64,000 bases of DNA, taken from positions 1 to 64,000 of the forward strand of contig CAILJM010000023.1 in the NCBI GenBank assembly GCA_903834515.1, written 5' to 3'. The notes below the pieces were generated by a model. That model was not told where the DNA came from. It made no database searches and saw only the letters and a list, made by a program, of their open reading frames with translations. The translations under genes were made by a program, and so were the position numbers. The stretch is from an uncultured Actinomycetes bacterium. GTDB taxonomy: Bacteria; Actinomycetota; Actinomycetes; Nanopelagicales; Nanopelagicaceae. Of this stretch, positions 1 to 64,000 are shown piece after piece; the first letter of the stretch is position 1; the number at the start of each line of letters is the position of its first letter.

Positions 1-190
1 GAGCAGCCTTCTTAGCAGCTGGCTTAGCAGCTGCCTTCTTGCGACGCTTTGGAGCTGCCTTCTTTGCAGGAGCAGCCTTCTTTGCAGCGGCCTTCTTACG
101 ACGCTTTGGAGCTGCCTTCTTAGCTGCTGGAGCAGCCTTCTTTGCAACAGCCTTCTTGCGCTTTGGAGCAGTTTTCTTAGCTGCAGCCAT
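1..190 (-). CDS. Histone H1-like Lys/Ala/Pro-rich DNA-binding protein (partial)
   Basis: The first 63 codons of a reverse-strand gene are visible; its C-terminus lies outside the window. The product is almost entirely Lys, Ala, Pro and Arg, built from imperfect repeats such as [19 protein letters not shown]. This composition is that of bacterial histone H1-like proteins, which bind DNA non-specifically in the nucleoid. The ATG at 188-190 follows a good ribosome-binding site (AGGAG at about 197-201). A likely -10 (TATTCT on the reverse strand) lies just upstream, giving a short leader. The repetitive low-complexity sequence prevents any finer assignment; a DNA-compaction role is inferred from composition alone. 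Confidence 0.72.
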   Translation of the reverse strand, partial: MAAAKKTAPKRKKAVAKKAAPAAKKAAPKRRKKAAAKKAAPAKKAAPKRRKKAAAKPAAKKAA

Positions 191-493
191 TGTGAGTCTC
201 CTATCAGAATAGTTCGATCCGTCACCGAACCTGTTCATGGAGAAGCGTGTCATCAATTAGAGAAATGCGCCACTATTTTCGATGAAAAATGGAGTGCGTG
301 TCGCAACATTATTTTTTTAATTTTTTATGCATTTTCGAGATTTTCGAAGATCTAGTTGAGAAAATTATTGGAAAATTACTTCGAAATATTTCTCGATTCG
401 TGCCAATTTATCCAGATTTTTTCTCTCAATTTCTCTCAATTTCTTTCAATTTCACTCATTCTGCAGAGTGCTTCAATTCACCAGGGAAAAGTA
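191..493. other. Intergenic AT-rich region with a 10-bp tandem repeat
   Basis: About 300 bases without a credible gene, between the start of the histone-like gene and the stop of the MFS gene. The part next to position 190 holds the histone-like gene's promoter and ribosome-binding site. The rest is strongly AT-rich with T-runs. It contains four copies of a 10-bp unit like TTTCTCTCAA at 420-459. Reading frames crossing this region have no recognisable protein content. Confidence 0.6.
420..459. repeat. 10-bp tandem repeat, four copies
   Basis: The unit TTTCTCTCAA occurs twice perfectly, followed by TTTCTTTCAA and TTTCACTCAT, downstream of the MFS gene stop. It has the same 10-bp period as the repeats at 14943-15000 and 63281-63370 but an unrelated sequence. 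Confidence 0.8.
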
Positions 494-1750
494 TTACTCA
501 GTCAGCTTTTCACGTTTCTGGGCTGCGAATTTATTGCTCCGAACGTCATAATGGAGGAAATCAGGCATCATTTTCGCTGAAAGTGTCACAAACCCAGCGC
601 AGAGCAAGCCCCCGCCCGCCACAGAAATCCGCAAAGTTGTCCATGCAGCCATGGTTCCGGCTCGCAATTGACCCCCCATTGGCCCCACGGCATATGAGAG
701 AAGTTCGATTCCAGCCAATCTGCCTCGATACTCATCAGCGATCGACTGATTCCATATATTTCCACGCATCATTGCCGAAACTTGATCCGATGCTCCCGCA
801 ACAGCCAAGAAGAAGAGGATCACCCAAAGATTAGTTGTTGTTGCCGAGAGCGCAATTGCTGCAGCCCAACCGAGAGCAGCATATGTCACTGCTCTTCCAT
901 GGAATGGGTAGGTTTTCATCCATCCACTAGTGAGAGTTACACATATCGCCCCAAGAATTCCGGCCGAGTAGAAGAGGCCCAGAGCCCAGCGTGCGTGAAT
1001 GTGATCGGCCCAAAATGGAAATAGCGCGTTGGGCATCGCAAAGAACATCGCCGCAAAGTCCACGATGTAAGTACCCATTAAATCCTTTCGTCCAATGGCG
1101 TATCTGACGCCTTCGACTAAAGATGAAAGTGATGCGGGAGTGGCTTTTTCGCTCGGTGGAACTGGGCTCATTCTGAAGATGAGAACCAATGAAAATATGT
1201 AGGTAATCACGTCGAGTATGTAGGCAGATTTCACACCCAGGGTCGAGATCATAATTCCACCAACTGCAGGGGCTACGACGGCTCCGACCTGCCATCGGAT
1301 TCCCATGAGAGCTGTCACAGAAGGCATATCTTCGTGGTCAACTATTCGAGGGACGATCGCTGACATGCTCGGAGTTTGTAAGCCATCAAGAGAGGTAAAA
1401 CCAGCCGCAACGATGTAGAGCAAAATCAAATGAGGTTTGTGAAGGAGAGAGTTGAAGAGCAGGAGCGAAGAGAGGCCGAGCGAGCCAAACTCAGTAATAA
1501 AAATCATCTTTTTGCGATCGAGAGAGTCGGCAAGGACGCCCCCATATAAGCTGAAAATGATGAGGGGGATAATCTGAGCCGCACCCATCAACCCCACGGC
1601 GATATATGAATTTGTCAGATCTTTAATTTGAAAGGGGAGCGCGACGTAAGTGACCATTGAGCCAAGGCGAGTAATGAGCCCAGAAGTGAAGAGCAATCGA
1701 AGCTCGCGATATTTTCTAAGAGGGGCAAGATCGATCGCAAATTTGCTCAT
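494..1750 (-). CDS. MFS transporter (EntS-like exporter family)
   Basis: This 418-residue polytopic membrane protein belongs to the major facilitator superfamily. Hydrophobic segments cover its whole length. The cytoplasmic loop between helices 2 and 3 carries the motif-A-like stretch GGVLADSLDRKK (residues about 70-81). Overall it resembles the MFS_3/EntS group of proton-driven drug or siderophore exporters, but no substrate can be read from the sequence. The ATG at 1748-1750 is preceded by a TAAGGT -10 element seven bases upstream, so the message is probably leaderless. The gene stands alone, with panB behind it on the same strand 32 bases away. Confidence 0.85.
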   Translation of the reverse strand: MSKFAIDLAPLRKYRELRLLFTSGLITRLGSMVTYVALPFQIKDLTNSYIAVGLMGAAQIIPLIIFSLYGGVLADSLDRKKMIFITEFGSLGLSSLLLFNSLLHKPHLILLYIVAAGFTSLDGLQTPSMSAIVPRIVDHEDMPSVTALMGIRWQVGAVVAPAVGGIMISTLGVKSAYILDVITYIFSLVLIFRMSPVPPSEKATPASLSSLVEGVRYAIGRKDLMGTYIVDFAAMFFAMPNALFPFWADHIHARWALGLFYSAGILGAICVTLTSGWMKTYPFHGRAVTYAALGWAAAIALSATTTNLWVILFFLAVAGASDQVSAMMRGNIWNQSIADEYRGRLAGIELLSYAVGPMGGQLRAGTMAAWTTLRISVAGGGLLCAGFVTLSAKMMPDFLHYDVRSNKFAAQKREKLTE

Positions 1751-1757
1751 GGCATGA

Positions 1758-1763
1758 ACCTTA
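1758..1763 (-). promoter_or_regulatory. -10 element of leaderless MFS gene
   Basis: TAAGGT on the reverse strand lies seven bases before the ATG at 1750, matching the actinobacterial TANNNT consensus with leaderless spacing. Confidence 0.5.
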
Positions 1764-1782
1764 TTGAAGTGACCAATTTATT

Positions 1783-2574
1783 TCAGTGGAAAGTCTGGTC
1801 TGGCCCGGGGAAATCACCCTCTTTGACATCGCTCACCCATTGAGTCGCCGCAGCGATCATAAGTTTGCGCCCATCGAGGTAGGACTTGGCAAATTTTGGC
1901 GCGCCTTCGGTAAGTCCCATGAGATCTGTCCAGACAAGCACTTGGGCATCAACCATTTTTCCAGCCCCGATCCCAATGATGGGAATGGAAAGTTCGGCGG
2001 CAATTTCTGCTGCCAACTCTTCGGGAACTAACTCCAACACGATTGCGAATACGCCAGCCTTTTCAAGGGCACGAGCCTCGGCCTTGATCCGATCACCATC
2101 GCCACCACGCCCTTGAACTTTAAATCCGCCTAATGCGTGCACTGATTGGGGAGTCAAACCAAGATGGCCCATCACTGGCATGCCGGCAGAGATGAGAGCA
2201 TGGATCTGCGGAACTATCTTTGCTCCACCTTCAAGTTTTACGGCGTGAACTTTTGCCTCTTTGAAGAATCTGATCCCAGTAGCTATCGCTTCATCTACGC
2301 CACCCTCGTACGAACCAAATGGGAAGTCAGCAACGACAAGGGCCCGCTCAGAGCCGCGGACGACTGCCCGAGCGAGGGGAATCAACTCATCCACTGTTAC
2401 GGGAATCGTATTCTCTTCACCGAGGAAGTTATTGCCCGCAGAATCTCCTACGAGCAAGACGGGAATACCTGCCTGGTCCAGGATGGAGGAGATCATTGAG
2501 TCGTATGCCGTGAGCATTGGCCATTTTTCGCCACGCTTTTTGCGGGCGGAGAGATCCGAAATTGTGATGCGCAT
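1783..2574 (-). CDS. panB: 3-methyl-2-oxobutanoate hydroxymethyltransferase
   Basis: PanB transfers a hydroxymethyl group from 5,10-methylene-THF to 2-oxoisovalerate, the first committed step of pantothenate and CoA synthesis in the cytoplasm. The 263-residue product matches the family length. It shows LTAYDSMISSILDQAGIPVL followed by the Mg-binding GDSAGN, GHLGLTPQS, the catalytic-Glu segment LELVPEELA and the IGIGAG loop. The reading frame is open ten codons further upstream, but the ATG at 2572-2574 starts where homologues do and has an AAAGG ribosome-binding sequence eight bases before it. It is divergent from nadE with 91 bases between the starts. Confidence 0.95.
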   Translation of the reverse strand: MRITISDLSARKKRGEKWPMLTAYDSMISSILDQAGIPVLLVGDSAGNNFLGEENTIPVTVDELIPLARAVVRGSERALVVADFPFGSYEGGVDEAIATGIRFFKEAKVHAVKLEGGAKIVPQIHALISAGMPVMGHLGLTPQSVHALGGFKVQGRGGDGDRIKAEARALEKAGVFAIVLELVPEELAAEIAAELSIPIIGIGAGKMVDAQVLVWTDLMGLTEGAPKFAKSYLDGRKLMIAAATQWVSDVKEGDFPGPDQTFH

Positions 2575-2653
2575 AGTGCTGACCTTTCTTGCAATCCGGG
2601 CCAATGTGGTCCCAGTTGCTGCTGAAGGATGACGGGGTAAATCGTAGCCCCTG

Positions 2654-2659
2654 TAGGCT
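2654..2659 (+). promoter_or_regulatory. -10 element of leaderless nadE
   Basis: TAGGCT followed by six bases (GATCTC) and then the GTG start of nadE. No ribosome-binding site is present, consistent with a leaderless message. Confidence 0.55.
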
Positions 2660-2665
2660 GATCTC

Positions 2666-4354
2666 GTGAGCAGTCAGTTGCGCGTAGGCCTTGCTCAGAT
2701 CAATCCAACCGTGGGGGATCTGATCAATAACCGCGCTCTTATTCTCGAGTATGTAGAGAAGGCAAAGGCGGCAGGAGTCCACCTTCTGGTCTTTCCGGAG
2801 ATGGTTTTAACGGGATACCCGGTGGAAGATCTGGCACTTCGATCAACTTTTCGAAAAGCTTCTCGAAAGGCTATAGCTGAGGTAGCTGATTCCATCGGGG
2901 AGATCGCACCAGATCTCGCAGCGATCGTTGGTTACCTTGATGAGAACCAGAATGGTGCTCCACAAAATGCAGTTGCTCTCATTCATCGCGGCCAGATAGT
3001 TGCGACATACATTAAGCACCATCTCCCTAATTACGGCGTCTTTGATGAATTCCGAAATTTTGTTGCTGGTTCAAAACCGTTGGTCTTTCGATTGCATGGA
3101 ATTGATATCGGCGTGGCAATTTGTGAGGACATCTGGCACTTCGATGGTCCAGTCGCTGAGTTAGCGGCTCGCACGCCTGGGTTAGTTGTAGTTCCCAATG
3201 GCAGCCCTTTTGAACGAAACAAGGATGATCGTCGTGCCCACCTCGTTTCTCAACGGGCTCGAGAGATCGGAGCACCGCTCTGCTACGTAAATATGACGGG
3301 CGGGCAAGATGATCTCGTCTTTGACGGCGACTCCATCATCGCAGATGCATCGGGATCAACGATCGCTCGCGCCCCACAATTTGATGATGGCCTGATGGTC
3401 GTCGACATAGATGCGAAATCCCATTCATCGACTCCTGAGATCATCCTCTCTGAATCAACGCTTCCAGAATATAAAAAATTAATCCCAGGAATCGCACACC
3501 GCCTAGACGATGCGGCAGAAATTTGGCAGGCCGTAGTCGTCGGACTTCGTGATTACGTCGAGAAGAATGGTTTTAAAAGCGTTCTGCTGGGTCTATCTGG
3601 GGGAATTGATTCCGCAGTTGTGGCCGCTATCGCCGCCGATGCAATTGGGCCGCGACGCGTGTATGGCGTATCGCTGCCAAGCAAATATTCAAGCGATCAT
3701 TCACTCTCGGATGCTGAGGATTCCGCTGAGCGGATTGGACTTCACTACACAGTTCTCCCCATCCAACCGATGGTCAACTCCTTCTTAAGCGAAGTGGGGC
3801 TTACTGGACTAGCTGAAGAGAATGTCCAGGCGCGCGTGCGCGGGACAACGTTGATGGGCTTATCAAATCAGGATGGACATCTCGTCTTGGCGACGGGAAA
3901 TAAATCTGAACTTGCTGTTGGCTACTCAACACTTTATGGCGATGCCGTTGGTGGATATGCCCCCATCAAAGATCTACTCAAGATGGAAGTGTGGGCGATT
4001 GCTAAGTGGCGAAATGCGCAAGCGATTCGCAACGGCCAGATTCCACCCATCCCAGAGAACTCGATCGAGAAAGAGCCATCAGCTGAGCTTCGACCTGATC
4101 AAAGAGATAGCGATTCACTTCCGGATTATCCGACTCTTGATCGGATGTTGACGATCTATATCGATGAAGACCGGGGATTAGATGGTCTGCTCGCGGCAGG
4201 CTTCGCTCCTGATCTCTCGATGCGAACGATTCGCATGGTTGACCGCGCTGAATATAAACGTCGCCAATATCCGCCTGGACCCAAGATCTCTGCGAGGGCA
4301 TTTGGCAAAGATCGTCGACTTCCTATTACATCTCATTGGACTGAGACGAACTAA
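2666..4354 (+). CDS. nadE: Glutamine-dependent NAD+ synthetase
   Basis: This 562-residue enzyme converts deamido-NAD+ to NAD+ using ATP and ammonia from glutamine. The N-terminal nitrilase-type glutaminase domain (about 1-270) has a complete triad: Glu45 in VFPEM, Lys117 in YIKHHLPNYG and Cys153 in AICEDIW. The C-terminal synthetase domain has the ATP pyrophosphatase loop SGGIDSA at 311-317 and the conserved ATGNKSELAVGYST further on. Start is GTG; no Shine-Dalgarno is visible, but a TAGGCT -10 lies six bases upstream. The presence of the glutaminase domain means free ammonia is not required. Confidence 0.96.
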   Translation: MSSQLRVGLAQINPTVGDLINNRALILEYVEKAKAAGVHLLVFPEMVLTGYPVEDLALRSTFRKASRKAIAEVADSIGEIAPDLAAIVGYLDENQNGAPQNAVALIHRGQIVATYIKHHLPNYGVFDEFRNFVAGSKPLVFRLHGIDIGVAICEDIWHFDGPVAELAARTPGLVVVPNGSPFERNKDDRRAHLVSQRAREIGAPLCYVNMTGGQDDLVFDGDSIIADASGSTIARAPQFDDGLMVVDIDAKSHSSTPEIILSESTLPEYKKLIPGIAHRLDDAAEIWQAVVVGLRDYVEKNGFKSVLLGLSGGIDSAVVAAIAADAIGPRRVYGVSLPSKYSSDHSLSDAEDSAERIGLHYTVLPIQPMVNSFLSEVGLTGLAEENVQARVRGTTLMGLSNQDGHLVLATGNKSELAVGYSTLYGDAVGGYAPIKDLLKMEVWAIAKWRNAQAIRNGQIPPIPENSIEKEPSAELRPDQRDSDSLPDYPTLDRMLTIYIDEDRGLDGLLAAGFAPDLSMRTIRMVDRAEYKRRQYPPGPKISARAFGKDRRLPITSHWTETN

Positions 4355-4370
4355 GGCTTTATTATTTAAC

Positions 4371-4485
4371 CAGGTCACGAGTTCCAGTGTTTAGCCCCGG
4401 CTTACTGGACGGCAACCCTCCACCACGGTGGGGTGCTCCGGGTGAAGACCAGGTCGCTAGCAAAGTGCAGCGGCAAGCGTGGGTG
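4371..4485 (+). ncRNA. SAM-IV riboswitch upstream of metY
   Basis: The leader of metY carries the SAM-I/IV core: GGTCACGAG, CCAG, TAGCCCCGGC, CGGCAACCCTCC, GGTGGGGTGC, CCGGGTGAAGACC. GGTC near 4373 pairs with GACC near 4461 as P1. The CCAG/CTGG and CCAC/GGTG pairs form the inner stems. The arrangement, with CCCCGGC before the CGGCAACCC segment and GGGTGAAGACC closing, is that of the actinobacterial SAM-IV class rather than SAM-I. It should repress metY (and possibly metX) when S-adenosylmethionine is plentiful. Confidence 0.88.
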
Positions 4486-4556
4486 AATGATCTCTATCCG
4501 CATTCGATGTGGGTTATGAAGAAGCACCCTCCTGTATTCACTTTAAGGAGTGAGAT

Positions 4557-5873
4557 ATGTCGTTTGATCCAGCAAAAGCCTCATTTGAAACACGCCAAGT
4601 CCATGCCGGACAGGTCCCTGATCCAACGACAGGTGCGCGCGCACTTCCGTTGTATCAGACAACCGCTTACCAGTTCCGCGATACAAAGCATGCAGCTGAT
4701 CTCTTTGGTCTTGCCGAGTTGGGAAATATCTACACCCGCATTATGAATCCAACGCAAGATGCAGTGGAGCAACGGATCGCATCTTTGGAAGGCGGAGTCG
4801 CCGCTCTTCTTGTCGCTTCAGGATCTGCAGCCACTACGTATGCGCTTCTGAATGTTGCAGAAGCTGGCGATCACATCGTTTCATCGCCAAGTCTTTACGG
4901 TGGCACTTACAACTTATTTCATTACACCTTTAAGAAGTTTGGTATTGAAGTTACCTTCGTTGATGATCCTTCCGATCCGGAGTCATGGAAGAAGGCGATA
5001 CGTCCAAATACCAAAGCGCTTTTTGGTGAGACCATTGCAAATCCAAAGAATGAAATCTTGGATATCGCAGCCGTGGCCAAAGTTGCACACGATGCCGGCC
5101 TTCCGCTGATCGTAGATAACACTGTTGCCACACCATTTTTGATTCGCCCAATCGAGCACGGTGCCGATGTCGTCATTCACTCTGCGACGAAATTCCTCTC
5201 CGGTCATGGAAATGCGGTCGTGGGTGCGATTGTCGATGCAGGCACCTTTGACTATGCAAAACATGCGGAAAAATTCCCCAACTTTAATGAGCCAGATCCT
5301 TCTTATCACGGTCTCATCTACGCACAAGCTCTTGGCGTCGGTTCTGCCTTTGGCGCAAACTTGTCATACATCTTCAAAATTCGCCTCACCTTATTGCGAG
5401 ATACGGGCGCTGCAGTGAGCCCGTTCAATGCTTGGCTATTAGCTCAAGGCTTAGAGACACTCTCGTTACGTATTGAACGCCATGTTTCCAATGCCCAGGC
5501 GCTAGCAAAATGGCTTGAAGCCCGCCCAGAAGTAGAGAGCGTTAATTACGCCTCTCTTCCATCGAGCAAGTATCACGCCCTTGCAAGTAAATACGCGCCT
5601 AAAGGAAGCGGTTCTGTGCTCTCATTCGAAATCAAAGGCGGAATCGAAGCTGGCAAGAAGTTTGTTGAAGCACTGAAGTTGCATTCACACGTCGCAAATA
5701 TCGGGGATGTTCGCTCACTCGTGATCCATCCCGCTTCAACCACTCACTCGCAACTCACCCCTGAAGAGCAATTCACAGCAGGAGTTACTCCCGGTTTGAT
5801 TCGCCTTTCAGTGGGCATTGAAAATATCGATGACATCACGGCAGATATTGAGGGTGGCTTCTCTGCGATCTAG
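4557..5873 (+). CDS. metY: O-acetylhomoserine sulfhydrylase
   Basis: This PLP enzyme of the Cys/Met-metabolism family makes homocysteine from O-acetylhomoserine and sulfide. The 438-residue product has the family length. It includes the PLP-phosphate-binding region around residues 88-92 (ASGSAAT), DNTVATP around 188, and the Schiff-base lysine at position 212 in HSATKFLSGHG. The ATG follows a clear AAGGAG. It is controlled by the SAM-IV riboswitch immediately upstream and followed by metX, 17 bases on, so acetylation and direct sulfhydrylation of homoserine are encoded together. Confidence 0.95.
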   Translation: MSFDPAKASFETRQVHAGQVPDPTTGARALPLYQTTAYQFRDTKHAADLFGLAELGNIYTRIMNPTQDAVEQRIASLEGGVAALLVASGSAATTYALLNVAEAGDHIVSSPSLYGGTYNLFHYTFKKFGIEVTFVDDPSDPESWKKAIRPNTKALFGETIANPKNEILDIAAVAKVAHDAGLPLIVDNTVATPFLIRPIEHGADVVIHSATKFLSGHGNAVVGAIVDAGTFDYAKHAEKFPNFNEPDPSYHGLIYAQALGVGSAFGANLSYIFKIRLTLLRDTGAAVSPFNAWLLAQGLETLSLRIERHVSNAQALAKWLEARPEVESVNYASLPSSKYHALASKYAPKGSGSVLSFEIKGGIEAGKKFVEALKLHSHVANIGDVRSLVIHPASTTHSQLTPEEQFTAGVTPGLIRLSVGIENIDDITADIEGGFSAI

Positions 5874-5878
5874 AGGCC

Positions 5879-5884
5879 TACTAT
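5879..5884 (+). promoter_or_regulatory. -10 element of leaderless metX
   Basis: TACTAT, then six bases (CGATAC), then the metX ATG. This predicts an internal promoter that lets metX be transcribed independently of the riboswitch-controlled metY message. Confidence 0.5.
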
Positions 5885-5890
5885 CGATAC

Positions 5891-6991
5891 ATGAGCGCCG
5901 TAAGTAGTCGAGTCTCCGGGGCGTGGTTTGAGGACCACGACCCCGGTGATCGCCGCTTCCACAAAATAGGCGATCTTGAACTCGAATCAGGCGAATTGCT
6001 CCCCGATGTGACACTCGCGTATCAGACGTGGGGCAGTCTCAACGAGAGCGCAGATAATGCGATTCTCGTCAATCACGCCTTAACTGGTTGGTCGGATGTG
6101 CCAGGCTGGTGGCCATCGATGGTTGGGGCTGGGTTGCCTCTCGACTCCGAAAAATATTTCATCATCTGTCCAAATGTCATTGGCGGCTGCCAAGGCAGTA
6201 CTGGCCCTTCCTCACTTGCGCCAGATGGAAAGCGTTGGGGTTCTCGTTTCCCGCGCATCACCATTAGGGATATGGTCGCGGCAGAAGTTGCCCTGGCCGA
6301 TCAACTTGGAATTAAAAAGTTTGTTTTGGCAGTTGGTCCATCCCTCGGGGGAATGCGAGCGCTCGAATGGGCGATTCAATATCCAGATCGAGTCGGCGCT
6401 ATCGCAACGATTGGCTCCTCCGCCGTTGCCACGGGGGATCAAATTGCAACCGCTTCGATCCAGATCAGAGCGATTGAGACGGATCCGCACTTTAATTCGG
6501 GAGATTATTACGAGCGATCGGAAGGCCCGATAAATGGAATGGGTATAGCTAGGCGTATTGCCCACCTCACCTATCGAACAGAGTCTGAGATGGACGTTCG
6601 ATTTGGTCGTGAGCTCCAAGGGGATTCGACTGGTCGATGGGCTGTTGAGTCCTATCTCGATCATCATGCCGATAAGTTGGCGGGCCGTTTTGATGCCAAT
6701 ACCTACATCTCACTCACCGATGCCATGAACTCTCATGATGTCGGTCGAGATCGAGGGGGAGTAGCGGCTGCGCTCGCGACCATCAGAGTTCCGACCTTTG
6801 TCATGGCGATCGAGACTGATCGCCTCTTCCCGCCCAGATTGCAGGAGGAGATCGCCGAACTCACGCCCAGTTCCGCCCCTATTGAGCGCCTCAACTCTCC
6901 ATTTGGACATGATGGTTTCTTAATCGAGGTTGAAACGGTGGGAGAATTTGTCCGCCGAGCGGTCGAAACTGGGTCAAAACACCTGCACTAG
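5891..6991 (+). CDS. metX: Homoserine O-acetyltransferase
   Basis: MetX acetylates homoserine from acetyl-CoA and supplies the substrate of the preceding metY. The 366-residue alpha/beta-hydrolase-fold protein has NHALTG near residue 61, the nucleophile elbow VGPSLGG with Ser151, a late acid region (ETDRLFP) and the catalytic His in FGHDGFL near the C-terminus. Length and motif order match MetX. No ribosome-binding site precedes the ATG; a TACTAT element is positioned for leaderless transcription. Confidence 0.95.
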   Translation: MSAVSSRVSGAWFEDHDPGDRRFHKIGDLELESGELLPDVTLAYQTWGSLNESADNAILVNHALTGWSDVPGWWPSMVGAGLPLDSEKYFIICPNVIGGCQGSTGPSSLAPDGKRWGSRFPRITIRDMVAAEVALADQLGIKKFVLAVGPSLGGMRALEWAIQYPDRVGAIATIGSSAVATGDQIATASIQIRAIETDPHFNSGDYYERSEGPINGMGIARRIAHLTYRTESEMDVRFGRELQGDSTGRWAVESYLDHHADKLAGRFDANTYISLTDAMNSHDVGRDRGGVAAALATIRVPTFVMAIETDRLFPPRLQEEIAELTPSSAPIERLNSPFGHDGFLIEVETVGEFVRRAVETGSKHLH

Positions 6992-7026
6992 CGAGTTCTA
7001 ATGTGCATTTTGCCCTGTGGACAATT

Positions 7027-7032
7027 TATAAT
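7027..7032 (+). promoter_or_regulatory. Probable sigma-A -10 of the principal sigma factor gene
   Basis: A perfect TATAAT about 55 bases before the GTG start of the sigma factor gene. No convincing -35 is seen at standard spacing. The leader includes a CTGAC/GTCAG inverted repeat. Confidence 0.55.
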
Positions 7033-7087
7033 ATAGCCAGCAACTTTCCTGACCCGACAGTGAGTCAGATAAACAAAAGGATGACCT

Positions 7088-8615
<1,528 letters not shown>

Positions 8616-8623
<8 letters not shown>

Positions 8624-8810
8624 TCCGAAGATCTTCATCAACCCGCGATCTGGTTCAATCCGGATCTCGGGGGAGGTTGATTTTGTCGATGCGGCAGGTA
8701 ATCTCATCAAGAGCGAATCAGATATCAAGCTCTGTGGATGTGGCCATTCGAAGGATAAGCCTTACTGCGACGGCTCCCATAAAGAATTTCTGCCACCCAA
8801 GACTGATTAA
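8616..8810 (+). CDS. CDGSH iron-sulfur domain protein
   Basis: A small protein of about 64 residues ending in the CDGSH zinc-finger-like motif: C-x-C-x2-S-x3-P-x-C-D-G-S-H ([16 protein letters not shown]). In the mitoNEET family this motif binds a [2Fe-2S] cluster through three Cys and one His. The domain begins right after the sigma factor gene and no ATG precedes it in frame. The best start is TTG at 8616, overlapping the sigma factor stop by eight bases; a longer version reaching further back into rpoD is unlikely. The stop codon lies inside the first unit of a 15-bp tandem repeat. Function is unassigned; electron transfer or iron-sulfur storage is possible. Confidence 0.75.
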
Positions 8811-8886
8811 TCCAAGACTGATTAATCCAAGACTGATTAATCCAAGACTGATTAATCCAAGACTGATTAATCCAAGGCTGATTAAC
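8797..8886. repeat. 15-bp tandem repeat, six copies
   Basis: Six head-to-tail copies of CCAAGACTGATTAAT, the last with two changes. The first copy encodes the last residues and TAA stop of the CDGSH gene, so each copy carries a spare stop codon. A relative of the unit (GATTAATCCGAAG) also surrounds the sigma factor stop at 8618-8630. Confidence 0.95.
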
Positions 8887-8900
8887 GAGAGCGTGAAGTT

Positions 8901-9131
8901 TTATTCGTCCTCAGAGACGAGGACTGGCGTAGCCGTGAGCTTTGATGTCTCATCTTGAATAGCCGCGACAACCGGCTTGAGCCCCTCGGCATACTGCTTA
9001 GCATGGTGAGCACAGAAGAGTAGCTCTCCACCATTGAGAAGTGTTGCCCGAACATAGGCTTGAGCCCCGCAACGATCGCAACGATCGACAGCGTTCAGCG
9101 GTGTTGGTTCAAGAATCAACTGCTCTGACAT
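8901..9131 (-). CDS. DUF7455-type small zinc-ribbon protein
   Basis: A 76-residue acidic protein with two metal-ligand pairs, Cys18-x2-Cys21 (DRCDRCG) and Cys40-x2-His43 (LFCAHH), separated by 18 residues. It matches the small actinobacterial DUF7455 proteins usually found beside the principal sigma factor and gyrase-like genes, as here. The ATG has a strong AAGGAG ribosome-binding site. The function is unknown; zinc binding is inferred from the ligand pattern. Confidence 0.8.
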   Translation of the reverse strand: MSEQLILEPTPLNAVDRCDRCGAQAYVRATLLNGGELLFCAHHAKQYAEGLKPVVAAIQDETSKLTATPVLVSEDE

Positions 9132-9404
9132 CTGTTCACTCCTTCTCGGTCGCCCTCACTAGTGGAACTTTTTCTCGTAGCGCGAATCTTATGTGCTACT
9201 GGAACAGTAAATCACGGAAGGTTATTCCTTCGCGCGTTAAATTCTTATTTCGTGAGATTTCTCGCCCTATTTCAGGCAAATTCTCACCACCCTCTGGCGC
9301 CTTGAGACTCCTCTGAGGAGAAGAAGGGGGATGCGAGGGAAAAAATCGCTCCTACGGCGCGTAATGGACCGATTTCGAGGTCCTGAGAGATAGCCTCTGC
9401 ACCC
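9132..9404. other. Divergent intergenic region between DUF7455 gene and parE
   Basis: About 270 bases holding the ribosome-binding site of the DUF7455 gene and, at the other end, TAGCCT (9391-9396) eight bases before the parE GTG as a possible -10. A CTCCTC/GAGGAG inverted repeat occurs near 9308-9320. No further gene was seen. Confidence 0.5.
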
Positions 9405-11480
9405 GTGGCAACTAAAACTAATAACGAGGTCTCGGCCGATAATCAATACACAGCTAAAGATCTTGCAGTCCTTGAGGGATTAGATGCCGTTCGCAAACGT
9501 CCTGGTATGTATATCGGCACAACCGACTCCCGCGGCCTCATGCATTGCTTGTGGGAAATCATTGATAACTCGGTTGATGAGGCGCTCGCTGGCTTCTGTA
9601 CAAGCATCGAGATCAATCTTGAAGCCGATGGCTCGGTTGAAGTTCATGATAACGGTCGAGGAATTCCGGTTGATAAGGAGCCAAAGACTGGCCTCACCGG
9701 CGTTGAGGTTGTCTTTACGAAATTGCATGCTGGCGGAAAATTCGGCGGTGGTTCATATGCCGCATCCGGTGGATTGCATGGCGTAGGTGCATCTGTCGTG
9801 AATGCGCTCGCTTCGCGCCTTGACGTTGAAGTTGACCGAAATGGAAAGATTTATTGGATGTCCTTCCAGCGAGGTAATGCTGGAATCTTTGATGGCGATG
9901 GCCCAAAGGCTGCCTTTGAAGAGTCCTCCGGACTTCGCCAAATCGGAAAAGTTGCAGCAAAGGTAACGGGCACTCGTGTGAAATGGTGGTTTGACCGCCA
10001 GATCTTCCTCAAGGAGGCCGAACTCTCGATTGAGGATATCTACGCTCGCGCGCGTCAAACATCGTATTTGGTACCTGGCCTGACGCTCGTCGTCAATGAC
10101 AACCGCACCAAGAGCAAGAGTTCGGAGACCTTCTTCCATAAAGGTGGCATCTCTGAGTTCTGTTCATTCTTACGTCCAGATGAACCGGTCGGCGAGGTTA
10201 TTCGTATCTCCGGTAGCGGTGAATATACCGAGACTGTTCCGGTGCTCGATGACAAGGGCCACATGATGCCAACCGAAGTTGCTCGAACGATGGGCGTGGA
10301 CATTGCAATGCAATGGGGAAATGGTTACGAGACCACGACATCCTCTTTTGTAAATATTATCTCGACGCCAAAAGGTGGAACACATACTCAGGGATTTGAA
10401 CGTGCAATCACTAAAGTGATGAACGATTTCCTTCGTTCTACAAAGACGCTGAAGAACAATGAAGCAGATGTCATAAAGGACGATGTGCTCGAAGGTCTTA
10501 CAGCGGTAGTGACAGTTCGCATGTCTGAGCCTCAATTTGAAGGCCAGACAAAGGAAGTACTCGGTACTGCAGCTGCCACGAAGATTGTGGCCACGGTTGT
10601 TGCGGAAGAGATGGAAAAATTCTTCAACACCACCAAGCGAATTGAGAAAGCAACCGGAAAGTTGATTCTCGAGAAGGTTGCGAATGCCTCTCGAACTCGA
10701 GTTTCCGCGCGGGCTCATAAAGAGTTGCAACGCCGTAAAAATGCTCTGGAATCCTCATCCCTTCCAACCAAATTGTCAGATTGTCGCTCTGATGACACTG
10801 GGCGTACCGAACTCTTTATCGTTGAGGGAGATTCCGCGCTCGGCACTACGAAGGCCGCTCGAAACTCTGAATTTCAGGCGATCCTTCCGATCCGTGGAAA
10901 GATTCTCAATGTCCAGAAGGCATCGCTTTCGCAGATGCTTGAAAATACCGAATGTGCATCCATTATTCAGGTGATTGGCGCAGGTTCTGGAAAGTCATTC
11001 TCACTTGAGGATGCTCGCTACGGCCGAATAATTCTTATGTCCGATGCTGATGTCGACGGTGCTCACATCCGATGCCTTCTTCTGACTCTGCTCTGCAGGT
11101 ATATGCGGCCATTGATTGAAGATGGTCGAGTCTTTGCTGCAATTCCGCCACTTCATCGCATCGATGTGGTGGGTGGAAAGCGGGGCGAGGTTCATTACAC
11201 CTACTCAGATGATGAGATGAAGCGAGTTCTCGCTGAACTCACGAAGAATGGGAAGCGTTGGAAAGAGCCGGTTCAGCGGTACAAAGGCTTGGGCGAGATG
11301 GATGCTGATCAATTGCGCGAGACAACAATGGATCCAGAGAAGCGCACCCTTCGTCGTATAACAATGAACGATGCCACAGCTGCCGAGGCGATGTTCGAAC
11401 TCCTCATGGGAAACGACGTCGCGCCGCGCAAAGAATTCATTGCTACTGCCGAGATCGATCGCGATCGCATTGACGCGTAA
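9405..11480 (+). CDS. parE: DNA topoisomerase IV subunit B (ParE-type)
   Basis: The 691-residue ATPase subunit of a type IIA topoisomerase. The GHKL domain has DNSVDEA, VHDNGRGIP and GGLHGVGASVVNA. The TOPRIM domain has VEGDSALGTTKAARNSEFQ, LPIRGKILNVQKA and DADVDGAHIR. EGDSALG instead of EGDSAGG is the form typical of the actinobacterial ParE-like second GyrB. It pairs with parC at 13385-14887, which is on the opposite strand with an acyltransferase gene between them. Start is GTG without a ribosome-binding site. Its last codons sit in an 11-bp tandem repeat. Together the two should decatenate daughter chromosomes. Confidence 0.92.
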   Translation: MATKTNNEVSADNQYTAKDLAVLEGLDAVRKRPGMYIGTTDSRGLMHCLWEIIDNSVDEALAGFCTSIEINLEADGSVEVHDNGRGIPVDKEPKTGLTGVEVVFTKLHAGGKFGGGSYAASGGLHGVGASVVNALASRLDVEVDRNGKIYWMSFQRGNAGIFDGDGPKAAFEESSGLRQIGKVAAKVTGTRVKWWFDRQIFLKEAELSIEDIYARARQTSYLVPGLTLVVNDNRTKSKSSETFFHKGGISEFCSFLRPDEPVGEVIRISGSGEYTETVPVLDDKGHMMPTEVARTMGVDIAMQWGNGYETTTSSFVNIISTPKGGTHTQGFERAITKVMNDFLRSTKTLKNNEADVIKDDVLEGLTAVVTVRMSEPQFEGQTKEVLGTAAATKIVATVVAEEMEKFFNTTKRIEKATGKLILEKVANASRTRVSARAHKELQRRKNALESSSLPTKLSDCRSDDTGRTELFIVEGDSALGTTKAARNSEFQAILPIRGKILNVQKASLSQMLENTECASIIQVIGAGSGKSFSLEDARYGRIILMSDADVDGAHIRCLLLTLLCRYMRPLIEDGRVFAAIPPLHRIDVVGGKRGEVHYTYSDDEMKRVLAELTKNGKRWKEPVQRYKGLGEMDADQLRETTMDPEKRTLRRITMNDATAAEAMFELLMGNDVAPRKEFIATAEIDRDRIDA

Positions 11481-11501
11481 TTGAAGCGTAATTGACGCGT
11501 A
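11469..11501. repeat. 11-bp tandem repeat spanning the parE stop codon
   Basis: Three copies of ATTGACGCGTA (middle copy with one change). The parE TAA stop at 11478-11480 lies in the first copy, so the stop region itself has been multiplied. Confidence 0.85.
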
Positions 11502-11546
11502 AGTGATGCTTGCTAGGTGACCAGTAAAAGTACTTCGGAAATGTTC

Positions 11547-11552
11547 TAGAGT
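11547..11552 (+). promoter_or_regulatory. -10 element of leaderless acyltransferase gene
   Basis: TAGAGT with seven bases to the ATG at 11560 and no ribosome-binding site. Confidence 0.5.
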
Positions 11553-11559
11553 GTGAGCC

Positions 11560-13380
11560 ATGAAGCGCACCGATATCCAAGCGCTTCGTGGCTTCGCGGT
11601 TTTAGCGGTCCTTCTCTTTCATATCCAAGTGAGCGCCGTCAAAGGTGGGTTTCTCGGCGTCGATATATTCTTTGTGATCTCGGGATTTGTCATTACCGAT
11701 CGACTTGCTCGCGCCGAAGGAACTTTGCGATTCCAAATAGTTGATTTCTATCGACGTCGAGCCAAGCGCATTCTTCCATCCTCACTTCTGGTCATCATCC
11801 TTACGACAGTCATGGCACGGATCTATCTTGCGCCTATTTCATTCTCCCGTTTTAGGTTTGATGCGCTATGGACTGCATTATTTGCAGGGAATATTCGCTT
11901 CGCGGCGCAAGGTAATAACTATCTCGATCAAACGTTAAGCCCAACCCCGTTTTTACATTATTGGTCACTCGGCGTGGAAGAGCAGTTCTATCTTCTCTGG
12001 CCGATCATCTTTCTCTTAATCGTCAAGCGACGTCGTTGGCTCTTGGCACCCTTGCTCCTCCTTTCCACTCTCTTTGCGATCTGGTACACCAACATGGCGC
12101 CAGTGAACTCCTTCTACCTCCCATTTTCACGAGCTTGGGAATTCTTGGCTGGAATCGTGGTGGCACTTGTTGTACCTCGATTTACTCGCGGTTCGAATCT
12201 CGTCGCACTCTTCGGGTGGATCGGGGTCACCATCTCCATCTTCGCCATCGGCTCTCATGACAAGGTGCCGGGGCTCACTACGCTGATTCCCGTAGTGAGC
12301 GCCGCCTTTATTCTGAGCGCAAGAAGGAATTTCTCTTGGCTAACTCCCTTTGAAAAATTAGGCGATTATTCTTATGCGATCTATCTGATTCACTGGCCGC
12401 TTGTTGTTTTCGCGCTCTCTCGTTATCAAGGAATTAATCTTCGTTCGCAGATATTAATTTTTTGCGCAGCGCTCATTGGCGGGTATCTCATATCTAGGTT
12501 CATCGAGAATCCTTTTAGATTTAATTCGCGCCTCTCGCTCACTCTGCCGAAATGGGGAGCGGCTATTGCCGCAACGTTATCCCTCGTGCTTTTGAGCGGT
12601 TCGATTCCGTTCTCATATGGAAAATCGAATTCGATCCAACTCGATCTCACCGTTCCGATCATTTATTCCGATCATTGTCACTTAGATTTTGGGGTTTCAA
12701 CTCCAAGTTCTGCCTGTCTATTTGGCGACACTCATTCAAGCACTGAAGTGGTCTTGACTGGAGATTCACATGCCGCTCAGTGGTTTCCTGCCTTCGTCCT
12801 CATAGCAAAGAGAAGACATTGGAAATTGCTATCGCTGACCAAATCGTCTTGTCCTGCTTCGGTTCTCGCAACGTATCGAAATGGCATTTCGGATAAAGCC
12901 TGTGTTTCATGGCAAAAATTCGTCGCCCACAAAATTGCTCAGGATCAACCTGCAAAGGTCTTCATTACATCCTTCAGCGAATATACATATCCGTTAGCCA
13001 GCCAACGGAAGGGCTCAAGTTACCCATCGCGCTTTGCGGCTGGTGAAGTTGAATTTATCCGTTCGCTTGGGCTGCCGATGAGCTCGATCTATCTATTAGA
13101 AGATACGCCGCAACCGTCGCAGAATATTCCTGAATGCCTTTCAAGGAATACCGGCAAGAGCCAGGCCTGTGATTTTCCAGCGCATAGATCAGATGCCACG
13201 CGTGCAATGAGAAAATCCCTAACGGGATTGGGTATTCACTATCTCAGCCTCCAAGATGTGCTCTGTCCGAACGGCACCTGTACCTCGATCTACGCCGGTC
13301 GAAATGCCTACCGAGATGGATCGCATATCAGCGTGAGCACTTCGGTGGCTCTCACCTCGTACTTAAATTCGCGGTTGTAA
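11560..13380 (+). CDS. OafA/YrhL-type membrane acyltransferase with SGNH domain
   Basis: This 606-residue protein has two parts. The N-terminal acyltransferase-3 membrane domain (about 1-350, roughly ten helices) starts with RTDIQALRGFAVLAVLLFHI, followed by GGFLGVDIFFVISGF. The extracytoplasmic C-terminal SGNH-hydrolase-like domain has its nucleophile block GDSHAAQWFP near residue 400 and the distal D-x2-H in DGSHIS near the end. Such two-domain proteins O-acetylate cell-surface polysaccharides or peptidoglycan using acyl groups moved across the membrane. The acceptor is unknown. It sits between the two topoisomerase IV genes and ends four bases from the parC stop. Confidence 0.88.
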   Translation: MKRTDIQALRGFAVLAVLLFHIQVSAVKGGFLGVDIFFVISGFVITDRLARAEGTLRFQIVDFYRRRAKRILPSSLLVIILTTVMARIYLAPISFSRFRFDALWTALFAGNIRFAAQGNNYLDQTLSPTPFLHYWSLGVEEQFYLLWPIIFLLIVKRRRWLLAPLLLLSTLFAIWYTNMAPVNSFYLPFSRAWEFLAGIVVALVVPRFTRGSNLVALFGWIGVTISIFAIGSHDKVPGLTTLIPVVSAAFILSARRNFSWLTPFEKLGDYSYAIYLIHWPLVVFALSRYQGINLRSQILIFCAALIGGYLISRFIENPFRFNSRLSLTLPKWGAAIAATLSLVLLSGSIPFSYGKSNSIQLDLTVPIIYSDHCHLDFGVSTPSSACLFGDTHSSTEVVLTGDSHAAQWFPAFVLIAKRRHWKLLSLTKSSCPASVLATYRNGISDKACVSWQKFVAHKIAQDQPAKVFITSFSEYTYPLASQRKGSSYPSRFAAGEVEFIRSLGLPMSSIYLLEDTPQPSQNIPECLSRNTGKSQACDFPAHRSDATRAMRKSLTGLGIHYLSLQDVLCPNGTCTSIYAGRNAYRDGSHISVSTSVALTSYLNSRL

Positions 13381-13384
13381 GCGG

Positions 13385-14887
13385 CTATTCACCAATCCGA
13401 CTTCGCCGTGGAGTCGCAAAATTCTTTGCAACCTCAGTGAGTTCGGTAGAAACTTGTTTGCGAATAGCTTCTTCTGAAGACAGGAGCGTCTGCAGAGCCT
13501 TGATCGTGGAATTCAATTCTTTCTGTTCAGTTTCAAGCTCAAGTTTGCTCATCTTGGTAAGTCGACGAAGTGGCATATCCAGGATGTAGGTAGCCTGTTC
13601 GTCTGAGAGTTTGAATGATTTGATCAAATCTGATTTTGCGGTGGCAGCGTCATCTGATGCCCGAATGATCTTGATGACCTTATCGATGTCGATAATTGCT
13701 TTGAGTAATCCGTCTACAAGGTTGAGTCTGCCCTGGGCTTTGCCGAGGCGGAATTCAGAACGTCGGCGGACAACATCGATTCGGTGATCAATGAAGACTT
13801 GCAGAAGCTCTTTAAGGCCGAGAGTTTGCGGCCGACCGTTTACGAGTGCCACGGCATTCACGGAGAATTGATCCTCCATGGGAGTGAGTTTGTAGAGCTT
13901 CTCCAATATCTCTTCAGGTTCATATCCGTTTTTGATTTCAACAACAACTTTTGTGCCTTGCTGTCCATCGGAGAGATCTACGATGTCAGAGATTCCCTGA
14001 ATCTTCTTTGCCTTGACGAGGTCCGCAATCTTCTCGACAACTTTTTCTGGTCCTATATTGAATGGAAATTCCGTGATCACAATTCCTTGCTTGCGGGTAG
14101 TGACCTTCTCAACAACTGCGGTCGCACGTACCTTGAATGAACCTCGACCTGTCGCGTATGCCTCTTCGACTCCAGAGAGTCCCACGATTTCACCACCAGT
14201 TGGGAAATCAGGGGCTGGAATAAATTTCATCAGTGCTTTGAGAGTTGCTTTTGGATTATCGATGAGGTGCTTTGTTGCGGCAACTACTTCTCCAAGATTA
14301 TGTGGAGCCATGTTGGTCGCCATGCCTACTGCGATTCCGGTAGCACCGTTCACAAGCAGATTTGGAAATGCTGCTGGGAGGACGAGTGGTTCAAGGAGCT
14401 GACCGTCGTAGTTTCCGCCAAAGTCGACTGTGTTCTCATCAGATTCGTTCACCATGGCGAGTGCAGCTGGAGCAAGGCGTGCCTCGGTGTAACGCATTGC
14501 GGCAGGGCCGGCATCGAGTGAGCCAAAGTTTCCGTGGCCATCAATGAGTGGAAGGCGGGTGGTAAAAGGTTGTGCTAGACGAACTGCAGCGTCGTAAATG
14601 GCGCCATCTCCATGTGGATGCAACTTACCCATCACTTCACCGACTACACGGGCACATTTCACGTGGCCCTTATCGGGGCGCAGCCCCATATCGAACATCA
14701 TGTGGAGAATTCGTCGCTGAACAGGTTTCAATCCATCGCGGGCATCCGGGAGAGCGCGAGAGTAGATAACCGAGTACGCGTACTCGAGAAAAGATTCGGA
14801 CATCTCTGATGAAACATCGATATCGACGATCTTTCCTGGGTTCTCACCTGGTTTTGGGAGAACGGCCTTGGGTGTCTTAGTTGCCAT
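13385..14887 (-). CDS. parC: DNA topoisomerase IV subunit A, lacking the C-terminal domain
   Basis: The breakage-reunion subunit that cuts and rejoins DNA with ParE. The winged-helix domain and active-site tyrosine are present (AMRYTEARLAP), as are the quinolone-region HPHGDGAIYDA and the tower and coiled coil. The protein stops at residue 500, just after NFATPRRSRIGE. That point corresponds to the conserved junction where GyrA/ParC proteins normally continue into a beta-pinwheel DNA-wrapping domain of about 300 residues. No remnant of that domain is seen past the stop, where the convergent acyltransferase gene ends. The catalytic core is intact, so it is likely functional. CTD-less ParC forms are known in chlamydiae. 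Confidence 0.9.
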   Translation of the reverse strand: MATKTPKAVLPKPGENPGKIVDIDVSSEMSESFLEYAYSVIYSRALPDARDGLKPVQRRILHMMFDMGLRPDKGHVKCARVVGEVMGKLHPHGDGAIYDAAVRLAQPFTTRLPLIDGHGNFGSLDAGPAAMRYTEARLAPAALAMVNESDENTVDFGGNYDGQLLEPLVLPAAFPNLLVNGATGIAVGMATNMAPHNLGEVVAATKHLIDNPKATLKALMKFIPAPDFPTGGEIVGLSGVEEAYATGRGSFKVRATAVVEKVTTRKQGIVITEFPFNIGPEKVVEKIADLVKAKKIQGISDIVDLSDGQQGTKVVVEIKNGYEPEEILEKLYKLTPMEDQFSVNAVALVNGRPQTLGLKELLQVFIDHRIDVVRRRSEFRLGKAQGRLNLVDGLLKAIIDIDKVIKIIRASDDAATAKSDLIKSFKLSDEQATYILDMPLRRLTKMSKLELETEQKELNSTIKALQTLLSSEEAIRKQVSTELTEVAKNFATPRRSRIGE

Positions 14888-14942
14888 GAGGCGTATCTTG
14901 CCAAGTAAGGCGGCTAAACAAGGGGAGCGACTCGATTTGCCG

Positions 14943-15000
14943 GGAGTGACCTGGAACGACCTGGAGTGACCTGGAACGACCTGGAGTGACCTGGAATAAC
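14943..15000. repeat. 10-bp-period CCTGG tandem repeat upstream of parC
   Basis: Alternating GAGTGACCTG and GAACGACCTG units place TGG at 14952, 14962, 14972, 14982 and 14992, exactly every 10 bases. It lies between the divergent parC and phosphodiesterase genes. Its CCTGG core and period recall the repeat at 63281-63370. Confidence 0.9.
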
Positions 15001-15083
15001 GGGGCGGTCAAGATCAGCGAAATGAGTGATCTGCAACCCACATTGGCGTGCATGGCCCGCACCAATGGGATGATACGTGGGTG

Positions 15084-16172
15084 ATGGCAGCCGGATTAGC
15101 TCAACTTTCGCAATCAATATTTGCATCACTGGGAGTTCAAGGTGCGACAAATGCATTGGCTCTTGATGAGAGCAAGAAGACTGCGTTAATCCTGATAGAT
15201 GGTCTCGGTTTCCGCGCCTTAAAAGAGCATCAGTCCCAATTTCCAATTTTCAAGAGTTTTGTGGAGCACGAAGCTCTCTCATCACACTTTCCGACAACCA
15301 CGGCGACAAATCTGGTCTCACTCGGCACAGGTGAACTTCCTGGGGTTCATGGGATGCTCGGTTACACCGTTAGAGTTCCACGCTCTGGCGAGCCAGGTCG
15401 CTTACTCAATGCTCTCAAATGGGATGAGCGAGTAGATCCGGTCATGTGGCAAAAAGTTCCGACTCTCTTTGAGCGAGCAAGAGAGCAGGGATTGCATGTA
15501 TCGCATATTGCCGAGAAGCGATATGAAGGAAGTGGATTTACCAGAGCAGGAATGCGCGGCGCTGAATATCTAGGTGCAAATCACATTTCAGATATGGTTG
15601 AGAAAGCCGTTAGCAGTACGCGACAAGATGGCTCGTACTCGTACATATACCTCAATAATGTAGATAAATCTGGACACAGCGACGGAGTTGGATCCGAGAA
15701 GTGGCTTACCGCACTGGGATTTGTCTCCGAGCTTCTCACATCGCTTGTAGAAAAATTACCGCGTGATACTCAGCTCTACCTGACTGCTGATCATGGAATG
15801 ATCAACGCATCTGAAAAAATAATATTGGGTCAGGAGAACCCATTATTGGAGAATGTCACTCTTATTGGCGGAGAAGCGAGGGCTCGTCATATATATCTTC
15901 GCGAAGGCTCCACAGAGGATTCCGTCGCCCAATGGCGCGAATACTTAGGAGAGAAGGCAGATATCTATACTCACGAGGATGCACAACTCCTATTCGGAGG
16001 CGTTGTTACGGAGGACTCCCTCGATCGCATGGGAGATCTTGTTGTAGTTCCACGAGATGGTCTAGTTTTGCTCGACCCAGCCATTGCCGCCCGAGAAAGT
16101 TTGATGGTCGGTCACCACGGAGGTCTTACTCAGGACGAGGTTCTGATCCCTCTTCTTTCTTACCGAACATGA
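15084..16172 (+). CDS. Alkaline phosphatase superfamily protein (phosphodiesterase/nucleotide pyrophosphatase-like)
   Basis: A soluble hydrolase of the alkaline phosphatase superfamily, type I phosphodiesterase branch. It shows the first metal site and nucleophile region (LILIDGLGFRAL, then FPTTTATNLVSLGTG with the Thr nucleophile in the TTT run), a middle metal segment YLNNVDKSGHSDG and the late TADHGM and HHGG histidines. In actinobacteria this gene commonly sits beside sepH, as here. The reading frame is open from a GTG at 15048; I chose the ATG at 15084 because the conserved part starts soon after, but the start is uncertain. Its 3' end overlaps sepH by 47 bases on the other strand. The substrate is unknown. 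Confidence 0.85.
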   Translation: MAAGLAQLSQSIFASLGVQGATNALALDESKKTALILIDGLGFRALKEHQSQFPIFKSFVEHEALSSHFPTTTATNLVSLGTGELPGVHGMLGYTVRVPRSGEPGRLLNALKWDERVDPVMWQKVPTLFERAREQGLHVSHIAEKRYEGSGFTRAGMRGAEYLGANHISDMVEKAVSSTRQDGSYSYIYLNNVDKSGHSDGVGSEKWLTALGFVSELLTSLVEKLPRDTQLYLTADHGMINASEKIILGQENPLLENVTLIGGEARARHIYLREGSTEDSVAQWREYLGEKADIYTHEDAQLLFGGVVTEDSLDRMGDLVVVPRDGLVLLDPAIAARESLMVGHHGGLTQDEVLIPLLSYRT

Positions 16173-16974
16173 TGTCATCCCATGATGGAATACGGATTCG
16201 TTTTGTCACTCCATCACGTTTCGCTTCAGGTTCTACATCTTCGCGAGTTGGGGTCAGATCCTCTGAAGGGCTCGTAGCGACTGATTGCAATGGTGTTGTA
16301 GAAATTCTAATTGGCTCTTCTGGTTTTACTGCGACGAGTCTTGGCGCAGGATTGGAGCCCTGTCCCTCGGCCGGAAAGACCATTCCGTGCGATGGCGTCG
16401 CAGGTCGTGAAGGCTTCTCCTCGCCGCAAATCCATCGAGCACCTTCATCTTCTGTCACCAGGGTACGGTTATTTGGGTCAAAGGCCCAGTTCGCTTCACC
16501 TGATCCAGTCGAAATTGGGTAGCTCAAAATAATGTTCCAGAGGCCATCATCGCGCCTCCAGGTATTCCATTCGACGAGTTGCATATCGACGCCGCGCGGC
16601 GCGAGTTGCGCGATCGTTGCCGCCATCAATGTGGGCGAGTGTGGATCGCGACGGAGAGATGTCTCTAATGCGAGCCCAATGACAAAGGCGCGCTCTTGCA
16701 TGATCGGACCAGAGAACTTCTCAATCTTTTCTACATCCCACTCTGTTGAGCGCGAAATAGAGTCTGCAGATTCGCCGGCTCGAAGTCGTGATTGAATCTC
16801 TTTTACAGAGGTAAAAACTAGATCTTCTGCGGCAGCGACAGCCACGAGTCGAGGTTGATTGATCGTTGCGCGAAGATGGTCACTAATGCGAAGTGAGTAG
16901 CTAGTGCCCTCTTGATCAGCAAGCTCGAGTTCGGTTCCATCCTCGGAGCGACCAATGAGTCGAAGATCTTTCAT
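16126..16974 (-). CDS. sepH: Septation protein SepH (DUF3071)
   Basis: SepH stimulates FtsZ assembly at division sites in actinobacteria. The 282-residue product begins with MKDLRLIGRSEDGTELEL, matching the conserved DUF3071 N-terminal domain that carries a helix-turn-helix (about residues 50-110). A Pro/Ser/Glu-rich disordered region follows, and the protein ends with a short basic tail (TKRIRIPSWDDIMFG), as in known SepH proteins. TACTCT lies six bases before the ATG, so the mRNA is probably leaderless. The neighbouring phosphodiesterase gene is a conserved partner. Confidence 0.9.
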   Translation of the reverse strand: MKDLRLIGRSEDGTELELADQEGTSYSLRISDHLRATINQPRLVAVAAAEDLVFTSVKEIQSRLRAGESADSISRSTEWDVEKIEKFSGPIMQERAFVIGLALETSLRRDPHSPTLMAATIAQLAPRGVDMQLVEWNTWRRDDGLWNIILSYPISTGSGEANWAFDPNNRTLVTEDEGARWICGEEKPSRPATPSHGMVFPAEGQGSNPAPRLVAVKPEEPIRISTTPLQSVATSPSEDLTPTREDVEPEAKRDGVTKRIRIPSWDDIMFGKKEEGSEPRPE

Positions 16975-16980
16975 GGGGAA

Positions 16981-16986
16981 AGAGTA
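16981..16986 (-). promoter_or_regulatory. -10 element of leaderless sepH
   Basis: TACTCT on the reverse strand, six bases (TTCCCC) before the ATG at 16974. Confidence 0.5.
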
Positions 16987-16997
16987 GCCAATGAGAG

Positions 16998-18194
16998 CTA
17001 GTGGTGTTGGATCCGACGCCAGATCTTCGCATATGGCATGAGCGCAAGATTCGCTAAAACGAGCGAGCAGACCGGCACTATTAAGGCGGCTTTCGCGCCA
17101 CGAGTGTCGATGATGTGGCCCACGATCGGCCCTGGTAAGGCGCCACCAAAACTAAGCGCAGCGATTACCCACGCAAGTGTTTCGGTGATGCGGGCAGGAG
17201 GCGAGGATTTTTCTGCAACTCCATAGCCAGCCACGATAAGTGGAGCCACGCCAAAGCCACTTATAAAGAGCGCAAGAGTTAATTGCCAAATTGATTTCAC
17301 TGCGAGAAGCGGGATAGAAATAACAAGTATCGTCAACATCAAGAAGATAAATTTGCGCGAATCAGAAATTTTCCAGTGAATCGCGCCATTCGCAATTGCA
17401 GCGACGCCACTACCTGCTGCCCACAGCGCCAATACACCACCAAGGTAGGCCGACTTATGGAGCTCTTGAGTTAAACCGACTACCGCAAGATTCGTGGAAG
17501 AGAAGAAGGCGCCAACAAATATGAATGGAAGCGCCACTGCCTGAAGTTCTGAATGTTTTAAGACTGACCCATGTTTTTCGCCTTTGATCTTTGGGTGAAG
17601 TGGCGGTTCGCTCTCGCGTTCTCTAATGAAGAAGTAGGTGCCAGTCGACATAAATGCAAAGGCAAAAATTATTCCTGCCGCGGGTGCGATTGTGGTGGCC
17701 GCGACAGAAGCCACAAGTGGTCCAATGATGAAAATGACTTCATCGACAAGCGCCTCAAAACTATATGCAGTATTAATCAAGGCACGATCTTCGCCCAAGG
17801 CAAAGAGCCATCTACGTCTAACCATTCCTCCGATATTTACCGAAAAAAATTCACAGAGGAATATCGCACTCATCCATAGCCACTGAGGCCCGTGGCGCGA
17901 AATCACAGCAAGGAAGACCAACCCAAAACTCATATGTAGCGGGATATTTATTCGCAAAAGTGCCCGCTGACCGAATTGATCGGCAAATCGCGACCACATG
18001 GGGGAGAAGACGCTCGTGATCATTGCAGCGCCGGTAGCTACAAATCCGGCGAGCGTGTACTTGTGTGTCTGCGCGACGATCACCAGGGTCACCGCAAGTA
18101 AGGTCATGGAAATCGGCATTCGAGCCACAAATCCAGAGATAGAGAATCTCATTCCACCCGGGGTAGCGAAGAGTTTGCGATATGGCGTGAACAC
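16998..18194 (-). CDS. MFS transporter
   Basis: A 398-residue major facilitator protein with about twelve hydrophobic segments. After helix 2 it has SRFADQFGQRALLR, a loop-2/3 motif-A equivalent. A charged central loop (REREsEPPLHPK) separates the two halves. No substrate clue is seen in the sequence. The start codon is GTG, placed six bases after TAGAAT on the reverse strand. The divergent inositol-phosphatase gene begins only 15 bases away, and the two -10 elements overlap, so the pair likely shares one bidirectional promoter. Confidence 0.83.
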   Translation of the reverse strand: MFTPYRKLFATPGGMRFSISGFVARMPISMTLLAVTLVIVAQTHKYTLAGFVATGAAMITSVFSPMWSRFADQFGQRALLRINIPLHMSFGLVFLAVISRHGPQWLWMSAIFLCEFFSVNIGGMVRRRWLFALGEDRALINTAYSFEALVDEVIFIIGPLVASVAATTIAPAAGIIFAFAFMSTGTYFFIRERESEPPLHPKIKGEKHGSVLKHSELQAVALPFIFVGAFFSSTNLAVVGLTQELHKSAYLGGVLALWAAGSGVAAIANGAIHWKISDSRKFIFLMLTILVISIPLLAVKSIWQLTLALFISGFGVAPLIVAGYGVAEKSSPPARITETLAWVIAALSFGGALPGPIVGHIIDTRGAKAALIVPVCSLVLANLALMPYAKIWRRIQHH

Positions 18195-18197
18195 ACT

Positions 18198-18206
18198 TAG
18201 ATTCTA
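18198..18206. promoter_or_regulatory. Overlapping divergent -10 elements (bidirectional leaderless promoter)
   Basis: TAGATT (18198-18203, forward) and TAGAAT (18201-18206, reverse) overlap by three bases in the near-palindrome TTAGATTCTAA. Each is followed by exactly six bases and then a start codon: ATG at 18210 forward, GTG at 18194 reverse. Confidence 0.6.
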
Positions 18207-18209
18207 ACT

Positions 18210-18992
18210 ATGAGTAGCTCCCAAGAGATCAATCTTCAAGAATTGCTAGATCTTGCGATATCTGTTTCTCACGAGGCGGCCTCGCTTCTCGCCTCCAGGC
18301 CCACTAACTTCGAGATTAACCAGAAGAGTTCAGCTGTTGATTTCGCAACTCAAATGGACCACGCGAGCGAGAAATTGATTGTTGAACGCATGTTAAGTGC
18401 GCGACCATCAGATGGGATTATTGGCGAAGAAGGCGCGCAACGGCCGAGCACTTCAGGGATCACCTGGGTGATTGATCCTCTCGATGGGACCGTCAACTAT
18501 TTCTACGATCTACCCGGCTGGAATGTTTCGATCGCCGCTAAAGATGCAGAGGGAGTTCTTGTCGGCGTAGTAAACGCACCAACGATTAATTCATTGTGGA
18601 CCGCCACCCGAGGCGGTGGGGCGTTTAAAAATGGTTACCCAATTAGGTGTAGTAATTCGGACGGCTTGGCGCAAGCCCTGGTTGGGACTGGCTTCTCGTA
18701 CTCGATGCAGACTCGCGTTGGTCAGGCAGAGTTCATCAATGGCCTCATTCCACGGATCCGAGATCTGCGCCGAGCCGGAGCTGCCGCAGTTGATCTTTGC
18801 CAAGTGGCATCGGGGGCTCTGGATGGCTATTTTGAGATGGATTTGAAGGAGTGGGATCTGGCCGCAGGGGGATTAATCGCCGTCGAGGCTGGCGCATTTG
18901 TCACTGGCCGCAGGGGAGCGCCCGCCGGGCAGGAGATGGTGATCGCCGCCGGCCCAGCCCTTCATTCGCTGCTCGTAGCTGAAATTGGGTGA
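18210..18992 (+). CDS. Inositol monophosphatase family protein
   Basis: A 260-residue Mg-dependent phosphatase of the inositol monophosphatase superfamily. Metal ligands are visible in GEEG (residues 72-75), VIDPLDGT (Asp89, Asp92) and the C-terminal EWDLAAGGLIAVEAG. Family members hydrolyse myo-inositol-1-phosphate, fructose-1,6-bisphosphate, PAP or histidinol phosphate, and the motifs do not separate these. The message appears leaderless and is driven from the promoter shared with the divergent MFS gene. Confidence 0.88.
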   Translation: MSSSQEINLQELLDLAISVSHEAASLLASRPTNFEINQKSSAVDFATQMDHASEKLIVERMLSARPSDGIIGEEGAQRPSTSGITWVIDPLDGTVNYFYDLPGWNVSIAAKDAEGVLVGVVNAPTINSLWTATRGGGAFKNGYPIRCSNSDGLAQALVGTGFSYSMQTRVGQAEFINGLIPRIRDLRRAGAAAVDLCQVASGALDGYFEMDLKEWDLAAGGLIAVEAGAFVTGRRGAPAGQEMVIAAGPALHSLLVAEIG

Positions 18993-19084
18993 TCGGCCCC
19001 GAATATGGCAGGATTAGGCCTTCGCAGGCAGACCTGCGGCTAGATATTTCGCTAGTAATTTTCAGAAAACGTTAGGACCCATAG

Positions 19085-19654
19085 ATGAACGTGTTAGACG
19101 CAGTCGATGCTGCTTCACTCCGCAAGGATGTCATTAACTTCCGTCCAGGAGATGAGATCAAGATCCACGTTCGTGTTATCGAGGGTAACAAGAGCCGTAT
19201 TCAGCTCTTCCAAGGAATCGTTATTCGCCGCCAAGGTTCTGGTGTGCGCGAGACTTTCACAATTCGCAAACTTGCTTACGGTGTCGGTGTAGAACGTACC
19301 TTCCCAATTCACACACCTGTTATCGAGAAGTACGAGATGGTCCGTCGTGGAGATGTCCGTCGCGCGAAGCTTTACTACCTCCGCGATCTTCGCGGTAAGG
19401 CTGCAAAGATCAAAGAGAAGCGCGGTATCGGCGGTTCCTTTATCGTTGAAGATGTCATCGTTGCTGAGCCAACCATTGAGCCAACCATTGAGCCAACCAT
19501 TGAGCCAACTGTCGAAGCTGTAGTTGAAGCACTCGAAACTGAGGCGGTAGAAGTTGTAGCAGAGAGCGCAGTCGTGGAAGCACCAGTAGTCGATGCGGTT
19601 GACGCTGTTGCCGAAGAGACAACTTCTGCAACGCCTGAAACTCCAGAAGCCTAA
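19085..19654 (+). CDS. rplS: 50S ribosomal protein L19 with acidic C-terminal extension
   Basis: Residues 1-115 are a normal L19, with [37 protein letters not shown] and [20 protein letters not shown]. The protein then continues for some 70 residues of Glu/Val/Ala/Thr-rich sequence that begins with tandem EPTI repeats, encoded by four 12-bp units (19466-19513). Usual L19 proteins end near 115-125 residues. Ribosome-binding site AGGA seven bases before the ATG. It opens a same-strand run with lepB, rnhB, yraN, comM, dprA and era, the common actinobacterial order. The tail is probably disordered; its purpose is unknown. Confidence 0.95.
19466..19513 (+). repeat. 12-bp tandem repeat in rplS
   Basis: GAGCCAACCATT three times, followed by GAGCCAACTGTC, encoding EPTI x3 and EPTV in the C-terminal extension of L19. 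Confidence 0.92.
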
Positions 19655-19665
19655 GCAACTTTTTT

Positions 19666-20343
19666 ATGCGCCTTCCCAAGAAGGGCTCATTACTTAGAGA
19701 AATTCCAATAATTGTCGTATCGGCACTTATTGTCTCGATCTTTGTAAAGACATTCTTTATCCACTTCTTCTTTATCCCTTCGGGATCAATGGAGAACACT
19801 CTCAAGGTGGGCGATCGAATCGCAGTGAATAAATTCGCTAATTTTTTCACCGATATTAAACGTGGAGAAGTTGTGGTCTTCAAAGATCCCGCAAATTGGT
19901 TGGGCCAGGCACCGGGAGAGACTGGATCTAAACCAGTCGTCGCCCTAAAAAATGCTCTCGTTTCTGTAGGTGTGCTGCCAGATCCCGCAAAGCAATATCT
20001 CATCAAGCGAGTGATTGGCGTGGGCGGAGATACGGTCGTTTGTTGCGACGCTAAGGGACGTTTGAGTGTCAATGGAACTTCTGTGAACGAGCCATATATT
20101 TTTGCTGGAAACCAACCAAGCGATTCACATTTTAAGATCACAGTTCCCAAGGGTTTTATCTGGGTAATGGGTGATCATCGTGGCGCTTCGGCTGACTCAC
20201 GTTTCCACACTGACGATATTCATCATGGAACTGTTCCACTTAATGATGTGGTTGGACGCGCCTTTGTCACTGTCTGGCCGCCAAGCCACTTCAAGTTCCT
20301 CTCGGTTGGGCATGATTTATCGAGGGTAGCTGTTAAGAAGTAA
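19666..20343 (+). CDS. lepB: Signal peptidase I
   Basis: Membrane-anchored serine protease that removes signal peptides from secreted proteins. One N-terminal transmembrane helix (about residues 13-35) precedes the periplasm-side catalytic domain. The nucleophile is Ser41 in IPSGSMENTL and the general base is Lys114 in YLIKRVIGVGGD. The C-terminal box MGDHRGASADSR is complete. The 225-residue length is normal. It follows rplS by 11 bases and is followed by rnhB after two. Confidence 0.95.
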   Translation: MRLPKKGSLLREIPIIVVSALIVSIFVKTFFIHFFFIPSGSMENTLKVGDRIAVNKFANFFTDIKRGEVVVFKDPANWLGQAPGETGSKPVVALKNALVSVGVLPDPAKQYLIKRVIGVGGDTVVCCDAKGRLSVNGTSVNEPYIFAGNQPSDSHFKITVPKGFIWVMGDHRGASADSRFHTDDIHHGTVPLNDVVGRAFVTVWPPSHFKFLSVGHDLSRVAVKK

Positions 20344-20345
20344 CC

Positions 20346-20948
20346 ATGGCAGGGATTGAGCAGACTCTTCGCGCTGCTGGAATTACACATATCGCAGGGG
20401 TCGATGAAGCCGGTCGAGGTCCATCTGCTGGGCCACTCGTTGTAGCTGCAGTAATACTGAGAGATCCGTTCTCGCCCCAACTCTCTGAGGTGAGAGATTC
20501 GAAAGAACTCACTGCAAAGAAGCGTGAAAGACTCTATGACCTCATCGTCAACGAGGCGATCGCACTCTCCATTATCGAAATTTCTAATGAAGAGATTGAT
20601 CAAGCTGGTCTTCACAAATCCAATCTAGAAGGGTTCAGAAGAGCAGTGAGCGGTTTGGCCATTACGCCAGATTATGTACTCACAGATGGCTACGGCATCG
20701 AAGGGTTGGCGATGCCAACACTTGGCATCTGGAAGGGCGATCAAGTAGCGATCTCGATAAGCGCGGCTTCTATCATCGCTAAAGTATTTCGTGATCGCAT
20801 TATGATTGAAATGGATTTGCGCTACCCAGGTTATGGATTCGCTGCACATAAGGGTTATTCGAGCGCCGCCCATACTAAGGCGCTAAAGGAACTTGGCGTG
20901 ACGCCTATCCATCGAAAGAGCTTTGCCAATATCGCTTCACTGCTTTAG
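20346..20948 (+). CDS. rnhB: Ribonuclease HII
   Basis: RNase HII removes ribonucleotides and RNA primers from DNA. The 200-residue product has the active-site motif GVDEAGRGP (Asp20, Glu21), DSKELTAKKRE, the third acidic residue in VLTDGYG and a C-terminal HKGYSSAAHTKALKELG. It starts two bases after the lepB stop, so translation is coupled. Confidence 0.95.
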   Translation: MAGIEQTLRAAGITHIAGVDEAGRGPSAGPLVVAAVILRDPFSPQLSEVRDSKELTAKKRERLYDLIVNEAIALSIIEISNEEIDQAGLHKSNLEGFRRAVSGLAITPDYVLTDGYGIEGLAMPTLGIWKGDQVAISISAASIIAKVFRDRIMIEMDLRYPGYGFAAHKGYSSAAHTKALKELGVTPIHRKSFANIASLL

Positions 20949-21046
20949 AAATTCCGTATCCTTCATCTACACACCCTCGAATAATTCACATCTTCGAGAA
21001 TTCATGAAACCTCGTGTAGTGCGTGATCTTTACTCTTCCGTTCACT

Positions 21047-21403
21047 ATGAAGAACCAAATATTAGGAGCGCTCGGTGAAGATCTGGTCGCACGGCATATC
21101 CAAGCGCGAGGTTATACGCTTATTGAGAGAAATTGGCGGATCAAATCTGGTGAGGTAGATCTGATTGCAATCTCACCCGAAAACATCACCGTATTTATCG
21201 AGGTGAAGAGTAGGCGATCTCGAACTTATGGAGATCCACTCGATGCGATAAGAGCAAGCAAGGCTGCACGTTTACAGCGCTTGGCACTTGCTTGGCTCGT
21301 GCTCAACCACAAGTGGGGCGATGAGTACCGCATCGACTGTGTGGGCGTTCTCTTTGATAAAGCCGGAAATTACGAAATCGATTACCGAGAAGGCGTCTTA
21401 TAG
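21047..21403 (+). CDS. YraN/UPF0102 nuclease-fold protein
   Basis: A 118-residue protein of the UPF0102 family, which has a restriction-endonuclease-like fold. It shows GALGEDLVARHIQARGYTLIERNWR, GEVDLIAI and VFIEVKSR, the last two holding the D-ExK-type residues, and ends with a hydrophobic-basic helix. YraN sits upstream of comM and dprA in many actinobacteria. Start: ATG at 21047; a GTG at 21023 in the same frame is possible and neither has a ribosome-binding site. The 98 bases before it contain nested inverted repeats (CTACAC with GTGTAG; CTCGAA with TTCGAG). The stop overlaps the comM start by one base. Confidence 0.88.
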   Translation: MKNQILGALGEDLVARHIQARGYTLIERNWRIKSGEVDLIAISPENITVFIEVKSRRSRTYGDPLDAIRASKAARLQRLALAWLVLNHKWGDEYRIDCVGVLFDKAGNYEIDYREGVL

Positions 21404-22920
21404 TGGCGCTCGCAAAAGTTGAATCCGTCTCCCTCAATGGACTAAGCGGCCATGCGATTGATATTGAGGTTGATATCGCCGAGGGGTTGCCCAGTTTTAC
21501 GCTATTGGGGCTGCCAGATGCTGCGCTCTCTGAATCACGAGAACGCGTGCGCTCCGCACTGCTCAATAGCGGCTTACCGTGGCCACATAAGAAGATCACG
21601 ATCTCGCTCTCGCCAGCCTGGTTACCTAAAAGTGGGTCTCATTTTGATCTGCCCATTGCGATTGGATTGCTAGAAGCTCAAGGACTCATCTCAACTCATC
21701 GTTGCTCTTCATTGATATCACTTGGTGAACTTGGATTAGATGGTGCAATCAGGCCAGTCCGGGGAGTTCTGCCAACTTTGGTCTCAGCGCTTTCCAGAGG
21801 AGTGCTCTCTGCGATAGTGCCACGCGCGAATTTTGCCGAAGCGAAGGTATTGCCTGATATTGAAGTATTGGCATTTTCGTATCTCAGTGAAGTTGTTAGG
21901 TACTTCACCACGGGGGAGTTACCTGTGATGGAGCAGATTTCGGTAAGCGATTCGACCGCAGAACCTCTCAATCTCCTTGACGTAGTTGGTCAGGTTCCAG
22001 CACGACATGCCCTCGAAATCTCAGCAATTGGCAGCCATCATCTTCTTCTCATTGGGCCCCCTGGGACCGGAAAGACGATGCTGGCAGAACGCTTGCCCTC
22101 GATTATGCCTGAATTGACCGATGCGCTCTCCCTTGAGGTGAGCGCTATTCATTCAGTTGCAGGATCGTTGACTCAAAGGGGCCTTCTTACGCGTACTCCA
22201 CCGTTTGTTGCTCCACACCACACGACAACCACTGCTGCCATGATCGGTGGTGGCTCACATGCTGTGAGGCCCGGAGCGGTTTCGCTCGCTCATGGTGGTG
22301 TGCTCTTCATCGATGAAGCCCCAGAGTGTGCAGCCGGCGTTCTCGATTCACTTCGACAGCCGCTCGAGTCAGGTCACGTCACTATCTCAAGGTCGATCGG
22401 AACCGTTACCTACCCAGCCGACTTTTTACTCGTCCTCGCAGCGAACCCATGCCCATGCGGGAAATTTAACGGTCGAGGTCGTGCATGTACGTGCTCCTCG
22501 ATGCAGATAAGAAATTATCTCAAGAGATTTTCTGGTCCCTTGCTTGATCGAATTGATATCAGAACATTTGTCGAGGCGCCAACGAGAGCAGAGATGGCAT
22601 CAGAAGGGCACGGAGAATCAAGTGAGATTGTTCGAGCAAGAGTTTTGCAGGCACGTTTGATCGCGTCCGATCGATTCGCCGAAGAGGGATGGAAGGTCAA
22701 TGCAGATATTCCATCGCGAGAGTTGCGTGGAAAATATCGCGCCGAACGCGGTGGCATGTCATTTCTTCATGCAGAACTTGAGGGGCAGCGTTTAAGCGCA
22801 CGCGGTTTCCATAAAGTGCTACGTGTGGCTTGGTCGATCGCAGATAGTAAGGGTCATATGCGGCCAACTCAAAGTGATGTAGAGGATGCATTCGCCTTAC
22901 GAGAAGGCACATTCTTATGA
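21403..22920 (+). CDS. comM: ComM-type (YifB) Mg-chelatase-like AAA+ ATPase
   Basis: A 505-residue AAA+ protein with an N-terminal Lon-like fold (LSGHAIDIEVDIAEGLPSFTLLGLPD), Walker A GPPGTGKTML near residue 220, Walker B VLFIDEA, then a Cys-rich loop (NPCPCGKFNGRGRACTCS) and a C-terminal Mg-chelatase-like domain. ComM acts as a branch-migration helicase in natural transformation and recombination. GTG start overlapping the yraN stop by one base, and a stop overlapping dprA by four bases, place it in one translational unit with both. Confidence 0.93.
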   Translation: MALAKVESVSLNGLSGHAIDIEVDIAEGLPSFTLLGLPDAALSESRERVRSALLNSGLPWPHKKITISLSPAWLPKSGSHFDLPIAIGLLEAQGLISTHRCSSLISLGELGLDGAIRPVRGVLPTLVSALSRGVLSAIVPRANFAEAKVLPDIEVLAFSYLSEVVRYFTTGELPVMEQISVSDSTAEPLNLLDVVGQVPARHALEISAIGSHHLLLIGPPGTGKTMLAERLPSIMPELTDALSLEVSAIHSVAGSLTQRGLLTRTPPFVAPHHTTTTAAMIGGGSHAVRPGAVSLAHGGVLFIDEAPECAAGVLDSLRQPLESGHVTISRSIGTVTYPADFLLVLAANPCPCGKFNGRGRACTCSSMQIRNYLKRFSGPLLDRIDIRTFVEAPTRAEMASEGHGESSEIVRARVLQARLIASDRFAEEGWKVNADIPSRELRGKYRAERGGMSFLHAELEGQRLSARGFHKVLRVAWSIADSKGHMRPTQSDVEDAFALREGTFL

Positions 22921-23795
22921 ACAAGTCATTTACCGTTGATGAGGGTGCCAGAGCGATTTTGATGGCAAGCATCGAGGGTAATTCGCGATTCTGGAGTGGT
23001 GAACTCGTAAAAATTGGAGCACCTGAACTTGTTGAACGTCTCAAGGCTGGTTTCTATAGCGGTAGCCAACACTCAGGTGAGCGAATTTCAGAACGAATCA
23101 AAACCCTCAGCCTCGATCAGATCATCGACGATATAGGTGATGGTTTTCTCCTCACCCCATTTTCCCCCGATTGGCCAAAGGTGCTTGATGAATTAGTCGC
23201 CCCGCCATTTGCACTCACTGGCCTAGGAGTTCGTGAAATCTTGCAGAACCTTTCACTCTCAATTGGAATAGTTGGTACGCGAAATCCAACTCACTATGGA
23301 TCCCGCATCGCCGCTGAGTTTGCTTCGGCGTTAAGTGATCGTGATTGGGTAGTTGTCAGCGGGGGAGCATTTGGCATTGATTCGGCAGCCCACCGCGGTG
23401 CACTTGCGGTTGAAGGTGAGACTATTGCCGTACTTGGAGGCGGAGTTCGTTCGGTCTTTCCGTCAGGAAATGATCAATTGTTCAGAGAGATATCTACTCA
23501 TGGACTTCTACTGTCTGAAGTCCTTCCAAGCGTTCAAGCCGCTCCCCATCGATTTCTCATTCGCAATCGTTTGATCGCTGCCCTTGCTCGAGGAACTCTC
23601 GTCGTAGAGGCAGCTCATCGAAGTGGCTCACTTCGAACTGCCCGCGATGCTTGTGAACTTCTCAAGCCCGTGATGGCCATACCCGGGCCAATCACATCCC
23701 CAACCAGTGAAGGATGTCATCGCCTCATCAATGAACGTAGAGCAGAACTCGTCTCTTCAGTCGCCGAGATAGTGGAATTGCTCTCACCTTTATAG
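22917..23795 (+). CDS. dprA: DNA-processing protein DprA
   Basis: DprA loads RecA on incoming single-stranded DNA during transformation. The Rossmann-like DprA core is present: GIVGTRNPTHYGSRIAAEFA, VVSGGAFGIDSAAHRGAL, AVLGGGVRSVFP and FLIRNRLIAALARGTLVVEAA, followed by PGPITSPTSEGCHRLI. At 292 residues it is short, without an extended C-terminal winged helix. The ATGA overlap with comM indicates coupling. Together with comM it suggests DNA uptake or recombination competence; uptake pilus genes are not in this window. Confidence 0.94.
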   Translation: MNKSFTVDEGARAILMASIEGNSRFWSGELVKIGAPELVERLKAGFYSGSQHSGERISERIKTLSLDQIIDDIGDGFLLTPFSPDWPKVLDELVAPPFALTGLGVREILQNLSLSIGIVGTRNPTHYGSRIAAEFASALSDRDWVVVSGGAFGIDSAAHRGALAVEGETIAVLGGGVRSVFPSGNDQLFREISTHGLLLSEVLPSVQAAPHRFLIRNRLIAALARGTLVVEAAHRSGSLRTARDACELLKPVMAIPGPITSPTSEGCHRLINERRAELVSSVAEIVELLSPL

Positions 23796-23810
23796 TGAGA
23801 CAATTCTCTT

Positions 23811-24719
23811 ATGGCTGAACATAGAGCTGGCTTCGTTGCTGTCATTGGTCGCCCCAATGTCGGAAAATCAACCTTGGTAAATGCCCTCGTCGGGAAAAAA
23901 ATCGTGATCACATCACATCACCCAAATACCACTCGAAATCCGATACGCGGCATCATCTCAAGAGAAGATTTTCAAATGATTTTGGTCGACACCCCAGGGG
24001 TTCATAAGCCAAAAACCTTACTGGGAACTCGACTCAACGCGATGGTTGCAGAAAATCTCGAATCCGTTGATGCTGCATTAATTTGCCTCCCCGTGGATGA
24101 AGCCATCGGCGCCGGCGACGAATTTATTGTTAAACAACTCGGACATGTTCGAAATATATTCATCGCGGTCACTAAGGTGGATAGAGCGACAAAACCTGAA
24201 ATCTTGATCGCTAAGTTGGTAGAAGTATCAGAATTCATCACCCGAATGAATATCACCGTCCGTGAAGTGGTTCCGGTCTCGGCGAAGCGTGAAGAGCAGA
24301 CCGAACTTCTTACAGAACTACTCTCATCAAGCCTTCCACTCTCCCCATCGCTCTACCCTGAGGATATTTCGACCGACCAGGCTGCAGAGTTAACAATCAC
24401 CGAGTTAATTAGAGAAGCTGCGATCGAGGATCTCTACGAAGAGCTGCCACACTCTGTGATGATTACGATTGATGAATTTGAAAAACGTGGCGAGAAGAAT
24501 TTCTTCGATATTCATGCGACTCTTCATGTGGAGAGGGATAGTCAGAAGTCGATCATTATTGGGCCTCAGGGTTCGCGACTCAAGGCGATCGGTACAACAG
24601 CCAGAGGAAATATCGAGAATTTTCTCGGTGCGAAAATTTTCCTCGGCCTGCATGTGAAGGTTTCGAAGGAGTGGCAACGCGATCCAAAGGCGCTCGCCCG
24701 TATGGGCTTTACTGAGTAA
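23811..24719 (+). CDS. era: GTPase Era
   Basis: Era binds the 3' end of 16S rRNA and assists 30S assembly. G-motifs: GRPNVGKST (P-loop), TTRNPIRG (switch I), VDTPGVHKP (G3), TKVD (G4) and a G5-like VSAKR. The C-terminal KH domain has IIGPQGSRLKAIGTTARGNIE and ends KVSKEWQRDPKALARMGF. Length 302 is standard. It starts 15 bases after dprA. Its end overlaps the convergent DMT transporter gene by 11 bases. Confidence 0.96.
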   Translation: MAEHRAGFVAVIGRPNVGKSTLVNALVGKKIVITSHHPNTTRNPIRGIISREDFQMILVDTPGVHKPKTLLGTRLNAMVAENLESVDAALICLPVDEAIGAGDEFIVKQLGHVRNIFIAVTKVDRATKPEILIAKLVEVSEFITRMNITVREVVPVSAKREEQTELLTELLSSSLPLSPSLYPEDISTDQAAELTITELIREAAIEDLYEELPHSVMITIDEFEKRGEKNFFDIHATLHVERDSQKSIIIGPQGSRLKAIGTTARGNIENFLGAKIFLGLHVKVSKEWQRDPKALARMGFTE

Positions 24720-25575
24720 CACTCTTTCGGCCGGCAAAGTATGAGCCGATAAGCACCAGGGGAAGCCCGACAACCAATCCAAGGGTGATTGGCTCTCCAA
24801 GAATGACAACTCCAAGAACTACAGCGAAGGCAGTATTCAGATAGGTCACAAGTGAGGCGCGTGCTGGGCCGATCTCTCTGAGCAGTTCGAAGAAGAGAAT
24901 AAATGCCAGCGCGGTAGGAAGAAGTCCCAAAGTTATTTGCGAGGCGAATACCTTTCCGCTGGGAACGTGGTCTGGTAGCGCGAAGAGTGCAAAAGGAAGA
25001 TAGAAAATTGATGTTGTGAGCATAGCCAGCCCATTGATTGCAATTGGATTAATTTGTGGGATCTTTATCGTAACGGTCGCAACGGCTGTCGCATATGAGA
25101 GCGAGGCAAGTAATATCATGAAGATCGCAAGGGGATTTTGATTCGATCGAACACTTTCGATTCCGACAACAAGAAGAACTCCAAGAAAACCCAGCAACAT
25201 TCCGCCGAGTCGCTTTGAATGCCAGACTGTCTTGTCACCATTGAAAGAGGCAAGGATTGCCGACCAAATCGGGACGGTGGCAACGAGAAGGCCCGCTAAA
25301 CCTGACGGTAGTTTTTGTTCTGCAGTGGTGATGAGGACCCACGGGAGAAACATCTCTAATACTGCGTATAAAAGAACGATGTGATACTTCTTGAGAGCTG
25401 GGATGAGGGTCTTTTGATGAAGTGCGATAGGAACCAAGACCAAGGCTCCAATGAAGGTTCTACTGCAGACAATAACTGGCACAGAGAGTTCTCGAACCGA
25501 AACTTTGAGAAGTAAATATGGAATTCCCCAAATCAAGCCTACGAAGATGAATACCGTCCAGTTTTTGCGACTCAT
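24709..25575 (-). CDS. DMT-family transporter (EamA)
   Basis: A 288-residue inner-membrane protein with about ten helices and two EamA repeats, the pattern of drug/metabolite transporters. The first half begins FIFVGLIWGIPYLLLKVSV; the second contains the repeat-type GPARASLVTYLNTAFAVVLGVVILGEP. Substrate unknown; family members export amino acids, purines or drugs. The ATG overlaps the stop of glgM by four bases, so it is translated from the glgM message. Confidence 0.83.
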   Translation of the reverse strand: MSRKNWTVFIFVGLIWGIPYLLLKVSVRELSVPVIVCSRTFIGALVLVPIALHQKTLIPALKKYHIVLLYAVLEMFLPWVLITTAEQKLPSGLAGLLVATVPIWSAILASFNGDKTVWHSKRLGGMLLGFLGVLLVVGIESVRSNQNPLAIFMILLASLSYATAVATVTIKIPQINPIAINGLAMLTTSIFYLPFALFALPDHVPSGKVFASQITLGLLPTALAFILFFELLREIGPARASLVTYLNTAFAVVLGVVILGEPITLGLVVGLPLVLIGSYFAGRKSVTQ

Positions 25576-26729
25576 TTTTTGTGCTTCGCAATAATCTCTC
25601 GGTACAACGCGATTGTTTGATCAGCGATAGTCGCCCACGAGAAATGTTCTATAGCTCGCTTTCGACCTGCAACTCCGTAGCCCGTTAATTTATTGATATC
25701 GCTGAGCAGTTCATTTGCTGCGTGAGCGAAGGTAACTTCAAATTCCGTACCATCGCCACGGTAATCCACGAGTTCTCCGGTAACCCCTTGCAGGACTACC
25801 TCAGGAATTCCGCCGACCCGGGAGGCAAGAACTGCTGTTTCACAGGCCATCGCCTCTAGATTCACAATGCCGAGTGGCTCATAAATAGATGGGCAGAGAA
25901 ATAGATCGGCTCCGCTGAGAAGCACTTTCATCTGATCGAGCGGTAAGCGCTCTTGAATCCACCACACATTTTCGCGAGCGGCTTGTAACTGCGAGATCAG
26001 ATCAGCGACTTCTGCACCGATACCAGGTTCATCTGCATTGCCTGCGGCTACCACAAGTCCGACATCGGGATTTACCGAATGCCAAGCCCGTAGAAGATGT
26101 GCAAGTCCCTTTTGACGGGTGATGCGACCAATAAAAATTGCATAGCGGCCAGATATTCCGTAGCGAGCTTGCACTTCTGGATTAACACTTGGGGCAAAAT
26201 CGACAGTATCAACTCCGTTGAGAATGACATGAACTTTTTCCGGGTTGAGTGATGGATAGGCCTTGAGCACATCGGCTCGCATGCCGTTGCTCACTGCAAT
26301 GATCGCATCGGCGGCTTCATAAGCTGTTCTCTCTGCCCATGATGAAATGCGATACCCGCCACCGAGTTGGTCGGCTTTCCATGGACGATCAGGTTCGAGT
26401 GAGTGAGCAGTTATGACGTGGGGGAGATCATGGAGCAGGCCGCCTAGATGGCCTGCCATATTTGCGTACCACGTGTGTGAGTGTAAAAGGTCGACGCCGT
26501 CGACGGATTGGGCGATCTCTATATCGGTGACGAGCGCGCCAAGGGCCGGGTTCAAGGATGAATATTCCGATGGCAGGAGATGCTGCTGTGCATCATCTCG
26601 AGATTCGCCGAACGAGTGGACTTCCACATCGATTTTTTCCCGAAGTGCTTGCGTCAATTGAAGAGCATGGACTCCAGCGCCACCATAGATATGCGGTGGC
26701 CACTCTTTGGTGATTAGTCCAATCTTCAT
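25572..26729 (-). CDS. glgM: Glycogen synthase / alpha-maltose-1-phosphate synthase (GT4)
   Basis: A 385-residue GT-B glycosyltransferase using ADP-glucose. Features are KEWPPHIYGGAGVHALQLTQAL at the N-terminus, the HSHTWYANMAG segment, IFIGRITRQKGLAHLL and the nucleotide-binding CPSIYEPLGIVNLEAMACE. The GT4 type and divergent arrangement with glgC are those of mycobacterial GlgM (Rv1212c/Rv1213), which makes maltose-1-phosphate and can also extend glycogen. Ribosome-binding sequence AAGGAAG. The starts of glgM and glgC are 45 bases apart. Confidence 0.9.
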   Translation of the reverse strand: MKIGLITKEWPPHIYGGAGVHALQLTQALREKIDVEVHSFGESRDDAQQHLLPSEYSSLNPALGALVTDIEIAQSVDGVDLLHSHTWYANMAGHLGGLLHDLPHVITAHSLEPDRPWKADQLGGGYRISSWAERTAYEAADAIIAVSNGMRADVLKAYPSLNPEKVHVILNGVDTVDFAPSVNPEVQARYGISGRYAIFIGRITRQKGLAHLLRAWHSVNPDVGLVVAAGNADEPGIGAEVADLISQLQAARENVWWIQERLPLDQMKVLLSGADLFLCPSIYEPLGIVNLEAMACETAVLASRVGGIPEVVLQGVTGELVDYRGDGTEFEVTFAHAANELLSDINKLTGYGVAGRKRAIEHFSWATIADQTIALYREIIAKHKK

Positions 26730-26762
26730 TGCAACTCACTTCCTTGAAGGTTGGGGTAAGGG

Positions 26763-26768
26763 TATCGT
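26763..26768 (+). promoter_or_regulatory. -10 element of leaderless glgC
   Basis: TATCGT, six bases (TAAGCC), then the glgC ATG at 26775; no ribosome-binding site. Confidence 0.55.
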
Positions 26769-26774
26769 TAAGCC

Positions 26775-28001
26775 ATGAGTCGCCGCGAAGTCCCCCTCGG
26801 AATAGTTCTTGCCGGAGGCGAAGGTAAGCGTTTGATGCCGCTGACTGCAGATAGAGCAAAGCCGGCAGTTCCATTCGGGGGCGCCTATCGGTTGATTGAC
26901 TTTGTGCTCTCAAACCTTGTTAATGCCGACCTTCGAAAGATCGCCGTTCTCACTCAATACAAATCTCATTCCCTCGATAGGCACATAACCACTACATGGC
27001 GAATGTCGACTCTGCTCGGAAATTACATCACCCCAGTCCCTGCCCAACAGCGGCTTGGTCCTCGCTGGTACACGGGTTCGGCCGATGCGATTTTGCAGAA
27101 CTTCAATCTTATTCATGACGAGAACCCGAATCATGTGCTTGTCTTTGGAGCAGACCACGTTTATCGCATGGATCCAGAGCAAATGTTTGATTTCCATTTG
27201 GAAACTGGCGCCGGAGTGACTGTTGCAGCAATTCGAGTCAAGCGCTCGGAGGCTTCAGAATTTGGTTGTATTGAACTCGCTGATGATGGAATAACTATCA
27301 AGGCCTTCCACGAGAAGCCAGTTAATCCGCCAGCAATGCCCGGCAATCCGGAGTACACACTTGTCTCGATGGGTAACTACATCTTCCGTCGCGATGTGAT
27401 GGAAGATGCTCTGCTTGCTGATGCTGATGATTTAGAGAGCAGACATGATCTTGGTGGAAACATCATCCCTATGCTTACCGAGCAAGGTAAAGCGAGAGCA
27501 TATGACTTCGCAAATAATCATGTGCCTGGCGAGACGGAGCGCGATAAGGGCTATTGGCGAGATGTGGGAAGTATTGATGCGTATTACGAGGCGCACATGG
27601 ATCTCGTTTCCATCCATCCTATTTTCAATTTGTACAATCGCGATTGGCCATTGCTCACTAATCCACCGTCATTGCCTCCGGCAAAGTTCTCAGAGAATGG
27701 TTCAGCGGTCGATTCGATTGTTGGCGCTGGCTCGATCGTCGCTGGCGGACGAATGGAACGAAGCGTTGCCTCCTTCGATGTTCATGTCGGCGCACACGCA
27801 ATAGTTCAAGGAGCAGTGCTGATGCCTTCCGTTCGTGTTGGACATGGGGCGATCGTTCGTAATGCAATTCTCGATAAGAATGTGGTTATTGAGCCTGGCG
27901 CACAAATTGGTGTCGATTTAGAACGCGATCGATTGAAGTACACCGTTTCACCAAGTGGCATCGTGGTAGTTGGTAAAGGTCAGATCGTTACCAACTCTTA
28001 G
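26775..28001 (+). CDS. glgC: Glucose-1-phosphate adenylyltransferase
   Basis: GlgC makes ADP-glucose, the donor used by the divergent GlgM. The 408-residue product has the pyrophosphorylase signature [33 protein letters not shown], the [10 protein letters not shown] metal region and EKPVNPP. The C-terminal left-handed beta-helix domain has hexapeptide-like [21 protein letters not shown]. The mRNA is predicted leaderless. The last 14 bases overlap the convergent xylulokinase gene. Confidence 0.95.
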
Positions 28002-29379
28002 TTCTGTCGCGTAGAACTCGATAGCTCTCTAATACTTCTGGTGTGTGGGGAGCACTGACTCTCTCAACATGGCCAAGGTCCCATTGAGGAGCGCTCTGGC
28101 CGCCAAGGAGAGCCCATGCAGCTTGTCGCGCAGCGCCATCAGCAACGTATTCGCCAGCGGGCGGCAAGAGCACTTCGCGGCCAAAGAGCGACGAAGCGAT
28201 ATGAGCAATTGCAGAATTCTTTGCAGCGCCGCCGATAAGAAGTATGCGTTTCACTTCTACACCACGGGATATCAATGCCTCTGCGGCATCAACTAATCCA
28301 CAGATCATTCCCTCGATATAGGCACGAGCAATATCTTCACGACGTGAGTTAGCCAAAGTTATTCCGGTCAAGACGCCTGTGGCATCCGGACGATTCGGTG
28401 TTCGCTCTCCTTCAAAGTATGGGAGAAGTGATAAACCATGAGCACCGGGTTCTGTTTGAAGTGCCAACACTCCCAGCTCTTCATGTGTACATTGCAAGAT
28501 CATGGTTGCCGCGTCAAGAATTCGTGCGGCATTTAATGTGCAGACCAATGGTAGGAATCTGCCGGAAGCATCTGCAAAACCTGCAACTTCACCTGAAGGA
28601 TCATGCGTAGGCGTATCCGAGACAGCAAATGCTGTTCCGCTTGTTCCCAATGAAATAACAACATCACCTGGCTCAGCTTGAAGGCCAAATGCGGCCCCGG
28701 CATTGTCACCGGCGCCAGCTGCAATTTTGAGACCCTCGGCAGTTGTGGTTGCGAAGAAGTTGCTTTGAATAATTCGTGGCAGGATTATTTTTCGATCAGA
28801 CTTTAAAGCTGCGCCGAAAAGCTCGAGGTCATATTCCGATTCCTCGGAGTTGAAGTAGCCGGTACCAGATGCATCGCTTCGATCGGTAAATAGGTCGTTG
28901 ATATCGGTAGAGCCACTAAGTCGCCATGAGAGCCAATCATGCGGAAGACAGATCGCCGCGACGCGAGCCGCATTCGCTGGTTCGTGATCTGCTAGCCACC
29001 GAACTTTGCTGGCCGTAAATGAAGCCACGAGCGAGGAGCCGGTTCGTGTCGCGATATCCAAAAATTCAGAGTTAAGAGCGGCGGCGGCTTCGGCGGAACG
29101 TGTGTCGTTCCAGAGAAGGGCTGGACGAATGACGGTGCCTTGCGCATCTAAGGCGACCATTCCATGTTGCTGGCCACCAATCGAGATAGCAGCCACATCG
29201 GCCAACCCGCCTGCCTCTGCAATCGCCTCTTGGAGGGCGGTCCACCAGTGTTCGGGATCAACTTCCGTCCCTTGTGGGTGAGAGGCGCGGCCTTGCCGGA
29301 GGAGCCCCCCGGTCTGGGCATCTCGAATAACTACTTTGACAGATTGGGTCGAACTATCTACACCGGCGACTAAGGGCAT
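27988..29379 (-). CDS. xylB: Xylulokinase (FGGY family carbohydrate kinase)
   Basis: A 463-residue FGGY kinase that phosphorylates D-xylulose to xylulose-5-phosphate. The phosphate-1 motif [19 protein letters not shown] is at the N-terminus. [14 protein letters not shown] near residue 66 is characteristic of xylulokinases. The catalytic base lies in [11 protein letters not shown] near residue 233, and a C-terminal [12 protein letters not shown] segment follows. No xylose isomerase is nearby. TACCCT six bases before the ATG predicts a leaderless transcript. Confidence 0.88.
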
Positions 29380-29385
29380 AGGGCA

Positions 29386-29391
29386 AGGGTA
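29386..29391 (-). promoter_or_regulatory. -10 element of leaderless xylB
   Basis: TACCCT on the reverse strand, six bases (TGCCCT) before the ATG at 29379. Confidence 0.5.
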
Positions 29392-29468
29392 GACTTACGG
29401 AGTCAACGTTGACCATTTTGGTTGCTCGTGTGTAGCAAACTTTTCATTGAGTTCATTTGGAGATTTTC

Positions 29469-30494
29469 ATGCGTATTGGTGTTCTTACTGGTGGCGGAGA
29501 CTGCCCCGGCCTCAACGGCGTAATTCGTGCGGCAGTAACCAAGGGTGTCAAAGAATATGGCTATGACTTCGTTGGATTCCGCGATGGTTGGAAAGGTCCT
29601 CTTGAGGGGCTCACAATGGAGCTCAACCTTGAGACGGTACGCGACATCCTCCCTAAGGGCGGAACGATCCTCGGTTCATCCCGCACCAACCCATTCAAAA
29701 TTGAGGGTGGCGTAGAGAAGATTAAAGAGAATTTAGCAAAGCACGGTATCGATGCACTTATCGCAATTGGTGGCGAAGATACTCTCGGTGTCGCAACAAA
29801 GCTTGATGCCCTTGGTGTCAAGGTTATCGGAGTCCCAAAGACGATCGATAACGATCTGAATAACACCGATTACACATTCGGTTTTGATACAGCTGTCAAT
29901 ATTGCTGTTGAAGCTATTGATCGTCTTCACACAACAGCAGAGTCCCACCACCGTCCAATCGTCGTAGAAGTAATGGGACGACATGCAGGTTGGATCGCTC
30001 TTCACTCAGGTATCGCAAGTAGTGGAGCGGCAGTACTCATCCCTGAAGTTAAATTCTCTGTCGAAAAGGTGTGCGAGTATGTTCTCTCTTCCTTTAAGGC
30101 TAATCGCGCTCCAATTATCGTGATTGCTGAAGGCGCTATTCCTCAAGATGGCGATATGGTGATCAAGGATCAGAGTCTCGATGCATTTGGTCACGTCAAA
30201 CTTTCAGGCATTGGCGACTGGCTCGCTGCTGAAATTACCGAGCGCACGAAGTACGAAACTCGTTGCACAGTTCTCGGTCATATTCAGCGCGGCGGAACTC
30301 CTACTGCCTTCGATCGCGTTCTTTCAACGCGATTTGGACTTCAGGCAATCACGGCGATTCACGAGGGCGATTTTGGCAAGATGATGGCACTTCACGGAAC
30401 ATCGATTGCTCGCGTGCCACTTGAGTCGGCAACTTCAGAGTTGAAGTTGGTCCAGCCATCCCTCTACGCGGAAGCTGAGGTCTTCTTCGGATAA
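29469..30494 (+). CDS. pfkA: 6-phosphofructokinase, probably pyrophosphate-dependent
   Basis: A 341-residue PFK of the PfkA fold, phosphorylating fructose-6-phosphate. Motifs are GGGDCPGLNGVIRAA (donor loop), PKTIDNDLNNTDYTFGFDTA (sugar site and catalytic Asp) and MGRHAGWIALHSG. The two residues that discriminate phosphoryl donors are Asp104 in GGEDTL and Lys124 in VPKTIDND. That pair is the signature of PPi-dependent enzymes, whereas ATP-PFKs have Gly104. ATP dependence therefore looks unlikely, though no assay is implied. Start: the ATG at 29469 has GGAG six bases upstream; the in-frame TTG at 29457 is less likely. Confidence 0.92.
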   Translation: MRIGVLTGGGDCPGLNGVIRAAVTKGVKEYGYDFVGFRDGWKGPLEGLTMELNLETVRDILPKGGTILGSSRTNPFKIEGGVEKIKENLAKHGIDALIAIGGEDTLGVATKLDALGVKVIGVPKTIDNDLNNTDYTFGFDTAVNIAVEAIDRLHTTAESHHRPIVVEVMGRHAGWIALHSGIASSGAAVLIPEVKFSVEKVCEYVLSSFKANRAPIIVIAEGAIPQDGDMVIKDQSLDAFGHVKLSGIGDWLAAEITERTKYETRCTVLGHIQRGGTPTAFDRVLSTRFGLQAITAIHEGDFGKMMALHGTSIARVPLESATSELKLVQPSLYAEAEVFFG

Positions 30495-30523
30495 ATGTTT
30501 GGCGAGGGCCAACTATCTTTCCG

Positions 30524-30529
30524 TACGAT
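30524..30529 (+). promoter_or_regulatory. -10 element of leaderless DAHP synthase gene
   Basis: TACGAT, six bases, then the ATG at 30536; no ribosome-binding site. Confidence 0.5.
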
Positions 30530-30535
30530 TCACTT

Positions 30536-31879
30536 ATGACAACTTTGGATAATCTCTTCACTCCTGGCCTCGTGGCTGCCCAACAACCACAGTGGCCGGG
30601 GGGAGTAGATGGCGCCGCGGTGCAATCTGCTGTTTCAACGCTCTCAAAGCTGCCACCGCTCGTCTTCGCTGGCGAGTGTGACAACTTGAAGGCCCGCATT
30701 GCGCAAGCACAAGAAGGCAAGGCCTTCTGGCTGCAAGGCGGAGATTGTGCTGAGACTTTTGTGGCAGCAACCGCTGATTCAATTCGAAACAGAATCAAGA
30801 CCATCCTCCAAATGGCCGCCGTCTTGCAATACTTTGCAAGCTTGCCCGTTATCAAAGTTGGACGCATGGCTGGCCAATTCGCAAAGCCTCGCAGCAATAA
30901 TGATGAGATCCGAGATGGCGTAACTCTTCCCGCCTATCGCGGCGATGCAGTCAATGATCTCGAATTCACCCTTGAAGCCCGTACGCCAAATCCAGATCGA
31001 CTTGTTCAGGTTTACAACACATCATCTGCGACATTAAATCTGGTTCGAGCCTTTACTCAAGGCGGCTTTGCCGATCTTCGCCAGGTTCATACGTGGAACA
31101 AGGGTTTTGCCAATGATCCTCGTTTTGGTGCGCGTTATGAAGAGATGGCAAATGAGATCAGTCGAGCACTCGCATTTATGGAATCTGCTGGCGTCGATCC
31201 TGAATCCTTTAAATCGGTAGATTTTTACTCGAGCCATGAAGCGCTCATTCTTGAATATGAGCGTCCGTTAACTCGTATCGATTCACGGACAAATCTTCCT
31301 TACGATGTTTCGGCACACTTCTTGTGGATTGGTGAGCGAACACGTCAAATGGATGGCGCTCATATGGATTTCGCCTCCAAAATTCAAAATCCAATTGGAA
31401 TCAAACTTGGGCCAAAGACAACCCCTGAAGATGCACTAGCAATGATTGCGAAACTCAATCCAACGAATGAAGCTGGCCGACTCACATTCATCACTCGAAT
31501 GGGAGCAGGGCAGATTCGTGAAAAGTTGCCACCATTGCTCCAGGCTGTAAAGGATTCTGGCGCAAAGGTTCTCTGGGTCTGTGATCCCATGCATGGAAAT
31601 ACCTTTGAGAGCTCAACTGGCTATAAGACGCGGCGCTTTGATGATGTAATGGATGAAGTCAAAGGATTCTTTGAGTCGCATAAGAGCGTCGGAACACATC
31701 CTGGTGGCGTCCACATCGAACTAACAGGTGATGATGTCACTGAATGTCTCGGCGGCGGCGAGCAGATCTCGGAAGAGGATCTGGCGCAACGTTATGAGTC
31801 AGCCTGTGACCCTCGCCTCAATCACACCCAATCACTCGAGCTCGCCTTCTTGGTAGCCGAGATGCTTCGCGATCGTTAA
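30536..31879 (+). CDS. aroG: 3-deoxy-7-phosphoheptulonate synthase, class II
   Basis: First enzyme of the shikimate pathway, joining PEP and erythrose-4-phosphate. This is the plant/actinobacterial class II (AroAII) type, not the E. coli AroFGH type: KLPPLVFAGECDNLK, FWLQGGDCAETF near residue 70, KPRSNNDE, YSSHEALILEYE, KLGPKTTPEDA and the metal-binding CDPMHGNTFESSTGYKTR. Length 447 is normal. Class II enzymes of this group are often feedback-regulated by aromatic amino acids, sometimes through chorismate mutase, which is not seen here. Confidence 0.95.
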   Translation: MTTLDNLFTPGLVAAQQPQWPGGVDGAAVQSAVSTLSKLPPLVFAGECDNLKARIAQAQEGKAFWLQGGDCAETFVAATADSIRNRIKTILQMAAVLQYFASLPVIKVGRMAGQFAKPRSNNDEIRDGVTLPAYRGDAVNDLEFTLEARTPNPDRLVQVYNTSSATLNLVRAFTQGGFADLRQVHTWNKGFANDPRFGARYEEMANEISRALAFMESAGVDPESFKSVDFYSSHEALILEYERPLTRIDSRTNLPYDVSAHFLWIGERTRQMDGAHMDFASKIQNPIGIKLGPKTTPEDALAMIAKLNPTNEAGRLTFITRMGAGQIREKLPPLLQAVKDSGAKVLWVCDPMHGNTFESSTGYKTRRFDDVMDEVKGFFESHKSVGTHPGGVHIELTGDDVTECLGGGEQISEEDLAQRYESACDPRLNHTQSLELAFLVAEMLRDR

Positions 31880-31910
31880 TCCGAGTGTTCCTTCTTGAGG
31901 AATTCAGGTC

Positions 31911-31916
31911 TAATCT
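31911..31916 (+). promoter_or_regulatory. -10 element of leaderless ogt
   Basis: TAATCT, six bases (AGGTCG), then the ATG at 31923. Confidence 0.55.
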
Positions 31917-31922
31917 AGGTCG

Positions 31923-32414
31923 ATGCTCGTTCAGAGTACTTTCAAGACACCCGTGGGGACCCTCTATCTGGTCGCGCGCGAACACCTACTTTTAGGCGCT
32001 GGGTTTCGCAGTTTTGCAGATATTCATCAGCGAATGGATGACGATGAGTTCACGCTTGGATTTAAAGATGTCAAGAAGATTCCGGTGATCTCCGAGTTGA
32101 TCTCCGATTATTTTGATGGTGACCTCAATGCGCTCAATGGCATTCAGATCCGCCAACCCGGTTCTGATTTCTCACAAGATGTCTGGAAAACGCTACGAAA
32201 AATTCCAGCGGGGAAGATGTGGAGCTATGGCGAAGTTGCTAAGAAAATTGGTTCGCCAGCCGCGGTGCGTGCAGTTGGCACCGCATGCGGAAAGAATTTA
32301 GTAGCGCCGATTGTGCCGTGCCACCGCGTGGTGAAGAGCGGAGGAGCGCTCGGCCAATATGGCTTCGGCGTTCATATTAAAGAGGCTCTCCTACGACACG
32401 AGAACGCGCTTTAA
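31923..32414 (+). CDS. ogt: Methylated-DNA--protein-cysteine methyltransferase
   Basis: A suicide repair protein that takes O6-alkyl groups from guanine onto its active-site cysteine. The 163-residue protein has the Ogt length. It shows DVWKTLRKIPAGKMWSYGEVAKKIGSPAAVRAVGTACGKN, with the DNA-reading helix, followed by the active-site block VPCHRVV and the GQYGFG loop. No Ada-type regulatory domain is attached. Its 3' end overlaps the convergent threonine aldolase gene by 24 bases. Confidence 0.94.
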   Translation: MLVQSTFKTPVGTLYLVAREHLLLGAGFRSFADIHQRMDDDEFTLGFKDVKKIPVISELISDYFDGDLNALNGIQIRQPGSDFSQDVWKTLRKIPAGKMWSYGEVAKKIGSPAAVRAVGTACGKNLVAPIVPCHRVVKSGGALGQYGFGVHIKEALLRHENAL

Positions 32415-33434
32415 GAGCGCAGGAACTACTTCGAGCACCTTTTCTAATTGTTGATCGTCAAAATCCATGTGGGTGACAAAGCGCAGAAGGTGTGAGCCCA
32501 TTGCCCCCGCAAGTACGCCCAACTCTTTTAGCTCAGCGACAAGTTGGCTCGCCGTGGAATCAGTACAGCGAAGATCGATTGCGACAATGTTTGTCGGAGC
32601 CAATGCAGGATCAATAAGCAAGGGTGAGATTTCAGCACAAGCATGAGCAATGAGCGAAGCTCTCCGGTGATCTTCCGCGAGCCGTTCGATATTATGTGAA
32701 ATCGCGAAATCAGCTGCTGCCGCAAGGAGACCGATCTGTCGCATGCCTGCGCCGTATCGCTTGCGCCAACGTCGTGCCTCTGAAATTCTCTCGGCACTTG
32801 CCAGCATCATTGACCCAACCGGAGCGCCTAACCCTTTGGAAAAACAGACGCTAATTGTGTCAAAGTGCGAACCGTAATCTGCAAATGTGATACCCGAAGC
32901 GACATGAGCATTCCAAATGCGGGCGCCATCAAGATGCATCTTAAGTCCGAGGGCCTTTGACTCTGTTCGCAAAAGTGCAATTTCTTCGATCGGCTGGATA
33001 GTGCCTCCACCAAAATTGTGAGTATTTTCAACTGCGATTGCGGTGGTCGAAACAATGTAAGGCCCCGCATCGGGTGAGGCGATACTTAGCGGTTCGTTCG
33101 CTTGGAGAATTCCATGAGCTGAAGACCAGGTGCGTGTTGTGATGCCACTAAATACTGCGCCGGCACCCAATTCAGCTCGAACGATATGAGATTGAGTTTC
33201 GGTAAGAAGCTCTTCACCAGGAGAAACAAGACTCTTGATGGCGAGTTGATTTGCGAGAGAACCAGTCGGTGTAAAGAGTCCAGCCTCTTTACCAAAGAGC
33301 GCTGCAACACGATCTTGAAGTGCATTCACCGTTGGATCATCTCCATAGACATCGTCACCTACCGGAGCGCTTGCGATGGCGGCACGCATGCCCTCGGATG
33401 GTTTAGTTACTGTGTCCGATCGCAGATCAATCAT
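32391..33434 (-). CDS. ltaE: Low-specificity L-threonine aldolase
   Basis: PLP enzyme that cleaves threonine or allo-threonine to glycine and acetaldehyde. The 347-residue product starts with MIDLRSDTVTKPSEGMRAA, the usual N-terminus, and has GDDVYGDDPTV, the His-Asp cofactor-site segment LHLDGARIWN-like (MHLDGARIWNA) and the PLP lysine in VCFSKGLGAPVGS. An open frame continues upstream, but the ATG at 33432-33434 has GGAGAAGG before it and overlaps the preceding DMT gene by four bases. Third gene of the nfo-DMT-ltaE operon. Confidence 0.93.
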   Translation of the reverse strand: MIDLRSDTVTKPSEGMRAAIASAPVGDDVYGDDPTVNALQDRVAALFGKEAGLFTPTGSLANQLAIKSLVSPGEELLTETQSHIVRAELGAGAVFSGITTRTWSSAHGILQANEPLSIASPDAGPYIVSTTAIAVENTHNFGGGTIQPIEEIALLRTESKALGLKMHLDGARIWNAHVASGITFADYGSHFDTISVCFSKGLGAPVGSMMLASAERISEARRWRKRYGAGMRQIGLLAAAADFAISHNIERLAEDHRRASLIAHACAEISPLLIDPALAPTNIVAIDLRCTDSTASQLVAELKELGVLAGAMGSHLLRFVTHMDFDDQQLEKVLEVVPALLKRVLVS

Positions 33435-34321
33435 GCTTCGACCTTCTCCTCTACGTGTGGATCCATTTTTTGCTCTGAGGTAATAATGACCAGCATTGCA
33501 AAAATTACAAGTGCGCCTCCGAAAAGTGTTCGACTTCCAAGCGACTCGTGGCCAAAGATGACCCCAAAGGCTGCCGCAAAAATATATTCCATGGTCAAGA
33601 GAATCCCAATTGCGGTGGGTGCCATAAAGGATTGGGTCCACGTTTGAATGAGAAATGCAAAAGCACTTGCAAGTACTGCGGTATAAATAATTGCCTGCCA
33701 GACGCCAGAGTCGTGGGGCATCTCAACACCTTGCTTGAGAGCGGCAAGGAAGGAGATTGCGCTCACTGTTGCCATTTGGATAAGGGTTAATGCGTAGGTA
33801 TCCATCCCTGAACTCCACTCGCTCAGAGCGATAATGTGTCCAGCGAAGAGTATGGCGCTAACGAGGACAAGTGATTCACCAAGGCCGAGCGATAGACCTT
33901 TAAAGGAGAGCATCGCAAGACCGGCAAATGCCAGCACAGTTGCCGCCCACTGAATCTTTGTCACATGCTTCTTGAAGAGGCCAGCGGCCATGAGCGGGGT
34001 AAAGATGGCGTAAAGCCCGGTGATAAATCCAGTCTTTGCGACGGTGGTTTGAGTCAACCCGAAAGTTTGAAAGATATATCCGCCACCGAGGAGTGAGCCA
34101 ACGAGTAGCCCTTTCATCAGGAATTTTCCGCGAATATGTAAGAGCGCCTTCGGCCGCAGAGCCGCCATCACAACTGTGGCGATCATAAAACGCCATCCAA
34201 GGAAGGAGTTAACGTTTATTCGGTGGAGCGTATCCTTCATGACGACAAAGGAGCCGCCCCAGATAGCTGCGACGATGAGGACAAGGGATACGACAAGATA
34301 CTTGTTGCGACCACCCGTCAT
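33431..34321 (-). CDS. DMT-family transporter (EamA)
   Basis: A 296-residue membrane protein with ten predicted helices in two EamA repeats (IWGGSFVVMKDTLHRINVNSF at the start; LTMEYIFAAAFGVIFGHESLG in the second half). It overlaps nfo upstream and ltaE downstream by four bases each. Its coupling with threonine aldolase allows a guess at threonine or related amino-acid export (as RhtA-like DMT proteins do), but that is inference only. Confidence 0.85.
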   Translation of the reverse strand: MTGGRNKYLVVSLVLIVAAIWGGSFVVMKDTLHRINVNSFLGWRFMIATVVMAALRPKALLHIRGKFLMKGLLVGSLLGGGYIFQTFGLTQTTVAKTGFITGLYAIFTPLMAAGLFKKHVTKIQWAATVLAFAGLAMLSFKGLSLGLGESLVLVSAILFAGHIIALSEWSSGMDTYALTLIQMATVSAISFLAALKQGVEMPHDSGVWQAIIYTAVLASAFAFLIQTWTQSFMAPTAIGILLTMEYIFAAAFGVIFGHESLGSRTLFGGALVIFAMLVIITSEQKMDPHVEEKVEA

Positions 34322-35181
34322 TTAATCTTGGCTCTCATCTTCTTCAGAAGTGCAATCTCGGAGCCATGCTCAGGCTCCATGCCAGGCGTCTCTAGGATCA
34401 GGGGAGCGTTGGCAACTGCAGGGTGTGCGAGTAATTCGGCAAATGGTTTTTCCCCGATCTCGCCCTTCCCAATATTTTGATGGCGATCTTTCAATGCGCC
34501 GCAGATATCCATCGAATCATTCGCATGAATGAGTTGTATCCGCTCGATACCAACGATCTCCACAAGGAGATCCAGAGTTTTCGTCATGCCACCTTTGGTT
34601 GCGATGTCATGTCCAGCGGCGAATACGTGGCACGTATCGAGGCAAACCCCTACCTTTGGGTGCCACTCTAAGGCGTCAAAATATTTAGTGAGATCATCAA
34701 GTTTTTTGACAAGTGATTGGCCTTGACCTGCGGTCGGCTCTAGAAGTAACCATGGGTCTTCATCTGTAAGATTATTAAGTATCGGCATCATGCCTTCATG
34801 AATTTGTTTCCACGCTGTTGGCAGATGCTTCTCATCAACGGCAGAACCGGTATGGATGACAACGCCCTTTGAGCCAATTTCACGCCCGCGTTTGAGAGAG
34901 TAGGCAGTTGAAGCCAAAGAATTCTCGTAGGTCCCAAAGGTAGGCGAGCCAAGATTGATCAAAAAAGGAGCATGGACATAACTTTCAATATCGTTCTCGA
35001 GGCACTTCTCGATAAATCTGGCATCGGCCTCGTGGTTTGGATCCGGCATCGCCCAGCCTCGCGGATTAGAGGCGAAGACTTGGATGGCTTCTGCCTCTGT
35101 CGTGAGTGCATACTCAATTGAGCGTTTAGCCATTCCACCAGAGGTTGGGGTATGGGCTCCAATGCGCGGAAGGTTTGCCAT
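34318..35181 (-). CDS. nfo: Endonuclease IV (deoxyribonuclease IV)
   Basis: AP endonuclease of base-excision repair, a three-zinc TIM barrel. The 287-residue protein has IGAHTPTSGG at the N-terminus, then YVHAPFLINL, GVVIHTGSAVD, LLLEPTAGQG, VGVCLDTCHVFAAGHD, LIHANDS and DRHQNIGKGEIG. These supply the zinc-binding His, Glu and Asp residues. It lies 19 bases after the PASTA kinase gene on the same strand, with AAGGTGG before the ATG. Confidence 0.95.
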   Translation of the reverse strand: MANLPRIGAHTPTSGGMAKRSIEYALTTEAEAIQVFASNPRGWAMPDPNHEADARFIEKCLENDIESYVHAPFLINLGSPTFGTYENSLASTAYSLKRGREIGSKGVVIHTGSAVDEKHLPTAWKQIHEGMMPILNNLTDEDPWLLLEPTAGQGQSLVKKLDDLTKYFDALEWHPKVGVCLDTCHVFAAGHDIATKGGMTKTLDLLVEIVGIERIQLIHANDSMDICGALKDRHQNIGKGEIGEKPFAELLAHPAVANAPLILETPGMEPEHGSEIALLKKMRAKIK

Positions 35182-35200
35182 TACGCCACCTTATAGGAAG

Positions 35201-37156
35201 TTATCCCAGGGTGATGGTTACAGTGGATCCTCGCTTTACTTTGGTTCCTTCACGAGGTGAAATATTCGTCACTGTTTTAACTTTCTTACTACCAATTTTA
35301 CGAACCTTCACCCTGAGCTGGAGATTTTCGAGGGCTGTTGTCGCTGCGAGTTGGTTGAGGCTATAGAGGTTTGGCACGAATACCGTTTCCGAGCCTTGCG
35401 AGACCACAAGAATGACCGTCGATCCGGCAGGCACGGCAGGCCCACTACTTGGATTTTGCGAGATGACATTTCCTGCTGGAACGCTATCGCTGTAACCAAA
35501 TGAGGATTGCACCTTGAATCCTGCAGCAGTCAACTCGTTATTTGCCTGGTCGCCGCTAAGTCCTACATAAGATGACAGAGCGATCTGCTGGATTCCTTTG
35601 CTCAAAACCAAGTTCACGATCGAATTGCGACGTACAGGTGTGCCTGCAACGGGGTCTGCATCCACAATCATTCCCGAGGCGACGGTGGTGCTAAAACTTT
35701 GGGTGGTCGTACCGACTTTTAAACCCGCCGCAATAAGTGAAGCGGTTGCGGCATCGGGAGTCATTCCGGCTATTACTGGAACCTCGATGCGCTCTGGCCC
35801 CTTTGAGATCACTAGTTTTACGACTCCACCCTTACTGAGATGGCCACCTCCGCCAGGGTCAGAAGAGATGATCATTCCCTTGGGAATATCTTCGCTATAG
35901 GAGTTGCTTATGACTGAGAGTGAAAGTCCAAGTGGGGAGAGGGTTGATTGAGCATCAGACTTGGTCATGCCAACGATCGATGGAATCGAAATCTTTGATC
36001 CAATAAATTGATACCACGCGCCGCCGATGCCGATTCCAGCAACCAAGATCAACGCGATGAAACGATTTCGAATTACCCGCTTTGACGTGCGCCTTCTTAC
36101 TTCAGATGTGCTCTCTGGGGTAGAAATATTTCTAGCGTTTCGGCCAGTTGTGCTCATTGTTGACTCCGCAGCTAGTGGTGAGGATGTGAGAGTTCGCACC
36201 CGGTCGGCAACGGCGCTCCCAATTCGGACTTCGCCGAGATTCTTGCGAGAACGCCTCTTTGACATGGCGACAGGGATATCAAGTTCCAAACTTAACTGTC
36301 GCTTATGAGGATCTATCTCCACTTGAGCCGTTCTGAGCAGAGCAAGCATTGCGCCTGCATCCCGTGGACGTTGGTCAGGGTTAGGTGACGTTGCAGACAG
36401 AACAATTGCATCAAGTGAGGGAGGAACATTTGCTGTGATAGTCGATGGAGCTGGAATGCGATCGTTCACGTGGCGGTAGGCAATTTGTATAGGAGATTCG
36501 CCATCGTATGGTTTCTTTCCGGTGAGAAGTTCAAAGAGAACTACACCAACCGAATAAATATCACTTCTGAAATCAGAGATACCGCGTTGGACTTGCTCAG
36601 GCGAAAGGTATGAGACGCTGCCAAGAACCACGCTAGATTCGACAGTCATGGTTGCGCCAAGTTGTGCGCCACGGGCAAGCCCGAAGTCAGCCAACTTCAC
36701 TCTTCCATCTTTAGAAATCAAAATATTCTCGGGCTTAATATCTCGATGGAGAATTCCACGTTTATGGGCCTCGGCAAGTGCGCTGACAATGGGAACCATG
36801 TAGCGAAGCACATCGTCGGCTGAGAGCGCCCCACGCTCATGGAGCAACTCTCGAAGAGTGAAGCCTTCGATATATTCCATCACGATGAATACCGCTGGAC
36901 TTCCGCCTTCATTCCACCCTTGATCTTGGATAGCCACGATATTTGGATGCGTGAGCGCCGCAGCGGCCTTTGCCTCACGAATAAATCTGTTAACGAATTC
37001 TTCATCGTTGGCAAGATGTGGATGCATAATCTTGACGGCAACACTTCGGTCGAGTCGAGTGTCGGTCGCCTTGTAGATGGAGGCCATTCCGCCAGCAGCA
37101 ATCAGTCGCTCAAGTTGATAGCGACCATCGATCAGCTCACCAGTTAGATCGGACAC
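35201..37156 (-). CDS. pknB: PASTA-domain serine/threonine protein kinase
   Basis: A 651-residue membrane kinase. The cytoplasmic kinase domain (about 1-275) has GGMASIYKATDTRLDR, the VAVKIMHPH lysine, HRDIKPENILI and DFGLARG. A basic juxtamembrane stretch and one transmembrane helix (about 370-390, FIALILVAGIGIGG) follow, then four PASTA repeats to the C-terminus. PASTA kinases sense peptidoglycan fragments or lipid II and phosphorylate division and wall enzymes. In many actinobacteria this gene lies with pstP, rodA and pbpA, but here it stands next to nfo. Start is GTG, six bases after TAAACT, so it is predicted leaderless. Confidence 0.94.
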   Translation of the reverse strand: MSDLTGELIDGRYQLERLIAAGGMASIYKATDTRLDRSVAVKIMHPHLANDEEFVNRFIREAKAAAALTHPNIVAIQDQGWNEGGSPAVFIVMEYIEGFTLRELLHERGALSADDVLRYMVPIVSALAEAHKRGILHRDIKPENILISKDGRVKLADFGLARGAQLGATMTVESSVVLGSVSYLSPEQVQRGISDFRSDIYSVGVVLFELLTGKKPYDGESPIQIAYRHVNDRIPAPSTITANVPPSLDAIVLSATSPNPDQRPRDAGAMLALLRTAQVEIDPHKRQLSLELDIPVAMSKRRSRKNLGEVRIGSAVADRVRTLTSSPLAAESTMSTTGRNARNISTPESTSEVRRRTSKRVIRNRFIALILVAGIGIGGAWYQFIGSKISIPSIVGMTKSDAQSTLSPLGLSLSVISNSYSEDIPKGMIISSDPGGGGHLSKGGVVKLVISKGPERIEVPVIAGMTPDAATASLIAAGLKVGTTTQSFSTTVASGMIVDADPVAGTPVRRNSIVNLVLSKGIQQIALSSYVGLSGDQANNELTAAGFKVQSSFGYSDSVPAGNVISQNPSSGPAVPAGSTVILVVSQGSETVFVPNLYSLNQLAATTALENLQLRVKVRKIGSKKVKTVTNISPREGTKVKRGSTVTITLG

Positions 37157-37162
37157 ATGGAA

Positions 37163-37168
37163 AGTTTA
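37163..37168 (-). promoter_or_regulatory. -10 element of leaderless pknB
   Basis: TAAACT on the reverse strand, six bases (TTCCAT) before the GTG at 37156. Confidence 0.5.
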
Positions 37169-37192
37169 AGGAAGTTGCCCTCAAGAGTATGG

Positions 37193-37693
37193 CTAGGGCG
37201 CGCTCTTTATGCGGTAATCCGCAGCACTCTCAGTATTTTCACTGCGAAAGTGCTCTACCTCTCGAAATTGCCAGTGAACCATCTCTTCGCGAATTGCTTC
37301 GCCATCTCTTTCGAGCACTCGTGCTAGCGCGATATCCGAGGGCGCTTCGATCCACAATTTAAGATCTGCACTTCCTTGCGTGGCTTTCTGGCCACTCCCG
37401 ACTCCTTCGATAATGAGCGTCGAGGGCGTCGGGCAAGAGAGCGGTTCCATGAATCGTCCCGAGATCCAGTCGTACTGTGGGATCTGAATCTCGTTAAGAG
37501 TTCTCGCTTGCTCCAAGATTGAAGTTAACGATTTGCTTACGTGCTCGGTAAATGCACCATCCCAGCCAGGATAGAGATCGTCCATATGGATAGTGAGCAC
37601 GTTTTCACCCTCCGATGCAAGGAGATCATGGATTAACGAGGCGAGTGTGGTTTTACCGCTTCCTGCTGGACCATCAATCGTGATCAGATACAT
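37193..37693 (-). CDS. Uridine-kinase-like P-loop kinase; candidate thiamine-trapping kinase
   Basis: A 166-residue nucleoside-kinase-fold P-loop protein. Walker A is GPAGSGKTT at residues 8-16, HMDDLYPGWDG supplies a substrate-side Asp, STLIIEGVGSG is the Walker-B-like strand, and a late Arg-rich lid (RVLERDGEAIREEM) follows. The ATG lies two bases after the stop of the PnuC-family transporter, on the same TPP-riboswitch-controlled message. PnuC-type channels depend on a cytosolic kinase to trap substrate: NR kinase for PnuC, thiamine pyrophosphokinase for PnuT. The context therefore suggests that this enzyme phosphorylates thiamine. The family itself is annotated only as uridine-kinase-like, and the role is inference. 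Confidence 0.7.
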   Translation of the reverse strand: MYLITIDGPAGSGKTTLASLIHDLLASEGENVLTIHMDDLYPGWDGAFTEHVSKSLTSILEQARTLNEIQIPQYDWISGRFMEPLSCPTPSTLIIEGVGSGQKATQGSADLKLWIEAPSDIALARVLERDGEAIREEMVHWQFREVEHFRSENTESAADYRIKSAP

Positions 37694-37695
37694 CT

Positions 37696-38304
37696 TTAGA
37701 GAATTGTTTTATTTGTGGATTCGCGATTCCATCGAACCCAACCGGCGAGAGCTATCGCTACAAAGATCATGTAGAGGATCGAGGTGAGATATTGACCACC
37801 GCGCCAGAATTGATATGTGTAAACGGCATCGACGACAAACCAGAGTGGCCAGGTCTCAAATTTCTCCTTGACCATGAGGACTTGGGCAATGCAGCTCCCA
37901 ACGAATCCAAAAGAATCAGTGAGCGTTGCGGCAGCGCCAAGATGAATCAGAAGTGGATTGAGAGCAATCCAGCTGATGGCGAAGCCAGAGAGCCAGTATG
38001 CATTTTTGCGTAGTGATAGACGAGCAGGTTTCGCGCCTTTTGCACCCCAACCAAACCAACCCCAAAAACCGCCGGCGATGAAGATAAATTGTAGAAATCC
38101 ACTTGCATAGTATTTTTCTTCAAAGAAGAGGATTGCATAGAGCAAGCTGCTGATATTCCACCACGGCCATGTTGAGCGCGGGCCCAAGACTCCGAGCCAA
38201 ACCCCCACAACCGAGGTAATGAAAGCGAAGAATTCGAGCACGCTGAGGTGATAGCCCCACGCTGTGAAGAGAGTGGTCATGATGATTGAATTAATGGAAT
38301 GCAC
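37696..38304 (-). CDS. pnuT: PnuC-family transporter under TPP control, probable thiamine transporter
   Basis: A 202-residue membrane protein of the PnuC family, with about seven helices and typical Trp-rich segments: GPRSTWPWWNISSLLYAILFF, FWGWFGWG and WPLWFVVDAVYTYQFW. PnuC proteins move nicotinamide riboside; homologues preceded by TPP riboswitches (PnuT) move thiamine. A clear TPP aptamer ends at this gene's ribosome-binding site. Start: GTG at 38302-38304, seven bases after AAAGGGG; an ATG eight codons further in is an alternative. The P-loop kinase follows after two bases. No thiamine biosynthesis gene is in the window, which would fit salvage. Confidence 0.88.
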   Translation of the reverse strand: MHSINSIIMTTLFTAWGYHLSVLEFFAFITSVVGVWLGVLGPRSTWPWWNISSLLYAILFFEEKYYASGFLQFIFIAGGFWGWFGWGAKGAKPARLSLRKNAYWLSGFAISWIALNPLLIHLGAAATLTDSFGFVGSCIAQVLMVKEKFETWPLWFVVDAVYTYQFWRGGQYLTSILYMIFVAIALAGWVRWNRESTNKTIL

Positions 38305-38407
38305 GGTACAACCCCTTTCCAATTCGCATTACCGAACTGGTCATACGGTCGACTTGGATTTCAAGTCCTCTCAGCCATCAAGCGGCTCCCGTTAATCCAA
38401 GGTTACC
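38305..38407 (-). ncRNA. TPP (THI-box) riboswitch
   Basis: Read on the reverse strand, the leader has ACGGGAGCC, GGCTGAGAGGA (the CUGAGA core), a GACTTG/CAAGTC hairpin, GACCGTATGACC and CCAGTTCG-GTAATG-CGAATTGG, a perfect 8-bp P4/P5 stem around the conserved UAAUG loop, then AAAGGGG. P2 forms by CGG/CCG pairing. P1 forms by GGTA with TACC and ACC with GGT, directly adjoining the ribosome-binding site and GTG start. TPP binding should therefore shut off translation of the transporter and kinase. The layout matches thiM-type aptamers. Confidence 0.92.
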
Positions 38408-38409
38408 AT
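38404..38409 (+). promoter_or_regulatory. -10 element of leaderless crtYc
   Basis: TACCAT with seven bases to the crtYc ATG at 38417. It overlaps the outer end of the divergent TPP aptamer, so the pnuT promoter must lie further inside crtYc. Confidence 0.5.
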
Positions 38410-38416
38410 TACCCCC

Positions 38417-38764
38417 ATGGCCAAGTGGGGATACGTCGCGATGCTCGCCTTCACTGTGGTTGGCTCATTTTGGCTTGAAATCTTTTTAAAGGTAAATGTC
38501 TTACGTAGATATACGCGAGCGATCACCGCCATCGCTCCTGTGGCGCTGATATTTCTCATCTGGGATGGGCTTGCTATTCGACACGGTGATTGGTCCTTTG
38601 ATGCGAAACAGATACTCGGCATATATGGACCATTTCGTATTCCACTCGAGGAGTATCTCTTCTTTTTAATCGTGCCGCTAGCAGCAATTATGACGATTGA
38701 AGCAGTGCGCCGGGTAAAACCCCACTGGAGAATCGGTGATGAGCAGATCGGTGATGAGAGATGA
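38417..38764 (+). CDS. crtYc: Lycopene cyclase subunit CrtYc
   Basis: First half of the actinobacterial heterodimeric lycopene cyclase, which forms beta (or epsilon) rings. The 115-residue protein has three hydrophobic segments and the hallmark FRIPLEEYLFFLIVPL with the PLEE motif. The C-terminus ends in a duplicated GDEQ/GDER stretch coming from a DNA repeat (about 38731-38760), and its stop overlaps crtYd by four bases (ATGA). It opens the carotenoid region. Confidence 0.9.
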   Translation: MAKWGYVAMLAFTVVGSFWLEIFLKVNVLRRYTRAITAIAPVALIFLIWDGLAIRHGDWSFDAKQILGIYGPFRIPLEEYLFFLIVPLAAIMTIEAVRRVKPHWRIGDEQIGDER

Positions 38765-39054
38765 GTTATACATTCACAGCTCTGATTTTTCTTGCGATGA
38801 GTATCGCCATCGATCTCTTTCTCACTCGGGTATGCCTGGTGAGGCGACGGGCGTTCTGGACTTCCTATGCGATTATTCTGCCTTTTCAGTTACTGACAAA
38901 TTGGTGGCTCACTTCACGAGACATTGTTATGTACCGTAGTGGCGCAATTCTCGGAGTTCGCATTGCTGCCGCCCCACTTGAAGATCTGCTCTTTGGCTTT
39001 GCACTGGTATTAAGCGTGCTGACGATCTGGATCCGAATCGGTAGAACGGATTAA
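38761..39054 (+). CDS. crtYd: Lycopene cyclase subunit CrtYd
   Basis: Second half of the heterodimeric cyclase, 97 residues with three helices. It carries LTNWWLTSRDIVMYRSGAILGVRI and the PLED motif in AAPLEDLLFGF. It is translationally coupled to crtYc. Its end overlaps the convergent crtB stop by four bases. Confidence 0.9.
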   Translation: MSYTFTALIFLAMSIAIDLFLTRVCLVRRRAFWTSYAIILPFQLLTNWWLTSRDIVMYRSGAILGVRIAAAPLEDLLFGFALVLSVLTIWIRIGRTD

Positions 39055-39950
39055 CGAGCAGCGATCGCTTGAACGTATGCAGGTAGCGCCACTCTCGCTC
39101 GACGAAGATGTGATGTCTTCGCGCGATGAGTAAAGATTTGATAATCAATCTTTTCGATTTCGTCGACAATTCCACAATAGAGCTCACTCGCAGCCCTGAT
39201 GCAGGGACGGCTTGATGGTTCGAGAAAATTAATTCCCGCATCTGCTTCGCGCTGCAATTTTCGTACTCGAGCAATTTGATCCTTGAGCGCTGATCGTATT
39301 TGGGGAGTAAGAACCCTCTCATTGAGCATCTCCCACGAGATGCCATGAGAAGCCAACTCATCAATAGGTAAATAGATTCGACCCCGATCAAGATCTTCAT
39401 CGACATCGCGAATGAAATTGGCGAGTTGAAAGGCCGTGCCTAATTTCTCTGCAAGGGGATAGGCCTCAGGTGAAAGCGCTCCGAGAATCGGCACCATTTG
39501 AAGTCCGATCACACTCGCACTGCCAAAGACATATTCCATGAGGTCATCAAAGGATGCATATTCGCTCACGGATAGATCCATTGTCATTGAGTGCAAAAAT
39601 GCTTCAAAGAGTGAGTGCGGTATCTCAAACCTTTGAACGGTATCGGCCAAGGCCATACCGATCGGATCCCGGCTCTCACCATGCTTTAAGTCGTTGAGCA
39701 CACCCTGGCCCCACGTCGATAGGGCCTCTGCCTTCTCCGAGAGCGAGAGGGTGGAGCCAAGATCATCGACAATTTCGTCCGCATATCGGGCAAAGCCATA
39801 AAGCGCGTGGACGAAGGGTCGCTTCGCCTTAGGGAGAAGGAGTGTCGCAAGATAATAGGTCTTTCCGTGGAGCGAGTTGAGGCGTTTGCACTCGGCATAG
39901 GAGGCACGTAGCTCCTGGCCGCTGATCCCGGCGGCATCTAGCTCGTTCAT
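39051..39950 (-). CDS. crtB: Phytoene synthase
   Basis: Condenses two geranylgeranyl diphosphates to phytoene. The 299-residue protein has the first Asp-rich motif YADEIVDDLGS near residue 57, the second in NFIRDVDEDLDRGRIYLP, and the usual C-terminal helix. It stands alone on the reverse strand facing crtYd; crtE, which makes its substrate, is 3.6 kb away in the same island. TAGACT lies seven bases before the ATG, so a leaderless message is predicted. Confidence 0.93.
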   Translation of the reverse strand: MNELDAAGISGQELRASYAECKRLNSLHGKTYYLATLLLPKAKRPFVHALYGFARYADEIVDDLGSTLSLSEKAEALSTWGQGVLNDLKHGESRDPIGMALADTVQRFEIPHSLFEAFLHSMTMDLSVSEYASFDDLMEYVFGSASVIGLQMVPILGALSPEAYPLAEKLGTAFQLANFIRDVDEDLDRGRIYLPIDELASHGISWEMLNERVLTPQIRSALKDQIARVRKLQREADAGINFLEPSSRPCIRAASELYCGIVDEIEKIDYQIFTHRAKTSHLRRARVALPAYVQAIAAR

Positions 39951-39957
39951 TTGAGCG

Positions 39958-39963
39958 AGTCTA
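39958..39963 (-). promoter_or_regulatory. -10 element of leaderless crtB
   Basis: TAGACT on the reverse strand, seven bases before the ATG at 39950. Confidence 0.48.
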
Positions 39964-40127
39964 GCGATCGATGCGCCGCTTGCAGACTCAATTCTGGCGA
40001 AAAAAATGAGAGTGGCATCCTCACCAAATCCTCACTTTCCTTATACCGTTTGCCTATTCCCACGGTCTTGTGAGCCGTCATTTCACACGGGGTCGCAAAC
40101 ACCCCCGAAAACAAAATCAGGAGAATC

Positions 40128-41537
40128 ATGGCGAAATTGGAAGAAAGAGAAGGCGAATACGGCGACAAAGTCCTCGCACTCGAGCCTGGTGGTATTGAAG
40201 CGATTCCTGCAAAAGACCGACATGGAAAGGCTTCACAGCTCTTTGCAACATGGATGAGTCCAAACCTTGAATTCGCAACGATCTATATCGGCGTATTGGG
40301 TGTAGTCGCTTTTGGTTTGAGCTTCACACAAGCCGCACTCGGAATTCTTATCGGTAATGCGCTCGGCGCTCTCGGACAGTATGTCCTTACCAAAGATGGA
40401 CCAAAGTATGGCGTCCCTCAGATGGTCATAGGTCGCGCAGCATTCGGAAAACTTGGAAATATTCTTCCTGCCGTTGCAAATGCTGGCGCTGCCGGTGTTG
40501 GTTGGTTTGCAGTTAACTCAGTCTCCGGCGCTTATGCGCTCTCTGACTTAACAAAGATGAAGCCAGTACCTTCACTCGTCATCGTTGTTCTCGTTGAGAT
40601 TGTTGTCGCCTTTATTGGACATAACCTCGTTCAGAGCGTTGAAAAATACCTTTTCCCCTATCTCGTCATTGTCTTCGGTGCAGCAGGCGTCTATGCATTC
40701 ACCAGCTCACACACACATCTTGGCGCAGCTGCAGGCGGACATGTTCCTGGCGGATTTTTGATTCTCGTTGGAGCTGTCTACGGATACGCTGCTGGATGGA
40801 ACCCATTCTCATCTGACTATGCACGCTACCTTCCTGCAACCGAGAGCGGCGAGAAAGCCGGTCGCGCAGCAGGTCTTGGCATCTTTGTATCGGGATCACT
40901 TCTTCAGATCATCGGTGCAGCGGCAGCAACTGCTGGCGTTCACCTCTACGGTGCCGATACAAATCCAACAGGAGACTTTACAAGCTTGATGCCTAACTGG
41001 CTTGGAAAGCTTGTTCTCCTCGGTATTGTCGCGGGTTCAATTTGTGCAAACGTTCTCAACGTTTATTCCGGCTCAATGTCATTCCTTACCCTCGGTATCA
41101 AGGTGGGTTCAACACTCCGCCGTGCTATCGCAGCAGTTGTCTTCGGAGTTGCCGGTTTCTTGCTCGCTAAAGCTGCACTCGGAAACCCAGCGAATAACTA
41201 CGAGAACTTCCTGCTTATCATGTCTTATTGGGTTGGACCATGGCTCGGCGTAGTCTTGGCAGATAAATTCATTCGTAAGGGCGCATCGGTTGAATCTTTG
41301 CTCTTTGCGAATCGCGAAAATATCGCTGGACCAATTGCATGGGTAATTGGAACTTCCTTCTCAATCTGGGGATTTGTTAACCAGACATGGGGACATGGAA
41401 AGAGCTTCCACTATGTTCTGGGCTACTTTGTCAAGAAGAATGGAAGTCTTGGTGACATCACATTCTTCGTAGGCTTTATTGTCGCCTTCGTTATTTATTA
41501 CATCTTGGCAAAGAAGAAGGTTTCTGCCGAGAAGTAA
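40128..41537 (+). CDS. NCS1-family nucleobase transporter, probable cytosine permease
   Basis: A 469-residue secondary transporter with about twelve helices of the purine-cytosine permease (NCS1) family. An N-terminal cytoplasmic stretch is followed by helices with GLSFTQAALGILIGNALGALGQYVL and GRAAFGKLGNILPAVANAGAAGVGWFAVN, and later NPFSSDYARYLPA. The ribosome-binding site is AGGAG before the ATG. The leader of about 170 bases has inverted repeats but matches no riboswitch I know. A cytosine deaminase gene follows after a hairpin terminator, which supports cytosine as the substrate; an HMP-like or purine substrate is not excluded. Confidence 0.87.
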   Translation: MAKLEEREGEYGDKVLALEPGGIEAIPAKDRHGKASQLFATWMSPNLEFATIYIGVLGVVAFGLSFTQAALGILIGNALGALGQYVLTKDGPKYGVPQMVIGRAAFGKLGNILPAVANAGAAGVGWFAVNSVSGAYALSDLTKMKPVPSLVIVVLVEIVVAFIGHNLVQSVEKYLFPYLVIVFGAAGVYAFTSSHTHLGAAAGGHVPGGFLILVGAVYGYAAGWNPFSSDYARYLPATESGEKAGRAAGLGIFVSGSLLQIIGAAAATAGVHLYGADTNPTGDFTSLMPNWLGKLVLLGIVAGSICANVLNVYSGSMSFLTLGIKVGSTLRRAIAAVVFGVAGFLLAKAALGNPANNYENFLLIMSYWVGPWLGVVLADKFIRKGASVESLLFANRENIAGPIAWVIGTSFSIWGFVNQTWGHGKSFHYVLGYFVKKNGSLGDITFFVGFIVAFVIYYILAKKKVSAEK

Positions 41538-41552
41538 GTTCTACAACGAGAA

Positions 41553-41592
41553 TAAGAGCCAGCGGACGGTTACGTTCCTGGCTCTTACTTCT
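41553..41592 (+). terminator. Hairpin terminator after NCS1 transporter gene
   Basis: TAAGAGCCAG (41553-41562) pairs over ten bases with CTGGCTCTTA (41578-41587), followed by CTTCTTT. The T-run is imperfect. Confidence 0.7.
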
Positions 41593-41661
41593 TTAGTGAA
41601 GCTATATCTGTAACTTTAGCTTTGTCTTTATTGCGTATTCAATTCTCGAGAGGAACTATTG

Positions 41662-42105
41662 ATGAATGACCAGGAATTCTTGGAATATGCCATAGCTGCT
41701 GCCCGCGAAGGGGCCTCCCAGGGTGGAGTTCCTATTGGCGGGGCTTTGGTAGTTGATGGCAAGGTCTTAGGAACTGGATTCAATAAGCGGGTACAGCTTG
41801 GCAGTGCGATTCGACACGGTGAGACCGATTGTTTAGAAAATATTGGTCGACTTCCGGCATCGACGTATCAAAAAGCAACGATGTACACAACGCTTTCTCC
41901 CTGCCACATGTGTTCAGGCGCGATTCTGCTCTACGGAATTCCAAGGGTTGTTCTCGGAGAGAATGAGACTTTTATGGGGGCTGAAGATCTTCTCAGATCA
42001 CATGGAGTTGAGGTTATTAATCTCAACTCGCAGGAGTGCAAAGCTCTTATGGCGAAATTTATCGCTGAAAAACCAGAGGTGTGGAACGAAGATATCGGCG
42101 TCTAG
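41662..42105 (+). CDS. Cytosine deaminase of the yeast (Fcy1) type
   Basis: A 147-residue zinc deaminase of the CDA/TadA fold. Ligands and catalytic Glu are HGE (in IRHGETDCLENIGRLP) and SPCHMC. It looks like yeast cytosine deaminase rather than bacterial CodA (an amidohydrolase) or TadA: EGGVPIGG-like GGVPIGGALVVDG, TTLSPCHMCSGAILLYGIPR, VVLGEN and the C-terminal EVWNEDIGV all follow Fcy1 closely. It should convert cytosine to uracil, using substrate from the preceding NCS1 transporter. Start ATG with AGAGGA upstream; the TTG just before it is less likely. Confidence 0.85.
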   Translation: MNDQEFLEYAIAAAREGASQGGVPIGGALVVDGKVLGTGFNKRVQLGSAIRHGETDCLENIGRLPASTYQKATMYTTLSPCHMCSGAILLYGIPRVVLGENETFMGAEDLLRSHGVEVINLNSQECKALMAKFIAEKPEVWNEDIGV

Positions 42106-43590
42106 TTAGCGTATCTTCCCGACGATTCGTTCGGCAGCTAAGCGACCCGAGATCAAAACCATGGGTACTCCTACGCCAGGTTGAGTTCCCGATCCGGTAA
42201 AGACAACGTTCTCGAAATTTTTAGCAAGATTGCTTGGACGGAATGGCCCAGTCTGCATGAAGGTATGTGCGCTAGCAAATGGTGCGCCAGCTTCAAGACC
42301 CATAGCTTGCCAATCGAGTGGCGTCGTCATATGTTCAACTTCGATCGATTCACCAAACCCTTCATATCCTCGCGCTTCCAGGACCTTGACCATCTCATCT
42401 CGGTATTGAGGACCGACCTTTTTCCAGTCAATATCAGCTGTTAAATTCGGAGTTGGGAAAAGTACGTAATATGAGTGCTTTCCTGCTGGAGCAAGCCCCG
42501 GATCATCCATGCTTGGCACGGTAACGAGCAGGCTTGGATCTGACATGAGTTGTTTCTTATTTATCAATTCGTCAAAGACGCCATCCCACGATTTCCCAAA
42601 ATGAATGTTGTGATGAGCAAGGCGGTCGTAAGATTTGTTTGAACCGACTAAGAGCGTGACGCACGAAGGGGAGTAGTTCAACCTGGCAACTTTTCGAGGC
42701 GTTGTTCCGAGAAGTTCACGCCACGCGACTGGCAAATCAGGATTGAGTACGAGTGCATCACATGTAAAGCGCTCGCCGTTTTCTGTGATCACAGAGGTGG
42801 CCCGACCGTTGTGGTGTTCGACTTCTGTAACAGTCGTGTTGTAGTGAAATTCGACTCCATGTTTCTGGGCTGCAGCAGCGAGGGCTCTAGGTACCGCGTG
42901 CATTCCGCCCTTGGGAAAGAAGACGCCATTGACCGAATCCATATATGCGATTACTGCGTAGATTGCTAATGCTTGTTGAGGGCTCACACCGGCGTACATT
43001 GCTTGGAATGAGTAAACCCGTTGAGTGCGAGGATCCTTTAGATATTGTTCAACTTTTGGTGCGAGCCGACGAAAACCACCGAGCGCGACAAGGCGAGCTA
43101 AGTTTGGCGTCAATAAGTTGAGAGGATTATCGATATTCTTATCGATAAAATCATTAATCTCGTACTTATAAAGTTTGGTCACAAAATCTACATATTTTGC
43201 ATATCCAGCAGCTTCATCCGGACCAATAACATTTCGAATCTCTTCTTGCATGCGCGTGGTGTCGGCATGAACATCAAGTTGTGAGCCATCCTCGTAAAAG
43301 GCGCGATAGAGTGGAGAAACGGGGATGAGTTCAAGCCAATCTTTCATATCTTCACCGACGCAAGCGAACGCATCTGCGATAAGTGAGGGCATAGTGAGGA
43401 CGGTCGGCCCGGTATCAAAGGCATAACCCTCTTTATTGAGAAGTCCGTTCCTACCCCCCGGCACGCCCTCGCGCTCAAGGACGGTAACTTTACGACCAGC
43501 TCCCGCAAGTCGGAGAGCAGTGCTCAATCCAGCAAGTCCAGCCCCAACGATGACGACATGGTCAGATGGACCCTTAATACGTTTTGTCAT
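42106..43590 (-). CDS. crtI: Phytoene desaturase
   Basis: FAD enzyme that desaturates phytoene stepwise to lycopene. The 494-residue protein has the dinucleotide fold HVVIVGAGLAGLSTALRLAGAG, followed by EREGVPGGRNG and DTGPTVLTMP. Near the C-terminus the bacterial-type phytoene dehydrogenase signature is GSGTQPGVGVPMVLISGRLAAERI. The frame stays open upstream into crtE, but the ATG at 43588-43590 puts the FAD fold at the normal distance. It follows crtE by seven bases; the two form a crtE-crtI operon. Confidence 0.93.
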   Translation of the reverse strand: MTKRIKGPSDHVVIVGAGLAGLSTALRLAGAGRKVTVLEREGVPGGRNGLLNKEGYAFDTGPTVLTMPSLIADAFACVGEDMKDWLELIPVSPLYRAFYEDGSQLDVHADTTRMQEEIRNVIGPDEAAGYAKYVDFVTKLYKYEINDFIDKNIDNPLNLLTPNLARLVALGGFRRLAPKVEQYLKDPRTQRVYSFQAMYAGVSPQQALAIYAVIAYMDSVNGVFFPKGGMHAVPRALAAAAQKHGVEFHYNTTVTEVEHHNGRATSVITENGERFTCDALVLNPDLPVAWRELLGTTPRKVARLNYSPSCVTLLVGSNKSYDRLAHHNIHFGKSWDGVFDELINKKQLMSDPSLLVTVPSMDDPGLAPAGKHSYYVLFPTPNLTADIDWKKVGPQYRDEMVKVLEARGYEGFGESIEVEHMTTPLDWQAMGLEAGAPFASAHTFMQTGPFRPSNLAKNFENVVFTGSGTQPGVGVPMVLISGRLAAERIVGKIR

Positions 43591-43597
43591 ATTTGAT

Positions 43598-44674
43598 TTA
43601 CGCGCTTCTCTTAGTTGCGATGATTGCCATTTGGTGAAGCAATTCTTGCGCGGTGATGTCAATGACTGGATTGTCGATGGCGGTGATGGCTTGTTGAGTG
43701 AGATGTGAAATGAGTTCTTCAAGATGGGCCGCTGCACCGGTCTCAAGAATAATTGCCTGTAACTCTTTTATCTGATCGGAGTCGAGATCCGGCCGACCAA
43801 AGAGCTCTTTGATGATAGCCCTTTGTGAAAGCGAAGATCGTTCATGAGTCATCGCCATTAAGACGGTGCGCTTTCCTTCACGAAGATCGTCGCCGGTTGG
43901 TTTTCCAGTCTCTGCGGAATCACCAAAGACGCCTAGCAAGTCATCGCGAAGCTGGAAGGCCTCGCCTAGCGGTAAGCCATACGCAGAATAGATAGGGTAA
44001 AGCGCACTGGTATTTTTAGGTGAGAGTGAAGCCCCAAAGTGAAGAGGTCTTTCGATGCTGTACTTTCCTGATTTGTAACGCGCGACCTTTAACGAGCGCT
44101 CAACGTTTGAGCTTGCAAGTGCTTGTTCGTGTATATCTAAGTACTGCCCAGCCATTAGCTCAACTTGCATCTCATCAAAGATAGGGAGCGACGCCACGAT
44201 CTGTTCTGCAGGGACTCCAGATTCATGGAGCATCTTGGAGGCCCAGACAAGTGCAAGGTCGCCGAGAAGAATGGCACTTGCTATCCCGTATTGGGAAGCT
44301 GAGCCAGATAATTCTTGTTGATTGTGGAGATTTTCAAATTGCTTGTGAATTGCTGGCGCACCTCTTCGTGTGTCGGAGGCATCCATGACATCGTCGTGGA
44401 TGAGGGCACAGACATGAATAAGTTCAACGCTTGAAAGCGCTCGGATTAATTCTGGGGAGAGTTCGGCCCCGGATCCGGCATACCCAATGGCGGCCAGGAG
44501 TGGCCGGAAGCGTTTGCCGCTATCGAGAAGGAAACCCTTGAGCGCCTCGGCAACTGGCACCAATTCCGGTCCAATCTCAGTGAGATAGTGATTATCTGCC
44601 TCAATGAAGGCCTCAAGCGCCTGATTAATGCGACCTCGCAACGCGGTAAGAGTGAGAGGTTCGCGTGATTCCAT
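43598..44674 (-). CDS. crtE: Polyprenyl diphosphate synthase (probable GGPP synthase)
   Basis: A 358-residue trans-isoprenyl diphosphate synthase with both Asp-rich motifs, LIHDDVMDASDTRRG (FARM) and QLRDDLLGVFGD (SARM), and GKRFRPLLAAIGY. Location directly before crtI supports geranylgeranyl diphosphate as product; chain length cannot be fixed from the sequence alone. TACCTT lies six bases before the ATG, in a GGTACC palindrome shared with the divergent metF promoter. Confidence 0.92.
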   Translation of the reverse strand: MESREPLTLTALRGRINQALEAFIEADNHYLTEIGPELVPVAEALKGFLLDSGKRFRPLLAAIGYAGSGAELSPELIRALSSVELIHVCALIHDDVMDASDTRRGAPAIHKQFENLHNQQELSGSASQYGIASAILLGDLALVWASKMLHESGVPAEQIVASLPIFDEMQVELMAGQYLDIHEQALASSNVERSLKVARYKSGKYSIERPLHFGASLSPKNTSALYPIYSAYGLPLGEAFQLRDDLLGVFGDSAETGKPTGDDLREGKRTVLMAMTHERSSLSQRAIIKELFGRPDLDSDQIKELQAIILETGAAAHLEELISHLTQQAITAIDNPVIDITAQELLHQMAIIATKRSA

Positions 44675-44680
44675 GTCGTA

Positions 44681-44690
44681 AAGGTACCCT
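44681..44690. promoter_or_regulatory. Shared divergent -10 region of crtE and metF
   Basis: AAGGTACCCT holds TACCTT on the reverse strand (six bases before crtE ATG) and TACCCT on the forward strand (eight bases before metF ATG), centred on the GGTACC palindrome. Confidence 0.5.
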
Positions 44691-44698
44691 GCCTCTCT

Positions 44699-45607
44699 AT
44701 GGTTACGCCTGTTGAGAGTAGAGATGAAGCGCCGGTCAAGCGGGCTACATTCTCCATTGAGCTCTTTCCGCCTAAGGATGGCGAAGGAGAGTCGAAGCTA
44801 TGGCAAACCGTCGAGGCTCTTAAATCACTTCACCCGGATTTCGTTTCAGTGACTTATGGTGCTGGCGGCAGCACCCGTGATCGAACCATTCGAATTGCAG
44901 AAGAATTTACTGCCCGTACCGGAGTTTCGACTGTTGCTCACTTAACCTGTGTCGGCTCCACCCGGGAAGAGCTCGTTGAGATTTTGAAGCACTATAAATT
45001 GGCGGGGATTAACAGCATTCTTGCGCTACGGGGTGATCCAACCGGAGGGCCAAGTGCTCCATGGATCACTACGCCCGGGGGCTTTGATCACGCCTCTCAA
45101 CTTGTTGAACTTGCGATGAGCGAAGGTGGCTTTGACGTTGGGGTTGCTGCATTTCCGGACGGGCACCCAGCTTCGGGGGGCAATTTTGATCTGGATATCG
45201 AAACATTGCTTCGCAAAGAAGAGCTTGGAGCGAAATTTGCGACAACTCAATTTTTCTTTGAAGTATCTGCCTACGAGAGATTGGTGGGAGCACTTGCAGC
45301 ACGTGGATCGAGTTTGCCAGTAATTGCAGGCATTCTCCCGATTACCAACATCAAACAGTTAACGCGAATGTCTGAGTTAAACGGGACTGCTCTTCCAGAA
45401 AAATTAGTTGCTGCCTTTGAAAGGTATAGCGATGATCAAGAGGAGATACGTAATTATGGGGTTGAAGTAGCTACAAAACTTTCGGAAGATTTATTGAAAG
45501 TGGGGGCTCCTGGTCTACATTTTTACACGATGAATACTGCTACCGCGACGCTTCGAATCGCGAAGAACCTAGGCTTGGATAAATTGGATAAAAGTGAGCT
45601 TCAATAA
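44699..45607 (+). CDS. metF: 5,10-methylenetetrahydrofolate reductase
   Basis: FAD enzyme producing 5-methyl-THF for methionine synthesis. The 302-residue TIM barrel has FSIELFPPKDGEGE (catalytic Glu region), DFVSVTYGAGGSTRDRT, AHLTCVGSTREEL, ILALRGDPTGG and TQFFFEVSAYERL, all conserved in MetF. It is not close to metXY, but all three feed methionine. The C-terminal codons overlap the next gene by 14 bases. Confidence 0.94.
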   Translation: MVTPVESRDEAPVKRATFSIELFPPKDGEGESKLWQTVEALKSLHPDFVSVTYGAGGSTRDRTIRIAEEFTARTGVSTVAHLTCVGSTREELVEILKHYKLAGINSILALRGDPTGGPSAPWITTPGGFDHASQLVELAMSEGGFDVGVAAFPDGHPASGGNFDLDIETLLRKEELGAKFATTQFFFEVSAYERLVGALAARGSSLPVIAGILPITNIKQLTRMSELNGTALPEKLVAAFERYSDDQEEIRNYGVEVATKLSEDLLKVGAPGLHFYTMNTATATLRIAKNLGLDKLDKSELQ

Positions 45608-46232
45608 TTTCAGCGCTGAGTGGAGTCGACTTCACGGAACTGCAAAAATTTCCCGAGTCGTTTTGGGGTGGCTTCGAATTTCTTATATGTTAGTGAAACC
45701 TCTTCACGTGCTGCGAATCTCTCCTAATCTTGTAACCCTCGCCGGCCTTCTCTTTGGTCTGCTGACATGGATGCAACGAGAGAATGGCGTGAGCGTGCTT
45801 TTCTTGGTGCTCTCCCTTGTGGCAGATGGAATTGATGGTTCACTTGCCATTGTGAGTGGCCGAGCTTCAAAGTTCGGCGCGCACTTCGATTCAGTTGTTG
45901 ACAGGGTTGTGGAATTTTTATGGGCCCTCACATTTTATAAAATTGGTGCACCATTAATTGTCATTGCTCTCTGCTGGACAGCGGCACTTGCCCAAGAGTA
46001 TGTGCGAGCCCGATCTGCTGGGCTTGGCCATCGATCTATCGATGTTATTACTATGGCAGAACGACCAGTGAGAGCGATTCTGTTAGGGCTGGCGCTTGTG
46101 GGACACTTTATGAATCTTCACGGCGAATCACTTCTTGCTTATGTATGGTTAATCTTGCAGTGCCAAGCGCTAGTGGTAGTCCTTCGCGATTCCTACACCG
46201 CCTTGAGCGCTAATAATCGCTTCGGCAACTAA
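45594..46232 (+). CDS. CDP-alcohol phosphatidyltransferase family protein
   Basis: A 212-residue membrane enzyme of phospholipid synthesis with about six helices. The family motif is DG-x2-A-x-x8-G-x3-D-x3-D in ADGIDGSLAIVSGRASKFG followed by HFDSVVD. All acidic ligands and glycines are present, but the Arg normally following Ala (the 'AR' position) is Ile. GTG start overlaps metF by 14 bases, so translation is coupled. The 3' end overlaps the convergent desaturase gene by 63 bases. Which alcohol is used (inositol phosphate, glycerol phosphate, other) is not apparent. Confidence 0.82.
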   Translation: MSFNNFSAEWSRLHGTAKISRVVLGWLRISYMLVKPLHVLRISPNLVTLAGLLFGLLTWMQRENGVSVLFLVLSLVADGIDGSLAIVSGRASKFGAHFDSVVDRVVEFLWALTFYKIGAPLIVIALCWTAALAQEYVRARSAGLGHRSIDVITMAERPVRAILLGLALVGHFMNLHGESLLAYVWLILQCQALVVVLRDSYTALSANNRFGN

Positions 46233-47735
46233 CTCGCCACTTATTCCTACGAGAGGCAACCCACCACCAGGATGTGCTGATCCTCCAACAGAGAATAGAT
46301 TCTTTAACCTACTTCGATTCTTCGTTCTTAAGAATGCAGCACGTGCGCCATTACTCGATGTCCCGTAAATCGAGCCTCCGGGAGCATTCGTGGATTTCTC
46401 AAGATCGAAAGGTGAACGAAATTCCATGAGCTCCAATCTCTCTGTCACTCGTAAGCCGCGCTGATCTAAAATGGCAAGGATGCGTTCTGCGTAGGCTTGA
46501 GGATTATCCTTCCAATCAACACCATGAGTATCTGAAGGGACATGAGTATCTGAATGGACATGAGTATCTGAATGGAGAGGTGCGTTAACAAGCACAAACC
46601 AAGCCTCTTTATTTTCACCTTTGACCATCGTTGGATCATGTGGAGCGCAGATATAAATTGTGGGATCGGAGACCTTTTCGTGGGTATCGAAGAGCTCTTC
46701 AAATTCGCGTTCGTAGTTCTCCGGGAAGTAAACATTGTGGTGGCGAAGCTGTGGGATCGGACCTTTAACTCTTGAATTATCGAGCCCAAGGAGAAGTGAG
46801 AAGCCGGAGAACGAACGCTCTGCCTTCTTCAGATTGCGGCGCTCTCGCTTTACTCGCTTCTCTTGAGGTGAGATAAGTGAGTTCAACGTCAACTCAGAGT
46901 CGGCATTTGAAATTATGTAATCCGCCTCAATCGCTCTACCTGCAACCATAATTCCTGTGGCAGACCCATCCTTGGTCAGAATTTTCTCTACTCGTGCATT
47001 GAGGTGGATTTTCACCCCGAGTTCCTCGCATCGCTGACCGAGTGCTTCTGCAAGAGTCCCAATGCCGCCCTTGACGTGCCAGGCGCCAAAGGTTGTTTCA
47101 ACAAATGCGATTGTAAGCAGCACGGCGGGGGCTTTGCGCGGGTCAGAACCCGTATATGTTGCATAGCGATGAATAATCTTTTGAAGGTATGGATTGCTGG
47201 TGTATTTCGAAGTCAAGCTTGAAAGTGTTTCGAGGGGCGCGATCTCTTTGAGATCACTAATAAAACCTCTTCGGCGAAGAAGTTTTCGAATTGGCAGCAA
47301 CTCAGACTCGATAAATGGTCCGCGCGATACATCCCACATCGCTTCAGCTCGCTGCATTAACGAGTGCCATTCGTCGCCCGCTTTTTTGCCGAGCACTCGA
47401 TCGATCTCTTCGCAAATAGAAGGGAGCGAAAGATTTGCGAATGTGAGGGAGGTTCCATCGGCAAAGTGATAAGCGAAAGCCGGATCCACGGGTTGAAGTT
47501 CTGAAACTAGTTCAAGGCGTTTGCCCGTCTTTTTGAAGAGATCCCGATAGACCGCTGGAATCGTCAAGAGCGAGGGGCCAACATCGAAGGCGTAATCACC
47601 GATCCATTCGGTCCGACATTTGCCGCCTACGCGCTCCGCCGCTTCAAAAATTTCTACCTCAAAGCCAGCTCGTGCTAACCGTGCGGCTGCAGCCATTCCG
47701 CCCATACCGGCTCCAATGACCACCACCTTGCGCAT
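46170..47735 (-). CDS. Second CrtI-family carotenoid desaturase (CrtD-like)
   Basis: A 521-residue FAD oxidoreductase of the phytoene desaturase family. It starts VVVIGAGMGGMAAAARLARAGFEVEIFE and ends with GGSAHPGGGLPLVGISGELVAEAI. It is clearly different from the crtI at 42106. As the last gene of the hydrolase/crtA-like/cruF/glycosyltransferase set, it is most likely a 3,4-desaturase acting on the acyclic end, as CrtD does, though ketolase-type activity is possible. A loop near residue 390 holds three His-Ser-Asp-Thr-His repeats encoded by an 18-bp tandem repeat. The start overlaps the glycosyltransferase stop by one base (TGATG). Confidence 0.85.
   Translation of the reverse strand: MRKVVVIGAGMGGMAAAARLARAGFEVEIFEAAERVGGKCRTEWIGDYAFDVGPSLLTIPAVYRDLFKKTGKRLELVSELQPVDPAFAYHFADGTSLTFANLSLPSICEEIDRVLGKKAGDEWHSLMQRAEAMWDVSRGPFIESELLPIRKLLRRRGFISDLKEIAPLETLSSLTSKYTSNPYLQKIIHRYATYTGSDPRKAPAVLLTIAFVETTFGAWHVKGGIGTLAEALGQRCEELGVKIHLNARVEKILTKDGSATGIMVAGRAIEADYIISNADSELTLNSLISPQEKRVKRERRNLKKAERSFSGFSLLLGLDNSRVKGPIPQLRHHNVYFPENYEREFEELFDTHEKVSDPTIYICAPHDPTMVKGENKEAWFVLVNAPLHSDTHVHSDTHVPSDTHGVDWKDNPQAYAERILAILDQRGLRVTERLELMEFRSPFDLEKSTNAPGGSIYGTSSNGARAAFLRTKNRSRLKNLFSVGGSAHPGGGLPLVGISGELVAEAIISAQGGVGIAKDYH
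46523..46576 (-). repeat. 18-bp tandem repeat in CrtD-like gene
   Basis: Three copies of CATGAGTATCTGAATGGA (first copy with one change), keeping frame and encoding a six-residue Ser-Asp-Thr-His repeat. Confidence 0.93.
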
Positions 47736-48841
47736 CAGATAACTCTACGGCCTCTCCATTCCAACTGCCCCAATGACTTTCGGCGATATGACTCACAGAT
47801 GAGATAAACGAGAATGAGCGCCGAGATTGGGTGGAGGATGACGTTGTAAATTGGAGATTTGCTCCGCGTCGCAGCAACAAAATGAGTGAGCGCCACCAGC
47901 GTAAATGGAAGTGCGGCGGTAGTGATGCCTGTGAGAAGAAGGATCGAAGGCAGAACTTGCGTGAGGATTAAGAGGGCAATCGTAAAGAGCGAACCGACTG
48001 GCCCTCCGAAAGCTTTCCAGAGCGACTTTGTATACCCTGAAATAAGTTGGCTATTGCTCTCATACATAGTGCAGGTCGCGACCTTGCTTGCTTCTGCAAC
48101 GCCACCTTTGAACCCATTATCTGTGAGTTTTCGAGCGAGAGCTAAATCCTCGAGCACTTCATCTTTCACCGCCTCATGTCCGGAGATCGCGAAATATGTT
48201 GACCGTTTAACTATAAAGAACTGACCATTTGCAATAATCATTGACGGCCATTTCCCACTCTCTGCAAGGCGAAGGGGAACCGATGTGAGCCACGACCATT
48301 GGAGCAGCGGTTGAATGAGTTTCATTAAAAGTGTTTTACCGTGTTGTGCTGGGTAGGGCGAGATGAAATCCCACTCCAAAGATTGCATAAGATCAATTGC
48401 TGATGAGATTGCCGATGGCGAGAGGCGAACATCTGCATCGAGGAAAACTAGGAACTCTTGAGAGGAGTTCTGAGCAAGTTGCAGACAGGCGTAAGGCTTT
48501 CCTAGCCAACCTTCCGGCAACTTATCGCCGTGAAGAACTTTAATGCGCGATGCGTATCCCTCAAGAATGTCTCGGGTTGAATCTGTTGAATTATCATCGA
48601 GAGCCAAAATCTCGACACTTGATAGCCCGCGTGAAGCAAGAGCAGATTCAATCACCGATGCGGCATTAAACGCTTCATTTCGCATTGGGATCAAGATTGC
48701 AACGTCGAAGTTCTTAGGATCTTTAAGGTCTTCTGTTGCTGGATTCTGGGAGAGAGAACGCATTACCAGAAGGTTTGAGAGGGATATGAGAAGGGCGATG
48801 CAAGAGAGAGTTGTAAGTATGGGTAGAACAAGAACCATCAT
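47735..48841 (-). CDS. GT2-family glycosyltransferase of carotenoid pathway (CruG/CrtQ-like)
   Basis: A 368-residue membrane-bound family 2 glycosyltransferase. An N-terminal helix precedes the GT-A domain: VAILIPMRNEAFNAASVIESAL, LALDDNSTDSTRDIL, the DXD in FLDADVRLSP, and the acidic catalytic segment DEVLEDLALARKLTDNG. Three or four C-terminal helices follow. Located between cruF-like and crtD-like genes, it should attach a sugar to a hydroxylated carotenoid, as CruG does to the 2'-hydroxyl of myxol. ATG four bases after the cruF stop. Confidence 0.85.
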   Translation of the reverse strand: MMVLVLPILTTLSCIALLISLSNLLVMRSLSQNPATEDLKDPKNFDVAILIPMRNEAFNAASVIESALASRGLSSVEILALDDNSTDSTRDILEGYASRIKVLHGDKLPEGWLGKPYACLQLAQNSSQEFLVFLDADVRLSPSAISSAIDLMQSLEWDFISPYPAQHGKTLLMKLIQPLLQWSWLTSVPLRLAESGKWPSMIIANGQFFIVKRSTYFAISGHEAVKDEVLEDLALARKLTDNGFKGGVAEASKVATCTMYESNSQLISGYTKSLWKAFGGPVGSLFTIALLILTQVLPSILLLTGITTAALPFTLVALTHFVAATRSKSPIYNVILHPISALILVYLICESYRRKSLGQLEWRGRRVI

Positions 48842-48843
48842 TG

Positions 48844-49656
48844 CTAAAAGGAATCCGGTCGACCAAAACGTAACTCAAAAAAATATGGCAGAAGAAGTAG
48901 CCCCAGGAATAATCCACCCATTAACGCCACACCAGGTTCATGGAAGAAGAAGATATTCCCAATAATTCCAGAGAATAAAGTCCACGCTAAAAAGAGATTT
49001 GGGATGGCACTAGAGGGACCATATTTTCGGCGATCCTTTGGCAAAGCCCAATGCAGTAAGGCCATTAAACCCATGCCTGCGAGCAACCATCCAGCACTAT
49101 TTGAGAGTGGAATTGTTGGCTCAAATGGAGTTGCTCTTCCATGAAATGTCCAGATCCAGCGGTGCGCGCGCACCATTTGCGGATCAAGAAAGAGATCCCA
49201 CGCCATCAATCCGATCCCGCCGTAAAGAAATACCCAACTCTTCCCAACTTTTCTAGCTGCAAGGAGCAGTGGATAAGCGAGCATCATCCACGCAAAAGGA
49301 ACGAGAATCGGGACTCCAGCGATAGCGGTACCGAGCGAATGATCGTATCGGTAGCTCCCAAATGGCCATCCCGTCTTACTTCCAATGATCTCCACAGCGA
49401 GGGCGTAGCCAAAGGTGAGAAGCAAGAAGGAGATAGCAAATCTGGCTCCATAGGAAAAGTAAGAATGAAGGAGCATCGTTGCCGCTGCGCAATAGACGGT
49501 AGCAATTGTCACCGAGGTCAGAATATTTCCATGCACAAGCGGGTAAGAAATTTGGAGGGCGATCGCGGCGATAAATATTGAATTGAGAACTAGCGACTTT
49601 TTACCAGAAAGAGATCGGCGATTATTACTCCGAGGCCGATACTGGCGGATAGACAT
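48844..49656 (-). CDS. cruF: CruF-like carotenoid 1',2'-hydratase
   Basis: A polytopic membrane protein of about 270 residues with seven or eight helices, matching the CruF (carotenoid biosynthesis, former DUF422) family. It shows YALAVEIIGSKTGWPFGSYRYDHSLG, GVPILVPFAWMML, GLMAWDLFLDPQMVRAHRWIW and NSAGWLLAG. CruF adds water across the 1',2' double bond of the acyclic end of gamma-carotene or lycopene-type carotenoids. Start: ATG at 49654-49656; a GTG at 49671 is in frame and possible. Confidence 0.87.
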   Translation of the reverse strand: MSIRQYRPRSNNRRSLSGKKSLVLNSIFIAAIALQISYPLVHGNILTSVTIATVYCAAATMLLHSYFSYGARFAISFLLLTFGYALAVEIIGSKTGWPFGSYRYDHSLGTAIAGVPILVPFAWMMLAYPLLLAARKVGKSWVFLYGGIGLMAWDLFLDPQMVRAHRWIWTFHGRATPFEPTIPLSNSAGWLLAGMGLMALLHWALPKDRRKYGPSSAIPNLFLAWTLFSGIIGNIFFFHEPGVALMGGLFLGLLLLPYFFELRFGRPDSF

Positions 49657-49695
49657 GGCGCAATTCTGCACTACTACTGCGCAACGCGCCTCGCA

Positions 49696-50394
49696 TTAGG
49701 CTTGTATCGCCCCATTGTTTTGAGCGAGATTCACGTGATGACGATCGAGAACTGCGAAACGTGCGAAAAGCTCCTCTGAGTACCATTGAAATCTTTCGGT
49801 CTTTTCGATTGCCTCTTGATGAGCGCTGGTTCTATAGGCGAAGGCCCGCAAATCTTCTTGTGATCTCCAATGCGAGAAGGTCCCCTGGAGTCCGAATGGC
49901 GCCTCACCGATCCCTATAGCCTGAATAAGCCCCTCGGCACTGTGAAGAGAACGGGTGACGGCAGGGACCGATCTCCAGAAGCGAAGGTTCTGTCGCCATG
50001 AAATTCTTGCTCGCGTGATGGTTGCCACTTCGCCCTTCCATAAAGTTGCAGATGGCGAACTCTCGGTTAGCGAGAATCTTGGTCTCCCTGCCCAATTACC
50101 GTGGGAGGCGATGGGGGAGAGCTCAAAAAGTTCTTCGCTTATAGCAAATCGTCGCCAACTCTTTACAGATGTAATCTGATCAAGCTCTTTATATTCGCCA
50201 TCAGAGTGAATGATGAGTGCCCAAGTAAGAAGGTCAGCATCCGAAGGCGTGAAGGTTTCGCCAGCACCTGTTCCCAGGGATTTATGAAAGAGCAGGTGTG
50301 GATTTTTACGCAATGAGAAGCGATCAATCGCCATGTGAATCAGAGCCCGGAGTAAGTCTCGTCTTCTTATTTTCCAGATAAAGAAATATGTCAC
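49696..50394 (-). CDS. CrtA-like carotenoid monooxygenase (spheroidene monooxygenase family)
   Basis: A 232-residue protein resembling spheroidene monooxygenase. Features are an N-terminal beta strand VTYFFIWKI, then LRKNPHLLFHKSLGTGAGETFTP, ATITRARISWRQNLRFWRSVPAV, GIGEAPFGLQGTFSHW and the C-terminal WYSEELFARF. CrtA inserts oxygen at C-2 of the acyclic carotenoid end. The GTG start overlaps the hydrolase stop by four bases; a longer upstream frame would only duplicate hydrolase sequence. In this operon it could supply the C-2' oxygen that CruF does not make; that is inference. Confidence 0.82.
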   Translation of the reverse strand: MTYFFIWKIRRRDLLRALIHMAIDRFSLRKNPHLLFHKSLGTGAGETFTPSDADLLTWALIIHSDGEYKELDQITSVKSWRRFAISEELFELSPIASHGNWAGRPRFSLTESSPSATLWKGEVATITRARISWRQNLRFWRSVPAVTRSLHSAEGLIQAIGIGEAPFGLQGTFSHWRSQEDLRAFAYRTSAHQEAIEKTERFQWYSEELFARFAVLDRHHVNLAQNNGAIQA

Positions 50395-51182
50395 GAGGAA
50401 TGACCGGTGGTGAGGCGAATTTCCGCCACTACTTCTGGAGCACGATCCCACATCGGGGCATGTCCTGATTGCGGCAGGACGACCCAGCGCGAATGTTGTG
50501 GCACAAGCGATCGCTCTTGTGAATATTGCGCAGGCAAGGTGTTATCTGAATCGCCGAAGACGACCGTAATTGGAATTGCTGAAGAGATATCTTTATCAAA
50601 ACGAAGTCCAAGCATCGCATCCCATGCCGGGAAGTAACCAAGGGAGCTACCCATCGCTTTAGTCGCATCGATGCAGATTTCAAGGGGGAGTGTTTGCCAT
50701 TGCGGACTCACCTTTGAAAATCCAATTTTCTTCGCCCATGTGTATTTAAGAAGATGTGGTGCAACATAGTGCGTGCCAGATGCCATGTAACGCGAGAGAG
50801 CGCCTAAGGCTTGGCGTTTAGTTTCCGGTACCAGCCATAAGCCAGCTGGGGCTAGCGCCGTTACAGAGAGAATCTGCTCTGGAAATGCAGCGGCCAATTC
50901 AAGTGAAGTCCAACCACCCAATGAATTGCCGACTACGTGAAACTTTTCGTATCCCCACTCGTGCATCTGTCGACTCACAAGCTGGGCGAGAGAAGCCGGG
51001 TCCATCCTTGTGCCTCCTGGCATTTTGCTCTTTCCGTGGCCAGGCAAATCAACTGCTATGACTTCAAAATCCTTCGAGAGGTCTGGTGTGATGAGTTTCC
51101 ACGCTTCACTTGACGATCCCATTCCGTGAATGAGTAGGAGCGGTTCACCGACTCCACTCTTTACGTGTGCTAATTCAAACAT
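50391..51182 (-). CDS. Alpha/beta hydrolase
   Basis: A 263-residue alpha/beta-fold hydrolase with the oxyanion-loop motif LLLIHGMGSSS, VDLPGHGKS, the nucleophile elbow VVGNSLGGW (Ser near residue 96), an acid in VFGDSD and the His in PQSGHAPMWDRA. It is the first gene of the reverse-strand carotenoid-tailoring operon and is coupled to the crtA-like gene. The substrate is unknown; a role in carotenoid ester turnover would be speculation. TAAACT lies six bases before the ATG. Confidence 0.82.
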   Translation of the reverse strand: MFELAHVKSGVGEPLLLIHGMGSSSEAWKLITPDLSKDFEVIAVDLPGHGKSKMPGGTRMDPASLAQLVSRQMHEWGYEKFHVVGNSLGGWTSLELAAAFPEQILSVTALAPAGLWLVPETKRQALGALSRYMASGTHYVAPHLLKYTWAKKIGFSKVSPQWQTLPLEICIDATKAMGSSLGYFPAWDAMLGLRFDKDISSAIPITVVFGDSDNTLPAQYSQERSLVPQHSRWVVLPQSGHAPMWDRAPEVVAEIRLTTGHSS

Positions 51183-51188
51183 GGAAGG

Positions 51189-51194
51189 AGTTTA
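51189..51194 (-). promoter_or_regulatory. -10 element of leaderless hydrolase/carotenoid operon
   Basis: TAAACT on the reverse strand, six bases (CCTTCC) before the ATG at 51182. It probably drives the five-gene operon down to 46170. Confidence 0.5.
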
Positions 51195-51211
51195 TTACAG
51201 GGCGAACGTTA

Positions 51212-51239
51212 AAAGGCCCCCGGATTAACGGGGGCCTTT
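51212..51239 (-). terminator. Rho-independent terminator after membrane protein gene
   Basis: AAAGGCCCCC (51212-51221) pairs with GGGGGCCTTT (51230-51239) with an eight-base loop. In the reverse direction the stem ends in TTTT. It lies between the membrane protein stop and the carotenoid-operon promoter. Confidence 0.9.
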
Positions 51240-51259
51240 CCCTCACGGAGAGATGAGGC

Positions 51260-51850
51260 TTAAATCGCGTCATCCTCTGAAGTGCGACGAGAATGCGCGA
51301 ATCCCAAGAGAGCGAGGATCAAGAAGATCAAACCGCCGAGGAATGAGACCCAAGAGGAAATCATCGCTATCTGACCAAGTTGCCAGAATGCATAAGCATT
51401 GAGGAGCATTCCGCGAAGGCTCTCACCTTTGAAGACAGTTCCGACCGTGTTGTCGAGTGCGACAACCTGGGCAGCGAGTGCCGCATTTGTTGGATCGGCT
51501 GCCGCTTCTGCCTTAAGAGAAATTTCCTGAGCCGAAAGTTCGGAATAGACCTTTCCTCCGCCAATCGCGCTGAGATGGAAAGCAATGTAATGATCTGCAT
51601 ACATTTGAGCTTCCTTACCTGTGGTCATCAACTTTCCACCATGAGCCTTGAAGAATGCGGTGACATCTGCACTCTCTTTTGGATTATGGGTAGCAGTTGG
51701 AAGCGTGATCTTTTGAGCAGCGAGTTGGTCTTTCACTTGATTATTTGCAAATGTGCCACCCCATGTGAGGAGGGCGCCGGCTGCGATAAGAATGACTGCG
51801 AGCAATCCGCCAATCATGCTTGCTAATTTATCGAAAGTCTTTCTCTTCAT
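51260..51850 (-). CDS. Conserved two-helix membrane protein of unknown function
   Basis: A 196-residue protein with one helix near residues 12-32 (IGGLLAVILIAAGALLTWGG), an external domain of about 120 residues, and a second helix near 163-183 (WVSFLGGLIFLILALLG). The external part includes an Ala/Thr-rich helix and HIAFHLS-like His positions (YADHYIAFHLSAIGGGKVYSE). I do not recognise a functional family. The ATG at 51850 has GAGGA seven bases upstream; the TTG four codons earlier is less likely. It is monocistronic and ends in a strong terminator. Confidence 0.75.
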   Translation of the reverse strand: MKRKTFDKLASMIGGLLAVILIAAGALLTWGGTFANNQVKDQLAAQKITLPTATHNPKESADVTAFFKAHGGKLMTTGKEAQMYADHYIAFHLSAIGGGKVYSELSAQEISLKAEAAADPTNAALAAQVVALDNTVGTVFKGESLRGMLLNAYAFWQLGQIAMISSWVSFLGGLIFLILALLGFAHSRRTSEDDAI

Positions 51851-52101
51851 TTTCTTCCTCAACCTTCTTTAACCTTGTTTAATTGTGCTCTCCGAATTAA
51901 TAGAGATGAATTCTGGAGAAATTTCATCTCGACATAAGTATTTACCCAAGAGCAAGCGCGACGAAGGAAAAGAGGGAGTGCTATCCCTTAGTGAAGTGTG
52001 ATCCGAGAGATAGAAGTTGGAAGTTAGAGGTTAGGAGAAATTGAACTTATTCCGACCTTATTCCGACCTTATTCCGACCTTATTCCGACCTTATCCCACC
52101 C
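51851..52101. other. Intergenic region between membrane protein gene and luxR-type gene
   Basis: About 250 bases. The half near 51851 carries the upstream region of the membrane protein gene. The half near 52101 carries an 11-bp tandem repeat directly after the regulator's stop. No gene was seen. Confidence 0.55.
52046..52100. repeat. 11-bp tandem repeat after luxR-type gene
   Basis: Four perfect copies of CTTATTCCGAC plus one degraded copy, adjoining the stop codon of the regulator at 52102-52104. The CTTATTC at the gene's last codons matches the unit. Confidence 0.92.
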
Positions 52102-52416
52102 TTATTCAAGGTGGCGATTGCAATATTTGCGCCCATCAGGACCAACTTCAGCATGAATGCAATCGACGCCTAATTTATCAAAGGAGCCATCTCCGAATTG
52201 GGCACGGTAAGCCAGTGCAAGGAGCACTCGAAGGTTGATATCGGCTCCAGATTGAATGCTAAATGCTCGAGCCATGCGCGAAATGGTATTTTCAATAACT
52301 TTCTCGGTATGCGCGGTCTCTCGGGCAATTGCCCCATTTGAAAGTCCATCGCACATATGTGTTGCAACAAGGTGCTCAAACGGTGTGAGATCACGCATCA
52401 ATATCTTAATATCCAC
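52102..52416 (-). CDS. Stand-alone LuxR-type HTH regulator with Cys/His tail
   Basis: A 104-residue protein. Residues 8-70 are a LuxR/GerE-type helix-turn-helix (LTPFEHLVATHMCDGLSNGAIARET, then KVIENTISRMARAFSI); there is no receiver or ligand domain. The C-terminal tail holds Cys86-x-His88 and Cys99-x2-His102, a possible metal site. GTG start with a strong AAGGAGG eight bases upstream. It lies between the carotenoid island and the cytochrome b operon. Its targets are unknown; a light- or redox-linked role is speculation from position. Confidence 0.82.
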   Translation of the reverse strand: MDIKILMRDLTPFEHLVATHMCDGLSNGAIARETAHTEKVIENTISRMARAFSIQSGADINLRVLLALAYRAQFGDGSFDKLGVDCIHAEVGPDGRKYCNRHLE

Positions 52417-52621
52417 TTTAACTGACCTCCTTGAGCTGTAGTTCTATAAAGCTCGCTCTGAGCCTTCTTCTAGCAAGCCCTATTCTGCTCTCTTTTGAGT
52501 GCTAGCCCAAGGGTTTTCCTTGTGAAGTGCCTCAATAATTCCGGCTTTGAGAGTAGCGTCCAATCAACGTTCACTGTTGCCCGTTTCAGTGATGGTAGGT
52601 AACCGGAGAGGAAGCCTCGAT
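52417..52621. other. Divergent intergenic region of luxR-type gene and cytochrome b operon
   Basis: About 200 bases with the regulator's ribosome-binding site (and a TATAGA sequence upstream of it) on the reverse strand, and AGAGGA before the small membrane gene on the forward strand. No gene or RNA structure was recognised. Confidence 0.45.
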
Positions 52622-52810
52622 ATGATCAAATTTCTGGAAATAAACCTTAATCACCCAGCGCATTACTTCAGCGTGGGGCCTTTTTCAGTCTCAATCGGCA
52701 ATTTGACGATCATTCTGGCCATGATGGTGATCTTTTCGATCGCCCTCTTTGCCCCCTTTCCCGACCACGAGCACTCTCGGCGTTCGGCTAAGAAGGGCGA
52801 TAAAAAATGA
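52622..52810 (+). CDS. Small single-helix membrane protein of cytochrome b operon
   Basis: A 62-residue protein with a short N-terminal region, one transmembrane helix at about 26-46 (IGNLTIILAMMVIFSIALFAPF) and a charged His/Lys/Arg-rich tail. ATG with AGAGGA nine bases upstream; the frame is open further back but without a ribosome-binding site. Its stop overlaps the cytochrome b gene by four bases, so it is probably a small subunit of the same complex. Family not recognised. Confidence 0.72.
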   Translation: MIKFLEINLNHPAHYFSVGPFSVSIGNLTIILAMMVIFSIALFAPFPDHEHSRRSAKKGDKK

Positions 52811-53415
52811 GTAGCAAACAATCGTGGACTGGAAAGGTCCGGGGTGCGACTTTAGAGAAATTTGAACCAGAAGATCTCTTACCCGATCACCAGCCTGCTT
52901 ATGTGGCCTCATGGATCTACGTCTTCGGGGTCTCCACTCTCGCCGCCCTCATCATGCTGATTGCATCTGGCCTTTATCTGACTCTCGAGGGACCAGCTTG
53001 GTGGCATACATCAAATGTGGGCCACTATGTGAACTCGGTTCACTTGTGGAGCGTTGAACTCTTCTTCGTCTTTATGGTGGTTCACCTTTGGGGAAAGTTC
53101 TGGATGGCAGCCTGGCGTGGCCGCAGATTGGCGACGTGGGTTACCGGTTGTCTCGCATTCTTCGCCTCGATCATTACTGGGTTCACTGGATACATCATTC
53201 AAACAAACTTTGATTCGCAGTGGATCGCAACTCAAGCAAAAGATGGTTTCAATGCAATGGGTATTGGGGCATTTTTTAATACTCTCAACACAGGACAAGC
53301 GATTCTTCTCCACGTCTCATTGTTGCCACTTGCTCTCGGCGCCATTGTGCTTTGGCATGTGATTTTGGTTCGTCGCAAAGGGGTAGTGCCACCTATCGAA
53401 GAGGGAGGCGAATAG
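52807..53415 (+). CDS. Cytochrome b N-terminal-domain protein (b6-like, di-heme)
   Basis: A 202-residue four-helix protein corresponding to the N-terminal half of cytochrome b/b6. Helix B has His-x13-His (VHLWSVELFFVFMVVHLWG) and helix D has His-x14-His (LHVSLLPLALGAIVLWHV), the two heme-ligand pairs with b6-type spacing. It ends after helix D with no cytochrome b C-terminal half. It is coupled to small proteins before and after, without a Rieske protein or CxxCH cytochrome c in the operon. This suggests a non-standard quinone-linked membrane complex rather than a bc1. Confidence 0.85.
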   Translation: MSSKQSWTGKVRGATLEKFEPEDLLPDHQPAYVASWIYVFGVSTLAALIMLIASGLYLTLEGPAWWHTSNVGHYVNSVHLWSVELFFVFMVVHLWGKFWMAAWRGRRLATWVTGCLAFFASIITGFTGYIIQTNFDSQWIATQAKDGFNAMGIGAFFNTLNTGQAILLHVSLLPLALGAIVLWHVILVRRKGVVPPIEEGGE

Positions 53416-53417
53416 CC

Positions 53418-54368
53418 ATGACTCGTAAATTATCAACAGTTGACCCTTCGAAAAAATGGAGTGGTCCCGTACGCGAATATGACCTCATAAAAGAACTTGT
53501 TATCGCAGTTGTCGTGGTCGGGTTACTCGCTCTTTCTTTGGCTGCGCTCTTTAGCTCGCCGGATCAAAAGGCGCTGACCATGCAGTCGTGGTCGAAAGAG
53601 GCACCTGCTGACTTTGTTCAAACTGCTGCTGGCGAGTTGGCAGGAACAACAACAAGTGCCAGCTATGGGCCCCCATACAATCACAACGGCGATAACCAGA
53701 ATATTGGTCCAGTAAACCTCGCAAAGTTAGCTGGCGTGCGCATCCCTATCGTTCCAGCAGATAGCTTTGTCATTGAGCCGCTCAAACTTCAAACGAGCGA
53801 TTCCACACAAGCTGCGATTGCAACGTGGAGCGCAGCATCAGAGACACAGCGAAGTGATTGGGCAAATGCCTATGCCGATGCCCTCACAAAAGATGGGAAG
53901 GCACTCACGCTCGCCGATCCAACGGGAAAGTTCGGACCCACTCCAACCCTTGTTACAGCGCTTTATGGAATGGCTACCAGTGGTGCACTTGATGGTGCGC
54001 TCACAACAAGCGATTCAACGCTCCCTACCAACTTCACCAAGCCCCTTCTCTTCTTGGCCGACAGCGGTACGTACTTCCCTGACAAAGCTGGCGCAGAGCA
54101 TCTTGGTGGCGATCAATGGGGCGTCATGAACGAGACAGGATCGTGGCCTGGTCAATCCTGGTTATGGCTCTACTCATTCTGGTATCAGATTGAACCATTT
54201 AAGTCTTCGGGTAATGCAGATATTCTCGTCATGTCTTTGATGGGTCTGCTGAGCCTTGGGCTAATTCTCTTGCCACTTCTACCCATCATTCCTCGAATTC
54301 CTTATTGGATCCCCGTTCATAGATTGATTTGGAGAAATTGGTATAGAAAATCTGCAGAAAAAGTTTGA
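53418..54368 (+). CDS. Conserved membrane protein of cytochrome b operon, unknown function
   Basis: A 316-residue protein with one helix near residues 27-47 (LVIAVVVVGLLALSLAALF), an external domain of about 210 residues and a second helix near 262-285 (VMSLMGLLSLGLILLPLLP), then a short basic tail (IPRIPYWIPVHRLIWRNWYR). It has no cysteine, so it cannot hold c-type heme or an iron-sulfur cluster by the usual ligands. ATG two bases after the cytochrome b stop. The frame extends upstream inside the cytochrome gene, but that part is not credible. I do not know the family; a structural or quinol-site partner of the cytochrome is inferred from operon context. Confidence 0.78.
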   Translation: MTRKLSTVDPSKKWSGPVREYDLIKELVIAVVVVGLLALSLAALFSSPDQKALTMQSWSKEAPADFVQTAAGELAGTTTSASYGPPYNHNGDNQNIGPVNLAKLAGVRIPIVPADSFVIEPLKLQTSDSTQAAIATWSAASETQRSDWANAYADALTKDGKALTLADPTGKFGPTPTLVTALYGMATSGALDGALTTSDSTLPTNFTKPLLFLADSGTYFPDKAGAEHLGGDQWGVMNETGSWPGQSWLWLYSFWYQIEPFKSSGNADILVMSLMGLLSLGLILLPLLPIIPRIPYWIPVHRLIWRNWYRKSAEKV

Positions 54369-54369
54369 T

Positions 54370-54403
54370 GCTGGTCATGCAAAAAATTGAATAATTGACC
54401 AGC
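54370..54403. terminator. Bidirectional hairpin between cytochrome b operon and TauE exporter
   Basis: GCTGGTCA (54370-54377) pairs with TGACCAGC (54396-54403), followed by TTCTTATT. It sits in the 38-base gap between two convergent genes. Confidence 0.6.
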
Positions 54404-54406
54404 TTC

Positions 54407-55159
54407 TTATTGGGAGAGCAGGAAAGTCTTTACAAGAGTGAATGCCGAGAGACTGAAGAGCAGATATGCAAAAGAGCTCTTGAGTATCTTGGCATTTGCT
54501 TTACCGCTCCGCTGCGAAGCAAAGCGCGAAACGATAATTGCAACAATGGCAATGGTAAATGGAACTTTCCAATTTACTAAGTGCCAGTTTGCGTGGCGCT
54601 CCAGAAAGGAGGTTGCGCTATTCATTGAGATAATTAAGAGTGATGTTCCGGCTGCCTTGTTCTGGGGAGTGTTATAAAAAAGTACAAGTACGGGAATTGC
54701 AAGAAAACCGCCACCAATTCCAAAGAGTCCAGTGAGCGTTCCAATGACGAGCGAGATAAGTATGAGTACTGGCAGAGGCATTCGATGTTCGGGATCTGCG
54801 GTAAATGGTTTGCGTAACATCGATCCGCCGGCGATAAGGAGCACGAGCGCAAATCCGCTATGGAGAATTTTTGGTTCGATGTGGTGAGCTAGAGCTGACA
54901 TGGAGAGTGTTGCGACTAAGCCAATTGCCCAGATCGATACCGCTTCTCGGACAAGGACCTCTTTGCTTTTAAATTTAGGCAAGACCCCCGAAGCGGCTGC
55001 TAGGCCTACTACTACCAGGGCTGCGATGGTCGCCTGTTCGTTGGTGAAGTGAAAGATGTAGAGCAGGATGGGGACAGAGACCATTGCCCCGCCAGCGCCC
55101 ACAAAACCCAAGACCGAGCCTATAAATCCACCGGCAAGTAGCGCTTCTAGGATGACCAT
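54407..55159 (-). CDS. TSUP/TauE-SafE family anion exporter
   Basis: A 250-residue membrane protein with about eight helices in two repeats. Each repeat has the TSUP-type Gly-rich signature: GFIGSVLGFVGAGGAMVSVPILL near the start and GTLTGLFGIGGGFLAIPVLV in the middle. Members export sulfite, sulfoacetate or related organosulfonates; the substrate here is unknown. The frame is open 55 codons further upstream, but the ATG at 55157-55159 places the first helix at the usual position. Confidence 0.87.
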   Translation of the reverse strand: MVILEALLAGGFIGSVLGFVGAGGAMVSVPILLYIFHFTNEQATIAALVVVGLAAASGVLPKFKSKEVLVREAVSIWAIGLVATLSMSALAHHIEPKILHSGFALVLLIAGGSMLRKPFTADPEHRMPLPVLILISLVIGTLTGLFGIGGGFLAIPVLVLFYNTPQNKAAGTSLLIISMNSATSFLERHANWHLVNWKVPFTIAIVAIIVSRFASQRSGKANAKILKSSFAYLLFSLSAFTLVKTFLLSQ

Positions 55160-55302
55160 GGTGCGTATCGTTGCAGTATTTCTGCCCTCGCTCCCTCGCT
55201 TGCCCTTTTTGGTCCCCGCTCGCTTGGCGTTGAGGGTGAGTGGCGAGGGTAAGTGGCTACCGGCAGGAGCTGCCTTGCTACTGTCAGTGGAGGGGACTAT
55301 CT

Positions 55303-55320
55303 TTCGAACATATGTTCGAA
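55303..55320. promoter_or_regulatory. LexA (SOS) box
   Basis: TTCGAACATATGTTCGAA is a perfect 18-bp palindrome that contains TCGAAC-N4-GTTCGA, the consensus LexA operator of actinobacteria. It lies directly over the start codon of the DUF6504 gene, at the head of the DUF6504-dnaE2-dinB run. Confidence 0.88.
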
Positions 55321-55641
55321 TCAACTACCACCCCAGCCCAGACCCCGCCGGCCGTACTAGCGCCGGAAGGGGAGCCCCTTGAGTTTCTCTATCAAGGGAG
55401 GCGCTTTCATATCCACGCAATCGTCTCTCGTTGGCGTGAGTCAGGCGGCTGGTGGAATCGCATCGAAGATGGCAATCGCCTTCATCATCAGAAGCATCTA
55501 GAGCAGACGATCTTTGATGATGGAGCCCGCGCAATTTGGCGGGTCGAGGCAGCACCTGTTGGTGCGCTCGCCACCTTTGAGATAGAGCTTGATGAGGTTA
55601 CTGGCACCTGGCAGATCCGTCCGACCTCTAGACCACGCTAG
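55312..55641 (+). CDS. DUF6504 family protein
   Basis: A 109-residue soluble protein of the actinobacterial DUF6504 family. The conserved core runs EPLEFLYQGRRFHIHAIVSRWRESGGWWNRIEDG and then IWRVEAAPVGALATFEIELDE. In many actinobacteria it is encoded beside imuB and dnaE2. The ATG at 55312 is in the middle of the LexA box; a longer start at 55240 is not supported by homology. It is followed by the DnaE2-like polymerase after 13 bases. Function unknown; likely an SOS mutasome accessory. Confidence 0.8.
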   Translation: MFESTTTPAQTPPAVLAPEGEPLEFLYQGRRFHIHAIVSRWRESGGWWNRIEDGNRLHHQKHLEQTIFDDGARAIWRVEAAPVGALATFEIELDEVTGTWQIRPTSRPR

Positions 55642-55654
55642 AGCGCGCTCACCC

Positions 55655-58600
55655 ATGTTCACTCACTTACATGTGGCAAGCGGCTACTCCTTTAAATATG
55701 GCACAGCGCAACCCGATGCCTTGGTAGCAAGGGCGGCCGAGCTCGGCATGAGTGCGTTGGCGCTCACCGATCGAGATGGGATGGCTGGAGCGATTCGTTT
55801 CGCGCAGAGTTGCGAACACTACGGAATCGCTCCCGTTCTTGGAATAAATTTAAGTTTTGTCCAGAAGAAGTATCGAGTCACTCTTCTTGCTCAGTCTGGA
55901 AAGTTGCCCGCGCTCTATCGTCTACTCACTGCTATTAATCGTTTCAATAATGAGAACTTACTTACTTATCAGATCCTCGAAGAGGCATCGGAGTACTCAT
56001 CTCAATTGATTCTTCTTCATGGTCATAGATCTCAATTGGCCGAGAGTATCGGCGCGCGTAAATATGACTCAGCAAACTCTATTTACAATTCGATGCGCGA
56101 CCTCTTTGCCGAGCAAGTAATTGAATGCACATCACATTTGATCAGAGGAGATGGCCCGCTCTCTACTCCCTACGCAGCAAAGGCTCTTGGTTTTGCAAGA
56201 GATCATAAAATTCCTGCAATTCTTACCAATTCAGCACGCATGCTCGACCGTGCAGATGGCCCAGTTGCCGATGTCTTAGATGCGGCAAGGCTTCTTGTTC
56301 CGCTCCATCAACGCCATGTTGAGCGCCACAATAGTGAGGGCTACTTGAAGAGCGAGATTGAGATGAAATTTGTTGCAGATGAGATCTCACGAATGGCGGG
56401 TGAGCGTGATGGCTCAGCACTTTTAACTACAACACATTTAATCGCACAGCGATGTTACTTATCCCCGCGTCGTGATATTGGCATTGGAGGAGTTCATCTT
56501 CCTGAGAGCAGTGTGGTTGGCTCTGCAACGCATGCCGAAATGGCTCAGCAATTACGCGCTCGTGCCGAAGCCGGTCTATCGAGAAGGTACTCATCATCCC
56601 AATCAGTAGCAGCTTCGGTACGACTCGAAGAGGAGCTATCGACAGTCGAGAGCCTTGGATTTGAATCATATTTTCTTACCGTTGCAGATATAACGGATAT
56701 GGCTCGAAGCAAAGGAATTCGTGTCGCAGCGAGGGGTAGCGGGGCAGGGTCGCTTATCTGCTATCTCTTGGGAATATCTGGTGTTGAGCCGATAAGCCAA
56801 GGCCTCTTAATGGAGCGTTTCTGTTCAACTCTTCGAGGTGAACTCCCTGATATTGATATTGATGTGGAGTCGGCGCGAAGACTTGAGATTTATGATGCAA
56901 TATTTGAAAAGTACGGAACAGAACGAACCGCAACTGTCGCGATGGTTGATACCTACCGCGCTCGCCACGCTATCCGCGATGTCGGAGCAGCTCTTGGGAT
57001 ATCTCCCATGGAGATTGATCTCATTGCCAAATCGCTCCCACATATCAGGGCTCGTAATATCGGGAAAGCTTTAGAGAACTTGCCCGAGTTAAAGCATCTA
57101 AAACTCGACACTCCAATTATGAGAATGGCGATTGAACTTGCAGGCCGGATAGATGGCCTGCCTAGACACTTATCTATGCATCCATGCGCGATCGTTCTCT
57201 CTGACGCAAAGTTGCTCGATGTTGCCCCAACTCTGCGCAATTCCAGCGATTATCCAATGGTCTATTTTGATAAAGATGATGTTGAAGCAATTGGCCTCTT
57301 GAAGCTGGATGTATTAGGAGTTCGCATGCAATCGGCTATCTCTTACGCATTATCAGAGATTAAGAGAGTAGAAGATTCGACGGTAGATATAGATCTTCTA
57401 CCTCTTGATGATTGCGATACTTTCGATCTGATTAAATCCACTCGAACTCTAGGAATTTTCCAGGTTGAGAGTCCTGGGCAACGCGAGCTTGTAGGGAAAT
57501 TTGCCCCTTCGACATTTATCGATTTGATTATTGATATATCACTCTTTCGCCCAGGGCCAGTTAAGAGCGACATGATTACACCCTTTATCAATACTCGACA
57601 TGGTCATCGCTCGAGATTGACGCTGCATCCAAAACTGGACCCCATTCTTGATGAGACAGAGGGTGTTGTTGTCTTTCATGAGCAGGTAATTCGCCTTATC
57701 TCAGTCATGACCGGCTCTTCACTTGCAGAGTCTGATGAGCGCCGCCGCCAACTCGGTTCTCATGAGAGTCAGCAAATAGTGTGTGATTGGTTCTATCCAG
57801 CAGCGCTTGCAGAGGGCTTTGATATGGCCACTGTAGATAAAGTATGGGAGGTCTTGCGAGCATTTGCATCCTTTGGTTTTTGTAAGGCGCATGCTGCTGC
57901 TTTCGCTCTTCCTACATATCAATCGGCATGGCTTAAAGCCCATCACACTGCTGCATTTATCGCGGGCGCGCTTACTCATGATCCAGGGATGTATCCGAAA
58001 CGTCTTATTCTTGATGAAGCAAGGCAATGGGGGATTGCAGTAGCGCCTATTGATATTAATCTTTCAGATAGAAGCTATCGTGTTGAGAAGGTTGATGATG
58101 TAAACGAATATGAAGTAAAGACTCCTTATCTTGCACCCAATCTTGCGAGCACTGGGGCAGAGCTAAATCTTCCCGATGCCAGAGGATATGCAATTCGTAT
58201 CGCTCTCACCGAGATTCAAGGCATTAGCGAGGGAGAGGTAGATACCATCCTGAGCGCTCGTCCATACTTGGACCTCAATGATTTTGTGCTGAGATCTGGT
58301 TCTGCTTATCCCACAACGCAGGCACTCATTTTAGTTGGTGCTTTTGATCGACTACATAATCTTCATAAGGAGCCGATTGAAGGATCTCTGAATAGGCGAG
58401 ATCTACTTCTTCATGCACAAGATCTCTATAAATTATCTGCTTCCAAGAAAGGAAATGTAGGAAGCAAACAACTCACTCTTGGCTTAACACCACCACCACT
58501 TGAGCCCAGTGGTCTTCCTGATCTCACGCGCTCTGAGAAGGTTCGTCACGAAGTGGACCTTACGGGGTTGGATATTTCGCAACATATGTTGGAATTTTAT

Positions 58601-58966
58601 GGAGATTTTCTCAATCAGATTGGCGCAATTCGCTCATCAGACCTCATCCACCATCGAGCAGGGAGCACGGTTCTTGTTGCAGGCGTAAAAGTTGCACTTC
58701 AAACCCCACCAGTTCGATCGGGCAGGAGAGTTATGTTCTTGACCCTCGATGATAGCTATGGGTGCAATGACATTACATTCTTTGAGGATGTTCAGGAGAG
58801 TTGTGCTGGGCTTCTCTATAGCTCATGGCTCTTCTTAGTGCGAGGAGAGGTACGAAGAACTGGACCTCGAGGAGTATCCATTCGCGCCACAAAGGCGTGG
58901 GAGTTGGGTGCTTCTTATGAGAAGTGGCGTAATCTCAACTCTCGTGAACGAGCATCTTATGGATGA
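55655..58966 (+). CDS. dnaE2: DnaE2-like DNA polymerase III alpha subunit (error-prone type)
   Basis: A 1103-residue C-family polymerase. The N-terminal PHP domain begins FTHLHVASGYSFKYG. The palm has RGSGAGSLICYLLG, catalytic Asp residues in LPDIDIDVES and a third in LLKLDVLGVR. Later parts are FRPGPVKSDM, FHEQVIRLISVMTG and FCKAHAAAFALPTYQSAWLK followed by HDPGMYPKR. The C-terminal OB domain ends the protein. Length, GMYPKR motif, LexA box and the adjoining DUF6504 and Y-family polymerase genes favour DnaE2 over the replicative DnaE1. It probably acts in damage-induced translesion synthesis. ATG start at 55655. Confidence 0.85.
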   Translation: MFTHLHVASGYSFKYGTAQPDALVARAAELGMSALALTDRDGMAGAIRFAQSCEHYGIAPVLGINLSFVQKKYRVTLLAQSGKLPALYRLLTAINRFNNENLLTYQILEEASEYSSQLILLHGHRSQLAESIGARKYDSANSIYNSMRDLFAEQVIECTSHLIRGDGPLSTPYAAKALGFARDHKIPAILTNSARMLDRADGPVADVLDAARLLVPLHQRHVERHNSEGYLKSEIEMKFVADEISRMAGERDGSALLTTTHLIAQRCYLSPRRDIGIGGVHLPESSVVGSATHAEMAQQLRARAEAGLSRRYSSSQSVAASVRLEEELSTVESLGFESYFLTVADITDMARSKGIRVAARGSGAGSLICYLLGISGVEPISQGLLMERFCSTLRGELPDIDIDVESARRLEIYDAIFEKYGTERTATVAMVDTYRARHAIRDVGAALGISPMEIDLIAKSLPHIRARNIGKALENLPELKHLKLDTPIMRMAIELAGRIDGLPRHLSMHPCAIVLSDAKLLDVAPTLRNSSDYPMVYFDKDDVEAIGLLKLDVLGVRMQSAISYALSEIKRVEDSTVDIDLLPLDDCDTFDLIKSTRTLGIFQVESPGQRELVGKFAPSTFIDLIIDISLFRPGPVKSDMITPFINTRHGHRSRLTLHPKLDPILDETEGVVVFHEQVIRLISVMTGSSLAESDERRRQLGSHESQQIVCDWFYPAALAEGFDMATVDKVWEVLRAFASFGFCKAHAAAFALPTYQSAWLKAHHTAAFIAGALTHDPGMYPKRLILDEARQWGIAVAPIDINLSDRSYRVEKVDDVNEYEVKTPYLAPNLASTGAELNLPDARGYAIRIALTEIQGISEGEVDTILSARPYLDLNDFVLRSGSAYPTTQALILVGAFDRLHNLHKEPIEGSLNRRDLLLHAQDLYKLSASKKGNVGSKQLTLGLTPPPLEPSGLPDLTRSEKVRHEVDLTGLDISQHMLEFYGDFLNQIGAIRSSDLIHHRAGSTVLVAGVKVALQTPPVRSGRRVMFLTLDDSYGCNDITFFEDVQESCAGLLYSSWLFLVRGEVRRTGPRGVSIRATKAWELGASYEKWRNLNSRERASYG

Positions 58967-60161
58967 GAAGAGCCCAAGTGCGCTCACAATTCTCCATGTA
59001 GATATGGATGCCTTTTATGCCTCTGTTGCAGAACGCGATGACCCAACCCTTAAAGGTAAGGCTGTTGTCGTAGGAATGGGCGCGCGAGGGGTCGTCTCAT
59101 CTGCTAATTACGCGGCGCGCAAACTTGGAGTTCATTCAGCGATGCCACTTGGGCAAGCAAGAAGATTGGCCCCACAGGCGATCTTCGTTCCCGTGAATAT
59201 GGAACGCAATGCCGAGATTTCCCGTCATATTATGGAGATCTTCCAAGCCTTCACTCCACTGGTGGAGCCACTCTCACTTGATGAGGCATTCCTTGATGTA
59301 ACAGGGAGCAAGCGATTGCATGGATCAGGGCGAGAGATTGGATCAAGGATTCGTGAACGTGTTGAACGCGAAGAAGGAATTACTTGCTCGGTAGGAATTG
59401 CTTCGACAAAATTTATTGCCAAACTCGCCTCGACATATGCGAAACCCAACGGAATGCTGGAAATTGCGCCGGAGAGAGTTTTGGAATTCCTTCACCCACT
59501 TCCCGTTAAAGCGATGTGGGGAGTAGGACCAAAAACTAATGAAGAGTTGCAGCGAATCGGGCTGCGAACAATCGGAGATATCGCTAACACCTCACGCCAG
59601 ACCTTAATTCGGGCACTTGGTCAATCTGCTGGAGAAACGCTCTATGAATTATCGTGGGGACGTGATTATCGAAGCGTCACAATGGATGAACCAGATAAGA
59701 GCATCGGCGCAGAAGAGACTTTTTTGATTGACCTCGATGATCACGATGAGATTTTGCGTGAACTTCTAAGAATGACTGAGAAATCTTCGCAACGACTTCG
59801 AGATCGCAATCTTGTTGCTTCACGGATATCGATCAAGATCCGGTTTGCAGATTTCACGACCGTAAGTCGATCAAAGAGTTTCCCCTTGCCATTAAGTGGA
59901 GTTCAGGAATGTTATGGCGTTGTTAAAGGGCTCTATCGCTCTCTGGGGCTCGATCGCGCGCGAATTAGACTCGTAGGAGTTTCACTTGAAAGTTTGAGCG
60001 AGCGCTCGGGTACGCCCCAGCAACTTCTTCTTGGTGAGCGCGAAAAGGGCTGGCGGGAGGCCACTGAGGCGATTGATGCCGCCCGTCACCGCTTTGGTGG
60101 GGGTAGCGTCCGCCCGGCTCGACTAGTTCGAGGCTCACAGGCTGACGAATCCCAGGAATAG
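58959..60161 (+). CDS. dinB: DNA polymerase IV (Y-family)
   Basis: A 400-residue translesion polymerase. Palm-domain acidic residues are in LHVDMDAFYASVA and PLSLDEAFLDVTG. CSVGIASTKFIAKLASTYAKPNG, the thumb helix-hairpin-helix (MWGVGPKTNEELQRIGLRTIGDIA) and a little-finger domain follow. Near the C-terminus PQQLLLG fits a beta-clamp-binding motif. The ATG overlaps the dnaE2 stop by eight bases. The catalytic residues are intact, so this is DinB rather than the non-catalytic ImuB that usually accompanies DnaE2. Confidence 0.92.
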   Translation: MDEKSPSALTILHVDMDAFYASVAERDDPTLKGKAVVVGMGARGVVSSANYAARKLGVHSAMPLGQARRLAPQAIFVPVNMERNAEISRHIMEIFQAFTPLVEPLSLDEAFLDVTGSKRLHGSGREIGSRIRERVEREEGITCSVGIASTKFIAKLASTYAKPNGMLEIAPERVLEFLHPLPVKAMWGVGPKTNEELQRIGLRTIGDIANTSRQTLIRALGQSAGETLYELSWGRDYRSVTMDEPDKSIGAEETFLIDLDDHDEILRELLRMTEKSSQRLRDRNLVASRISIKIRFADFTTVSRSKSFPLPLSGVQECYGVVKGLYRSLGLDRARIRLVGVSLESLSERSGTPQQLLLGEREKGWREATEAIDAARHRFGGGSVRPARLVRGSQADESQE

Positions 60162-60164
60162 AGA

Positions 60165-60170
60165 TAATCT
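60165..60170 (+). promoter_or_regulatory. -10 element of leaderless DUF3040 gene
   Basis: TAATCT begins four bases after the dinB stop and is followed by six bases (AGAGAC) and the GTG at 60177. Confidence 0.55.
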
Positions 60171-60176
60171 AGAGAC

Positions 60177-60530
60177 GTGGCACTCTCCGAACACGAACAG
60201 AAGCTCCTCGCCGAGATGGAGGCAGCTCTTGCTGCCGATGATCCAAGGCTTGTAGGCACCCTGACCGGTAAGACGCGGACTCGACAGGCTTCTCGCGTGC
60301 TCCTTGGAGTTATCGCCGTCTTGGTCGGACTCATCATTGTGCTCTCAGGGCTGGTGGCGAAGAGCACGGTCATTGGGGTTGCTGGGTTTATCGTTTCGCT
60401 CAGCGGGGCTTTTAGTGCAATCTCTAATTTCTCGCTGCGACAGATGATGGGCAAGAACACTGGAACTAAGATCAAAAATCCCCGGTGGAGCGATCGCCTT
60501 GAACGCCGCTGGGATGATCGAAGCAATTAA
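60177..60530 (+). CDS. DUF3040 membrane protein
   Basis: A 117-residue protein of the actinobacterial DUF3040 family. The N-terminal signature is ALSEHEQKLLAEMEAALAADDP. It has two adjacent helices (about 41-62 and 66-85) and a basic C-terminal tail. The gene commonly lies near mraZ and the division cluster in actinobacteria, as it does here (mraZ is 3 kb away). GTG start, predicted leaderless. Function unknown. Confidence 0.85.
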   Translation: MALSEHEQKLLAEMEAALAADDPRLVGTLTGKTRTRQASRVLLGVIAVLVGLIIVLSGLVAKSTVIGVAGFIVSLSGAFSAISNFSLRQMMGKNTGTKIKNPRWSDRLERRWDDRSN

Positions 60531-60547
60531 AGTTATTCAAGAAAAAT

Positions 60548-61387
60548 TTAACGCATAAATAGCGCGCGTAATCGCCTCGTTGTAAATGTTAGCCCCACCG
60601 CGATCATCAGAAGAAAATATGCCACGTGGCCAAGCAAGCTCCAGTGAATAATCCCAAGCGATAAGTCGCGGACGATCTGAATCCCGTGCCACAAGGGGAG
60701 TGCTTCAATGATGAGTCGGAGCCATTGGGGATAGATCGAAAGTGGATAGAGGGCACCAGAGAATAAGAAGAGTGGCAGCATGATGATATTTACCCAATCC
60801 ATCTGCTGAAAAGATTTTGCATAGGATGTGTACAGCATTCCGATAGATGCAAACCCGAAGGCGATAATCACAGAGGCAGGAATCGCCAAGAGCCCATACC
60901 AACCCTTGATAATTCCAAGCGGCATAACGATCGCCGTAAAGCCCGCTGCATAAATCAAGCCGCGAATGAGCGCCCACCCAATTTCACCCAGAGCAACATC
61001 CAATGGCCCGAGCGAAGTTGCCAGCATCGCCTTATAGGTGCCATCCCACTTCAATCTAAAGAATACGTTCCATGTCGAGTCGTAGATTGCACCGTTCATG
61101 GCAGAGGTCGCGAGAAGTGCCGGCGCGATAAATTGAGCATACGTTACCCAATGACCGGGTCCCACTTGAACTTTACCGACGAGTTTTCCAACTCCATATC
61201 CAAATGAGAAGAGGTAAAGGACAGGTTCGGTAAAACCGGTGAAGACAACAATCCAATGTCCTTGCTTAAATGCAATGCGGCGATGCTCAAGAATCGCTCG
61301 TGCTCGCCTTGAGTAGGTTCCTTCGCCAAAGCGGCCCTTTAAACGTTCGGCAATGCGAACGGCATCGGTAATCACACCAATTGTCAT
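60548..61387 (-). CDS. ABC-2 type transporter permease
   Basis: A 279-residue membrane protein with six helices of the ABC-2 export type. The N-terminal cytoplasmic part leads to FTGFTEPVLYLFSFGYGVG, later PLFLFSGALYPLSIYPQWLRLIIEALPLWHG, the conserved ABC-2 region before the last helices. It is coupled by a four-base overlap to the second permease, and follows the ATPase gene in the same operon. The substrate is unknown; NodI/DrrB-like exporters have this shape. Confidence 0.87.
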   Translation of the reverse strand: MTIGVITDAVRIAERLKGRFGEGTYSRRARAILEHRRIAFKQGHWIVVFTGFTEPVLYLFSFGYGVGKLVGKVQVGPGHWVTYAQFIAPALLATSAMNGAIYDSTWNVFFRLKWDGTYKAMLATSLGPLDVALGEIGWALIRGLIYAAGFTAIVMPLGIIKGWYGLLAIPASVIIAFGFASIGMLYTSYAKSFQQMDWVNIIMLPLFLFSGALYPLSIYPQWLRLIIEALPLWHGIQIVRDLSLGIIHWSLLGHVAYFLLMIAVGLTFTTRRLRALFMR

Positions 61388-62223
61388 TTTGAGAGCCTCT
61401 TTAGGTAGAAGTGGCGCGCATAGTGAACTCCAACGAGATACATGATGCCCATGTAAAGGAAGTGTGCAATCAGCCCTTGAGTGCTGATGTGGTGTCCATA
61501 GGAAATCCAGCGGCCAACTTCAGTTGCATGCCAAAGAGGAGAGAGCCAACCGATAAATTGAAGGAACTTAGGCATGGATTGCAACGAGTAAAAGGTTCCA
61601 GAAAAGAGGAAGAGGGGCATGATCAAGAGTCGACCAACTATGTTGAGAAGTAAGTCCGAATTTTCTATAGCCGCGCACAAACCCAACATAAGTGCGGCAA
61701 AGGATGCTGCGGCAAAGATCGTTGCCGGAATTAACCACAAGCTATGCCAGCCACTCACGCCACCAAATATGAGGAGTGCGCCGTAATACATAAGTGTCCC
61801 AAAGAGGGCTCTCACAAGACCAGAGAGCAGAACTCCATCTGCAATCTGCTTACCAGAGATAGGGGTTGCATACATCGCATAGAAATTCTTATTCCACTTG
61901 AAACCTTCAAGAGTGGGATGCATGACTTCATTCACGGCGCCAATAATGCAGGCAGAAGCAAGCAGAGCTGGGGCGAGAAATGCGAGATACGAGACGCCAT
62001 CTATCCCTGAGGCCTGGTGTGAATTCACAACTTTGCCGATACCAATACCAATTGAGAGGAGATAAAACATCGGATTGAGAATTGCTTCACCTGCGATCGA
62101 CCATTTCCATTTCAACATCACCCGAATTCGGGCCTCTGCAACGTAAAGAGCTCCTCGGTGCAGAACTTTAGGGACGTTAATCAGTTGAAGTGAACCGCGT
62201 CGAGCAATTTTTGTATCGCTCAT
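61384..62223 (-). CDS. ABC-2 type transporter permease
   Basis: A 279-residue ABC-2 permease paralogous to the previous gene, sharing FYLLSIGIGIGKVV, FLAPALLASACIIGAVNE and PLFLFSGTFYSLQSMPKFLQFIGWLSPLWHATEVGRW. Two non-identical permeases plus one ATPase suggest a heterodimeric membrane part, as in daunorubicin-type or NodJ-like exporters. The ATG overlaps the ATPase stop by one base. Confidence 0.87.
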   Translation of the reverse strand: MSDTKIARRGSLQLINVPKVLHRGALYVAEARIRVMLKWKWSIAGEAILNPMFYLLSIGIGIGKVVNSHQASGIDGVSYLAFLAPALLASACIIGAVNEVMHPTLEGFKWNKNFYAMYATPISGKQIADGVLLSGLVRALFGTLMYYGALLIFGGVSGWHSLWLIPATIFAAASFAALMLGLCAAIENSDLLLNIVGRLLIMPLFLFSGTFYSLQSMPKFLQFIGWLSPLWHATEVGRWISYGHHISTQGLIAHFLYMGIMYLVGVHYARHFYLKRLSK

Positions 62224-63209
62224 TACTCGACCAAAGTTCGGCCGGTGAGGCGCAAGAAGACATCCTCAAGAGAGCTTCGTCGGACGAGTGAAGTAGTTGG
62301 TTGCATTCCTTGACTTACAACGTTATGAAGGAGCGTTTCGCAATCATCGGAGTACATAAGCACTCGATCGGGTAAGACTTCGATTCGATCGCACATACTT
62401 CTCAGCTTTTCTGCGTAAAGATCATTTCTATCTGCGCCAAATCTAACTTCAAGAACTTCCTTTGTGGAATAGGTCTTAATCAGACCTGCAGGGGAGTCCT
62501 CTGCCATGATCCTTCCCTTGTCCATCACAATTAATCGATCACATAATTGTTCAGCCTCATCCATGTAATGGGTTGTGATAAGAAGCGTGACGCCCTGCTC
62601 TTTTAATCGAAAGAGTCGATCCCACAAAATGTGGCGTGCTTGCGGATCAAGGCCAGTGGTTGGCTCATCCAACATTAAAATCTCTGGTTCGCTCACGAGC
62701 GCACGAGCGATGGTGAGCCTTCGCTTCATACCACCAGATAACGCTTCAACCTTTACGCCGCGTTTCTCTTCAAGTTGTGCAAAAGTTAAAAGTTCTTCGA
62801 TCTTTGCGCGAATAAATTTTTTCGTTAAACCAAAATAACGGCCATAGACATACAAATTGTCTTCAACAGTGAGCGAGGAATCCAAATTGTCCTGTTGAGG
62901 GACAACGCCGAGGTGAGCTCGGATCTCAGGCCCTCGCTTCTCGGGATCTTTGCCCAAGATGGTGATCTCCCCGGAAGTCCGCGTCAGCGTCGCAGCGATG
63001 ATGCGCATCGTCGTGGATTTGCCTGCGCCATTGGGCCCAAGGAAGCCAAAGGATTCGCCCCGGTTGACGTGAAAGTCGATCCCATCAACTGCGGTGAACT
63101 CCCCGTACTCCTTACGGAGTCCCTTCGCGATGATGAGTGGCTCACCGATAGTGCCAGCTGGGCTGGCGGGACTGGCAGGACTGGATTCACTCTTCTCCAT
63201 TGCGCTCAT
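62223..63209 (-). CDS. ABC transporter ATP-binding protein (DrrA/NodI-like)
   Basis: A 328-residue ABC ATPase. Walker A is GPNGAGKST, the Q-loop region is VVPQQDNLD, the signature is LSGGMKRRLTIARAL, Walker B is EILMLDEPTTGLDP and the H-loop is TTHYMDEAE. The C-terminal extension of about 90 residues is as in DrrA-type exporters. The frame is open further upstream through the 10-bp repeats, but the ATG at 63207-63209 follows TACTCT by seven bases, giving a leaderless start; an ATG three codons later is also possible. The N-terminus has a short Ser-Pro-Ala repeat. Confidence 0.9.
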   Translation of the reverse strand: MSAMEKSESSPASPASPAGTIGEPLIIAKGLRKEYGEFTAVDGIDFHVNRGESFGFLGPNGAGKSTTMRIIAATLTRTSGEITILGKDPEKRGPEIRAHLGVVPQQDNLDSSLTVEDNLYVYGRYFGLTKKFIRAKIEELLTFAQLEEKRGVKVEALSGGMKRRLTIARALVSEPEILMLDEPTTGLDPQARHILWDRLFRLKEQGVTLLITTHYMDEAEQLCDRLIVMDKGRIMAEDSPAGLIKTYSTKEVLEVRFGADRNDLYAEKLRSMCDRIEVLPDRVLMYSDDCETLLHNVVSQGMQPTTSLVRRSSLEDVFLRLTGRTLVE

Positions 63210-63216
63210 CCGCCAA

Positions 63217-63222
63217 AGAGTA
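63217..63222 (-). promoter_or_regulatory. -10 element of leaderless ABC exporter operon
   Basis: TACTCT on the reverse strand, seven bases before the ATG at 63209. Confidence 0.48.
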
Positions 63223-63280
63223 CTCATCATCGAGGGAAGGCTCTTCACTGCGCAGGCAGGGTGATCTGAGCCTGCAGAAG

Positions 63281-63370
63281 ACCGGCAAAACCTGGCAAAA
63301 CCTGGCAAAACCTGGCAAAACCTGGCAAAACCTGGCAAAACCTGGCAAAACCTGGCAAAACCTGGCGAAA
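63281..63370. repeat. 10-bp tandem repeat, nine copies
   Basis: Seven perfect copies of CCTGGCAAAA (63291-63360) flanked by one degraded copy on each side. TGG recurs every 10 bases, in register with the AAAGTGG array downstream. Confidence 0.95.
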
Positions 63371-63390
63371 CCTTAAGAGCAGGGGTGCCA

Positions 63391-63467
63391 ATGGAGAGAA
63401 AGTGGCAGAAGTGGAAAGAAAGTGGGCAAAGATGGTTGAAAATGGAGAAAAGTGGAGTAAAGTGGGG
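63391..63467 (+). promoter_or_regulatory. Probable extended MraZ operator (AAAGTGG array)
   Basis: Seven AAAGTGG-like boxes with TGG at 63403, 63412, 63423, 63433, 63443, 63453 and 63463. Four are perfect and three have one mismatch. The spacing of about 10 bases and N3 gaps match the direct-repeat operators described for MraZ autoregulation in E. coli (TGGGN repeats) and Mycoplasma (AAAGTG[G/T] repeats). It lies about 100 bases before mraZ. Confidence 0.7.
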
Positions 63468-63565
63468 TCACGTACTTAAATCGGGGGATTTGAGCGTAAA
63501 AGCGGACTTCTCAGGGTCAGATCTGGCCGAGAGAGCCACAGGTAGTCAGAAAAAAGGGGGTGGGC

Positions 63566-63997
63566 ATGTTTCTTGGTACCCACGAGCCCAAGCTGGATGA
63601 GAAAGGTCGAATCATCCTTCCCGCCCGGTTTCGCGATGAGCTCGCCTCCGGACTAGTTATTACAAAAGGGCAAGAGCGTTGCTTATACGTCTTCCCAGTC
63701 AATGAATTTTCTGCGATTACAGACCGCCTCCGTCAGGCACCAGTAACCGAGAAGGCTGCCCGCGACTACATGCGCGTCATGTTCGCCGGGGCACACGATG
63801 AAGTCCCTGACAAACAAGGGCGCGTCACTATTCCTAATGGGCTTCGAACATATGCCGGGTTAGAAAAAGAGTGCGTGGTAATCGGCGCAAATACGCGTTT
63901 AGAAATTTGGGATGCCCTGGCATGGAACACCTATCTCGCCGATCGGGAGAAGGGTTTTGCGGATGTCTCAACGGAGGTGCTCCCAGGACTCTTCTAG
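63566..63997 (+). CDS. mraZ: Transcriptional regulator MraZ
   Basis: A 143-residue DNA-binding protein with two SpoVT-AbrB-type domains: [21 protein letters not shown] at the start and [20 protein letters not shown] in the second half. MraZ forms dodecameric rings, binds direct repeats before its own gene and usually heads the division and cell-wall (dcw) cluster, which presumably continues beyond the window. The ATG at 63566 follows an AAGGGGG ribosome-binding site; the GTG two codons earlier lies too close to it. The stop TAG is at 63995-63997, so the gene is complete. Confidence 0.94.
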
Positions 63998-64000
63998 ATC

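Follow-up and report, generated by a model that had tools for sequence, protein, structure and literature searches.

A candidate P-loop thiamine kinase associated with TPP riboswitches and thiamine importers in Nanopelagicaceae and other Actinomycetota

We describe a two-gene operon from an uncultured member of the Nanopelagicaceae (Actinomycetota) that very probably constitutes a thiamine uptake-and-trap unit, in which a TPP riboswitch controls a PnuT channel and a thiamine kinase, and ThiL finishes the synthesis of TPP. The operon lies on the reverse strand of a 64,000-nucleotide stretch of DNA (contig CAILJM010000023.1 of assembly GCA_903834515.1, positions 1 to 64,000), which is referred to here as the window. 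In the proposed mechanism, scarcity of TPP would cause the leader to admit the ribosome, PnuT would allow free thiamine to equilibrate across the membrane, and the kinase would phosphorylate thiamine on its hydroxyethyl group with the gamma phosphate of ATP, yielding thiamine monophosphate (ThMP) that is trapped by the membrane. ThiL would convert ThMP to TPP, which in turn would close the riboswitch. The kinase would possess EC 2.7.1.89 activity in a fold unlike those of ThiK and thiamine pyrophosphokinase (TPK), and the same kinase family would serve other thiamine importers in other Actinomycetota. More broadly, we consider it likely that this family is an overlooked actinobacterial thiamine kinase that replaces ThiK or TPK non-orthologously and acts with at least four importer types, both in the most abundant bacteria of fresh waters and throughout a large second family, possibly extending to C. 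glutamicum and to members for which no link to a riboswitch was seen.

The riboswitch leader and the channel gene

A preliminary description of the locus, made from the letters of the window, had recognized a TPP aptamer in the reverse-strand leader, and an Rfam model search bears this out. RF00059 matches positions 38298-38402 (minus strand) over its full length (model positions 1-105) at 32.0 bits (E 1.4e-4); with a possible 5' strand of the P1 stem at 38407-38399, the aptamer spans 38298-38407. This score is below the RF00059 gathering threshold of 54.3 bits, and the match is therefore missing from the default Rfam scan of the window. The sole over-cut-off Rfam match in the window is a SAM-IV riboswitch at 4373-4485 (plus strand, 103.6 bits). 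The leader is the only RF00059 match across the 1.48-Mb genome to which the window belongs. In 94 of the 131 related genomes with a strong PnuT match (our own included), pnuT is immediately preceded by an RF00059 match in the same orientation, and this recurrence argues that the leader match is not due to chance; in the remaining 37 no RF00059 match was found upstream of pnuT. Across the family, PnuT-adjoining matches score about 28-50 bits. In an alignment of 15 leaders the sequences CTGAGA and TAATGCG are invariant, the aptamer core is kept, and two-sided changes are present in 7 of 21 predicted pairs. By comparative sequence analysis, the leader is confirmed as a TPP aptamer ahead of a PnuC-family gene, its match being full length, its CUGAGA core intact and its helices, P1 excepted, covarying.

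The preliminary description also had P1 adjoining the ribosome-binding site, and part of this claim stands. The Shine-Dalgarno sequence AAGGGG (38317-38312, minus strand) lies within the 3' end of the aptamer and is separated by 7 nt from the likely GTG start codon of the channel gene (38304-38302), and in the window sequence 38407-38399 can pair with the stretch that bears it (duplex -11.2 kcal/mol). The proposed stem, however, shows no covariation among the 15 sequences, in which own and swapped 5' and 3' halves have mean energies of -7.25 and -7.29 kcal/mol, respectively (permutation p 0.49). Because own and swapped halves pair equally well, we infer, rather than observe, translational control by P1. 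Most of the 15 aligned leaders share a similar Shine-Dalgarno stretch and start position (ATG or GTG).

The channel gene occupies 37696-38304 (minus strand; stop codon 37698-37696), and the first start listed for its open reading frame (TTG, 38322) falls within the aptamer. When searched as 37696-38301, the product matches PF04973 at 123 bits (cut-off 27.3, E 1.3e-35) and TIGR01528 at 65.8 bits (cut-off 42.45), which places it in the PnuC family as had been proposed; its relative in the PDB is PnuC (4qtn). In the alignment with 4QTN, the Asn of the PnuC motif 'WIVVN', presumably a residue that binds nicotinamide riboside (NR), is Asp in the window channel, and Asp is found at this position in 68 of 74 PnuT sequences, duplicates included. 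The TPP riboswitch match, together with a genome in which no ThiE or ThiC was found, identifies the channel as a predicted PnuT that would pass free thiamine.

Other transporter genes of the family were noted in passing. One PnuT homologue (G092:C1:131479-132053) is present as two overlapping pieces, the first with three internal stops, which points to gene decay or to an error of assembly. Approximately 2 kb from the TPP operon, the window contains an NCS1 permease gene (40128-41537, plus strand) that has no riboswitch match and scores 70 of 310 bits, under cut-off, against the model for the CytX hydroxymethylpyrimidine transporter. A TPP riboswitch directly precedes a PF02133 permease gene in G005 and G020 (Pfam tested in G005), and the NCS1 permease of the window belongs to the same Pfam family.

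The kinase and its distribution in the Nanopelagicaceae

The second gene (37193-37693, minus strand) extends from an ATG at 37693 to a stop at 37193 and encodes 166 amino acids. Its start two bases after the stop of the PnuC-family gene, and its nature as a P-loop protein with the uridine kinase fold, had both been put forward in the preliminary description and both hold. The protein matches PF00485 at 27.5 bits (cut-off 22), and an AlphaFold model (24 family members; mean pLDDT 97) has UCK2 as its nearest solved fold (TM 0.70-0.78 by query length for the chains listed), the kinase being about 40 residues shorter than the UCK2 structures. Scores against uridine kinase models are under their cut-offs (NF004018, 48 of 180 bits; TIGR00235, 41.5 of 220.3 bits) and are exceeded by that of NF005115 (PRK06547), a model labelled 'hypothetical protein', which gives 103.8 bits against a cut-off of 173. 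The TPK catalytic domain PF04263 is absent among the Pfam families listed for the kinase (25 of 30), and the model is a P-loop UCK/PRK structure rather than the aminoglycoside-phosphotransferase type of ThiK. The alignment of relatives shows little or no variation at the Lys of Walker A, the HMDDLYxGW Asp, the YDW Trp, the EGVG Glu and two arginines. A kinase fold with Walker A, an Asp typical of the superfamily, and conserved Trp and Tyr speaks for the proposed role; the HMDDLYxGW Asp may serve as catalytic base, and aromatic residues may hold the thiazolium.

The distribution of the kinase was determined in a single sample of 151 genomes of the family, incomplete ones included, that was used for every census search. 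The kinase is present in 139 genomes (weak in G011, at 38 bits, and partial in G089) and PnuT at any strength in 137, a tally that takes in weak PnuC-like matches; strong PnuT, defined by matches down to E 2.8e-20, is found in 131. TPP riboswitch matches at E up to 0.1 occur in 109 genomes, 13 of them over cut-off. ThiL is present in 143 genomes (129 over cut-off) and in 82 of 83 high-quality genomes; the high-quality genome G119 has no ThiL match. TPK was found in none of the 151, using searches that matched 8 of 14 genomes in a control set. ThiC is present in two genomes and ThiE, at above 160 bits, in seven, strong ThiE not being found in the other 144. At E up to 0.01, PF02581 also matches 78 further genomes, each single match at most 24.9 bits, with G016, G019 and G116 passing the cut-off only when neighbouring pieces are added; none of these was counted as ThiE. 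With ThiL present and TPK, ThiE and ThiC largely absent, something must make ThMP.

Within the family the kinase occurs together with ThiL where ThiE and TPK were not found, and it is present in all 78 high-quality genomes without ThiE. Of the 12 genomes that lack it, five are ThiE genomes (G005, G014, G020, G032, G044), and the other seven are 60-86% complete; in G096, G135 and G146 the PnuT gene reaches the contig end, the place where the kinase is expected. Five of the seven ThiE genomes thus lack the kinase, which is present in 137 of the remaining 144 (Fisher p 2.5e-5). Restricting the comparison to high-quality genomes, 80 of 83 possess the kinase and the three that do not (G005, G020, G032) are ThiE genomes (Fisher 1.1e-4). 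These Fisher values are only indicative because the genomes are related, and since the genomes with ThiE and without kinase comprise four of one genus plus one, as few as one or two events may underlie the complementarity. G003 and G076 have ThiC and ThiE and have kept the kinase.

The genome of the window itself, in which a check for TPK and ThiL had been proposed, contains ThiL (228 bits, cut-off 184) and has no match to TPK, ThiE or ThiC. The preliminary description had left the substrate as thiamine or thiamine phosphate. Comparative evidence supports the former; the latter fits less well because ThiL, the second-step enzyme, is already present here and in 143 of the 151 genomes. The kinase most likely makes thiamine monophosphate, with ThiL predicted to complete the pathway.

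Two other substrates or reactions can be weighed against this distribution. The substrate might instead be HMP or hydroxyethylthiazole, taken up by the transporter for salvage as a precursor or breakdown product of thiamine, and YkoEDC and ThiXYZ, relatives of which are linked to the kinase elsewhere, are in fact also listed as HMP transporters in Table 1 of a survey (PMC6593275). Yet without ThiE, which was not found in 144 of 151 genomes including our own, the known route cannot join phosphorylated precursors to ThMP; this reading is very unlikely overall, and for the Nanopelagicaceae we reject it on the ground of the missing strong ThiE. That the kinase is a one-step TPK which makes TPP directly would account for the lack of canonical TPK from all 151 genomes and would conform to the usual content of PnuT operons, but is scarcely tenable: it would idle ThiL in genomes without ThiE, in conflict with the presence of ThiL in 143 of the 151, and the UCK-fold enzymes of which we know transfer a single phosphate.

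Gene order links the thiamine kinase candidate to the channel. In 124 of the 128 genomes with both genes, the kinase comes immediately after PnuT in the same orientation, with a median gap of 65 bp, and in the other four PnuT, the kinase or both are at or near a contig end. Full TPP-PnuT-kinase triplets number 88. This count used the TPP matches near PnuT plus one other in G138; TPP matches of other loci were left out (all those over cut-off, the sub-cut-off ones of G003, G021 and G094, and two weak ones), as were weak extra kinase matches of G028, G089, G094 and G112.

The 11 genomes with the kinase and without strong PnuT have different thiamine genes. In all 11 the kinase directly precedes a pknB-like gene; the gene upstream of it is crtB-like in eight and another gene in G076, G112 and G118 (polyprenyl synthetase in G076, the one of the three that was tested). 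A TPP riboswitch lies ahead of a ThiB-like gene in nine of the 11 (G003, G011, G021, G033, G077, G094, G095, G112, G118), and the three such genes tested (G095, G011, G033) score over the TIGR01254 cut-off. G076 has a TPP riboswitch ahead of a gene of PF09819, which we take to be the YkoE-type family, and another ahead of thiC-thiM-thiE-thiD; G003 has an operon like that of G076, with profile matches to ThiC and to proteins of the ThiM and ThiD types. No TPP match was obtained in G149. The layouts of the kinase-less and PnuT-less genomes indicate that loss of the kinase accompanies ThiE and that the kinase stays where it is when the transporter changes. At two loci without the kinase (L086 and L087, of G005 and G014), a TPP-led thiO-like gene and thiG precede pknB and thiE is divergent (thiG of G005 is a PF05690 match), as if one thiamine module had been swapped for another at the same place.

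Because the kinase holds its place before pknB with or without PnuT, adjacency within this family alone is weaker evidence than the counts suggest. The possibility that the kinase is a mere syntenic neighbour of pknB is answered by the second family described below, in which it has other neighbours and transporters, and by L102, where a PnuT-kinase pair is located beside another gene set, although a search at E up to 0.05 gave no TPP riboswitch there.

Kinase loci in a second family and across the phylum

A scan of the genome collection with the kinase profile returned 31 loci, some of them mere Walker-A look-alikes. In Aurantimicrobium (L120), a 61-bit TPP riboswitch is followed by ykoE-ykoD-ykoC and then by the kinase, and the same order is found in G375 and G418, with riboswitches of 58 and 55 bits. 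The YkoEDC names are based on PF09819 for YkoE, paired ABC ATPases, CbiQ and the riboswitch, as well as on general knowledge of such operons; other gene names without a profile match rest on likeness among the loci and on the same general knowledge. The family of G418 (120 genomes, 85 genera) was taken as a second family for analysis and is probably Microbacteriaceae, as the kinase of its member G560 groups with that of Aurantimicrobium.

Of the 120 genomes of this second family, 116 have the kinase and 118 have a TPP riboswitch, which is over cut-off in 107. In at least 70 of the kinase genomes a TPP riboswitch lies on the same strand 2.4-4.5 kb upstream of the kinase (median 3.0 kb; 150 riboswitches listed), against a chance expectation of about 0.15, as calculated from the 150 listed riboswitches, a tested span of 6 kb and genomes of ~3 Mb. 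The 46 other kinase genomes have no upstream TPP riboswitch among the matches listed, 20 of these having no listed match at all, and G418, one of the 46, does possess one.

Ten loci (L172-L181) illustrate operon types rather than frequencies, because they were picked for a nearby TPP riboswitch. Six have the order TPP-YkoEDC-kinase and three the order TPP-ThiB-ThiP-kinase, with an ABC ATPase match in one; at the ThiBP locus tested, ThiB is over the TIGR01254 cut-off and the permease scores 40.6 of 395 bits against the thiP model. The tenth, L180 of G450 (approximately 2849-6584, minus strand), contains a TPP riboswitch, a thiamine-binding-domain gene, an ABC permease, an NMT1/THI5-like protein, an ATPase and the kinase, and appears to represent a further, ThiXYZ-like transporter type linked to the kinase. 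One genome (G407) has a TPP-YkoEDC operon without the kinase, which is encoded at another place.

Two of the kinase-less genomes of this family have other thiamine enzymes: G460 carries the only TPK among the 120 genomes, with both TPK domains, and G515 has ThiC and ThiE as well as matches for ThiD, ThiG and ThiO. Two small genomes (G472, locus L183; G532, locus L186) have TPP-led ThiBPQ operons, and no kinase or TPK was detected in them.

Beyond these two families, NF005115 matches at E up to 1e-10 in 27 of 296 genomes across the phylum, our own included, and in one of 14 control genomes, that of C. glutamicum. No over-cut-off TPP riboswitch was found near the kinase in 30 wider loci, 15 of which were searched with only 1.5-kb flanks, and at E up to 0.05 the TPP model matches neither L103 nor L117, as was the case for L102. 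Two apparent YkoEDC-type loci were not counted, namely L115 (Pseudoclavibacter), where the ATPase beside the kinase resembled YkoD but is of the oligopeptide-transporter type, and L113 (Brevibacterium), where a 27-bit fragment at the end of a contig is the basis for the YkoC label. In a tree of 90 kinases, the PnuT-linked members and the members linked to YkoEDC or ThiBPQ fall in two parts with unlinked members between them (L113 is labelled YkoEDC in this tree, although it was not counted as such). In view of the unlinked members and the TPP-free loci, an ancestral thiamine role for the whole kinase family is no more than plausible.

The preliminary description had called for a search of the neighbourhoods of kinase homologues, and the outcome is in keeping with its proposal: besides following PnuT in the Nanopelagicaceae, the kinase ends TPP-controlled YkoEDC, ThiBP(Q) and ThiXYZ-like operons at the loci of the second family whose context was readable. 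As judged from gene context at such loci, the shared denominator of the kinase loci is thiamine uptake, not nucleosides or nicotinamide riboside. An NR pair, in which the channel is PnuC for NR and the second gene an NR kinase, would agree with the PnuC family membership of the channel, with the naming of TIGR01528 as an NR transporter and with the presence of NRK1 among the PDB matches of the kinase profile. It is nonetheless highly improbable, given the TPP riboswitch upstream, the succession of the same kinase family to three other kinds of thiamine importer, the Asp in place of the PnuC Asn, and the association of kinase absence with ThiE or TPK in 7 kinase-less genomes. Hardly credible, finally, is a uridine/cytidine kinase of the genome that stands in the operon by happenstance, as its UCK2-like fold and the lack of a second match to the kinase in the genome might suggest, in view of the scores far under the uridine kinase cut-offs, the shorter chain and the association, seen across two families, with thiamine importers of four types.

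Relation to known thiamine systems

The riboswitch and PnuT half of this system is already published for the lineage. A study of acI bacteria, in the available part of its text, calls four genomes thiamine auxotrophs in which nearly all biosynthetic and salvage enzymes are missing, and reports a THI element upstream of a pnuC-like gene that is read as PnuT (Sci Rep 2017, PMC5301498). The acI genomes and the present one are alike in lineage type, in the combination of a THI element with a putative PnuT, and in thiamine auxotrophy; that same part of the paper names no thiamine kinase, a role that we propose for the gene following PnuT. If true, this assignment closes a gap, since imported thiamine must become TPP in a lineage said, in the text available, to be without salvage enzymes (PMC5301498), and it would allow sharper predictions of the need for vitamin B1 among abundant freshwater bacteria. 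Among the other importers, YkoE has a published structure with thiamine, and the available text of PMC5037267 reports THI control of ykoEDC operons. ThiK, ThiM and ThiN are given as the signature salvage enzymes in the portion available of one survey (PMC6593275), and the word 'kinase' does not appear in the main text, as available, of a survey of TPP regulons (PMC3766115). Among the openly accessible papers listed, there was none that names this kinase and no P-loop or otherwise new thiamine kinase.

PnuT operons normally carry thiamine pyrophosphokinase. Such operons and the one described here have in common a Pnu-type channel, a phosphorylating enzyme that traps its cargo and TPP riboswitch control; they differ in that TPK is the enzyme there and a UCK-fold kinase here, for which ThiL is needed in the second step. 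With the uridine-cytidine kinases, NR kinases and phosphoribulokinases of PF00485, the window kinase shares the fold, Walker A and conserved lid-region arginines; it is shorter, has conserved HMDDLYxGW and YDW motifs of its own, and lies far under the uridine kinase cut-offs. It is closer to NF005115/PRK06547, which all 24 members of the kinase alignment (A3) match at E up to 1e-5, the window protein at 104 bits remaining under the cut-off; if the proposed function is true, the 'hypothetical protein' label of a widespread family would be corrected. ThiK (YcfN) of E. coli is a thiamine kinase of the aminoglycoside-phosphotransferase fold. The reaction predicted for the window kinase is the same and is likewise followed by that of ThiL, and its P-loop UCK/PRK structure would, if the assignment is true, add another fold for thiamine phosphorylation beside those of ThiK and TPK.
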